This document shows, piece by piece, positions 1 through 38,221 of a stretch of 38,221 bases of DNA (positions within the stretch are counted from its first letter, which is position 1; every line of letters begins with the position of its first letter). Source of the stretch: a virus; IMG/VR virus record IMGVR_UViG_3300017917_003536, positions 1 to 38,221 of that record. One strand, 5' to 3'. Both the position numbers and the translations under genes were made by a program. The notes beneath the pieces are model-generated. The model searched no databases. It saw nothing but the letters and a program-made list of their open reading frames with translations, and was not told the origin of the DNA.

Positions 1-645
1 AGTTAAATTATATAGATTATATTGAGTAAAAACTGTATTCCCGTAAATCGAATTATCTTTCCAAGTAGTTTCAAAATGTTTATTAAATTTACGTGGATCA
101 ATACCTATACCATTTTTTTCAATTTGGTAAAATACATTAGTAAAATTATGATTTAAGAACATATTATTATTCCAAAATTTAGAAAATAATGCTCGTTCTT
201 TTAAATTATTATATATCTTTTCCCATTTCTCATAATGTTTAGGAATTGGGATAAGTGTACTTAACTCTTGTATGTAATATTTTTCACGATTAAAGTCAGT
301 ATGTACTTTAGTATCAAATTGTGATTCGTCTGTGTAACTGTGAAAGTTAAAATCAATTAAATTATGTCCTGGTATGAAATATAGATGGAATTTCTTATCT
401 AAAACATAAACTGTGTTAATGCTAGATATAAATTCCTTAACTGTTTCCCAATCTAATTTAAATGCTTCACTATGGTCGATAGGTAAAATATAACCTTTTT
501 CTCCATCATTATAATATACTAAACATGGTTTAGTTAAAGACGGATGACGATTATCATTTGTAGTAATGATATTAACAAAACATTTACCATGTTCTGGTTT
601 ACCTAGATATTCTAGTTGTTCTTTTGTCTCTATTATATAAAACAT
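1..645 (-). CDS. Probable family A DNA polymerase, N-terminal part (runs off the left edge)
   Basis: The open frame starts at the ATG at 643-645 and stays open for 215 codons to base 1, so the gene is truncated by the window edge. The first ~150 residues (MFYIIETKEQLEYL...) look like the N-terminal domain of polymerase-like proteins seen in phages of this type. Near residues 175-185 there is IEKNGIGIDPRKF, resembling the E-x-x-G-[IV]-x-[IV]-D signature ahead of the thumb of family A polymerases. The last visible residues, FTQYNLYNLT, resemble the YNLY-T-x-RP segment that opens the polymerase domain. The catalytic motifs A, B and C would lie beyond the edge, so this call rests on N-terminal resemblance only. 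If right, a replication gene lies directly behind the tail module, 55 bases after the adhesin stop. Confidence 0.55.
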   Translation of the reverse strand, partial: MFYIIETKEQLEYLGKPEHGKCFVNIITTNDNRHPSLTKPCLVYYNDGEKGYILPIDHSEAFKLDWETVKEFISSINTVYVLDKKFHLYFIPGHNLIDFNFHSYTDESQFDTKVHTDFNREKYYIQELSTLIPIPKHYEKWEKIYNNLKERALFSKFWNNNMFLNHNFTNVFYQIEKNGIGIDPRKFNKHFETTWKDNSIYGNTVFTQYNLYNLT

Positions 646-700
646 AACCTTAATTATTAAGTTAAATATATAATAGAGACTTTAGGTCAGCAAGTTTATT

Positions 701-3694
701 TTATACACACTCACAGAATGATTCAGTATAGTTATAAATTTGAGTTCCACTTGGACTTGATGTAACACCTTGTGTTACTAAGCAAGCTCCTGGAGCATCA
801 GAACTTACACCCTCACCATAATATCCAGTTCCGCTTATATAGTAATATGCAGAGTTACATATATCAAAGAATTGAACAAATTCTGGGCAACCTGTTAAAC
901 CTGTAGATGTTAAAGCTAGAGATCCTGCTAAGTTTGTACCAGCTAAAGAATCAATAACATAAGTTACTCCGCCAGAAGTTACTCTATCTCCTACTTCAAA
1001 TGTATTTTTAGCATATACAATAGAATATCCAGTTGAACTATCTAGACAGTTATTTAATACATATACTTCAGCGCAAGTATCAGAATTAGCTTCAATTAAA
1101 TGATCTCTAACTCCATTATAATTAATCGCGCAAGGATTAGTTTGAATTTGTGGTTGATATAAATCTACACCTGAACAATAGTTATCTCCATTTTGTTGCC
1201 AGTTTTGAGTTGTATCTGGGGAGCTATTGCTTGGGTTTGTTGCGTAACTGTTTCCATTAGAATAGAATTGATTTCCAGTAAAGCAATCATTTGTATTTTC
1301 ATAAACAGTGTATGAATTAACACCTCCTCCAGAAACATTACACACATATAATGTGCCAACTGCAGATGAGTAATTAGCATCATAGTTACAAGGAGCAGTT
1401 GAACCTAAATAGTAATTTCTAGTTTGGTTATATGTTGCACTACAAGGATTGTTATCAATTTGAGGTTGATATGCTACACAGTTATCAGAACAGAAAGCAG
1501 ATCCATTATTTACCCAGTTAGCAGTAGTTGATTGACCACAACAACCTCCACAATAAGTAGAATTAGCTTCAACTAATCCACCTTGTCTTTCTTGGTTATA
1601 AGTAGCAGAACAAGGATTAAGATCTTTTTCTACATAGTACTTATTACAAGTACCATAGCAACTGTATGTACCAAATACAACAGTCCAGTCCGCAGATAGA
1701 CTACCTGATGGTGGAGCACTTGTACCTAAATTATATGTACCTTGTCCAGCGAAGTAGTTGTTATATGTGGATGAATTAGGATTTGTATCTAAATAAACAA
1801 CATATAGAGTATTACCATAACATGTTTGATATGCTTGATATGTGTATGATGGTGCTCTATTAACACTTGTTGAAGGAGTTATACTAGGTGTCACAGTAGG
1901 TGTTACACTAGGTGTTCTAGTAGGTGATGGTGATGGATCAAAACAAGATACCAAATTACCTGAACTTACACCCTTATTGCCTGCTGAATCAGAAATAGCT
2001 ACAAAGTATGTACCATTTGATAAAGAATTATAAGTGTAGTCAATTCCTGCTCCTATATCATTTCTTGTTCCAGCGTTATCAAGTCTATTAAGAGCATCAG
2101 CTGAAGAAATATTACTTATAGCAATATAAACATAACTGCTATTACCACCACTAAAATTATGCGCATAAATAATACCTGTATTTGCTCCGCCAGCACAGCC
2201 AGCTGATATACTAAGTGTGATTGGTATTGTAGATGTGCTAGGTGTTATACTAATAGTAGGTGTGATACTTGGTGTTGTTGTTATACTTGGAGTCACACTT
2301 ATTGTAGGTGTTACACTAATAGTAGGAGTTATTGTTGGAGTTACACTAATTGTAGGTGTTACACTTATAGTTGAAGTAACAGTTGGAGTTACACTAATAG
2401 TTGGAGTCACACTTATTGTAGATGTAATACTAGGTGTAACACTAATAGTTGGAGTCACACTAATTGTAGGTGTAATGCTAGGTGTAACACTTATTGTAGG
2501 TGTCTCTGATATAGTAGGTGTTACGCTAACTGTAGGTGTTATACTTGGAGTCATACTAATAGTTGGTGTTATACTAATAGTTGGAGTAATACTAGGTGTT
2601 TCACTAATTGTAGGAGTTACAGATATAGTTGGTGTAGCAGTAATTGTAGGAGTAATACTAGGAGTTGATGTGGCAGTAGGTGTGACACTAATTGATGGTG
2701 TCTCACTTATAGTAGGAGTAATACTAATAGTAGGTGTTATAGTAATTGTAGGAGTAATACTAGGAGTTACACTAGTACTAATTGTAGGAGTGATACTTGG
2801 AGTTGCACTAAGACTAGTACTAGGAGTTACACTAACACTTGTTGATGGTGTTACACTATTTGAAGGTGTCTCACTAGGAGTGGCACTTATTGAAATAGTT
2901 GGAGTTACACTTACTGTAGGTGTTATACTTGGTGTCACACTATTTGAAGGTGTTGCTGTTGGAGTAACACTCACACTTGGAGTATTACTTGGAGTAGCAG
3001 CTGGAGAAACAGACATGTCTACTTCTTCACGTATAACTCCTAAATCAATAACTCCAAATAAACTTGGAAGATATGATTCTTCTTCAACATAATCTTCAAA
3101 TCTAGTATATTGAGTTGGGTTTGTTAAAAATAAAGATAATCCACTTATAATTTTTTCTCCTTCATGAAGTGAACGAATATTAGTATCTTTAATACCACTA
3201 TCTACTTTTACATTGTTTTGATAAACATCTTTATATGGACCTGTTAACTTCCATAATACCTCAGTAGTTTTATACGCTTTACGAGCATTAGGATTATTTA
3301 ATAAATTATCATAAGTAGTTTTACTTATTTCTATTATATGAGGAGTTGTTGATGCTTTTAGTTGAGCTATATAACGAGTATAATAACCATTATTATAATC
3401 GTCATCTGTTGGAACAGTATATTCATTTTTATATAATGGTGTATCTAAATTATTTTTATAGGTTTTTGTGAAACCATAATTTATTCTATTATTTTTTATA
3501 ATGTTATTAATATCTAAATTAATAATATTATCTTTTAATAAAACAGATGTTTCTGTATGTTCCTGTCCTGACCAATACTTTCCAGTACTATCTTTATGAT
3601 AATACCCTGAGTATGGAAGATTAGATGATACAACCGTAAATCTAGACGATTGATCAAATCCTGTTTCTGTTATGGCTGATTTAGGAATATACAT
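701..3694 (-). CDS. Adhesin-like tail protein with Pro/Thr/Ser-rich stalk and Cys-containing modules
   Basis: This 997-residue protein is probably a tail-tip or fibre-type host-recognition protein. Residues 1 to ~227 form a folded-looking domain of unknown family. Residues ~228-493 are a low-complexity stalk of repeated SVTPTIS/SITPTI units. A small Ig-like segment follows (~494-585, containing GIIYAHNFSGG), then a second short PT-rich linker (~585-612). The C-terminal ~385 residues hold at least four related modules marked by NPCSATYNQ, NPCSATYNQ, NPCAINYNG and NPNSSTYNN, with many paired Cys. The start ATG overlaps the stop of the upstream hub-like gene by one base (TAATG), so translation is probably coupled. 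Its position last in the baseplate run supports an exposed, receptor-facing role. The exact function is inference. Confidence 0.6.
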   Translation of the reverse strand: MYIPKSAITETGFDQSSRFTVVSSNLPYSGYYHKDSTGKYWSGQEHTETSVLLKDNIINLDINNIIKNNRINYGFTKTYKNNLDTPLYKNEYTVPTDDDYNNGYYTRYIAQLKASTTPHIIEISKTTYDNLLNNPNARKAYKTTEVLWKLTGPYKDVYQNNVKVDSGIKDTNIRSLHEGEKIISGLSLFLTNPTQYTRFEDYVEEESYLPSLFGVIDLGVIREEVDMSVSPAATPSNTPSVSVTPTATPSNSVTPSITPTVSVTPTISISATPSETPSNSVTPSTSVSVTPSTSLSATPSITPTISTSVTPSITPTITITPTISITPTISETPSISVTPTATSTPSITPTITATPTISVTPTISETPSITPTISITPTISMTPSITPTVSVTPTISETPTISVTPSITPTISVTPTISVTPSITSTISVTPTISVTPTVTSTISVTPTISVTPTITPTISVTPTISVTPSITTTPSITPTISITPSTSTIPITLSISAGCAGGANTGIIYAHNFSGGNSSYVYIAISNISSADALNRLDNAGTRNDIGAGIDYTYNSLSNGTYFVAISDSAGNKGVSSGNLVSCFDPSPSPTRTPSVTPTVTPSITPSTSVNRAPSYTYQAYQTCYGNTLYVVYLDTNPNSSTYNNYFAGQGTYNLGTSAPPSGSLSADWTVVFGTYSCYGTCNKYYVEKDLNPCSATYNQERQGGLVEANSTYCGGCCGQSTTANWVNNGSAFCSDNCVAYQPQIDNNPCSATYNQTRNYYLGSTAPCNYDANYSSAVGTLYVCNVSGGGVNSYTVYENTNDCFTGNQFYSNGNSYATNPSNSSPDTTQNWQQNGDNYCSGVDLYQPQIQTNPCAINYNGVRDHLIEANSDTCAEVYVLNNCLDSSTGYSIVYAKNTFEVGDRVTSGGVTYVIDSLAGTNLAGSLALTSTGLTGCPEFVQFFDICNSAYYYISGTGYYGEGVSSDAPGACLVTQGVTSSPSGTQIYNYTESFCECV
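2210..3010. repeat. Degenerate tandem repeat encoding the Pro/Thr/Ser stalk
   Basis: About 800 bases are built from short degenerate units encoding T-P-[ST]-I-[ST] or S-V-T-P-T-I-S. On the plus strand they read as variations of gtaggtgttacactaata. Unit boundaries of 12 to 18 bases drift, and many synonymous changes separate the copies. It lies entirely inside the adhesin-like gene. The repeat creates a long antisense open frame on the plus strand that I do not regard as a gene. Confidence 0.9.
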
Positions 3695-6600
3695 TATTTC
3701 ACTCGTTCTAGGTTATATTTTTGAAATGAAAATCCCACTGGAATAGCTAAGCCTGATGTTATTCCAAGCTGTGCTTGATTTGCTCTTAAAAAATCAGCAA
3801 ATTTATTAAACGCGTCATCAAAAGCTGTTGATTTTAATTTTGTGTAATTAGCTTTATATTCTATTTTACCTGTACCTGCTCGACCTGGTTGGATATAATC
3901 ACTATATACTGTATAAGGATGAACAGCTATTTTTCTAATATCACCAACTGTTCCGTTTTTATATTGGTTTTGATCAGCAGTTGATAGATAAGGCTCATCA
4001 GCTGAAGTGTATACAGACTCAACAACAAATGGTGCTTCATCATTTGTATTTGTAGTAACAAATGTGAATGGGCTAACTTGAAAATTATACCCACTAGGAC
4101 TTATTCTACTTAACCAAAACTTACTCCATGCATCTGATATAACAGCTGGGTTTGATTTTGTACTAGCTTCAAATGCTTTATTATAATCAGCTCCTCCTAT
4201 CAATAGATTTTTAAAATTAGCAACATTAAAAGTTATTGTACCTCCAGCTGTAATAAAAGCATTATAATCAGCTGGGAAGTAGGGATCAGAAGCATTTATT
4301 GGATTTTTTTGTTGAACAGCAAACCAATTTCGTAAATACTCATCTATTTTATCTACTGTAACTATTGTTGAAAAGCCTCTACGAACATAGTTGTATGGAT
4401 CATTAACTAAAGTTAAATCAGCCATTTGGTCTGCTTTATATTTAGCATGATAATATTTAGTCCAAGAAGCTGATGGGAGTTTTATAGCTGGAGGGACCGT
4501 GGTAGAGGTCCCTATCATTTTTGTCCAGTTTGGATCATCTACTACACTTCCAAAATATATAGCGTAACTAAGATCACTTACAGCTTTTTCATTGCCTCTT
4601 ATATCTAAAAGAGCTTGATTTCCTTTAAATTCAGCATTATCTCTATCAAGTAAAAAATACACAAACATTTGATGAACCATAAAATCAGCTAAGGCACTTA
4701 ATAAAATTCCAACAGCACTTGATGATGTTTTAAGACTAGCGATTATTCCTTTTAATTTAGTTCTATCAACTGGATTTGAATATTTAGCGGCTATACCTTC
4801 ATTTTCTAGTAAGCATATTTGAGTTTTAATTACTGTGGTCCAATCATTATTCTGTAAAGCATGAGATATACCAGTAATAACAAACCCAAGATTTTTATTA
4901 TAATAATCTTTAGGTAAAATAGATTTATCAATAGTAAAAATTTGTCCTACTACTAATCCACCAATACCATCAAGAGTAATTTCTAACTCAAAAGGAATTA
5001 ATGATTTAAAGTCAACATCTTTACCATTTATTTGGTAATGCATTGTTTTTAATAAACTACCAGCATTTATCACATCGGCTTGAGATGGTAATTTAGTTAC
5101 ATGATAATTAGCACTATTGTTTAATGTTCCTAATACATTTCGTTGCAAATAAGTTGCTAAAGCAACAATTTGGTTATATAAAGAAACATAATAAAATTGT
5201 GGACCTGATACTACAGTACCATCTGGAGCGGTGGCTGTAATAGTTTTTGGATCAACTGTATTATATTCTGTAGATAAAACTCTATCTGTTAAACCTTTAT
5301 TAAAATAAGCTTGAGTAGAAGAATAAATATCTCCTAAATTCTTTCCAGGATTAGCAGATGTAGCTCCAATAGCCATCATAGTGGATTGCTCAGAAAATAT
5401 ACGAGAATTAATTTTTACATCTCTGCAAATACTTTTTAATCCTATTAAATCAAATTTAAATTTAGAATCTTTCTTTTCATTTCCAAAATATTTAACATCT
5501 ATAATTTGAACTGTATTTCTATTATTATATAATTTAAAGTCATTGATTCCACCTAAAGCAAAAGAAATATCATCTAATATAGTTTGTAATAAGGTAATAA
5601 CATCAACTCCATTAGGTCCACCTGATAATCCTCTATACCTTTGGATAATATGATTTATTCCTATAAAGATATGATCTATAGCTCCAATACTAGTTCCATT
5701 AATAAGAAAATTAGATCCAGCATCAATTGAAGATTGTGTTGTTATTGGAGATCCACCACTTAATTCAACATGTGAATATATATCAGGAACAAATCCAGTA
5801 CTAAGGTCACATACAACTGTTGCTAAAGGGTTATTAATTAAACATGTTGATGGATCAATACTAACTGAGTCTTCACTGGCTAGGCAAGGGACCTCATCCA
5901 TTAATAAAATAGTAACTACAGGATCTTTAGTATTTTTATCTTTTATAAGAAAAAATTTATTTAATATAGCTAAAAATGCATTCATTGAAATATATTCAAT
6001 ACCTACACCCTCAGTATCACCATCACAAAATTTAAGAAATAATCGAGAAGATAAATCATTAATTTGTTTATTATAAATCTTACCATCACCATTTACAGCT
6101 CTAAAATTAGTTTTAGCTATCTCTCCATTTATTTTATTAAATGTATCTTCTGCTTGTTGTTGTAATTGAACTCTTTGAGCTTGAGTAGCACCAGGTATAT
6201 CTAAAGAACCTGTTAGATTAATACCATCATATGTGAACCCAGAAACAAACTCACCTTCATTAACATGCGCTATCAGATTTAAAAATATTTTTTCAAATAA
6301 GCTATATACAGGTTGGGGTTGAGTAAGACCAGACTGAATTTGAGGATCAGGGTCTGAACCTAAAATTGTAAAAGGATTAGCACTTGCTTTAATACTATCT
6401 ATTGTTTCTCCTCTAGATATTAAAGTTGTAGTACATTGAAAACCACCATTAGGCATTAGTTGCCATGAAAAGTTTTTAACAAAACCTAACATAGCGTCAT
6501 AATTACCTTTAGTACTAGATACAGATTTATCTATTTTATCATATATAACATCTTCTTTAATTGATGTTGAAAATGGATTAAATGTGATAGTATCAAAATT

Positions 6601-7206
6601 TTTAACTTTAATATTACCTGGAGCAGTATTAATTCCTTTGGCTCCTGCCGCGTCATGATCTATATATTGAGACCAACCCCATTCTAAAAATACTGTATAA
6701 CCAGTACGCATAAATAGAAGTTCTAATTCTTCTAATTGATGTTTATCCCACGCGTAGAATTGAATAGTTGCTTCTCTTAAAGAACCATAAGCACTTTTAT
6801 TTATCACATTCGCACTAACAATACCTGGCATAGGTCTTAAACCAAAAGGTCTATCAACTCCTAGTCCACTCTGAATATCGCTTATATTCGCGGCGTTATT
6901 GAAATCTAAATCACTAGCATATATACCATCTTTTTTTCCTACACCTGATCTTAAAGAATATAAGTTATTATTTTTATTATTATATAAAGTACCGCCCTCT
7001 AAGACATATTTTCTAGATAATTGATCGCCTTTATACTTACCTTTAGGGTCATCATAATTAACAAATGATGTCATTCTAACCCAAGAATTCTTTCCACTAG
7101 TGTATCTTAAAAAGTCATCACTGCGAGTATCTGATGATACTATAATTTCTCGAGCTTTAAGTTGGGCAGCTATTTCAGGCTTAAGAGTACTTTTAAATAT
7201 AGACAT
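3694..7206 (-). CDS. Large baseplate hub-like structural protein
   Basis: This 1170-residue protein is most likely a central baseplate or hub component. Residues ~110-180 carry FGLRPMPGI followed by GSLREATIQFYAW and YTVFLEWGWSQY, a pattern I associate with large structural proteins of uncultured contractile-tail phages. Around residues 735-790 there is a segment with LDGIGGLVVGQIFTID, then LGFVITGISHALQNNDW and TTVIKTQ. This resembles the closing beta-rich part of T4 gp27 / P2 gpD-type hub proteins, which typically read GF-[IV]-[IV]-x-G-x-x-H-x-[IL]. No lysozyme-type catalytic motif is obvious. It sits between the LysM wedge protein and the adhesin, as expected for baseplate order. The hub assignment is by resemblance; a wedge protein is the alternative. 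Confidence 0.5.
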   Translation of the reverse strand: MSIFKSTLKPEIAAQLKAREIIVSSDTRSDDFLRYTSGKNSWVRMTSFVNYDDPKGKYKGDQLSRKYVLEGGTLYNNKNNNLYSLRSGVGKKDGIYASDLDFNNAANISDIQSGLGVDRPFGLRPMPGIVSANVINKSAYGSLREATIQFYAWDKHQLEELELLFMRTGYTVFLEWGWSQYIDHDAAGAKGINTAPGNIKVKNFDTITFNPFSTSIKEDVIYDKIDKSVSSTKGNYDAMLGFVKNFSWQLMPNGGFQCTTTLISRGETIDSIKASANPFTILGSDPDPQIQSGLTQPQPVYSLFEKIFLNLIAHVNEGEFVSGFTYDGINLTGSLDIPGATQAQRVQLQQQAEDTFNKINGEIAKTNFRAVNGDGKIYNKQINDLSSRLFLKFCDGDTEGVGIEYISMNAFLAILNKFFLIKDKNTKDPVVTILLMDEVPCLASEDSVSIDPSTCLINNPLATVVCDLSTGFVPDIYSHVELSGGSPITTQSSIDAGSNFLINGTSIGAIDHIFIGINHIIQRYRGLSGGPNGVDVITLLQTILDDISFALGGINDFKLYNNRNTVQIIDVKYFGNEKKDSKFKFDLIGLKSICRDVKINSRIFSEQSTMMAIGATSANPGKNLGDIYSSTQAYFNKGLTDRVLSTEYNTVDPKTITATAPDGTVVSGPQFYYVSLYNQIVALATYLQRNVLGTLNNSANYHVTKLPSQADVINAGSLLKTMHYQINGKDVDFKSLIPFELEITLDGIGGLVVGQIFTIDKSILPKDYYNKNLGFVITGISHALQNNDWTTVIKTQICLLENEGIAAKYSNPVDRTKLKGIIASLKTSSSAVGILLSALADFMVHQMFVYFLLDRDNAEFKGNQALLDIRGNEKAVSDLSYAIYFGSVVDDPNWTKMIGTSTTVPPAIKLPSASWTKYYHAKYKADQMADLTLVNDPYNYVRRGFSTIVTVDKIDEYLRNWFAVQQKNPINASDPYFPADYNAFITAGGTITFNVANFKNLLIGGADYNKAFEASTKSNPAVISDAWSKFWLSRISPSGYNFQVSPFTFVTTNTNDEAPFVVESVYTSADEPYLSTADQNQYKNGTVGDIRKIAVHPYTVYSDYIQPGRAGTGKIEYKANYTKLKSTAFDDAFNKFADFLRANQAQLGITSGLAIPVGFSFQKYNLERVK

Positions 7207-7214
7207 AACACGAT

Positions 7215-7532
7215 TTAGCTATTTAATTGTTCGAAATCACTTAATATTTGAGTAATATCATTTGGTATCCTTAATTGAAAACCAAGAGTTGGATATAATG
7301 AATCATTTGGTAAATCAGGGTTAGCTATAGATAGTATCCACCATAATGTTGAATCACCATAAAATTGGTATGCTAAATTATCTAATCTATCTCCACGTAA
7401 TGTAAGTAAAAAAACATCACTCTCCAAAAAAGGAATATCTGGATATCGAGTTGAGGCACGATACCTGGTTATTTTTGGATATTGCACACTTGGTACAGTT
7501 TGTATTATGGGAGTATTATCATAGCGTTCCAT
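7215..7532 (-). CDS. LysM-domain baseplate wedge protein (T4 gp53-like)
   Basis: This 105-residue protein carries a C-terminal LysM-type fold. The segment GDRLDNLAYQFYGDSTLWW (residues ~48-66) is followed by ILSIANPDLPNDSLYPTLG and then QLRIP. The pattern of GD, LA-x-x-x-YGD, LWW-x-[IL], N and a final [IL]RIP is the usual form of LysM proteins in contractile-tail baseplates, such as T4 gp53 and P2 gpX-like proteins. Such proteins join the tail tube or hub to the wedges rather than bind peptidoglycan. It lies 8 bases upstream of the hub-like gene and after the tube-like baseplate protein. The length is typical of the family. Confidence 0.75.
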   Translation of the reverse strand: MERYDNTPIIQTVPSVQYPKITRYRASTRYPDIPFLESDVFLLTLRGDRLDNLAYQFYGDSTLWWILSIANPDLPNDSLYPTLGFQLRIPNDITQILSDFEQLNS

Positions 7533-7565
7533 GATAATAAATATGACTTTATTTAAGAATTTAGA

Positions 7566-9353
7566 TTAGTCTAAATATTTGTTAGATGCATCTTTTATGA
7601 TTTCACCTTTACTATTTTTTCTTTGACCAGCTTGTGCGGGGTATGCTTTTTTATCAAGGGTAACAAATGGGGTATTAAATACTGATGCTCCGTCTTTATA
7701 TTGAGCTTTTCTTGGTAAGAAAGTATGGATTGGTTTAAATGATAAAGTAGCCTTAATATGTTTAGGTACTTCATATTGATCAACACCTCCAACTTCAGGG
7801 CCGTTATAAGCGATTTCCCAATGAGTATCTAACATTCCTGATAGTTTAATATCAGTAAATACTCCTGGTTGTCTATATAGATAGTCACCTACAGTTAAAT
7901 AACCTATATTACCTCTCATTTTTCCATTTTTTGAATAATCAGGAGTAAATGTAGATAATAGATAATTTAATTTTTTATATATTGGAGCCATTTCTTCTGG
8001 TGTGTGAGCGTATATAGTGAACGCTAGGCTTATATCTCTTGTGAATCCATTATATACATAAAATTCTTCACCACGTCCCATATAACGATATGAATCCCAT
8101 TTAGCATTCATTCCATCTTGAAAATCATCTAAATATGCTCTAAATGCTAAAACATCTGTATTAATAGCACCTCCAGATATAGGATTATCATTATTTAAAA
8201 ATTCAAATCTAAACTTAATTATATCACGACCAAATTTACCATCTATATTCTGGTTTCCTTTTTCTAAAGTCCATGATGGTAGTTCAGGATCATTGTTACT
8301 AGTTAATGAATTATCATAAAATGTTTTACTATCTGTTACAGTGATAACATTAATAGCATCTACATTATATTTAGTTGTTTCTTTAGAGACAAAAAGTACA
8401 TCAGCATCACCAGCAAAACCATCTACATAATCATACTCTTTAGTTGTTCTATTTCCAGAAGATACTCCAATTCTAGATTCAATATCATAACTTGTTGATA
8501 AATTTCCATTTCCGTCTCCTGCGTTTACTCTATTTTTATATAATGGAGAATTATATAATTGATTTGCTAAAGTTGAATTTAAATCAGCTTGTGTAGCAGC
8601 ATTTATTCTAATATTAGAAAATAATCTAAACCCATTTAATTTTAACTCTAAGTTATCTGATAAAGAATTACCAAAAGTTGTTCTTATTTTTGTGGTATTA
8701 ATTTCAGTTCTTCCTAAACCATATACTGAAGCAGCTCCTCCTCCATATTTAAGTAGATTCTGTTGTCCACTAGGATTTGATATTATTGTAGCATAATGAT
8801 CAACTAATCTATTAGCGTTTCCTTCTATTAAGTTAACAGTTTTAGTTCGATCATTATTAAGTGTAGCAATTGCTTCATAGTTATATCCCCCATTTCCTTT
8901 GCTACTTCCATTAAAAAATCCTACTGAACCTCTAGGGATTAAACCATGTCTTGTAAAGTGACCACCTATAGCGTTGATTGGAACTTGAATAAGAGTATTA
9001 AGAGGACTATACCATTTGGTAGAATCTAATATACTGTTAGTACCTGGAAATTCTGATTCTAATTGAGGATTAGCTTGTTGTAATCCTAATTGTTTAACTG
9101 TAAATAAAATACCTTTTGTAGAAAAGAAAAATTTACCAACACGCTCTGTATCTTTAAGTATTGATATACCAGCATTAATGGCTCCTCCTCTAATTAAACC
9201 ATCATCAAAATCTCCAGTATTGTATCTAAGACCAGGAGTGAATGGTTTGGATGTGTAAGTGACATTACCTGGATTACTAAACTTACCGTTAGTTTCAGTA
9301 TTATAGTATTGAGCTAGGTTAGACCAATTTTTATCTAGAGTTGAAAACGGCAT
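7566..9353 (-). CDS. Tube-like baseplate structural protein
   Basis: This 595-residue protein has no recognisable enzyme motif. Its C-terminal half (~370-570) runs FRAYLDDFQDGMNAKWDSYR, YMGRGEEFYVYNGFTRDI, APIYKKLNYLLSTFTPDY, then GYLTVGDYL and ATLSFKPIHTFLP. That succession resembles phage tube-fold proteins, in which a beta domain with RYMGR and GF-x-R is followed by a KLN-L helix and a TVGDY loop. It could be a tube initiator or cap comparable in role to T4 gp48/gp54, but that is inferred from gene position between the tape measure and the LysM wedge protein. The N-terminal half includes a polar, Asn-rich stretch. Its start lies 12 bases downstream of the preceding gene's stop. Confidence 0.5.
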   Translation of the reverse strand: MPFSTLDKNWSNLAQYYNTETNGKFSNPGNVTYTSKPFTPGLRYNTGDFDDGLIRGGAINAGISILKDTERVGKFFFSTKGILFTVKQLGLQQANPQLESEFPGTNSILDSTKWYSPLNTLIQVPINAIGGHFTRHGLIPRGSVGFFNGSSKGNGGYNYEAIATLNNDRTKTVNLIEGNANRLVDHYATIISNPSGQQNLLKYGGGAASVYGLGRTEINTTKIRTTFGNSLSDNLELKLNGFRLFSNIRINAATQADLNSTLANQLYNSPLYKNRVNAGDGNGNLSTSYDIESRIGVSSGNRTTKEYDYVDGFAGDADVLFVSKETTKYNVDAINVITVTDSKTFYDNSLTSNNDPELPSWTLEKGNQNIDGKFGRDIIKFRFEFLNNDNPISGGAINTDVLAFRAYLDDFQDGMNAKWDSYRYMGRGEEFYVYNGFTRDISLAFTIYAHTPEEMAPIYKKLNYLLSTFTPDYSKNGKMRGNIGYLTVGDYLYRQPGVFTDIKLSGMLDTHWEIAYNGPEVGGVDQYEVPKHIKATLSFKPIHTFLPRKAQYKDGASVFNTPFVTLDKKAYPAQAGQRKNSKGEIIKDASNKYLD

Positions 9354-9365
9354 TTAGTACTTAAT

Positions 9366-9872
9366 TTAGTATTTACCTTCTTTAGGACCTTTATCTTTGT
9401 ATGTTCCATTAATAGGTACTCCATTACCATCTAATTTAGATGCAGGAACAAATACTGAAAATCTTCCTTTACCGTATTTTCTACCAGTTAATAAGTCTTG
9501 AGAACTTTGTAAAGCATTTTTCTTAGCTAATGCTTGGATATCTGATGTTGCTAATTGACTTTCACTTTCAAATTTAGGACCTGTTTGTCCTTTTAAACCT
9601 AAATTGCTAACTAACTTAGTTGAAGTGGAAGTTGTTGTTAATTTCTTTGTATATGATTCAGGTGTTTTACCATTTAAGTCTAAACCAGAAGGTTTAACTT
9701 TAGTTTTACCTGTTGATCTTCCTGATATTAAATCTTGAGAAGATATTAATGTGTTATTTTTAGATAAGGCGTGGATATTAGATGAAGCACGTTGTCCTTC
9801 ATTTTCAAATGTTGGACCTGGTTGTCCTTTTAATCCAAATAAGCCTGTTTTTAGTTTATCAAATAATGCCAT
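9366..9872 (-). CDS. Small protein made of two tandem ~44-residue repeats
   Basis: I do not recognise a family for this 168-residue protein. It contains a clear internal duplication. Residues 13-56 (GLKGQPGPTFENEGQR... SSQDLISGR) match residues 92-135 (GLKGQTGPKFESESQL... SSQDLLTGR), with about half of the positions identical. The repeats are separated by a Thr/Ser/Lys-rich linker, and a short Gly/Lys-rich tail follows. The first 12 residues (MALFDKLKTGLF) could form an amphipathic helix. It lies between the tape measure and the tube-like baseplate protein, where small baseplate or tail-completion proteins are common. A twofold-repeated protein might bridge two identical sites, but this is speculative. 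Confidence 0.6.
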   Translation of the reverse strand: MALFDKLKTGLFGLKGQPGPTFENEGQRASSNIHALSKNNTLISSQDLISGRSTGKTKVKPSGLDLNGKTPESYTKKLTTTSTSTKLVSNLGLKGQTGPKFESESQLATSDIQALAKKNALQSSQDLLTGRKYGKGRFSVFVPASKLDGNGVPINGTYKDKGPKEGKY

Positions 9873-9887
9873 GATGTTATGTTTAAT

Positions 9888-9895
9888 ATAAATAT
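9888..9895 (-). promoter_or_regulatory. ATATTTAT element upstream of the duplicated-repeat gene
   Basis: The element lies about 16 bases upstream of the ATG at 9872, in the 24-base gap after the tape measure gene. It could be a late-promoter element or just part of an AT-rich leader. Confidence 0.35.
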
Positions 9896-9896
9896 G

Positions 9897-12332
9897 TTAA
9901 GAATAAGCTGGGTTAGCACCGTATTGTTGAGAATTTGAGTTCCATTCTTGTATTGTTTTATTACTCATGCTTAATTGGATTGGTCTAACAGATAAATTTT
10001 CCATTAATTCACGTGTTTGTCTATCAGCTTCTGCTTGAGCAGCATTTCTAGCGTCATCTTTTTCTTTCTGTGCTTGTCTATCAGCTTCTAAACCAGAAAC
10101 TAAAGCGCCAATACCACCAACTAAACCTCCAATTGCTGCACCCCATGGACCAAACATCATACCCATTCCTGCTCCAGCTGCAGCACCACCTAAGAATCCA
10201 ACAGCATTTTTAGCACCACCTGGTTCCATACCTGATGAAGCAGCTGTTAATGCCATACCACCAAGTCCTAATCCCATTCCTACACCCATAGCTTTAGGTG
10301 AACCAAAAAATCCACCTTTTGGTGCTCCAGCAGGAGGTATTGTCACACCACCAGCTGGGGCTCTACCACCACCTGGAAGAAATTGTCCTCCTTTATAGAA
10401 TGTTCCTGCTCCTCCTCCCATTGGCATTCCAGGTACAGCACCTCCACCATTTAAAACATATTGATAGCCTGGGTTAAAACGAGTACCAGGAGCTGCTATT
10501 AGACCTCTTAAACCACCTGTTATTAATTTTACTCCACTTAGTAATAATGGAGCACCTAATAAAGCCGCTCCTAAAGCATTTCCTAATCCACCACCTGTCA
10601 TTTTTCCAAAAGCACTAAGTATATTAGTCACACCATGAAGTGCTTTTTCAATTAATTTGAAAAACTCAAGCATTGGGCCTGTTGTTATTCTAGTAATAAT
10701 ATCTTTTAGTCTTTTAAATACTTCATGTTGTTCTTCAGCTAAACTTCTTTGTTCAAGATCTTGTTGAATTGCATCAGACATAGCTATACCATGTTCTTTA
10801 GCGTATCTAAGTTTTTCTTCAGCTGATGCGTTAATTTTATCTCCTAATTGAGCTTCAAATTGTTGTTTACGAAGCATATCACCCATTTCTCCAACTGACA
10901 TTCCAAATGCTTCAGCATATGCTTTTCTTTGGATAACATTCATTTTTTCAAACTCATGAATATTACCTACTTCTTCAACTATTGCTTTTGTTAAATCTTC
11001 TGTTTTACCTGATAATGCTGCTGACCTAGCTTTTTCTAGATTAATAGCTCTACCTGTTAGTAATTCTGCTTTTAATTCTGCTTCAATTGATGATTCAAAA
11101 TTAAGTAGTGACTCACCAACTTTATCTACTTGCTCTAAAGATAATCCTAATCTATCAGCCTGCATTATAGCTTTAACTAATGCTTCTGTATTACCTTTAA
11201 ATTTAGTTAATATTTCACCACTTACACTACTTACTTTCTTTAATACATTTTGATAACTTATAGCACCACCAAATTGTAGTTTTTGTTGCCCCGCTGTAGC
11301 AATTGTAGTTTTAAGAACCTCAGCAGATGTTTTACCTTGCTCACGACCTAATTCTTCTAATTTACCAGCTTGATCAGCACTTAAACCATAAAAATGAGTT
11401 AGACGAGCAAATGTCTCAGCACTTTTATCTCCATAGTTAACTGATGTTCCTAAAGCTTCATTTAATGCTAATTGTGATTCTAATAAAAGTGTAGCGTTAA
11501 CAAAAGCATCATGTTGAGAAGCAGCGTACTTGTAAGAGTTTTCATACATTTCTCGAGTCTGCTCTTTACTCATAGCAAGCTGTCGACCTGTCTTAGTTAA
11601 TAACTCATCATGTTCTTTAGTTATATCAAATAACTTTTTATATAATGCTACTGTTAAACCTAATATTACTAAAGGATCATTAAAAGCTTTAAGTATACTT
11701 CCACCTAAACTTTTAATACCAGCAGCCATGGTTTTAGTTTTAACACTTAAAGAGTCCATATTTTTTCCTGACTCTTGTAATGCTTTAGCTTTATTGTATG
11801 CTGCTTCTTTAGCCTTTTTAAGAGACTCTTCAACAATTGTACCACTAAAACCTATTTTCTCCATTAAACCAGCTGATCCTTTAAGTAATGTACCTGTTAG
11901 ACCAACTGCTTTATTTAAACTTTTTTGAGAATCAATTCTTTCATTAACTGTTTGTAATAATTCATTTTCAAACGCAAATTGATTTTCTAAAGCAGCTAAA
12001 AGAATTTTTTCTTGATCAGTTAGATCTCGTTTAGCTAATATTTGTTCTTTATTTTTAGCTAATTCTTGAGCTGAGTATTTTAATCTTTCTAAAGCTTTAG
12101 TGGCTCTAAATCGTTCTTTTTCTAATTGTTTTTCAGTTAATTCTACTAATGATTCAGCATCATCATTTAATGTATCAGATATACTTTCTAAAGCGCTATA
12201 TTGTTTTCTAACTTCCTTAGTATAGTTAATACCGCCTTTTAGTTCATTATTAATTTCCCTAATTAAATCTCGTTGATCTTTAATAAGTTCATTTAAAGCA
12301 CTCTGTAATTGTATTTCTTGCTCAGTAGCCAT
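9897..12332 (-). CDS. Tail tape measure protein
   Basis: This 811-residue protein probably sets tail length and occupies the tube lumen. Residues ~1-140 are strongly charged and heptad-like (many Glu, Lys and Leu), consistent with long coiled coils. The middle is helical, with few Cys. Residues ~560-760 are rich in Gly and Ala with hydrophobic runs such as AAAGAGMGMMFGPWGAAIG, typical of the membrane-active segment of tape measure proteins. A charged helix with many Gln and Ala follows. The place in the order (tube, gp26-like protein and its frameshift extension, then this gene) matches the conserved chaperone-then-tape-measure arrangement. If ~1.5 angstroms per residue holds, an 811-residue protein would imply a tail of roughly 120 nm; this is an estimate. 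Confidence 0.75.
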   Translation of the reverse strand: MATEQEIQLQSALNELIKDQRDLIREINNELKGGINYTKEVRKQYSALESISDTLNDDAESLVELTEKQLEKERFRATKALERLKYSAQELAKNKEQILAKRDLTDQEKILLAALENQFAFENELLQTVNERIDSQKSLNKAVGLTGTLLKGSAGLMEKIGFSGTIVEESLKKAKEAAYNKAKALQESGKNMDSLSVKTKTMAAGIKSLGGSILKAFNDPLVILGLTVALYKKLFDITKEHDELLTKTGRQLAMSKEQTREMYENSYKYAASQHDAFVNATLLLESQLALNEALGTSVNYGDKSAETFARLTHFYGLSADQAGKLEELGREQGKTSAEVLKTTIATAGQQKLQFGGAISYQNVLKKVSSVSGEILTKFKGNTEALVKAIMQADRLGLSLEQVDKVGESLLNFESSIEAELKAELLTGRAINLEKARSAALSGKTEDLTKAIVEEVGNIHEFEKMNVIQRKAYAEAFGMSVGEMGDMLRKQQFEAQLGDKINASAEEKLRYAKEHGIAMSDAIQQDLEQRSLAEEQHEVFKRLKDIITRITTGPMLEFFKLIEKALHGVTNILSAFGKMTGGGLGNALGAALLGAPLLLSGVKLITGGLRGLIAAPGTRFNPGYQYVLNGGGAVPGMPMGGGAGTFYKGGQFLPGGGRAPAGGVTIPPAGAPKGGFFGSPKAMGVGMGLGLGGMALTAASSGMEPGGAKNAVGFLGGAAAGAGMGMMFGPWGAAIGGLVGGIGALVSGLEADRQAQKEKDDARNAAQAEADRQTRELMENLSVRPIQLSMSNKTIQEWNSNSQQYGANPAYS

Positions 12333-12356
12333 TCACTTAAGTAGTTTATATCGTGT

Positions 12357-12364
12357 ATAAATAT
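12357..12364 (-). promoter_or_regulatory. ATATTTAT element upstream of the tape measure gene
   Basis: The element lies 25 bases upstream of the tape measure ATG, just past the hairpin that ends the frameshift extension. A terminator-then-promoter order would let the tape measure gene have its own transcript. Confidence 0.45.
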
Positions 12365-12365
12365 G

Positions 12366-12392
12366 AAGAGCACCTATTTTCTAGGCGCTCTT
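12366..12392 (-). terminator. Hairpin at the 3' end of the tail assembly chaperone frame
   Basis: On the minus strand, AGAGCGCCTA pairs with TAGGTGCTCT (one G-U pair) around a GAAAA loop, and a further A-T pair extends the base. The stem overlaps the last codons of the upstream frame. The tail after it is AT-rich but not a clean T run, so termination may be partial. It could also act as an RNA processing or stability element. Confidence 0.5.
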
Positions 12393-12652
12393 GTTTTAGT
12401 TGCAAAATCTGGTATTGGTAATGGTTCTCGCGGTTTTTTCTCAGGAGACTGTGTTTCACCACGTTGTGGATTAAATTTTTTATTTATTTCTTCATTTTGT
12501 TGGTCTACAGTTTCATTCAATCGTTGTATGTAATATCTTCTATATCTTATAGGCATATTATATACTTCATCATGAGTATAACCACCATGACTACCATAAC
12601 AAAGAATAAATATCTCGTCTAGTATTACCTTTTTATACTCCGGCGTCAGGCC
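12374..12652 (-). CDS. Frameshift extension of the tail assembly protein (GT-like second frame)
   Basis: This frame encodes about 92 residues (GLTPEYKKVILDEIF, then CYGSHGGYTHDEVYNMPIR, YRRYYIQRLNETVDQQNEEI and a basic Pro-rich tail). The only ATG is at 12554-12556 and would cut off the first 32 residues. The sequence upstream of it reads as good protein and overlaps the end of the gp26-like gene. No ATG, GTG or TTG lies between that ATG and the in-frame TAG at 12668-12670. The simplest reading is that it is translated by a +1 (or -2) frameshift at the seven-T run. That would make a fusion of the 255-residue protein with this tail, like lambda G/GT. The position directly before the tape measure supports this. 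A free short protein from the ATG is the alternative. Confidence 0.65.
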   Translation of the reverse strand, partial: GLTPEYKKVILDEIFILCYGSHGGYTHDEVYNMPIRYRRYYIQRLNETVDQQNEEINKKFNPQRGETQSPEKKPREPLPIPDFATKTRAPRK

Positions 12653-13400
12653 AAAAAAAGCTAACTCCTATTGGTAAGTCGATGCCCTCCACTACATCGC
12701 CACTAGCTTTAACAGCATCAACTCTCATATTAACATCAGGCATCACTTTATTAATTTGTGCGCGTAATGCTTTAACATCTCTAGCTAACATGTTTTCAGC
12801 AAATTCTCTAACTGTGGATACATCTCTATCACCGTTAACAGCTATAATAGTATGTTTTAAACGTGTTGTAACATCGTATGAACCTTGAGCATTAATTTTT
12901 TCTAAACCTTTAATTTCTTTCTCAATTCTATTCTCATCACCATGAGTTAATAATTTAAATGTTACTAACACTTTAGAAAACGGTAATTCAAAACTGAATT
13001 CATTTTTACCTGGTGTGAATAGAGTTTCGTCTATTTGTTTAGGTTCTAATGCGGTTAAGTCAACTGTTGCTTTTTCAGTCACTCCTGTTTTAGGATCAGT
13101 GTAAGCAAATTCATAATCTTTACCATAACCTAAAATACGAGCGGCAATTAAGATAGCATTCTTATCACCATTCAATAATAGATTGTAATCAACATCTGGT
13201 GTTACAATCATTGATTGTAATAACTTATCAATAACAGTTCCTTGACGAATAAAGTTAGAGTTTGAAAGAATATCTTCTTCTTTCGCTGTCATATACTTCA
13301 TTTCAAGTACACCTTTTGATAATGGGGATTCTGTTGGGTAAATTAAGCCTTTAGAAGGCAATTCAATTTGTTCTGTTGGGTATTTGAACTTTTGTTCCAT
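12633..13400 (-). CDS. T4 gp26-like tail/baseplate assembly protein, probable G-like chaperone
   Basis: This 255-residue protein begins MEQKFKYPTEQIELPSKG and continues with ...MKYMTAKEEDILSNSNFI, VIDKLLQSMIV, and GDKNAILIAARILGYGKDY. That series of motifs is characteristic of the T4 gp26-like baseplate assembly family in T4-type phages: LPS-G-x-x-YP, then EMKYMTA-x-EEDIL, then GD[KR]NAI-x-[IV]-AARI. It is soluble, with no membrane segment. It sits between the tube gene and the tape measure, where tail assembly chaperones are encoded. Its last codons (AGC TTT TTT TGG ... GTA TAA) contain a run of seven T from which ribosomes could shift into the overlapping second frame. The family call is firm; the chaperone role is inferred from position. 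Confidence 0.75.
   Translation of the reverse strand: MEQKFKYPTEQIELPSKGLIYPTESPLSKGVLEMKYMTAKEEDILSNSNFIRQGTVIDKLLQSMIVTPDVDYNLLLNGDKNAILIAARILGYGKDYEFAYTDPKTGVTEKATVDLTALEPKQIDETLFTPGKNEFSFELPFSKVLVTFKLLTHGDENRIEKEIKGLEKINAQGSYDVTTRLKHTIIAVNGDRDVSTVREFAENMLARDVKALRAQINKVMPDVNMRVDAVKASGDVVEGIDLPIGVSFFWPDAGV
12650..12662 (-). promoter_or_regulatory. Putative programmed frameshift site (seven-T run)
   Basis: On the minus strand the sequence is AGC TTT TTT TGG C in the zero frame, with T at 12659-12653. Skipping one T (or slipping back two) enters the frame GGC CTG ACG CCG GAG TAT, which stays open to the TAG at 12374. A -1 slip would instead give TTG GCC TGA and stop at once. The shift is therefore +1 or -2, as reported for SPP1-type and Mu-type tail genes respectively. 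Confidence 0.55.
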
Positions 13401-13423
13401 AACGTTTTTATTGTTTTATATAT

Positions 13424-13431
13424 ATAAATAT
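13424..13431 (-). promoter_or_regulatory. ATATTTAT element upstream of the gp26-like gene
   Basis: The element lies 24 bases upstream of the ATG at 13400, inside a TATATATTTATATATATA stretch. It comes directly after the terminator hairpin at 13446-13465, so it is well placed to restart transcription. Confidence 0.45.
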
Positions 13432-13445
13432 ATAAAGATAAAAAA

Positions 13446-13465
13446 AGCCATCCAAATGGATGGCT
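13446..13465 (-). terminator. Rho-independent terminator after the tail tube gene
   Basis: On the minus strand, AGCCATCC and GGATGGCT form a perfect 8-base stem (extendable by one A-T pair) around a four-base loop, followed directly by a run of seven T. It lies 24 bases beyond the tube gene stop and before the next gene's leader. This is a textbook intrinsic terminator. It may let the abundant tube protein be expressed at a higher level than the genes after it. Confidence 0.8.
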
Positions 13466-13488
13466 CTTTAAATAATTGTTTAGTACTA

Positions 13489-13974
13489 TTAGTAGTTAAG
13501 GATACAATAATCCATTGCTATAGTTACACTGATAGAAAGATAAGCTTCATTTGCCCAATCCATTTCACCAAAGTTAGCTTCTTTTGCGTAAGCGCCTTTA
13601 ATGATCCATTCACCTACTACATCACCAACTGGTCCTAAGATATCTAAACGTAAATCTTTTTTATAGAAATCGCTATAACCATCTCTACCGGTTACTGATT
13701 CGTGAGCCAAACGAGCCCATTCCATTACTGCTTGAGCACCACTTGGAGTTACAGGATCGTACATTTCCAAAGTCATATCATTCCAACGAACTTTACCTTT
13801 TACTTTACGGTAAACATTGATATGATCTAACACGATTTCACCAGCGTTGAATGATGGAGAAGATGCTTTCTTAATTAAATAAGATGGAATACCATCAATA
13901 TACATTAAAAAGCGATTCTGAACTTTAGGTTCAAATGCTGTGAACATTATTTCTGTAGGGTCTAATACTGCCAT
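13489..13974 (-). CDS. Tail tube protein (T4 gp19-like)
   Basis: This 161-residue protein should form the inner tube of the contractile tail. It opens with MAVLDPTEIMFTAFEPKVQN, followed by RFLMYIDGIPSYLIKKASSP, the usual start of gp19-like tubes (F-x-P-K-x-x-NRF-x-[LM]-x-IDGIP). It continues with VRWNDMTLEMYDPVTPSGAQ and EWARLAHESVTGRDGYSDFY, KKDLRLDILGPVGDVVGEW and a final DYCILNY. These motifs and the length are standard for the family. It lies downstream of the sheath gene with one small gene between them, the usual sheath-tube pairing, and is followed by an intrinsic terminator. Confidence 0.92.
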   Translation of the reverse strand: MAVLDPTEIMFTAFEPKVQNRFLMYIDGIPSYLIKKASSPSFNAGEIVLDHINVYRKVKGKVRWNDMTLEMYDPVTPSGAQAVMEWARLAHESVTGRDGYSDFYKKDLRLDILGPVGDVVGEWIIKGAYAKEANFGEMDWANEAYLSISVTIAMDYCILNY

Positions 13975-13990
13975 TGTATTGTTATTTTAT

Positions 13991-13998
13991 ATAAATAT
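13991..13998 (-). promoter_or_regulatory. ATATTTAT element upstream of the tail tube gene
   Basis: The element lies 17 bases upstream of the tube ATG, in the 33-base gap after the small gene that follows the sheath. It is closer to the start codon than at the sheath gene. Confidence 0.4.
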
Positions 13999-14007
13999 TA
14001 TTAATTA

Positions 14008-14295
14008 TTATTTCTGCGCAACAGGTTGTTGAGGTTGTTTTTGATCATTTTCAATATCTGATTGCATTTTGTTTAAATAACTCATAATCATTTTATAGTT
14101 AGGGTTACTATCAAGACCAGATAATTGAGAACCTTTTTTATTTTTTAACCATTTCATTATCGCCTCAATTACTCTAGAGTAATCTTTAGCGTTAGTCACA
14201 GCAGATGCTAATTTAGTTAAAGAGGGTTCAACTGATGCAGCTGCCTTATCAGCTGCTGCATCATTGTCAAACTCTTGTATTTTTTTATCTTCCAT
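14008..14295 (-). CDS. Small protein between sheath and tube, unknown function
   Basis: This 95-residue protein belongs to no family I recognise. It begins with an acidic, Ala-rich segment (EFDNDAAADKAAASVE). A predicted helical region follows, including RVIEAIMKWLKNKKGSQ and YKMIMSYLNKMQSDIENDQ, and it ends in a Gln/Pro-rich tail (QKQPQQPVAQK). It has no Cys, signal peptide or membrane segment. It lies 13 bases after the sheath stop and 33 bases before the tube gene, so it is probably made with the major tail proteins. It could be a minor tail protein or an assembly helper; neither is shown. Confidence 0.65.
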   Translation of the reverse strand: MEDKKIQEFDNDAAADKAAASVEPSLTKLASAVTNAKDYSRVIEAIMKWLKNKKGSQLSGLDSNPNYKMIMSYLNKMQSDIENDQKQPQQPVAQK

Positions 14296-14308
14296 TATTT
14301 TATTTTAA

Positions 14309-16066
14309 TTAAGCTCCGAATTCTACACCAGTTGGTAAGATATTGAAATCTAACAAGATAAATTCTGCTGTTCTAGTTGGTTGTAAATAGATTTGACCTA
14401 CTAATTGGTTTCTATCAATTACATCAGCTGTATTGTTTGTTTCATCCATTACTACTTTGAACGCGTAAAGACCTTGTCTTTGTTGTACTGATTCTAAGTA
14501 TGGAGTAACTTGAGATAAGAATCTATTTCTTGTTACAGTTGTATTTTGTTCGAATATTAATGTTTTAGATACATTACCAATATAGCGTTTTAAAGCAATC
14601 AATAATCTACGAACATTAATTCTATCTAAAGCACTAGCTTTTTGCTGTAATGTCTTTTGACCAAATGCTGTTACACCTACGTTAGGGAAAGTAGCGATTG
14701 GGTTAACTTTACCAGCATATAAATTATCACGATTGATTGGAGATAATTTTCTTTCTGCTTGAATAACACCACCTAATCCACCACGGTTTAAACCTGCTGG
14801 TGCAAACCATTCAGCACTTACATTATCATTGAAAGCGTAAACTGAAGGCATAATTGTTGAAGCAGGAACCCATACGTTTCTTCCAGTTTCTGGAGATGAT
14901 ACTTGAACCCAAGGCCAATAAGCACCTGCGTAGTTAGTATCCATTTCTTGAGCTTCAGTTACTGGAGTACCAATTGAAGCATTATATGGTGTTAAATCCA
15001 TAATATAGAAATGATCACCTCTTGCTTCAGCATTTGAAATAAAGTTATTTTGAGCTGTAGCGTGATCAGCGTGTTGTAAACCTGGAGTAGTTATTAATTC
15101 ATAATCATATTCATCTTTATTACTTAAGATATTGCTTGCAGTAGCATAGTTGCCAACTGGAATACCTTGAGGTAAAGTAGATGAATTATTTTGAAATAAA
15201 CTAGCACCAATATAAGGAATGTCATTACCAGTAGCATTAGCAAATGATCCACCATATGAACCACTACCTGCTTGAGGTAAAGATGCTGAGTAACTTGTAC
15301 CATCTGATTCAGTTCCAACACCACCTACATTATTGAAATAATTTGGAGTGTCTTTAACTGATTTAACTCTTACGTAGCGGCTATTATTTGGATAGCTACC
15401 TGATACTTGAATATAATAACCACCCATATCAGAATCGTAAGCTACAGTTTTTGATTGGTCACCAATCACAGCAGCTACATAGTTAGGTTGTAATGGATCT
15501 AAAGATAAGTTAGAGAATGTTTCTAATACAGATTTAGAATTTGTATTATCATCACCACGACGAACTAATAATGTAAATGTACCTTGAGCTGGATTTACAT
15601 TTGATACTTCCCATCTTATATTATCTAAGTTACCGTTGCTTAATGCTCCGTTACTTAAAATTGAACCGGTGTTATTAGCCATTGTACCAACGTTAATTGT
15701 TTCTAAAACAATTGACATTGAAGAAGCTAATGCGTAAGCACTACCTGAACAAACTACAGAAGCTGATGCTGGTGTGTATGAACCGCTAGTAACTCTTGTT
15801 ACTAAAATACTAGTTCCACCTTGTTGGAAGTAGTTATAAGCAGTAATGCTTGTTAAAAATTCATAATTAGCACCACCGCTAACAAATGAACCACCAAATC
15901 TATTCTTATAGTCACTATATGAAGTAACTACAGTAGGAATGTATGGTTTACCTTTAACAGTTGGGCCAACTAACGCTAAACCAACAGATGCTGGTAATTG
16001 TGTTATTTGAGATAAGTCGTTCTCTCTTGTGAGAACACCTGGAGAAATTAATGTTTCTTGCGCCAT
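14309..16066 (-). CDS. Contractile tail sheath protein (T4 gp18-like)
   Basis: This 585-residue protein begins MAQETLISPGVLTRENDLSQ, the normal opening of sheath proteins (SPGV-x-x-x-E-x-D-x-S). After TQLPASVGLALVGPTVKGKP comes FGGSFVSGGANYEFLTSI and a QQGGTSILVTRV strand. The C-terminal region contains NPIATFPNVGVTAFGQKTLQ, DRINVRRLLIALKRYIG, then NTTVTRNRFLSQVTPYLESV and a final RTAEFILLDFNILPTGVEFG. These are the conserved sheath C-terminal core motifs (INVRRLL, F-x-N-x-x-x-R-x-[KR]F, EFI-x-[LI]). The middle is a variable outer domain. A terminator hairpin and an ATATTTAT element precede the gene, so it probably begins its own transcript. Confidence 0.93.
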   Translation of the reverse strand: MAQETLISPGVLTRENDLSQITQLPASVGLALVGPTVKGKPYIPTVVTSYSDYKNRFGGSFVSGGANYEFLTSITAYNYFQQGGTSILVTRVTSGSYTPASASVVCSGSAYALASSMSIVLETINVGTMANNTGSILSNGALSNGNLDNIRWEVSNVNPAQGTFTLLVRRGDDNTNSKSVLETFSNLSLDPLQPNYVAAVIGDQSKTVAYDSDMGGYYIQVSGSYPNNSRYVRVKSVKDTPNYFNNVGGVGTESDGTSYSASLPQAGSGSYGGSFANATGNDIPYIGASLFQNNSSTLPQGIPVGNYATASNILSNKDEYDYELITTPGLQHADHATAQNNFISNAEARGDHFYIMDLTPYNASIGTPVTEAQEMDTNYAGAYWPWVQVSSPETGRNVWVPASTIMPSVYAFNDNVSAEWFAPAGLNRGGLGGVIQAERKLSPINRDNLYAGKVNPIATFPNVGVTAFGQKTLQQKASALDRINVRRLLIALKRYIGNVSKTLIFEQNTTVTRNRFLSQVTPYLESVQQRQGLYAFKVVMDETNNTADVIDRNQLVGQIYLQPTRTAEFILLDFNILPTGVEFGA

Positions 16067-16090
16067 GTTTTAATTAGATTTTGTCTATTG

Positions 16091-16098
16091 ATAAATAT
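16091..16098 (-). promoter_or_regulatory. ATATTTAT element upstream of the sheath gene (candidate late promoter)
   Basis: The coding strand reads CTTTATATATTTATCAATAG, with ATATTTAT centred ~28 bases before the sheath ATG. The same octamer occurs 5-27 bases upstream of about ten starts in this window. It is the reverse complement of the T4 late promoter core TATAAATA extended by one base, so it would point the wrong way for a classical T4 late promoter. A promoter role is inference from recurrence and position. Confidence 0.45.
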
Positions 16099-16124
16099 AT
16101 AAAGTAGAACATAAAACGAAGAAA

Positions 16125-16144
16125 CCCCGTCATTGCTGACGGGG
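16125..16144 (-). terminator. Rho-independent terminator upstream of the sheath gene
   Basis: A perfect 8-base stem (CCCCGTCA / TGACGGGG) closes a GCAA tetraloop of the stable GNRA type on the minus strand. The tail is TTTCTTCGTTTT. It lies 34 bases after the stop of the 74-residue gene and before the sheath leader. It stands out against the AT-rich background and is well placed to end the accessory block transcript. Confidence 0.85.
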
Positions 16145-16178
16145 AACTTCTATATTAACTCCTAACACCTAACAACAC

Positions 16179-16403
16179 TTATTTGAATTCTCCGGTTTCG
16201 ATATCAATTGTACCCTCACCGTATTTTACTGTTAATTCTTTAGCTATTGCTAATTCTTTTTGTTTTAATGCTCTTTGATTTTCAAGCAATTCTGCTTTTT
16301 CAATCTCAATTTCACCTAAAGCTACAACTATATTAGTATATTGTTCTCTAATACTGATAACAGATTGTAATTCTTCAGCGGTTAACTTTTTTACTTCACT
16401 CAT
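16179..16403 (-). CDS. Small coiled-coil protein, unknown function
   Basis: This is a 74-residue protein of unknown function, MSEVKKLTAEELQSVISIRE followed by a charged helix (EIEIEKAELLENQRALKQKE) and a C-terminal KYGEGTIDIETGEFK. The heptad pattern across residues ~25-58 suggests a coiled coil. Similar small proteins with an LT-x-EEL start and a final YG-x-G-x-[IV] tail are common next to structural genes in Bacteroidota-type phages, but I know no function for them. It starts 3 bases after the membrane-anchored protein gene stops and is followed by a strong terminator. The 29-codon microgene at 19678 resembles its N-terminal half. Confidence 0.7.
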   Translation of the reverse strand: MSEVKKLTAEELQSVISIREQYTNIVVALGEIEIEKAELLENQRALKQKELAIAKELTVKYGEGTIDIETGEFK

Positions 16404-16406
16404 AAA

Positions 16407-16640
16407 TTATTTTTTAGCTTTTGCCTTAGCGTTTGTTTTAGCTACTGGCTTTTTAGCTGATGCTTTTTTAGTTTTTGCTTCTTCAGCTGCTGCGATTTCA
16501 ACTACAACTGATGGAGCTGGAGTAGATTCAGGAGCTAAATCGTCAGTGTCATGAACAACTGCTTTAACGTCTGGTTTTTGATTTTTAAAAACAAAATAGG
16601 CTACGCCTACTAACAATGCGATAATAATGATAGTTAACAT
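16407..16640 (-). CDS. Small single-span membrane protein with basic tail
   Basis: This 77-residue protein has an N-terminal hydrophobic helix (residues ~2-18, LTIIIIALLVGVAYFVF), an acidic Pro/Ala middle (DDLAPESTPAPS), and a Lys/Ala-rich end (KKASAKKPVAKTNAKAKAKK). It is probably anchored in the membrane by its N-terminus, with the tail on the cytoplasmic side by the positive-inside rule. The basic tail resembles nucleic-acid-binding or polyanion-binding tails. The family is not recognised. An ATATTTAT element lies 27 bases upstream, so it may head the small two-gene unit before the sheath terminator. Confidence 0.7.
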   Translation of the reverse strand: MLTIIIIALLVGVAYFVFKNQKPDVKAVVHDTDDLAPESTPAPSVVVEIAAAEEAKTKKASAKKPVAKTNAKAKAKK

Positions 16641-16666
16641 AATTTTGGGTTTTTTATTTTTCGTAT

Positions 16667-16674
16667 ATAAATAT
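16667..16674 (-). promoter_or_regulatory. ATATTTAT element upstream of the membrane protein gene
   Basis: The element lies 27 bases upstream of the ATG at 16640, inside the near-palindrome TATATATTTATATA. It sits in the 62-base gap that divides the accessory block from the tail module. Confidence 0.45.
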
Positions 16675-16702
16675 ATAGTATTTTTAGGAGATAACCAAGT
16701 TT

Positions 16703-17449
16703 TTAAATAATTTTATTTTCTATTAAAAAATTATATAAGTTTTTAGCATATGTTTTATTATGTTTAGGGCCTGAATGAGCTCCATCTGATCCATAGTCTA
16801 TAAAATTTCTATAATCACCATCAAATCTATTTGGTTCTTGTAACCCATTAAATAAATGAACACCGTTCCATATCCACTTACAATTTTTTGTTTCTAAAAA
16901 ATATTTGATTAATAAATGATTTTTATACCAATTTATAAAATTAGCTTCATTATTAGCTGTTAACATTAAACCTTGATATATTCCTCTACCTTCTTCTGTT
17001 TCTACTAAATGTCCCCATGGTTTATAAGCAAATGGTTCTATACTGCCTTCATCTGTATAATATTCTCTTCTATCTTGATTCGGGTACATTATTAACACTA
17101 AATCAGGCTTAACTAAATCATAATATGTTAACAAGCATCTAGCTACATAATCATTACTTCTACCACCAAAACCAAAATTACAATCAACACCATCTATTAA
17201 TTTACTTAATTGATGAGACCATGTCTCATCATCATTCAAACCAACTCCTTCAGTGTGTGAACATCCAATAGACATTATTTTAAATCCCTTTTTAGTAGGT
17301 TCATCACCTCTAAATCCTAATGAATTATAAGTATAAGTACATTTTCCTGTGTTATCTGATCCTGATGTAGTATATGATTTATTTTTACGCTCATTAATAC
17401 TCCATTTGTATGATGCTACTTCAAATGTATCTGGTGTCCAATATTTCAT
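16703..17449 (-). CDS. SGNH/GDSL-type hydrolase-like protein
   Basis: This 248-residue protein has the SGNH block I at FKIMSIGCSHTEGVGL, with probable nucleophile Ser64 in the GCSHTEG turn. It is preceded by YNSLGFRGDEPT, a lead-in seen in many SGNH esterases. FGFGGRSNDY around residue 95 fits the Gly/Asn blocks that form the oxyanion hole, and DGAHSGPKHN near the C-terminus fits the D-x-x-H catalytic pair. Enzymes of this fold remove or transfer acyl groups on sugars. The ATG overlaps the preceding gene's TGA stop (ATGA). It is the last gene of the accessory block and one of four SGNH-like genes here. The substrate is unknown. Confidence 0.75.
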   Translation of the reverse strand: MKYWTPDTFEVASYKWSINERKNKSYTTSGSDNTGKCTYTYNSLGFRGDEPTKKGFKIMSIGCSHTEGVGLNDDETWSHQLSKLIDGVDCNFGFGGRSNDYVARCLLTYYDLVKPDLVLIMYPNQDRREYYTDEGSIEPFAYKPWGHLVETEEGRGIYQGLMLTANNEANFINWYKNHLLIKYFLETKNCKWIWNGVHLFNGLQEPNRFDGDYRNFIDYGSDGAHSGPKHNKTYAKNLYNFLIENKII

Positions 17450-18000
17450 ATTAATCTATTAGATGGAGTAGTTATTCTATATTTTTCTCCATATGGAAAA
17501 TTTTTATTTTCTAAATCTAAATTTATATAATCAAGTAAATCCTGAAATTTGTCTTTATAGTATAAGTCTTCGTAGCTTATTCTAAAATAATCTTTATCAA
17601 AGTATTTATCTTTAAATTCTTGTTTTAATCTTTTAAAGTAATTTTCATTGTTGTTAAAAATTTCTTCTTTAGCACCTTTATAAACATATGGTTTATCCCA
17701 ATTTTTAGTATTTATGGCGTTTACAAAAGATTCAATTTGTTCTATCTCATTTTCTCTATATAATAAAATAACTTTATCAGACATTTCTATAATATCATCT
17801 AGATTACTATGAGGATAACATATTTCTTTTAATAATAAATGTTTAGTATTATATTTAAAATCTTTAAAATGACCACTTACAAACCATTTTGATAATGGGT
17901 TTAATGGTTCAAATAATACAGTAAAATCTTTATTAGTAAAAAACCAATTAGCTAAACTTGTAGAACCACTTCTAGGTTCACATAGTAATGTTATTACCAT
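17446..18000 (-). CDS. Sulfotransferase-like protein
   Basis: This 184-residue protein opens MVITLLCEPRSGSTSLANWF. PRSGST with its hydrophobic lead is the 5'-phosphosulfate-binding loop of PAPS-dependent sulfotransferases. Further on, DKVILLYRENEIEQIESFV (around residues 74-92) fits the beta strand plus R-x-x-[ED] region that binds the 3'-phosphate. Then comes FRISYEDLYY, the usual [IV]-x-YE-x-L segment. It is short for the family (usually 230-300 residues) but retains both cofactor regions. It overlaps its neighbours by 1-4 bases. With the APS kinase upstream it suggests phage-controlled sulfation of a glycan. The acceptor is unknown. Confidence 0.7.
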   Translation of the reverse strand: MVITLLCEPRSGSTSLANWFFTNKDFTVLFEPLNPLSKWFVSGHFKDFKYNTKHLLLKEICYPHSNLDDIIEMSDKVILLYRENEIEQIESFVNAINTKNWDKPYVYKGAKEEIFNNNENYFKRLKQEFKDKYFDKDYFRISYEDLYYKDKFQDLLDYINLDLENKNFPYGEKYRITTPSNRLI

Positions 18001-18644
18001 TAAAACAATGTTTTATTCTTTTTTATGTTACTAAAACCTATATTCCCTGCTAGTACATATCTGTCTAGTGTCGCATTAGGAGCGTTATTAGGAAAATGAG
18101 GTACATCTCCTTCCATTATTATTAAATCATCTTCTTCAGGTCTAATTTGATACTCTGTATTGTTTTCTCCTAAAAAATATAATACACCATCATCATTATC
18201 CATAACATCTGGCATCTGAATGTAATATACAAAAGTATATTTAGGTTCAAATGCTCCTGCCTTTTCGTTAATATCAGTATGCTTGTGATATCTCTCATTG
18301 CCTTCTTTAGTAAAAGCGGGCTGTCTAGGATTTTTTCCACGTACTACATTCACCCAGGTAGATAGTATTATATTATTGTAAGTGATTTCCTCTTGGCTAT
18401 AAAGTTCTTTACATAAAGAGATACTTATGTTGCAAATTTTTTGAAAGATACTTTCAGTTTCTAAACTCGAAAAATTAATAGTCCTGTCTAAAACTTCTTG
18501 TTTTATATGATGATATGTATCCATTAATCCATGCTGACCAGTCATAGTCTCAACAGCTTCTTTTAGTAACTCGTCTTTATAGTTTGATAAATGTAATTTT
18601 GTCTTCCAGATATAAGTTGAGTTATCATAATAAATTTTTTCCAT
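18000..18644 (-). CDS. 2-oxoglutarate/Fe(II)-dependent oxygenase
   Basis: This 214-residue protein has the facial triad of the 2OG-Fe(II) oxygenase fold: His122-x-Asp124 in ERYHKHTDINEK, distal His183 in EGDVPHFPNNA, and a likely 2-oxoglutarate-binding Arg195 in LDRYVLAGNIGF. The strands between, TFVYYIQMPDV and DDGVLYFLG, match the usual double-stranded beta helix. Such enzymes hydroxylate or otherwise oxidise small molecules, sugars or peptides. It lies between two sulfotransferase-like genes with 1-base overlap or spacing, so the three probably work on one product. The exact substrate cannot be read from the sequence. Confidence 0.8.
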   Translation of the reverse strand: MEKIYYDNSTYIWKTKLHLSNYKDELLKEAVETMTGQHGLMDTYHHIKQEVLDRTINFSSLETESIFQKICNISISLCKELYSQEEITYNNIILSTWVNVVRGKNPRQPAFTKEGNERYHKHTDINEKAGAFEPKYTFVYYIQMPDVMDNDDGVLYFLGENNTEYQIRPEEDDLIIMEGDVPHFPNNAPNATLDRYVLAGNIGFSNIKKNKTLF

Positions 18645-18645
18645 A

Positions 18646-19368
18646 CTAAAGTAATGTTTTTATTTTTTTATATGTTTCAAACTTATTATATATACTATCA
18701 TATTTTTTTCTAAAATTTTTAGTATTTTTTAAACCACAATCAAAATGTTGACTTGAATTTATTTTTTCTAGTTTAAACGGTTTATCTAATTTATTTGATA
18801 CCCATGTTTCTAATTCACTTAGATTTTTAATATCAAACCAAATTATGTTTTCATAATTTTCATGATAAATAGAAATATGTGGATATAATATTTTTATAGC
18901 ATTTTCTGTGTATGGATGCCATGATTTTATTTTAAGTCTTTTCATGAAATCATAAAAAATCCTATTAACATCTTCTGGGTTGAGTGTATCATTTGAAGTA
19001 TAGAAAAGTATATCATCTTCATTTAATTCTTTAAGGATATTATAATTATCTATATCCTTTACTCGGCATATTTCATCTAAAATATGTTTCCATAAAGATA
19101 TAAATTGATCATATTTGTCTCTTTTTATAGATATAATATCGTATCCTTTACCAAACTTTTTTTCTAAGTCAATAATACTTTCATGCCCATGAGCTAAACT
19201 ATCAGCAATTTCCTCATTAGACATTGTTTCTAAATCTATTTGTTTTTGATCATCTAAGTTAGAATGAGCATGATTAATTTTAATACCTTGTTTTAGACAG
19301 GAAATCATAAAACTAGTAGAAGCACATCTCGGTAAAGAGATAAAATAAAACTTATTATCAACTAACAT
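18646..19368 (-). CDS. Sulfotransferase-like protein (second copy)
   Basis: This 240-residue protein begins MLVDNKFYFISLPRCASTSF. LPRCASTS at residues 12-19 is a 5'-phosphosulfate-binding loop of the form seen in bacterial and viral sulfotransferases. DIISIKRDKYDQFISLWKHI (residues ~75-94) fits the R-x-x-x-D-x-x-x-S 3'-phosphate region. It is only distantly similar to the shorter sulfotransferase at 17446, so the two are not a recent duplication. The rest is helical and rich in Lys, Asn and Ile. Its ATG overlaps the stop of the zinc-ribbon gene by one base. The acceptor is unknown. Confidence 0.7.
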   Translation of the reverse strand: MLVDNKFYFISLPRCASTSFMISCLKQGIKINHAHSNLDDQKQIDLETMSNEEIADSLAHGHESIIDLEKKFGKGYDIISIKRDKYDQFISLWKHILDEICRVKDIDNYNILKELNEDDILFYTSNDTLNPEDVNRIFYDFMKRLKIKSWHPYTENAIKILYPHISIYHENYENIIWFDIKNLSELETWVSNKLDKPFKLEKINSSQHFDCGLKNTKNFRKKYDSIYNKFETYKKIKTLL

Positions 19369-19664
19369 TATAAAAGCGTTTTGTTGTTTTTGGATTGTTT
19401 ATTAAAATATATTCCTTTGTATTGAGTATCTACATCAAGCCATTTATGTAGCTTACAAGCGTCAAACTTTGGTGAGAATATTTTTTTACTTAAAGGACAT
19501 CCACAGTCATCACAATGTTCATCGTGGGTTATTGGTCTAGTTTCTCTATAATGTTCACATTCTAGGCAAGTAGAATATCTTTTTTGAGCTAATTCCTTTT
19601 GTATTGTAGATGGATTAGCTGCTATCAGCCAAGACTGAGCTATTTCTTTTAAATCAAAACCCAT
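19368..19664 (-). CDS. Small zinc-ribbon protein
   Basis: This 98-residue protein has a metal-binding pattern: Cys33-x-x-Cys36 in STCLECEHYR, then Cys51-x-x-Cys54-x-Cys56 in HCDDCGCPLSKKIFS, then DACKLHKW with Cys70 and His73. This looks like a zinc ribbon with a second site. Small proteins with C-x-x-C...C-x-x-CGC-x-[LI] and a final C-x-x-[HG]-KW are common in phages, but their function is not known. The start is 13 bases after the 29-codon microgene and the stop overlaps the sulfotransferase start. It may be regulatory or a partner of its neighbours; both are guesses. Confidence 0.7.
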   Translation of the reverse strand: MGFDLKEIAQSWLIAANPSTIQKELAQKRYSTCLECEHYRETRPITHDEHCDDCGCPLSKKIFSPKFDACKLHKWLDVDTQYKGIYFNKQSKNNKTLL

Positions 19665-19677
19665 ATTATTTTTAGTT

Positions 19678-19767
19678 TTATGAATTAGCTACAATAATCA
19701 AATTTCCTATTTGAGTCATTGTATTATTCATACTATCAATTTCTTCTTGTGTAAGTATTTTAGCCAT
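19678..19767 (-). CDS. 29-residue microgene, possible truncated paralogue
   Basis: This short frame encodes MAKILTQEEIDSMNNTMTQI followed by GNLIIVANS and a TAA stop. It fits exactly between the Hint protein stop (18 bases upstream) and the zinc-ribbon gene start (13 bases downstream), matching the tight spacing of the block. It resembles the N-terminal part of the 74-residue protein at 16179 (LT-x-EE-[IL]-x-S, then N-[IL]-[IV]-[IV]), lacking the rest of that protein's helix. It may be a small functional protein or a remnant. Confidence 0.4.
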   Translation of the reverse strand: MAKILTQEEIDSMNNTMTQIGNLIIVANS

Positions 19768-19785
19768 ATAATTTATATTTTAGTA

Positions 19786-21279
19786 TTAACATAGTACTCC
19801 GCAATATCCCCAAGGATTCCACCAGGTGTAATAATAACAACCTTGATATTTATTACAATCACCACACTGTTGCCAACATTGTCCGCAGTTATAATTAAAT
19901 CTATAACAACTGATAACATTATGTTCTATAGCTACATATGAACTTGAAGAATCTCCACTTTCCTTAGTTAAGAATAAGTGAGCTCTTTCTACTGTGATAT
20001 CCCATCCACTAAAGAATTGCATATTTCCTTCAATACTTTCAACTGTTTTTTCAATGAAAGAAACTACATCTGGAGTTGAAGTATCAATTAGTATAAATTT
20101 ATCTCCTGCTAATAATTGTTGTGCTTCAAGAAATCTAATTTCCCCATCTCTTTCAGTTAAATAATTTGACGCGGCATAATCTAACCAATCAGTACCATCA
20201 GTGAATTTAACAGTTACTAGATGAGTTCTTGTGCTTATTCGTTTTTTAAAAGTTATAGCGTTTGTACTATATGTAGCACCTGCTGCTAACTCATCATATG
20301 ATATTCTAAAATTTGCTAATTCATCTCTATTATCAACATTGAATGGGTTTGGAATATCTATAGTTTTTAATAAATCACCAACTTCTAATTCAGCAGCTGT
20401 TTTAAAAGTACCATCAGCCATTTCAACTAAATCTGTATCATCTAACTTAGGTTTAAATACTCTTTTAGTTCCTGTTACATATTGTTCTCTAAATTCTGGT
20501 TTCAGTTCAAGATTTTCATCATACTCAGCATTATCATAGATACTATTTTCACAAATTCTATGATAAGATCCCACATAAATAGACTCTAGATTTGGTGGGA
20601 ATAATATATTCAAAGATCTAATAATAGACACATGTCCTTCTTGTATATTATTAGTGTTATAATAATAAGGCATTAAAAAATAACCATCAGTTATAGTGCT
20701 TGCTAAAGTATCTAATTCTTCTTGAGTTGAAATTTTATATAACTTAGGATATACTTCTTTATCATAATCAGGTAATATTGATTTTAATAAGAAATTTGGG
20801 TGGTTATTATTATCTAGGATAGTAGTAATATTATTTACTAGGTTACCATCTTCATCTATATAGGCAAATTCATGACCAAATGAAGAATTCTTAATTAAAT
20901 TAAGGAAATTAACCTTATCTTTACAATATTGATCATCTACTAATGCTGTAGTATCATAAGCACTTCTAATAATTAAAGTTTCATCATTATCTTCAATATT
21001 AGGAATAGTAATAGATCCTTGATTTTGTCTATGCATTTCACATGGAACTGAAATAGATCCAGTGAGGTTATGAAAAAAAGAATCAATGTTACCTATATAC
21101 TCAATTTTAGTGAAATTATGTTCTTCAATAAAATTTATTAAACCAGTTAGATCTAATGCTTCTTCATCAGACTCTAATTTGTCATATCCGCTCCATCCAA
21201 TAGATGTATTTATTTCAATTGGTACAAGATTACCATCATTATTATACATAAAGTCAGAGCCTAATAAAACTGTTCTCAT
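19786..21279 (-). CDS. Degenerate Hint (intein-like) domain protein with Cys-rich tail
   Basis: This is a 497-residue protein. Residues 1-275 form an unknown domain; GSDFMYNNDGNLVPIEINTS at 7-26 recalls ATP-grasp motifs, but the position is odd. Residues ~278-454 form a Hint domain. Block A is VEMADGTFKTAAELEVGDLL, a TRTHLVTV segment supplies the block B-type His353, and WDITVERAHLFL and YVAIEHN match blocks F and G. The usual N-terminal Cys is missing (Lys near 278) and the residue after His453-Asn454 is Val, so normal splicing looks impossible. Cleavage after Asn454 could still occur. Residues 455-497 hold eight Cys (458, 465, 468, 472, 475, 481, 493, 497) among Tyr, Trp and Gly. The product's role is unknown. 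Confidence 0.75.
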   Translation of the reverse strand: MRTVLLGSDFMYNNDGNLVPIEINTSIGWSGYDKLESDEEALDLTGLINFIEEHNFTKIEYIGNIDSFFHNLTGSISVPCEMHRQNQGSITIPNIEDNDETLIIRSAYDTTALVDDQYCKDKVNFLNLIKNSSFGHEFAYIDEDGNLVNNITTILDNNNHPNFLLKSILPDYDKEVYPKLYKISTQEELDTLASTITDGYFLMPYYYNTNNIQEGHVSIIRSLNILFPPNLESIYVGSYHRICENSIYDNAEYDENLELKPEFREQYVTGTKRVFKPKLDDTDLVEMADGTFKTAAELEVGDLLKTIDIPNPFNVDNRDELANFRISYDELAAGATYSTNAITFKKRISTRTHLVTVKFTDGTDWLDYAASNYLTERDGEIRFLEAQQLLAGDKFILIDTSTPDVVSFIEKTVESIEGNMQFFSGWDITVERAHLFLTKESGDSSSSYVAIEHNVISCYRFNYNCGQCWQQCGDCNKYQGCYYYTWWNPWGYCGVLC

Positions 21280-21299
21280 CTATTTTGTTATTTGTGTAT

Positions 21300-21307
21300 A
21301 TAAATAT
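21300..21307 (-). promoter_or_regulatory. ATATTTAT element upstream of the Hint protein gene
   Basis: The element lies 21 bases upstream of the ATG at 21279, within TGTATATTTATATACA, which has clear dyad symmetry. It occupies the 38-base gap after the DUF2061 gene and suggests a fresh transcript starting at the Hint gene. Confidence 0.45.
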
Positions 21308-21317
21308 ACAAAATTTA

Positions 21318-21527
21318 CTAATTCTTTAAGCCATATTTAATCCATTTATACCAAATTCGCTCATGAACATAATACTGAATTGGTTTCCATAGTAATTCTG
21401 CTATACCAAAAGCAGCACCAGCTTTAATAGAACCTGTAATAATTAGCATTGTTGTAAAGCCAATTAATGTACTAATAACACGGTAACTAATAGTTTTTGC
21501 TATATGTCGTTTTTTCTCTACTATCAT
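21318..21527 (-). CDS. DUF2061 family small membrane protein
   Basis: This 69-residue protein matches the DUF2061 family. Basic residues and KTISYRVISTLIGFTTMLII lead into a second hydrophobic stretch with GAAFGIAELLWKPIQYY, and the end is VHERIWYKWIKYG. The YR, the E-x-x-x-K and the Y-x-HER-W are the family's hallmarks, and two membrane spans are expected. DUF2061 genes often stand near sulfate activation genes in bacteria, which fits the APS kinase gene one gene upstream here. Its molecular role is not established. The start overlaps the TGA of the nucleotidyltransferase gene (ATGA). Confidence 0.8.
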   Translation of the reverse strand: MIVEKKRHIAKTISYRVISTLIGFTTMLIITGSIKAGAAFGIAELLWKPIQYYVHERIWYKWIKYGLKN

Positions 21528-21910
21528 AACTTACCTTCATTTTTCATTTGCTCTCTAATCTTAGTTGCTGAGATATCATGAATTTCTTGAGGTGGTACAT
21601 GTTCTATAATATCATATCCTACTCCTCTACCAATATTGATAGATTCAATATCAGGAATAATCATTACTCTTACTTTTCCATCATCTATAAGATCTTGAAG
21701 TTCATTATGTAAGTTTAACATAATTTCAAATGATGACCAAGGATTTTTTTCACTTTTAGGAACATCACGGATACACAATACTACATTTTTACCTTCATTA
21801 AGTGCTTGGTCAATTAACCAACGATGACCTTCATGCCACGGTTGCCAACGACCAATAAACATAGCCCATGTTCCTGATTTGTGAGCTGCTTCTACTAATG
21901 TATTTTTCAT
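21524..21910 (-). CDS. HxGH nucleotidyltransferase (cytidylyltransferase/NMNAT-like)
   Basis: This 128-residue protein has the two signatures of the nucleotidyltransferase superfamily. One is the phosphate-binding H-x-G-H at His26-Glu-Gly-His29 in GRWQPWHEGHRWLID. The other is ISATKIR at 113-119, the [IL]S-[ST]-T-x-[IV]R motif. The G-R-x-Q-P-x-H form is closest to NMN adenylyltransferase-type enzymes, and the size is like that of small cytidylyltransferases. It transfers a nucleotidyl group to a phosphorylated small molecule. It lies between APS kinase and DUF2061 with 4-base overlaps, so a role in the same activation step is possible. It is far too short to be a complete ATP sulfurylase, although that enzyme shares the HxGH fold. 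Confidence 0.75.
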   Translation of the reverse strand: MKNTLVEAAHKSGTWAMFIGRWQPWHEGHRWLIDQALNEGKNVVLCIRDVPKSEKNPWSSFEIMLNLHNELQDLIDDGKVRVMIIPDIESINIGRGVGYDIIEHVPPQEIHDISATKIREQMKNEGKL

Positions 21911-22344
21911 AAACCTAATTTTTGTCTTAATTCTTGAAATGTTTCAAATTCTGATCTGTTTGTTGTATTAATGTCTACAAAATACTCTGTTGGAGCTTCA
22001 TAGTTTGATACATGAAATTGTTCTCTACCTCTAATATCTGAAGTATGTACATAAATTTCTTTTAAATTTTCAGCCATCTGTATTTTAAAATCATTTCTTT
22101 GATCTATATATGGTGATACTAATGATACAATAGCTATTCCTCCTTTATGATGTATAAATTTAGCTATATTTTGCGCTAATTCTATATTTTTTCTTCTTCC
22201 TGCTTCTGAATAGTCTTTATTATCAAAGATTGCTCTAATATCATCACCATCTACCATAGTTGCTTTGCCAGCGAAATGAGCTGCGAGCCATGTAGCTAAT
22301 GTTGTTTTACCTGCTCCAGGCTGTCCTGTTAACCAATATATCAT
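21907..22344 (-). CDS. cysC: Adenylylsulfate (APS) kinase
   Basis: This 145-residue protein should phosphorylate APS to PAPS, the sulfate donor for sulfotransferases. It has Walker A at residues 7-14 (GQPGAGKT). Next come VDGDDIRAIF (the APS-binding DGD-x-[IVL]R region) and YSEAGRRKNIELAQNIAKFI, matching FS-x-x-DR-x-ENIRR in APS kinases. IAIVSLVSPYIDQRNDF then matches the [IV]-[SA]-[FL]-[IV]SP-x-x-x-x-R signature. It is slightly shorter than cellular CysC (~180-200 residues), lacking part of the C-terminus. Partners nearby are two sulfotransferase-like genes, a DUF2061 protein and a nucleotidyltransferase. Sulfate activation to APS would have to come from the host. Confidence 0.85.
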   Translation of the reverse strand: MIYWLTGQPGAGKTTLATWLAAHFAGKATMVDGDDIRAIFDNKDYSEAGRRKNIELAQNIAKFIHHKGGIAIVSLVSPYIDQRNDFKIQMAENLKEIYVHTSDIRGREQFHVSNYEAPTEYFVDINTTNRSEFETFQELRQKLGL

Positions 22345-22346
22345 AA

Positions 22347-22454
22347 CTAGTGTTTATAAATGAATGGATCATTTTTCTTTAATTGCTCAATTCTTTTTTT
22401 CATTTTACGCTTATGTTTCCATTTATCAATCCAGCGTTTAATCAATTTTATCAT
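22347..22454 (-). CDS. 35-residue basic microgene
   Basis: This small frame encodes MIKLIKRWIDKWKHKRKMKK, then RIEQLKKNDPFIYKH and a TAG stop. The ATG overlaps the last codons of the carbamoyltransferase gene, and the stop lies 2 bases before the APS kinase start, so it fills the gap exactly. It is very basic and helical with a DPFIY ending. I recall similar tiny proteins (a basic helix ending in DPFIYK) from T4-type phages, which argues that it is real. The function is unknown. Confidence 0.6.
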   Translation of the reverse strand: MIKLIKRWIDKWKHKRKMKKRIEQLKKNDPFIYKH

Positions 22455-24018
22455 TTTTGTAATACATTTTGTTGTTAATAACTAAAATATCCATATCTGT
22501 CTCTGTAAATGTTTTAAAAGCATCTTCAGGAGTTAACACCATTGTTTTATCTTTTATGTTAAATGATGTATTTAGCAATATAGGAAAACCACTTTGGGTT
22601 TCAAAGCTTTTTAGTAATTTAAATATTTTACTTTTTTTATCATGAACTGTTTGTATACGAGCTGTTCCATCAACATGTGTTACAGCGGGTAATTGTGATC
22701 TATATTCTTCCTTAACTTTAACTACCTGATTCATATAAGGAACATAGTCATTAGACTCAAAATAAACGTTTTGAGCGGATTTAAGTACCATAGGTGCAAA
22801 TGGTCTAAACATCTCGCGTTTTTTGATTAAAGCGTTTATACGGTCTTGCATTCCAGGCAATGTTGGGTTAGCTAATATACTTCTATGTCCTAGTGCTCTA
22901 GCTCCAAATTCAATTTTACCCTCATACCATCCTACTACTTTTCCATTATTTAATTCTTTAGCAATGGTATTTATGTCTAAAGGTTTAGAGTTACAAAATT
23001 CTAAATCATACTCAGGACCTAAAAAGGGATCATCAGGTATTCTTACTTTTAAATAATTTAAACAAGCACCTATACATGAACCAGCATCAGATGGAGAAGT
23101 TGGAATCCATATGTTTTTATATGGTGTGTTTTCTTTTATTTTTCCATTAGCTGTACCATTATAAGCGCATCCACCACTTAAACATAAATTTTCGCCTGGG
23201 TGTTCATTTAAGAAATGAAATAATGCTTTTTCATATATCCACTGAAGTGAAGCCGCTATGTCTTTATGTCGCTGAGTTATAGGTTCATTAGGTAATCTAT
23301 TATCTCCAAGTAATTTAATTAGTTTATGGTTAAACATAACTTTATTACTTTCATTCCAAGTAAAATATTTCATATTAACTTGTAATCCTTTTCTATAACA
23401 TAATAGTTTTCTAAATTTACCTTTATATTCAGATGGGTCTCCATAAGATGCTAAACCCATTACTTTATATTCTCCTTCATTTGGTTTAAATCCTAAATAA
23501 GCAGTAATTGCTGAGTATAGTAATCCTAATGAATGAGGATAAGTGATTGTTTTTTTGGTTATAAAATTTCCATCTTTCACTTCAACTATTTTTAATGTTT
23601 CTTCCTCACCAACTCCATCTATACTAACTAAAGTAGCGTCATTATAAGGTGATGAGTAATAAGAATACATTAAATGTGAGTCATGATGTGTTGAGTAGAA
23701 AATATTTTTACTTATTTTCTTTAATTCAAACCATAATTTGATATTAGTGTATAAAATACGAGGAATTGATCTCCAATTATGTTTAAATGCTCTTAGTAAT
23801 TTAAGAGATGGTTTTTCATAATAACAAACTAAATCAAATTTATCAGTATAATGTTGTTTAATATATTCTATAGTGTTAATAGGAAAACTAGAGTCATGTT
23901 TTACTCCTGTGAATTTCTCTTCTTCACAAGCAAATACTAATTTACCATCTTGAAATAAACAAGCTGATGAGTCATGATAGTAAGCTGATATGCCTAATAT
24001 ATTATTTTTTGCCGCCAT
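22438..24018 (-). CDS. NodU/CmcH-type carbamoyltransferase
   Basis: This 526-residue protein should transfer a carbamoyl group from carbamoyl phosphate to a hydroxyl, probably on a sugar. The N-terminal Kae1-like domain has ISAYYHDSSACLFQDGKLVF (HDSSA at 15-19) and EEEKFTGVKHDSSFP. The middle has LCLSGGCAYNGTANGKI, and the C-terminal domain has WYEGKIEFGARALGHRSILA (GARALGHRSI) and FRPFAPMVL, then LLNTSFNIK. Every family landmark is present and the length is right (500-600). It overlaps the dehydrogenase start by 17 bases and the 35-codon microgene. Relatives decorate Nod factors, antibiotics and surface polysaccharides. A glycan acceptor is likely here. Confidence 0.93.
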   Translation of the reverse strand: MAAKNNILGISAYYHDSSACLFQDGKLVFACEEEKFTGVKHDSSFPINTIEYIKQHYTDKFDLVCYYEKPSLKLLRAFKHNWRSIPRILYTNIKLWFELKKISKNIFYSTHHDSHLMYSYYSSPYNDATLVSIDGVGEEETLKIVEVKDGNFITKKTITYPHSLGLLYSAITAYLGFKPNEGEYKVMGLASYGDPSEYKGKFRKLLCYRKGLQVNMKYFTWNESNKVMFNHKLIKLLGDNRLPNEPITQRHKDIAASLQWIYEKALFHFLNEHPGENLCLSGGCAYNGTANGKIKENTPYKNIWIPTSPSDAGSCIGACLNYLKVRIPDDPFLGPEYDLEFCNSKPLDINTIAKELNNGKVVGWYEGKIEFGARALGHRSILANPTLPGMQDRINALIKKREMFRPFAPMVLKSAQNVYFESNDYVPYMNQVVKVKEEYRSQLPAVTHVDGTARIQTVHDKKSKIFKLLKSFETQSGFPILLNTSFNIKDKTMVLTPEDAFKTFTETDMDILVINNKMYYKNDKID

Positions 24019-25159
24019 AAAATATTGTATCAGGTTTATTTCTTTCTCTCCATGGATCTAATATAATACTACCACTAGGGAAGACAGTGTCATTAAAAAC
24101 GCCTCTATGGCCTAATAAATACACAGCTGCTTTATCAGTATAATCATATTTCAAATTTTCATATCCTAGTTTATTTTCTAAATAATGTCCAATTAATTTT
24201 GAATATGAACCATCAACATATGGTACACCTGGTTTGTAGCTTTCTCCTAGTATTACTATTGGTAAATCATATACATCATGTAATTCTATTAATCGTTTAG
24301 CTATATTACGAGCTTGTTCTTCTCTAGCGGTCATAATAGGTTCAAATAAATCATATCCTAATTTATATTTTTCAGATATATATCTTAAAGCAATATTATC
24401 TCTTGGGTGACATGCGCCTCCATCTCCCATACCTGCTTTCATATAAGAAGGACCCATAATTCTAGTTGTACTTCTTTCTAAGGCTCCTGTTACAACATCA
24501 GTACTCATATTACCATTCTTTTCAGCTACATCCATTATCATATTAACTAATGATAACTTAGCTGAGATGAATGTGTTATAAAATATTTTAATTGCTTCAG
24601 CATCATCCCAAGTACCAATTTCATATCTGGTATTAGGCTTAACAAATGTATTATAAAAATCAATTAATATATTTGCGTCACCTGTCACATGTCCATCTTC
24701 AGTTCCGATAATCACCATTTCAGGATTTACCATATCTTCTTTTACAGTACCCATAGCAATTAAATAAGGATTATAAATAAACCTATAATTTTTTACTAAT
24801 GGAATAAATTCTCTTCTTATAGTACCAGGTAATACAGTTGATATTAATACTACTAATTGGTCTTTAGTTGTATATTGATTAACTTCTTCTAGTATATCTT
24901 TGACAATACTATAGTTAAAATCTTTTGGTTCTAAATGTGATGTTGGTTGACTACCATCATAATCCGGATGATGAGGTGTTGGAACAGCAATGAAAATAAT
25001 TTCACCATGTTTACAAACATCTTCTAGTTGCCATGTCATTTCAAATTTACAGTCAAGAATTGTTCTAGTATCATAGCCTAAAACATCATGACCTGCTTCA
25101 TACATAACTTCAGCGGCGTCTTTACCTAATTTTCCTACTCCAATAAAACCTACTTTCAT
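24002..25159 (-). CDS. UDP-glucose/GDP-mannose dehydrogenase family protein
   Basis: This 385-residue protein is an NAD-dependent dehydrogenase of the family that oxidises nucleotide sugars to uronic acids. The Rossmann motif GFIGVGKLGKDAA is at residues 4-16 and IAVPTPHHPDYDGSQPTSHL follows. STVLPGT (107-113) and IYNPYLIAMG (the NPEF/L-x-x-G region) are recognisable. The catalytic Cys is Cys250 in GDGGACHPRDNIAL, and the C-terminal domain has ILGESYKPGVPYVDGSYS. It is a little shorter than cellular UGDH (~430). Some positions differ from the classic motif (HPRDN instead of FPKDT), so the substrate could differ. It is next to the carbamoyltransferase gene. Confidence 0.88.
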   Translation of the reverse strand: MKVGFIGVGKLGKDAAEVMYEAGHDVLGYDTRTILDCKFEMTWQLEDVCKHGEIIFIAVPTPHHPDYDGSQPTSHLEPKDFNYSIVKDILEEVNQYTTKDQLVVLISTVLPGTIRREFIPLVKNYRFIYNPYLIAMGTVKEDMVNPEMVIIGTEDGHVTGDANILIDFYNTFVKPNTRYEIGTWDDAEAIKIFYNTFISAKLSLVNMIMDVAEKNGNMSTDVVTGALERSTTRIMGPSYMKAGMGDGGACHPRDNIALRYISEKYKLGYDLFEPIMTAREEQARNIAKRLIELHDVYDLPIVILGESYKPGVPYVDGSYSKLIGHYLENKLGYENLKYDYTDKAAVYLLGHRGVFNDTVFPSGSIILDPWRERNKPDTIFYGGKK

Positions 25160-25163
25160 ATTA

Positions 25164-25955
25164 TTAATTATATTTTTTTAGTTTATACCAATCTTTTCTA
25201 TTGCTTTCATATCCTGAATGGGAAAAATAATCTTCAACAACATTATATTCATCAGTGTTATCTATTGCTTTTTCCATATGGGTTATATCATCTAATGTTA
25301 AATATACGTCTAAATTTAAGGTAGGCAAAAGAATATTTTTTAACCATCCATAATGGTGTTTAGGGCGTGGATGATAATCACCACGATTCTTCCATTCTTT
25401 TGTTGATTGCCACTGGTTATCATCATTTTGGTTCCCGTACATATATGTGTAGAAATCTGTTAATAACGGAATATGATTTTTTATATATTCTAAATGTTTT
25501 AAGACATCTCCTTCAATTTGATAAGCATCTAAAAAATAATTCTCTAAATAAGTAAATATTTTAGTTATACTACCATATCTGAATGTTACTCCTTTATGAA
25601 TTAAAAATTCATTAATCATGTACATCCAATTTAAATTTTTATAAACCATGCCCTCAACATTCCATAATTTATCTTTATGGTCTATCCAAGGTGAAGTAAT
25701 AGCATTTCCATAACATAGCATTTTAGGATATGTAGGAGCATCCCATCTTAATAAATTAGGATAGACTATAAACACATAATCATCTTTAGTTAATTTGTAG
25801 TCTATATCACATTGAACTAAACTACTCAAAATCTGCTCAAATCCACCTCCTCATATACCATAATTAACCCCTTCACGTTTATGTAATATCATATCAGCCC
25901 ATGTTGGCCAACTATACTCTGTAAAACTACACCCAAATGTAAAAATTCTTCCCAT
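25164..25955 (-). pseudogene. SGNH-hydrolase-like gene interrupted by an in-frame TGA
   Basis: The frame from the ATG at 25955 reads MGRIFTFGCSFTEYSWPTWA, then DMILHKREGVNYGI, a TGA (25851-25853, codon 35), and GGGFEQILSSLVQCD with no further stop to 25164. FGCSFT is SGNH block I and NYGI-x-GGG is the next block, so both sides of the stop belong to one protein of ~263 residues. Corresponding blocks in the two sister genes read GLRGCGN and GWPGGSN, so the lost residue may have been Arg (AGA or CGA to TGA). The ATG forms a TAATG junction with the upstream gene. Downstream, a TTG at 25829 could restart translation but would lack the nucleophile. Sequencing error, true nonsense or readthrough all remain possible. 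Confidence 0.75.
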
Positions 25956-27241
25956 TATTTATCTTTTATTGTATTCCAAATTTCTTCAAAATAACTTATT
26001 AATACTAAACTTTCATTTCTCATATTGTATCTTTCTGAGAACATTTGTCTGAAACGAAGTTGATTATGAATTATAGTCATCTTCATTTCTTCTCTTATTG
26101 CTTTAAGTTCTTCAGCTGATTTATCTTTGTATCTAGATATTTGTTCCACTACCATTTTATGTCTAGTAGTTTCATCTTCTATATCATCATAGCTTTCATC
26201 AAACCATTTTCCGTATGTTTTAAAACCAATACTTCTTAAATAAGCTAAAGTTCCTTTATTAGCGTATGTTACAAAAGGATGACCTACAAGAAGAGGTTTC
26301 CATGTTTTTTCTGATAAGAATAAAGTTCCTTTATTAGTGAGAGTCTCTGTGACTGCTGACATAAATGTTCGTTCAAAATCTGGGGCGTATATATTACAGG
26401 CTAGATTAGGAGTAATATCATCACTTATAGTCAAGGGAGTATTATCTAAATACCATTGTTGTAATTCTTCAGGTAAATCTCTACAAAGAGTATAATTGTT
26501 TATTTTACCTAAGCTTACTAATCCTTTTTCTAATAAACCTTTTTCTCTTAATTCACCTACAAATTTTTGACGTTGAAAACGTATTTGTCGATTGTATGAT
26601 AAAAATAAATATTTTTCATCTATTGGATTAAATGGAATAATACTGTCTTCATAGAAAAATTTAACACATGGTTCAAAAGTACCTAAACATCTAACTTCTA
26701 AATCTAATCCTTTTTCTTTAGCTATTTTATCCGCTATTAAGTTAGCTGTGATGTAGTAAACTGATTTAGAAGGTAAATGTGCTTTTATTCTCCATTCTTC
26801 AATAATTTCTAAATCCTTATTACCATCTGAACCTGAATATCCTTCATTATAGCAACAAATTAATATTTTACTTTTTCCTTGTCTTATATCTTCTAAGTAC
26901 TTTGGAGATATACATGAAAATCCTATATTTCTAGAAGTTTCAAAGAAAAATGGATGATAAACATTTATAACATATATGTGAGGATTATTTCCTACTTGAT
27001 CCATGTTTCTATAGTCTAGTATCTCACATCCATATAAAGGACAGTTTATATTTTTAACTTCTTCTCCTTGAACTAATCCAGTTTTATTGTTGATATTTTT
27101 AAAAATATTCCACTCACCCCACATTAAAGGATATTTAATTTCTCCTAATTCTTCTAAATACCATGTTCTAGAAAAACCATTAGGACGATTTGAATTTAAT
27201 ATACTATCATAGCCTTCTAAACTACAAATAATTTTTTCCAT
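25955..27241 (-). CDS. Putative glycosyltransferase, SEKTWK-motif family
   Basis: This 428-residue protein has a C-terminal half with FLSEKTWKPLLVGHPFVTYA, then GTLAYLRSIGFKTYGKWFDE and SYDDIEDETTRHKM. This resembles the nucleotide-sugar-binding half of GT-B-type glycosyltransferases: SEK-[TF]-[WF]-K-x-[IL]-x-x-x-HPF, LR-x-[IL]-GFKT, DESYD. The same series is found in the gene at 28962, so the two are paralogues. The N-terminal half is poorly conserved and may bind the acceptor. It overlaps the SGNH gene start by one base and its own start overlaps the upstream SGNH-like gene by 20 bases. Transferase activity is inferred. Confidence 0.6.
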   Translation of the reverse strand: MEKIICSLEGYDSILNSNRPNGFSRTWYLEELGEIKYPLMWGEWNIFKNINNKTGLVQGEEVKNINCPLYGCEILDYRNMDQVGNNPHIYVINVYHPFFFETSRNIGFSCISPKYLEDIRQGKSKILICCYNEGYSGSDGNKDLEIIEEWRIKAHLPSKSVYYITANLIADKIAKEKGLDLEVRCLGTFEPCVKFFYEDSIIPFNPIDEKYLFLSYNRQIRFQRQKFVGELREKGLLEKGLVSLGKINNYTLCRDLPEELQQWYLDNTPLTISDDITPNLACNIYAPDFERTFMSAVTETLTNKGTLFLSEKTWKPLLVGHPFVTYANKGTLAYLRSIGFKTYGKWFDESYDDIEDETTRHKMVVEQISRYKDKSAEELKAIREEMKMTIIHNQLRFRQMFSERYNMRNESLVLISYFEEIWNTIKDK

Positions 27242-28043
27242 ATCTTGATATTAAGTATGATAGACTATCAGCAACAGTTTGATTTGATCCTAATCCAGGG
27301 TGAACTAAATCTCTAGCTTTATTATCTATTCTAAATACATTTTCAATATCCATGCTTAAAGCTGTGTTATTAAAAAAGGTTCCTGTTATATATTTTGTTT
27401 TATCTTTCCATATTTCCTTAGCAAATTGTGATGTAAAATAGCTATACATTGTTTCATTTTGGATAAAGAAATTATGATTTTCATATAGGTTTGTATAAAC
27501 ATCATTATATGAATCTCTATATTCTACATGTTTTTGATTTTCTTTAGTGTCCCATGGTCCTATATTGTATAATTGTCTATCAGTAAAAAGAGGAATTCTA
27601 TCTGTTGTACTCCATAAAAATACTACAGCATAAGGAGTTTTAGAAGATTGAGCTAATACTAAAGAATTCATTAGCATATTCATATTAGAACCACCAGGCC
27701 ATCCCATGTTTATCACAGGTCTATTTAGTTTTTGACTTAATAAATAAGATATAGTTTCATCTTCAGCTACACCTATTCCAAATGTGCATGAACATCCAAA
27801 TAACACTACAGATTCACTCCAATCAATAGTATCAAATTCTGGGGCTCTATACCCATATGTGTTTAACAGATATTTAACTTTTTTAGTTCTATAATGCCAA
27901 TCTTCAGGTTGAGTTAAAAGATTTTGATTAAAGGTATTTTCATGATCAGCGGGATAAAAATCCATTTCTTTTTGTATAGATGTATTTATCTTAAAAAATT
28001 CTTTTTTATTAAAATACCAAGGAAAATGAGGTAATTGATTCAT
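27222..28043 (-). CDS. SGNH-hydrolase-like protein
   Basis: This 273-residue protein has a lead-in NTYGYRAPEFDTIDWSESV, then VVLFGCSCTFGIGVAEDET, where GCSCTFG holds the probable nucleophile Ser85. INMGWPGGSNMNMLMNS fits the Gly and Asn blocks and ARDLVHPGLGSNQTVADSL fits the C-terminal D-x-x-H pair. LWSTTDRIPLF lies in the middle. Enzymes with this fold act on O-acyl groups of sugars or lipids. It overlaps the downstream putative glycosyltransferase gene and is 1 base from the next SGNH gene upstream. It is clearly related to its neighbours but not a close copy. Confidence 0.75.
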   Translation of the reverse strand: MNQLPHFPWYFNKKEFFKINTSIQKEMDFYPADHENTFNQNLLTQPEDWHYRTKKVKYLLNTYGYRAPEFDTIDWSESVVLFGCSCTFGIGVAEDETISYLLSQKLNRPVINMGWPGGSNMNMLMNSLVLAQSSKTPYAVVFLWSTTDRIPLFTDRQLYNIGPWDTKENQKHVEYRDSYNDVYTNLYENHNFFIQNETMYSYFTSQFAKEIWKDKTKYITGTFFNNTALSMDIENVFRIDNKARDLVHPGLGSNQTVADSLSYLISRYGKNYL

Positions 28044-28044
28044 A

Positions 28045-28962
28045 TTAAATTATCTTAACAGGTGGTTTTGTATTTTTAAAATCATTCTGGATGTATTCAT
28101 AAATAGATTTAGCTATTAAATTATGTCCTTTATAAGAAGGATGAGCGCATGGTGTGAAGTATCCTTTTGGGGTTCCTTTTTTCTGTTCATGAGCCCACAT
28201 ATAAAATCCTCCTCCTTTTAAATCATCTCTATCTTCATAATGTACTAACATATCTGTAAAATTTTCAAATCCTTGAGGTCTAAATATATTATCCCAATCT
28301 ATCAAATCTATTAATTCAGCTGTAATTTTATTTCCGGGATTATCTAAACTTTCAGCAAAGTGTTTTTTATTAAGTCTATTATCAAAAGCACTACATAATA
28401 TAAATTTAGCATTATGAGCTTTACACCAAGTTAATACTTCTTGAACATTTAATAAAAGTTCAATAGCAGCGAATCTATCATCATATATATCTTCATAATA
28501 TGCTTCCCAAAGTTTTTTATTAGTAACTCCATCACTCCATGGGCTAGGCCACATCGCAAAAAAATGGTGATGATCATAGAATTCTTTATTTATAAAGTCA
28601 AATCGTTCTAGACCTGTAATAGCAAATATTACTATTTTTTCTTTTGCTTTTTCTATACCTAATGATGGATGTAAGTATAATTCTTTAACAGTTGCTCTAT
28701 TACCACATCCTCTTAAACCTAAATTAATAGGTGTCCAGTCAGGCATATAATTTTTACATAATTGGTTAACCCAAGCGCCTTCATACTCATAAGATAATAT
28801 ATCTTTTTCATGTTTACCTTGCATTAGTTTTAAATCCCAATTGTATTGTTCCCAAATTGGAACATCACAAGCACCTTGTCCCTGAGTGAAGCTATCTCCT
28901 AAAGCTATAATGACTTTAGAGTTATCAGTTATGTTAATATCTTTATATTGAAATTTATACAT
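28045..28962 (-). CDS. SGNH/GDSL-type hydrolase-like protein
   Basis: This 305-residue protein has the classic block I, VIIALGDSFTQGQGA, with nucleophile Ser24. INLGLRGCGNRATVKELYL (~residues 79-97) supplies the G-x-x-N oxyanion region, and TPCAHPSYKGHNLIAKSIYE near the end has the catalytic His, although the usual Asp three residues earlier is replaced (PCAH). FAITGLERFDF and WCKAHNAKFILCSAF are typical core strands. It is the most canonical of the four SGNH-like genes. The start ATG overlaps the TAA of the SEKTFK glycosyltransferase-like gene. Deacylation or acyl transfer on a sugar is likely; the substrate is unknown. Confidence 0.8.
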   Translation of the reverse strand: MYKFQYKDINITDNSKVIIALGDSFTQGQGACDVPIWEQYNWDLKLMQGKHEKDILSYEYEGAWVNQLCKNYMPDWTPINLGLRGCGNRATVKELYLHPSLGIEKAKEKIVIFAITGLERFDFINKEFYDHHHFFAMWPSPWSDGVTNKKLWEAYYEDIYDDRFAAIELLLNVQEVLTWCKAHNAKFILCSAFDNRLNKKHFAESLDNPGNKITAELIDLIDWDNIFRPQGFENFTDMLVHYEDRDDLKGGGFYMWAHEQKKGTPKGYFTPCAHPSYKGHNLIAKSIYEYIQNDFKNTKPPVKII

Positions 28963-30308
28963 TATAGTAATTTTTTATGACGAGATGAATAACGTTCTTT
29001 TATTTTATCAAATGCTAATGGAGGTCTATTTAACACATTTCTTTTTAAAATTTTATAATTATGTTTTAATACAGATTCCATTGATTTAAACCATTCTAAT
29101 TTATTTTCTATAGCATCTATTTTTTTAATAGCTTCTGTAATAGCTTCAAATCTTTCCCATGTATCTAATTCATCATAAGATTCATCTATCCATCTATCAA
29201 ATGTTTTATATCCTAATTTTTTTAATTCTTTTAAACTACCTTTACTACCTAATATAATAAAAGGATGATGGCAAACAATTGCTTTAAATGTTTTTTCACT
29301 TAAAAACACATTACCATCCATATCCCCATAAGATGCTTCTGGTATTACATTAATCCAAGTATCTAGACATACTTCTGGGTTGAATCTATTTATATAAAAA
29401 TCGTCACCAAATTCTTTGTTTGATTTTCCATATACATCAAGAGGTAAAATTTTTAATGGTTCAGCAAATCTTTCTCCTTCCATTGTTCTTCCTTCCCACC
29501 ATATCATATCTGTGGATTGATAAGGATTCATACTAACTAGTCCTTTATCTAATAAATTGTTATAATAAAGATAACTATAAAACCATATTCTATGAGGTCT
29601 TAATCTTTTATTTAAACAAGCATATGTTTTAATTTGGTCTAAATTTTCTATTTTGTATTTAATATGATCTTCAAAACTAGGTAAAGGATCTTCATTAAAT
29701 AAATGAACCTTATTACTAGCATTTAAGAATACATCAACTTGAAAGTGAGGATACCCTAATACTAACATTCTATCTCCTTCTGGAATGTTATGTTCATCTG
29801 CATATTTCTTATAGGTCTCTTCAGCTATGATATCTCCAGTCACATAAATAATATTAAAGGCATTGATTCCTTTTCTATGGCATTCAGAGTGGAAAAAATC
29901 CCATAACCAATGAGCATGATATCCTTCAAAACTTTGGTCTAAAAGTAAAAATGCTTCATTATTTCTTAAATCTGTTAAGTACTTGTTATTAAGATGATCA
30001 AATAAACTTTTACCTTTACTTGGTTCATAGCCTCCCGCCCAATCAATAGGACTATGAGTCACAGAGGAAGGAATAATATAGTTTTTTGTGTTTTTATGTC
30101 TATCAACATCTACTGATTGGAATAGAGGGAAACTGTCAGTAGATCTAAAAGTAATAGTTTGTCCTTCCATCCAAGTTAAAGTACTTGTTAAAGCGAGTAC
30201 TAATGGAGAACTTCCAAATCTTTTTATACCAGAAACATTTGTGTCATGACACGATGTGAAATTTAAAAAATGCTCCTTATTTTCATACATGAATATCATT
30301 ATTGCCAA
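28962..30308 (-). CDS. Putative glycosyltransferase, SEKTFK-motif family (paralogue)
   Basis: This 448-residue protein shares the C-terminal landmarks of the gene at 25955: NVFLSEKTFKAIVCHHPFII, then GSLKELKKLGYKTFDRWIDE and SYDELDTWERFEAITEAI. The N-terminal half contains LLLDQSFEGYHAHWLWDFFH and CLNKRLRPHRIWFYSYLY, and the N-R-x-x-R-x-HR region has a partial counterpart in the paralogue (LSYNRQIRFQRQKFVGEL). It is probably a GT-B-type transferase acting on a glycan made by this gene block, judging by context. The start overlaps the epimerase gene end by 10 bases. Confidence 0.6.
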   Translation of the reverse strand: MAIMIFMYENKEHFLNFTSCHDTNVSGIKRFGSSPLVLALTSTLTWMEGQTITFRSTDSFPLFQSVDVDRHKNTKNYIIPSSVTHSPIDWAGGYEPSKGKSLFDHLNNKYLTDLRNNEAFLLLDQSFEGYHAHWLWDFFHSECHRKGINAFNIIYVTGDIIAEETYKKYADEHNIPEGDRMLVLGYPHFQVDVFLNASNKVHLFNEDPLPSFEDHIKYKIENLDQIKTYACLNKRLRPHRIWFYSYLYYNNLLDKGLVSMNPYQSTDMIWWEGRTMEGERFAEPLKILPLDVYGKSNKEFGDDFYINRFNPEVCLDTWINVIPEASYGDMDGNVFLSEKTFKAIVCHHPFIILGSKGSLKELKKLGYKTFDRWIDESYDELDTWERFEAITEAIKKIDAIENKLEWFKSMESVLKHNYKILKRNVLNRPPLAFDKIKERYSSRHKKLL

Positions 30309-31288
30309 AATTTATATAGTCCTTTATCTAATTCATATTGTTTCCAAACAAAACGTTTTCTTTTTGATTGTTTTTGAGCCCAATCCCACATTTTAGTTAA
30401 GCCTTCTTCTAAATCTGTTTTATGCTCAAATTCTAAAATATCAATTGATTTTTGATATGTAGGAATAGCATATTTAACTTCATGTCTTTGTTCTACAAAA
30501 TTCACTTCTCCGCCACCTATTATTTTTCTTAAAAGTTCATTGGCTTCAAGAATTGAATATTCTTTTATACCTCCTAAATTAATAATTTGTTTAGATGCTT
30601 CTGGTTTTGTAGCTGCATTCCATAATGGTTTAAGAGAGTCATCTATGAAACTAAATGCTCTTGTTTGTTGACCATCACCAAATATAGTCATTGACTCTCC
30701 TTCTAAATATTGATACATCCAAATGCCTAATACATTTCTATATTTGTCCCAAATGTTTTGTTTAACACCATAAACATTGTGAGGTCGAATAATACACCAA
30801 TCTAATCCATGTTGTTCACCTGCTACTTTAATATCCATTTCACAAGTGTATTTAGCAATACCATATGGATCAATTGGAGAAGGTATTTGATTCTCATCAA
30901 AAACATTTCCATTACCATGACCATATACAGCCATACTAGATGAAAATACTAATCTTTTAACTCCATACTTTATACAATTATTTACTATTCTAGTTGTAGA
31001 AATTAAATTGTTTTCATAGTTATATTTTCTAATAAAAGGAGATAAACCTTCAGCCGCGTAAGCAGCAAAGTGAAATACATAATCAAATTTATGATCTTCA
31101 AAACAATTTTCAATTGGATGATTTACTAAATTCATCTGCCAAAAATTAACTTTTGAATTCACATTTGATCTATATCCTCCTGATAGGTCATCTATACCTA
31201 CAATTTGTACTTCTGGATGGTTCTCAATAATCCAATCTGCTAGTCTACTTCCTAGCAATCCTGCTATTCCTGTTATTAATACTTTCAT
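30299..31288 (-). CDS. NAD-dependent nucleotide-sugar epimerase/dehydratase
   Basis: This 329-residue extended short-chain dehydrogenase begins MKVLITGIAGLLGSRLADWI, with the NAD-binding TG-x-x-G-x-x-G at 6-13. FHFAAYAAE follows, then FSSSMAVYGHGN with Ser116-118, and DPYGIAKYTCEMD with the catalytic Tyr142-x-x-x-Lys146. The C-terminal region has IIRPHNVYGVKQNIWDKYRN, FGDGQQTRAFSFIDDS and INLGG, the sugar-binding half typical of UDP-glucose 4-epimerase-like enzymes. The length is normal. The reaction could be 4-epimerisation of UDP-hexoses or a related step. It sits between the radical SAM gene and glycosyltransferase-like genes. Confidence 0.92.
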   Translation of the reverse strand: MKVLITGIAGLLGSRLADWIIENHPEVQIVGIDDLSGGYRSNVNSKVNFWQMNLVNHPIENCFEDHKFDYVFHFAAYAAEGLSPFIRKYNYENNLISTTRIVNNCIKYGVKRLVFSSSMAVYGHGNGNVFDENQIPSPIDPYGIAKYTCEMDIKVAGEQHGLDWCIIRPHNVYGVKQNIWDKYRNVLGIWMYQYLEGESMTIFGDGQQTRAFSFIDDSLKPLWNAATKPEASKQIINLGGIKEYSILEANELLRKIIGGGEVNFVEQRHEVKYAIPTYQKSIDILEFEHKTDLEEGLTKMWDWAQKQSKRKRFVWKQYELDKGLYKFWQ

Positions 31289-32749
31289 TTATATCAACTT
31301 TGGGGTTGGTGTTACTCCTGGAGGTGAAACATATTCTCCTCTTTCGAAATGAGTGATAGCTCCATCTCGCATTTCTACTGATGGTATACTTTGATCTACT
31401 TTGATAGAATCATACCACTCAGCTAATTCAGGAAATGTCATTTTAAAATCTTTACCACGTCTGAAGTCATATTGTACATAAAATGATTTAAAATCATGCC
31501 ATAGTAAACTTTTATCATCTTCAGTGTAGTTATGTCCTTTTTGAACTACTTCAATATAATCAATTAAGCGCTCAATTTGAGCTTTTTCTCCATCATTAAA
31601 TAAAGGATTTTTCTTATTTTTATTATACCATCTTTTAAGTTTAGAATGGAGTGATTTTTTAATTTCATCAGGTAAAGCTAATGGAGACATAAACCCAGGC
31701 CAACGTAGAATATTTAAGTCTACATTTGGTCTATTAGGTCCATATTTTTCCTTTAGTGATAACATATCATCTAAAAACTCATCAATACTAAATAAACAAA
31801 GACTATTAATAGTCATCATTATTGTTACTGATCTGAAATTAGCATTCTCAATAAATTCTACTAGGTTTTTTCTCCAAACATCGTATTTTAATCCATCACG
31901 GATATATTCAGCGTGACCAAACATTGATTCATTACTTGTGTATAAATCAAATTCTTTTACTTTAATATCTTTAGTCATTTGAATAAGCTTCTGTAAAGTA
32001 CCTTCAGCCATTCCTAAATTAGAATTAACAGCTAAAGCTAGATTTTCAGCTGGATGTTGTTTTAGAGTTTCAATAAAATTCCAAAAGTTATGACTCGCAC
32101 TAGGCTCGCCTCCTGTGACTCTTAATTCTTGTAATTCTTTAGATAATTCAGGCCACCATGCTAAAAATGCTTCTACATATGGATTAAAATCATTATGTTT
32201 TCCATACTTCTCAGCCCATGATCCATTATTTTGATACGCTTCAGCTGATACTGTTTTGAATTTTTGGTAAGGTCCAAATTTACTGATTTCTTTACCCCAT
32301 GTTGTACTGTAACCCGCGTTACAATAGCTACAAGCAAAATTACAGGTTCTATCAAAACTGATCTCTACAGTCTTTAAATTAACATCTTCATGAAATGGTG
32401 CTTGAGAAATACGTTTAATATCTTCATCAGAATATATTCTGCTTTTATACACACGATCAGAAATATTATCTCTTCCTATATCTTCAATTTTCCAACAATA
32501 TGAGCATTCTGCTGGGCGTTTGCCTTTCAGCATCATTTTTCTCATTTCTTTTTTATGTTGAGTATTATGAAGAGCTGATGGATTTTTCTTAATTTCTTCT
32601 AAATCTACTGGGTGTGGTAATGGTAAATGGCATGAATTTGTAAAGCCATGTCCTAAATGCAAACTAGCATTTAGCCATTTAGCGGCGCAAAAACTTTTAC
32701 TTACTTTATTGAGATTTCTATCTCTCCATGACCTTAATTCATCTGACAT
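31289..32749 (-). CDS. Radical SAM enzyme with additional Cys cluster
   Basis: This 486-residue protein has the radical SAM signature Cys136-x3-Cys140-x2-Cys143 in FDRTCNFACSYCNAGYSTTW, followed by ELRVTGGEPSASHNFWNF (the GGEP-type SAM-contact motif). N-terminal Cys21, Cys40, Cys82 and Cys85 (FCAAKWLNAS and ECSYCWKIED) look like an auxiliary cluster, placed before rather than after the core as in usual SPASM proteins. Related large radical SAM proteins are common in marine and freshwater T4-type phages, but their reaction is unknown. It lies between a sugar epimerase and GT7-like genes, so a sugar-modifying reaction is plausible. A peptide substrate cannot be ruled out. Confidence 0.85.
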   Translation of the reverse strand: MSDELRSWRDRNLNKVSKSFCAAKWLNASLHLGHGFTNSCHLPLPHPVDLEEIKKNPSALHNTQHKKEMRKMMLKGKRPAECSYCWKIEDIGRDNISDRVYKSRIYSDEDIKRISQAPFHEDVNLKTVEISFDRTCNFACSYCNAGYSTTWGKEISKFGPYQKFKTVSAEAYQNNGSWAEKYGKHNDFNPYVEAFLAWWPELSKELQELRVTGGEPSASHNFWNFIETLKQHPAENLALAVNSNLGMAEGTLQKLIQMTKDIKVKEFDLYTSNESMFGHAEYIRDGLKYDVWRKNLVEFIENANFRSVTIMMTINSLCLFSIDEFLDDMLSLKEKYGPNRPNVDLNILRWPGFMSPLALPDEIKKSLHSKLKRWYNKNKKNPLFNDGEKAQIERLIDYIEVVQKGHNYTEDDKSLLWHDFKSFYVQYDFRRGKDFKMTFPELAEWYDSIKVDQSIPSVEMRDGAITHFERGEYVSPPGVTPTPKLI

Positions 32750-32769
32750 ATTTCCTTTATTTGCTTGTA

Positions 32770-32777
32770 ATAAATAT
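32770..32777 (-). promoter_or_regulatory. ATATTTAT element upstream of the radical SAM gene
   Basis: The element is 21 bases upstream of the ATG at 32749 and shares its last base with the stop of the GT7-like gene. This 27-base gap is one of the few breaks in an otherwise overlapping gene run. Confidence 0.4.
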
Positions 32778-34216
32778 TATAACATTACGTTAATTAATTT
32801 AGCTTTAGGGGTTATTTCTTTAATATCCACTAAAGTATATTTTAAGGTATTCATACCTTCATTTTTATAATCGATTTCACCTTGCTGCATCTTCATTATA
32901 AATCGTTCCTCGTTACGTGCAGTTGTTTTGCCTTTTATCCAATTACCTTCATGAAATCCTTCATCAGGATGTTCTAGGCAATCCATTCTTCCTGGTGTTC
33001 TATGAGGTACAATAGTGTTAGGTATTTTTATTTCTTCATCTATTTTTAAACAGTCTAATACTAAACCATTATTATTATTTCCTGTTTGATCTTTTAATAA
33101 TTTATCATGGCTAAAATCATAATCTAAAACTAAACCATCTTGTATAATATTATTAAATGATTCATTAATTTCTTCTTTACTTAAACATCTATCCCACATC
33201 ATTAATTTAGCCATATCTCCTCTAAAATATTTTCCAGGATTATCATCTCCTAAAAATGGAGATGTACCTAAATAATATTCCATTTCATTATAACGTTTTA
33301 AACTACCTTCATATGTTGCTGGAGAGTCAGTTCCTGTACCTGATGAGGCTTGAGACTCAATTCCATTCATATAAATGTGAATTTTTTTCTCATCAGTATC
33401 TGTAGCTATTGTTACCCAACTCCATTGATTTTCAAAACGTTTCATCCATTGGTAATAAGGCTTATTAAATGTATTCCATACCATTGATGTATAAGCTCTA
33501 GAGTTATTATAAGATATACTGTAATCATATCCTGGTCTTCTTAGTATAGGATATTCAACAAATTGCTTATTGTCTGATCCTATTAAATAGATAGACATTT
33601 TATCCTGCTGTTGAAATGCTCTAACTAATATTGATATAGTATGAGATCTATGAGTTAAATCTTTTAAAGTAGGACTTACAGGTATTTTAACCTGAGAGTT
33701 TACGCCATTGAATCTTAAAAAAGTATTAGTTTTATCTTTATAATCTAAATAACTAATATTAGCGTATCCTTCATAAATGCATCTCCAAAATAAATCATCA
33801 TCTTCCATACCCCAATCCCAATATTCATTTGAATAACCATTTGTTTTTTCAACTTGTTCTTTAGAAAATATAACAGCACCACCAAAGTAATCTTCATACT
33901 TCAAATGATAATTATGTTTTGAAATATTAACTGCTATATGTCTTGGATTTTCAGTTGGAAAAGAATAATCACAATTATCATCAACTGGAATCATATCAAT
34001 GTCATGCCAAACTACATAGTCACACCCATCTTCAAAAGCATGTTTAGCAGCTATATTTTTCATAGCTCCTCTATTAAATAATTTATCATCTACTTGATGA
34101 CCAAAATACATACAATATTCTATACCTTTTTCTTCTAGGAACTTTCCTACACGAGGTATAAACTCTTTCAAATGAGCTTCTCTGTTTCTATACGGTACAC
34201 AAACTCCTAATTTCAT
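32777..34216 (-). CDS. GT7-like glycosyltransferase with inserted LamG-like domain
   Basis: This 479-residue protein has a split catalytic domain. Residues 1-~160 match the beta-1,4-galactosyltransferase (GT7) fold: VPYRNREAHLKEF, LFNRGAMKNI, the metal-binding H-Asp72-Ile-Asp74 in VVWHDIDMIP, and NGYSNEYWDWGMEDDDLFWR (EDDD at 138-141). Residues ~166-395 look like a LamG/ConA lectin domain (LRFNGVNSQVKIP, FENQWSWVTIATD, KKIHIYMNG, YYLGTSP, FRGDMAKLMMWDRCLSKEEI). Residues ~400-479 return to GT7 (NEERFIMKMQQGEID, NEGMNTLKYTLVDI), matching the enzyme family's end. So the lectin domain sits within the catalytic domain. It probably transfers a hexose and binds its glycan acceptor. Confidence 0.8.
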   Translation of the reverse strand: MKLGVCVPYRNREAHLKEFIPRVGKFLEEKGIEYCMYFGHQVDDKLFNRGAMKNIAAKHAFEDGCDYVVWHDIDMIPVDDNCDYSFPTENPRHIAVNISKHNYHLKYEDYFGGAVIFSKEQVEKTNGYSNEYWDWGMEDDDLFWRCIYEGYANISYLDYKDKTNTFLRFNGVNSQVKIPVSPTLKDLTHRSHTISILVRAFQQQDKMSIYLIGSDNKQFVEYPILRRPGYDYSISYNNSRAYTSMVWNTFNKPYYQWMKRFENQWSWVTIATDTDEKKIHIYMNGIESQASSGTGTDSPATYEGSLKRYNEMEYYLGTSPFLGDDNPGKYFRGDMAKLMMWDRCLSKEEINESFNNIIQDGLVLDYDFSHDKLLKDQTGNNNNGLVLDCLKIDEEIKIPNTIVPHRTPGRMDCLEHPDEGFHEGNWIKGKTTARNEERFIMKMQQGEIDYKNEGMNTLKYTLVDIKEITPKAKLINVML

Positions 34217-35550
34217 ATTTTAACAACTATATGGGTTTCGTTATCAAATTTATTGTTACTATGTTCTTTATAATGCAAGTTATTTAAACCATCTTCTTTT
34301 GTATTAATATATCCTTTAGACACTTCATTACTAAACTTTAGCTGGTTGTATCTTGTGTTAATATCTTTCCATCCTCCATTCACAAATCCATTGTTATCAT
34401 GAGGTAATAGGCTAAATGTAGATTCTCGTCTAAATGGTACTTCAATAATATTATTGTCTTCTATATTACATGATATTACTTCACAGTTATATATTTTTCC
34501 TTTATTTTTATGTTCACTTAAATCTACCAATTGGTACTCTTTAATAAAACTAGCATCATAATATGTCTTTAAATTAATAGATGAGTCAAAATAAGTTAAT
34601 CCAAAGTATTTGTTCTGAGATATTTCTTTTATTTCCTTATCAGTTAATGCTCTATCATATATAGCTAAATTATATATTAAACCTGTGAATGTTTGTCCTA
34701 AATAAAAATTCTTATCATCATTATTTTTTAATTCACTATATTTAGTTTCTCCAGTAAATTCACCATCTTGATATAATTTTATTTTATTATCACATATAGT
34801 GACACATAAGTTAGTTTTATATGGATTTAATCTTTCAGAGTTAATATATAATATATTTTCTTTAACATCATTAATCACTACTTTATACTTAGAATAAGAG
34901 TCATAAGATATTTTTAAATCAAGTTTAGGTAAAGAAAATATTACAAACTCATCATCAAATGTTTCATGATTTAAAACTAAATCTTGTGGCTTAAATGATA
35001 TAAAAATAGTAGACTCATCTTTAGGTTTATATAAACTCTCTACATAAGCATTATATCCATTAAATTTCAAAGCAGCGTTATGACTACTAACTACTTTAAT
35101 TTCTTTTTTATCTAAAGGAATATTATTCACCTTACATCTAAATAGTAAATCATCATCTTCAAATCCCCATCCCCAATACTCATTAGAATATCCATTTATT
35201 TTTTCAAAATGTTCTATAGGAAATAAAATTACACTACTAAAAAATTCATCAAATGATGCTCTTTGTGTAGCTAGTAATAAAGGAGTATATGAATATGAAT
35301 AATCTACTTCAATAGGAAGCATATCAACATCATGAAATACTACATAATCACATTTAAGTTTTATAGCTTGTTTAAACCCTATATTTAATAGTTTTCCTCT
35401 GTTAAATAACTTAGCATCATCCTGTTCAACAATTATTAATTCAAAATCTATATTTTTTGATTTTAAATAACTACTAATTGATGACTTAAATGATATAAGT
35501 TGATCATATCTATCTCTATAAGGTACTATAATACCTAATTTTTTATCCAT
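34213..35550 (-). CDS. GT7-like glycosyltransferase with inserted LamG-like domain (paralogue)
   Basis: This 445-residue protein has the same layout as the gene after it. GT7 N-part: IVPYRDRYDQLISF, LFNRGKLLNIGF, VVFHDVDMLPI (Asp74-x-Asp76), and NGYSNEYWGWGFEDDDLLFR (EDDD at 131-134). A LamG-like insert covers ~161-370 (LKFNGYNAYVESL, NKIKLYQDGEFTGETKY, KNFYLGQTF, GLIYNLAIYDRALTDKEI). The GT7 C-part starts at ~376 with LPHDNNGFVNGGW and TRYNQLKF, then EDGLNNLHYKE. The insert is diverged from its paralogue while the metal and acceptor motifs are kept. It overlaps both neighbours. Different lectin inserts may give different acceptor choice; this is inference. Confidence 0.8.
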   Translation of the reverse strand: MDKKLGIIVPYRDRYDQLISFKSSISSYLKSKNIDFELIIVEQDDAKLFNRGKLLNIGFKQAIKLKCDYVVFHDVDMLPIEVDYSYSYTPLLLATQRASFDEFFSSVILFPIEHFEKINGYSNEYWGWGFEDDDLLFRCKVNNIPLDKKEIKVVSSHNAALKFNGYNAYVESLYKPKDESTIFISFKPQDLVLNHETFDDEFVIFSLPKLDLKISYDSYSKYKVVINDVKENILYINSERLNPYKTNLCVTICDNKIKLYQDGEFTGETKYSELKNNDDKNFYLGQTFTGLIYNLAIYDRALTDKEIKEISQNKYFGLTYFDSSINLKTYYDASFIKEYQLVDLSEHKNKGKIYNCEVISCNIEDNNIIEVPFRRESTFSLLPHDNNGFVNGGWKDINTRYNQLKFSNEVSKGYINTKEDGLNNLHYKEHSNNKFDNETHIVVKI

Positions 35551-35746
35551 TTATAGTTGGATCTTTTGGTTTTGTTGTATTATGCCATTCAGCTAAATAG
35601 AATTGTATTCTATCACTCCACTCGTCTTTATCAACATCTGAGAACCAAGTAGATAGATCATCTAAACTATTAGCAATTTTTTCTAATGCTTTTACTTTTC
35701 TTGTTTCTAAAAGTAATTCTTCTTTTTCTTTTTCTGCTTTTGTCAT
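35543..35746 (-). CDS. Small helical protein, unknown function
   Basis: This is a 67-residue protein of unknown family. It has a charged helix (KAEKEKEELLLETRKVKALE) continuing KIANSLDDLSTWFSDVD, then KDEWSDRIQFYLAEWHNTT. It has no Cys or membrane segment. The helix pattern suggests a coiled coil. It overlaps the downstream GT7-like gene by 8 bases and lies 1 base from the upstream gene's stop, so it is co-translated with the glycosyltransferases and may be an accessory to them. Confidence 0.6.
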   Translation of the reverse strand: MTKAEKEKEELLLETRKVKALEKIANSLDDLSTWFSDVDKDEWSDRIQFYLAEWHNTTKPKDPTING

Positions 35747-35747
35747 A

Positions 35748-36584
35748 TTATATTGATTGTATTATTTTCCATAATTTATACCACTCAGTATAAATGTTAT
35801 ATGTTTCTTGAATCATAAATCTAGAATCTGTTATATCAATTTTAAAGTCATTTTCTTTTATAGCATTATACATTACTCTGTATTCTTCTGAAAATGAATT
35901 AACTGAATTAATGTCAGATACTTCTTTAATTCTTTTTATACAAGTGCTATCCCATTTAAAATGATGAACTTGAACATTGTATATGTCAGTAGGAGCAATT
36001 AACGGGTGATTCCACCCTTGCCATTTCCATGTTGTTTGTCCATCTATTTTAGCATAATGTTGTCCAGGAGTTAATTCTATATATCCTTTAGCTACACAAA
36101 TTTTATTTGGACATGCTCCTGATAATGGATATCTAAAAAATCCAGCTAGAGGAAATTGTTTAAATATATCTTCATTATCATTAAGTACAGGGAAGGTTCC
36201 GTTAGGTCCTATTCTATCTACAAATCCTCCTCTAACTAGTTCCCATCCGTGTGCTTCACATGATTGTACAATACTTTTTAGTGGTTGAGAGTACATATGA
36301 AATTCATCATCATCAGCTATTACCCACCAATCATTTGGATGTTCCATTTTAAACTTATTATATAAGTTTGTAACATGGTTCCAATTAAATTTTTCCATAG
36401 GTCCGCTTCTCTTAACTATAGCGTTTGGAAATTTAGAAGCTATTTTCATTACTTCATCATATGTGCTAAAACCATCCCATTCATATACTACTATCCACAT
36501 CTCATCAACAAGATGAGCATAATGTTTAAGCATATGATATAATGTGTTTGTTCTAGAACCTGTAACCGTTATTAATCGTAACAT
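35748..36584 (-). CDS. GT-A type glycosyltransferase
   Basis: This 278-residue protein starts with LRLITVTGSRTNTLYHMLKH, a beta strand and helix like the nucleotide-sugar binding start of GT2-like enzymes. At residues 86-95, WWVIADDDEFHMY contains a D-D-D-E-F version of the metal-binding DxD (Asp91-93). It continues with a Gly/Arg segment, LVRGGFVDRIGP and PGQHYAKIDGQTTWKWQGWN, which has the feel of families that read 'not known to be a direct witness but a distance', and ends with HHFKWDSTCIKRIKEV. The last H-x-[KR]-W element is common in phage GT-like proteins, often near the acceptor pocket. Donor and acceptor are unknown. Confidence 0.7.
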   Translation of the reverse strand: MLRLITVTGSRTNTLYHMLKHYAHLVDEMWIVVYEWDGFSTYDEVMKIASKFPNAIVKRSGPMEKFNWNHVTNLYNKFKMEHPNDWWVIADDDEFHMYSQPLKSIVQSCEAHGWELVRGGFVDRIGPNGTFPVLNDNEDIFKQFPLAGFFRYPLSGACPNKICVAKGYIELTPGQHYAKIDGQTTWKWQGWNHPLIAPTDIYNVQVHHFKWDSTCIKRIKEVSDINSVNSFSEEYRVMYNAIKENDFKIDITDSRFMIQETYNIYTEWYKLWKIIQSI

Positions 36585-37306
36585 TATTTTTTATTTATTA
36601 TTGTTATCCCTGTAGAGGATGGTTTATTCGGTAATATACTAAAATTAAATAGGTTTACCAAATTCCATTTATCATTTTTTTCTAATTCTTTAATTAAACG
36701 AGAAGGACCATCAAAACGATGATAATCCTTTTTATTATCCTCAGATACAATTAATGATTGTTCATAATTAATATCAGTGTCATGTATTATTATAATACCA
36801 TTTGGTGATAATATTTGAGAATATAACTCAAAATCTTTTTTTACACCTTTATATGAATGATCTCCATCAATAAACAACACATCTATCTTAATATCTTGTA
36901 AAATAAAAAAGTTGTGGTAAGCATTTTCAGAAGTATCCTTTACAAAACGAGGATAGAAGTGAGTTCTATAAAATGATTTCTCATCTTCTAAATCAGTTGG
37001 TCCTCCTATCCCATTACATGCGTCTACTACATAAGTAGCACCTATATCTCCCCAATTAAACTCATTATTACCATCAAATATACCTTGATCATATAAATCA
37101 CGTCTAGCTTGAGTCATTATTCTAGGAATAAAACCTCCTCCTGAGCCTATACAAACACAGTTTTTAGCTCTCATATGCTGGATAATAGAATATACTATTA
37201 GTCCGTCTCCTAAATGTAAATCAGTAGCTCCATGTGTCCATCTATATGGGACAGGAATATCTTGATTATTAGTTATGTTTTTGCTTATGTAATCTAAATC
37301 AAACAT
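36584..37306 (-). CDS. Class I SAM-dependent methyltransferase (Methyltransf_24-like)
   Basis: This 240-residue protein has a glycine-rich SAM loop, CVCIGSGGGFIPRIMT, at ~50-65. An acidic strand end, TYVVDACNGIGGP, comes at ~91-103. IDVLFIDGDHSYKGVKKDFE at 141-160 and LSPNGIIIIHDTD follow. FIDGDH-x-Y-x-G with I-x-H-D is the signature of Methyltransf_24-type enzymes, which often methylate sugars or small molecules. A divalent metal could be bound by Asp147, Asp149 and His150. The ATG overlaps the TGA of the upstream gene within ATGTTTGA. It is probably an O-methyltransferase for the glycan; the substrate is not shown. Confidence 0.82.
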   Translation of the reverse strand: MFDLDYISKNITNNQDIPVPYRWTHGATDLHLGDGLIVYSIIQHMRAKNCVCIGSGGGFIPRIMTQARRDLYDQGIFDGNNEFNWGDIGATYVVDACNGIGGPTDLEDEKSFYRTHFYPRFVKDTSENAYHNFFILQDIKIDVLFIDGDHSYKGVKKDFELYSQILSPNGIIIIHDTDINYEQSLIVSEDNKKDYHRFDGPSRLIKELEKNDKWNLVNLFNFSILPNKPSSTGITIINKK

Positions 37307-38171
37307 GGCCGTTATTTAATATATTTAAAATATTTTTACTTAAATGAGGAAATAATTTATAAAATGTTTCTAATATGTTTTGAGAACATAATACCCAATG
37401 TGGATCGTTTTTATCAAATGTAGTTCTTTTACCTGGTCCAAAATGTACAGCATAATTATATTGATCTTCATTGCTAAATAAACCTAAGTTATTCACCTCC
37501 CATTCATTTTTATGGCAAACTAAAGTTTCATTAAATAAAAATTTATGACTAGCATTATGTTTTTTAACTAATTGCCATAGTAATTTTTGCTCACAAAACA
37601 CCATGTTGAGCCCATTAATAGTTCCTCCTTTATCAGTCATAGTTTGCATCCATTCTAAAGCAGTACTAGCATATTCTTGCCTTAATTCTTCATTATTAAT
37701 ATATAAAAAAGCCACATTAATAGCCTTATCATCCCATTCCCAGTTAGGCAAATCCATATATTTTCTTATCTTATAAGGTTCTGGGTAATGTTTGGTAGTT
37801 ACCTCCATAAAATTGCCTATAACAGCGTTTTCCCAATGTTTTTCAGGAATAAATTTATGCTTAATAAATAAGTCTAGATCCACTATAGCAAATGGAGATT
37901 TGAGTTCTTTAATAACCTTTAATTTGGATGATGCCCAAAAAGCATCCTCATTAAAATTATATTGTTTGCGATCTAATATTTCAGTATCAACAACATCCCA
38001 TAAATGAGTTATGCCTATTTGATCTATAATCTGTTTACTTTGTGAATCACAATATAAATGAGTAGTATGTTGAGGATAAAAATGCTTCCATGTAAGAATG
38101 GAAGTATAAAGAAATGCTTTCTCTAAATTGGAATAAAAGTTAATGTGCTCGGCACACCAAACTACTGTCAT
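37299..38171 (-). CDS. Putative GT-A type glycosyltransferase
   Basis: This 290-residue protein opens MTVVWCAEHINFYSNLEKAF. Residues 92-106 (SPFAIVDLDLFIKHK) hold a DxD metal site, Asp98-Leu-Asp100. NVAFLYINNEELRQEY and AVHFGPGKRT follow, resembling the end of GT8/DUF6734-like enzymes. In such proteins the first DxD binds the nucleotide sugar's metal, and the HFGPGKR segment likely contacts the diphosphate. It is the first complete gene of the block in transcription order and has an ATATTTAT element just upstream. The sugar transferred is unknown. Confidence 0.6.
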   Translation of the reverse strand: MTVVWCAEHINFYSNLEKAFLYTSILTWKHFYPQHTTHLYCDSQSKQIIDQIGITHLWDVVDTEILDRKQYNFNEDAFWASSKLKVIKELKSPFAIVDLDLFIKHKFIPEKHWENAVIGNFMEVTTKHYPEPYKIRKYMDLPNWEWDDKAINVAFLYINNEELRQEYASTALEWMQTMTDKGGTINGLNMVFCEQKLLWQLVKKHNASHKFLFNETLVCHKNEWEVNNLGLFSNEDQYNYAVHFGPGKRTTFDKNDPHWVLCSQNILETFYKLFPHLSKNILNILNNGHV

Positions 38172-38184
38172 AACTCACTTTATT

Positions 38185-38192
38185 ATAAATAT
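38185..38192 (-). promoter_or_regulatory. ATATTTAT element upstream of the first complete gene
   Basis: The element lies 14 bases upstream of the ATG at 38171, in the short gap after the possible end of another gene. It is at the head of the accessory block visible here. Confidence 0.35.
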
Positions 38193-38221
38193 TATGAGAA
38201 CACCGCATAGATTGTAGTATA
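38192..38221 (-). CDS. Possible C-terminal end of an upstream gene
   Basis: The right edge holds nine codons, YTTIYAVFS, and a TAA stop on the minus strand. The spacing (20 bases to the next ATG) fits the gene packing of this region. The stretch is too short for any firm call, and chance is possible. Confidence 0.25.
   Translation of the reverse strand, partial: YTTIYAVFS

Follow-up and report, generated by a model that had tools for sequence, protein, structure and literature searches.

The window analysed here is the whole 38,221-nucleotide stretch of IMG/VR virus record IMGVR_UViG_3300017917_003536 (positions 1 to 38,221). It carries two paralogous genes, A and B, which lie adjacent to each other on the minus strand with a 4-base overlap, each encoding a GT7 glycosyltransferase with a LamG domain. 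The two genes, their parts and three neighbours discussed below are as follows:

32777..34216, minus strand: gene A (P0001, 479 aa), LamG-inserted GT7
33758..34216, minus strand: A, GT7 N-terminal core, residues 1-153 (Pfam GT7N 2-84 and GT7C 92-152; PDB phmmer)
33995..34003, minus strand: A, DxD metal motif D72-I-D74, aligned with DVD of beta-4-GalT1
33794..33820, minus strand: A, WDWGMEDDD, residues 133-141, aligned with WGWGGEDDD of beta-4-GalT1
33011..33739, minus strand: A, LamG/pentraxin-fold insert, about residues 160-402 (Pfam Laminin_G_3 171-351; structural match to the LamG domain of PAPP-A)
32780..33010, minus strand: A, GT7 C-terminal segment, residues 403-479, with EGMNTLKY (hhalign against uninterrupted bacterial GT7)
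32969-32971, minus strand: A, invariant His416 in the GT7 C-terminal segment
34213..35550, minus strand: gene B (P0002, 445 aa), paralogue of A and likewise a LamG-inserted GT7
35113..35550, minus strand: B, GT7 N-terminal core, residues 1-146
35323-35331, minus strand: B, DxD motif
35149-35175, minus strand: B, WGWGFEDDD
34438..35091, minus strand: B, LamG/pentraxin-fold insert, about residues 154-371 (Pfam Laminin_G_3; structural match to the LamG domain of PAPP-A)
34216..34437, minus strand: B, GT7 C-terminal segment, residues 372-445, with invariant His384 and DGLNNLHY (hhalign)
31289..32749, minus strand: twitch-domain radical SAM protein (NF033640, E 5.1e-90, above cut-off)
35748..36584, minus strand: GT2-like protein (weak PF13704, E 0.23)
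36584..37306, minus strand: Methyltransf_24 / CmcI-like methyltransferase (Pfam)

In both proteins Pfam recognises first GT7N, then GT7C and then Laminin_G_3, all above the curated cut-offs (E 2.2e-17, 8.9e-20 and 2.3e-12 for P0001; 6.3e-20, 1.8e-14 and 1.9e-8 for P0002); the NCBIfam search returned no family for either. A sequence-only reading of this DNA had proposed that the GT7 core is interrupted after EDDD by a LamG-like domain of about 200 residues and resumes afterwards. The Pfam order and the structure models bear out the interruption, with an insert nearer to 220-250 residues, and the resumption is confirmed by the profile and structural alignments that follow. The competing explanation is a simple C-terminal fusion, in which the segment after LamG belongs to the lectin or to an unrelated fold. 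It draws on the fact that Pfam alone does not detect the GT7 C-terminal segment of A or B, the signal being too weak, and that a PDB sequence search with this segment alone matches beta-4-GalT at just E 0.1-0.4. AlphaFold2 models of A and B, with input alignments of 59 and 66 sequences and of high confidence (pLDDT 93.0 and pTM 0.87 for A; pLDDT 94.6 and pTM 0.90 for B), speak against it. Aligned with bovine GalT1 by VIA-align, the A model matches over residues 1..479 (214 aligned, 1.9 A, Z 28.1) and the B model over residues 1..445 (209 aligned, 2.2 A, Z 26.6), so that both GT7 halves of each model form one beta-4-GalT fold. As the earlier reading had anticipated, the halves pack together and the LamG domain emerges from one loop. 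Since the ends of each model fall on a single GalT chain and the middle on LamG, the architecture is an insertion rather than a fusion.

Homologues that lack the insert lead to the same structural reading, which thus rests on two independent models together with uninterrupted relatives. In bacterial GT7 proteins (L117-L125), about 13 residues separate ED(D)D from RRxGxYxxLxH, and the proteins end in DGLxxLxY, thereby marking the insertion point of A and B. By hhalign, the C-terminal segments of A and B match the C-termini of these proteins with 97% probability each (E 3.4e-11 for A and 2.2e-12 for B), and one His and one Gly in the segment are invariant in 34 of 34 phage and bacterial sequences. 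Given the structural alignment of both ends to GalT and the hhalign matches, we rejected the fusion, which is now scarcely credible; LamG is almost certainly inserted within an intact GT7 fold in both A and B.

The catalytic motifs are conserved. A PDB phmmer search aligned residues 2-152 of A with beta-4-GalT1 (E 1.3e-30), and the first 150 or so residues of B aligned with beta-1,4-galactosyltransferases in the PDB (E 1.2e-28), in each case with DxD and W-x-WG-x-EDDD in register. GT7N and GT7C are recognised in each of the 66 proteins in the B alignment. In 59 relatives of A D72 and D74 are invariant and WDWGMEDDD mostly so; across both families there is little or no variation in DxD, W-x-WG-x-ED and the C-terminal His. 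A Tyr aligns with Tyr289 of bovine GalT1, the residue that decides between Gal and GalNAc, in 97 of 97 A proteins scored and in 87 of 88 B proteins. In 86 of 97 A-family proteins a Cys stands three residues ahead of the metal His, a site occupied by Met344 in GalT1. Catalysis by A and B, as predicted from these motifs, is well supported, and the two are very probably active glycosyltransferases. They are likely to be cytosolic, metal-dependent, inverting galactosyl-type transferases, and UDP-Gal is the likely donor for A. P0002 itself departs from its family: its residues 103-106 read FFSS, where 86 of 88 scored B proteins have YFGG, and the stretch includes the Tyr289-equivalent position, occupied by Phe. 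As a result, the donor or acceptor specificity of P0002, or its activity, may be altered.

Compared with the uninterrupted proteins, A is longer by about 250 residues and B by about 225. The inserts, of about 220-250 residues, adopt in the predicted models a jelly-roll fold with LamG/pentraxin matches at Z 17-22. Against the LamG domain of PAPP-A, the A insert aligns over 197 residues (model 162-402, Z 21.8) and the B insert over 188 (model 157-366, Z 21.4). Sequence similarity is far fainter: a PDB search with the A insert alone was weak, with C-reactive protein as the best match (E 0.086). Laminin_G_3 is nevertheless recognised at E <= 1e-3 in 60 of 66 relatives of B. Within the A insert, which averages 41% identity, a polar and aromatic set (E221 Y222 P223, N237 N238 S239 R240 A241, Y255 W257 K259 and W265) is 88-100% conserved. 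Such a set in an otherwise divergent domain fits the expectation for a binding site; we infer a putative site of this kind in the A insert and, with it, ligand binding by the LamG domain.

According to the sequence-only reading, the two copies had diverged mainly in the insert. The insert is indeed the least conserved part between P0001 and P0002, at 24% identity; however, the C-terminal segment follows closely at 29%, and the N-terminal core stands at 43%. Within families the insert also diverges fastest, with mean identities of 41% against 70% for the N-terminal core among A proteins and 32% against 60% among B proteins. The A and B inserts are nonetheless homologous (hhalign E 1.5e-35) and occupy the same insertion point, so that one insertion before the A/B duplication is most likely. 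In a tree of the core, insert-bearing A, B and C proteins stand apart from proteobacterial GT7, but the uninterrupted GT7 of Bacteroidota and Planctomycetota are placed with poor support; the case for a single insertion therefore relies on the homologous inserts and not on the tree. We propose that the LamG domain entered once, in the gene ancestral to A and B, between the helix after WxWGxEDDD and the strand with the metal-binding His, and that duplication would then have yielded A and B, with a third copy, C, in some viruses. This third insert-bearing paralogue lies upstream of the pair (L101:3781-5238, L095:4262-5746, L082:4025-5587 and similar loci) and has EDLD or similar instead of EDDD, possibly with altered catalysis.

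The architecture constitutes a large family in well over 100 uncultured viruses. Direct searches gave 28 and 80 viral loci, and a core profile search of IMG/VR gave at least 555 matching stretches. Gene order is B-A in most loci, with the third paralogue upstream in others, and the insert is kept in every full-length A, B and C member examined. All 28 large virus records hold two or three insert-bearing GT7 paralogues each; the strong GT7C matches in them are all ORFs of 435-521 aa, with no short uninterrupted GT7 among them, and four weaker matches fall in ORFs of 366-820 aa. Outside this set, a tblastn search (E 1e-3) of 50,697 deposited phage records found no relative of A or B, and the radical SAM and GT2-like neighbours were likewise without a match in deposited phage genomes. 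Among the matches listed in BFVD, no viral protein spans both domains (best query TM 0.39). The search for this insertion in other phages and bacteria, a check that the earlier reading had proposed, found it in uncultured viruses and in six MAG contigs (L111-L116) of the genome collection, but not in the deposited phages. Long GT7C matches in bacterial genomes were considered as further insert carriers; those retrieved were dismissed, being either unrecognised by the phage GT7 profile or of GT2 type.

Four of the MAG contigs look like virus contigs binned into MAGs: L111, L114 and L115 carry B-A pairs, in L111 and L115 with viral module genes around them, and L116 has radical SAM and carbamoyltransferase neighbours. 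A different setting is seen on a 66-kb contig of a Fibrobacterota MAG, where a LamG-inserted GT7 (L113:4941-6428) is surrounded by genes for an SNF2-domain protein, an LRR-kinase, a GT2 and an ABC transporter. This context looks cellular, and the gene is possibly ancestral or possibly acquired from a phage. The architecture occurs in 2 of 168 Fibrobacterota genomes (that of L113 and the MAG holding L112) and, given the cellular look of L113, is phage-dominated rather than phage-exclusive. A homologue of the tail sheath encoded in the window is present in 17 of 40 carrier records, which reach 310 kb; T4-type baseplate matches and weak tail-tube ones are also found in the window, and the nearest deposited tail sheath is that of Flavobacterium phage immuto (50% identity). 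The carrier of A and B would be a large myovirus. Beside the tail and baseplate genes, window positions 701-9353 encode proteins of 997, 1170 and 595 aa without a Pfam match.

A conserved five-gene module and a wide spread in uncultured viruses are what our analysis adds to the earlier reading. Neighbourhoods were counted over 136 distinct loci with A, mostly viral and including a few MAG contigs. The commonest order of the module is methyltransferase, GT2-like, B, A and twitch radical SAM. Homologues of B occur in 129 of the 136 loci, those of the GT2-like protein in 124 (mostly as the gene immediately upstream of B) and those of the methyltransferase in 117; the radical SAM protein is found in 131 and lies directly downstream of A in 104. 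No other gene accompanies the GT7 pair as constantly as that of this last protein (NF033640), which is often present in duplicate. The other glycan genes of the window, encoding an epimerase, a UDP-glucose dehydrogenase and a carbamoyltransferase, show for the most part no conservation alongside the module in the flanks examined. At window positions 22438-25159 the Nol-like carbamoyltransferase adjoins the UDP-glucose dehydrogenase, in a wider glycan region beside the tail genes.

Taken together, A and B would be soluble GT7-fold glycosyltransferases, metal-dependent, inverting and of galactosyl type, with the LamG domain packed beside the active site, where it may bind the growing glycan or a glycosylated acceptor and present it for catalysis. 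The two enzymes would add consecutive sugars of a phage-made glycan, which the methyltransferase, GT2-like and radical-SAM enzymes of the module may help to build or decorate, and which would probably be destined for the virion or the host surface. We consider it somewhat probable that these elements hold together, namely soluble paired transferases, one ancestral insertion, acceptor presentation by LamG and a glycan made by the module; the acceptor-binding role of the insert, taken by itself, is about evenly balanced. The earlier proposal that the insert holds the acceptor glycan and that the copies differ in acceptor specificity is plausible. More tentatively, A and B could represent a phage-dominated GalT branch in which the lectin insert is part of the acceptor site, and build a defined, methylated, radical-SAM-modified glycan through the five-gene module, which is absent from the deposited phage records searched.

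The LamG/pentraxin fold also serves protein contacts and oligomerisation. It is conceivable, if rather unlikely, that the insert serves protein-protein contact or oligomerisation without touching the acceptor, either by linking A with B or by anchoring the enzymes to a virion protein or to another enzyme encoded in the module. The best structural matches of the insert include pentraxins, which form oligomers, and PAPP-A, and A and B are nearly always found side by side in the same order; however, a loop between two active-site elements would be an odd spot for a dimerisation tag, and the conserved Trp, Tyr, Asn and Arg of the A insert resemble sugar sites, while being compatible with a protein interface too. 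It is less probable still that LamG acts away from the active site, binding a product or a nearby sugar and so letting the enzyme lengthen chains already decorated. Such lectin-guided follow-up glycosylation is established for GALNTs (PMC4432651), and two tandem paralogues would fit sequential steps, but the position of the insert inside the catalytic domain and the high pTM point to tight packing instead of a flexible linker; for a protein of two domains, a pTM this high speaks for a definite arrangement of the two. That the insertion is functionally neutral baggage kept by descent might be read from its rapid divergence in both families, yet it is retained, with fully conserved positions, in every full-length A, B and C protein examined, and useless DNA is easily lost from phage genomes; we regard this as very improbable.

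Textbook accounts of GT7 glycosyltransferases come chiefly from animals, and as a rule it is a separate partner that shifts their acceptor specificity (alpha-lactalbumin for GalT1). In A and B a lectin-type domain is instead built into the catalytic domain, and the genes are duplicated in every large record examined. Should the insert form an acceptor site, A and B would be soluble lectin-gated galactosyltransferases useful for glycan synthesis, and the five-gene module offers a handle on which sugars large aquatic phages make, and why.

Animal beta-4-GalTs are Golgi type II membrane proteins, whereas the phage A and B proteins start directly with the catalytic core. With beta-1,4-galactosyltransferases 1 and 7 (PDB 1tvy, 2ae7, 4irq, 3lw6) they have the fold in common over about 205-214 residues (rmsd about 1.9-2.2 A, in a discontinuous match over both model ends), as well as DxD, W-x-WG-x-EDDD, the C-terminal His, the D/E-G-L/M/I-N segment and, except in P0002, the Tyr289 equivalent; unlike A and B, those enzymes lack an insertion. 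The uninterrupted bacterial GT7s (Chitinophagaceae, Planctomycetota, Rhodoplanes and others) share the core and the C-terminal RRxGxYxxLxH...DGLxxLxY with A and B, but about 13 residues stand in place of the 220-250 of the phage proteins. PAPP-A, pentraxins and BACOVA_03559 (4dqa) have the LamG/pentraxin fold of the inserts (Z 17-22) at 10-20% sequence identity, though not within such an enzyme core. A literature search gave no description of GT7 in phages or of LamG in glycosyltransferases, and in the literature and structure libraries searched no GT7 was found whose catalytic domain encloses a lectin domain, though a negative result in these collections is no proof. A functional parallel is found in B4GALNT3 and B4GALNT4, beta-1,4 glycosyltransferases in which a putative glycan-binding beta-sheet module near the catalytic domain is needed for activity; deletion of this module, PA14 rather than LamG, strongly lowers the activity of B4GALNT3 (PMC11254600). 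Lectin domains also steer or regulate catalysis in GALNTs and GnT-IVa (PMC4432651, PMC9296478), which are not GT7 enzymes: GalNAc-transferases combine GT27 with a ricin lectin, and GnT-IVa combines GT54 with a C-terminal lectin. By analogy, A and B may work like lectin-guided enzymes of the GalNAc-transferase type. The lectin domains of GalNAc-transferases and GnT-IVa are terminal and on linkers. Lectin modules that control glycosyltransferases are thus already known, and in the cases examined they are terminal or adjacent, whereas the LamG domain of A and B lies inside the catalytic domain.
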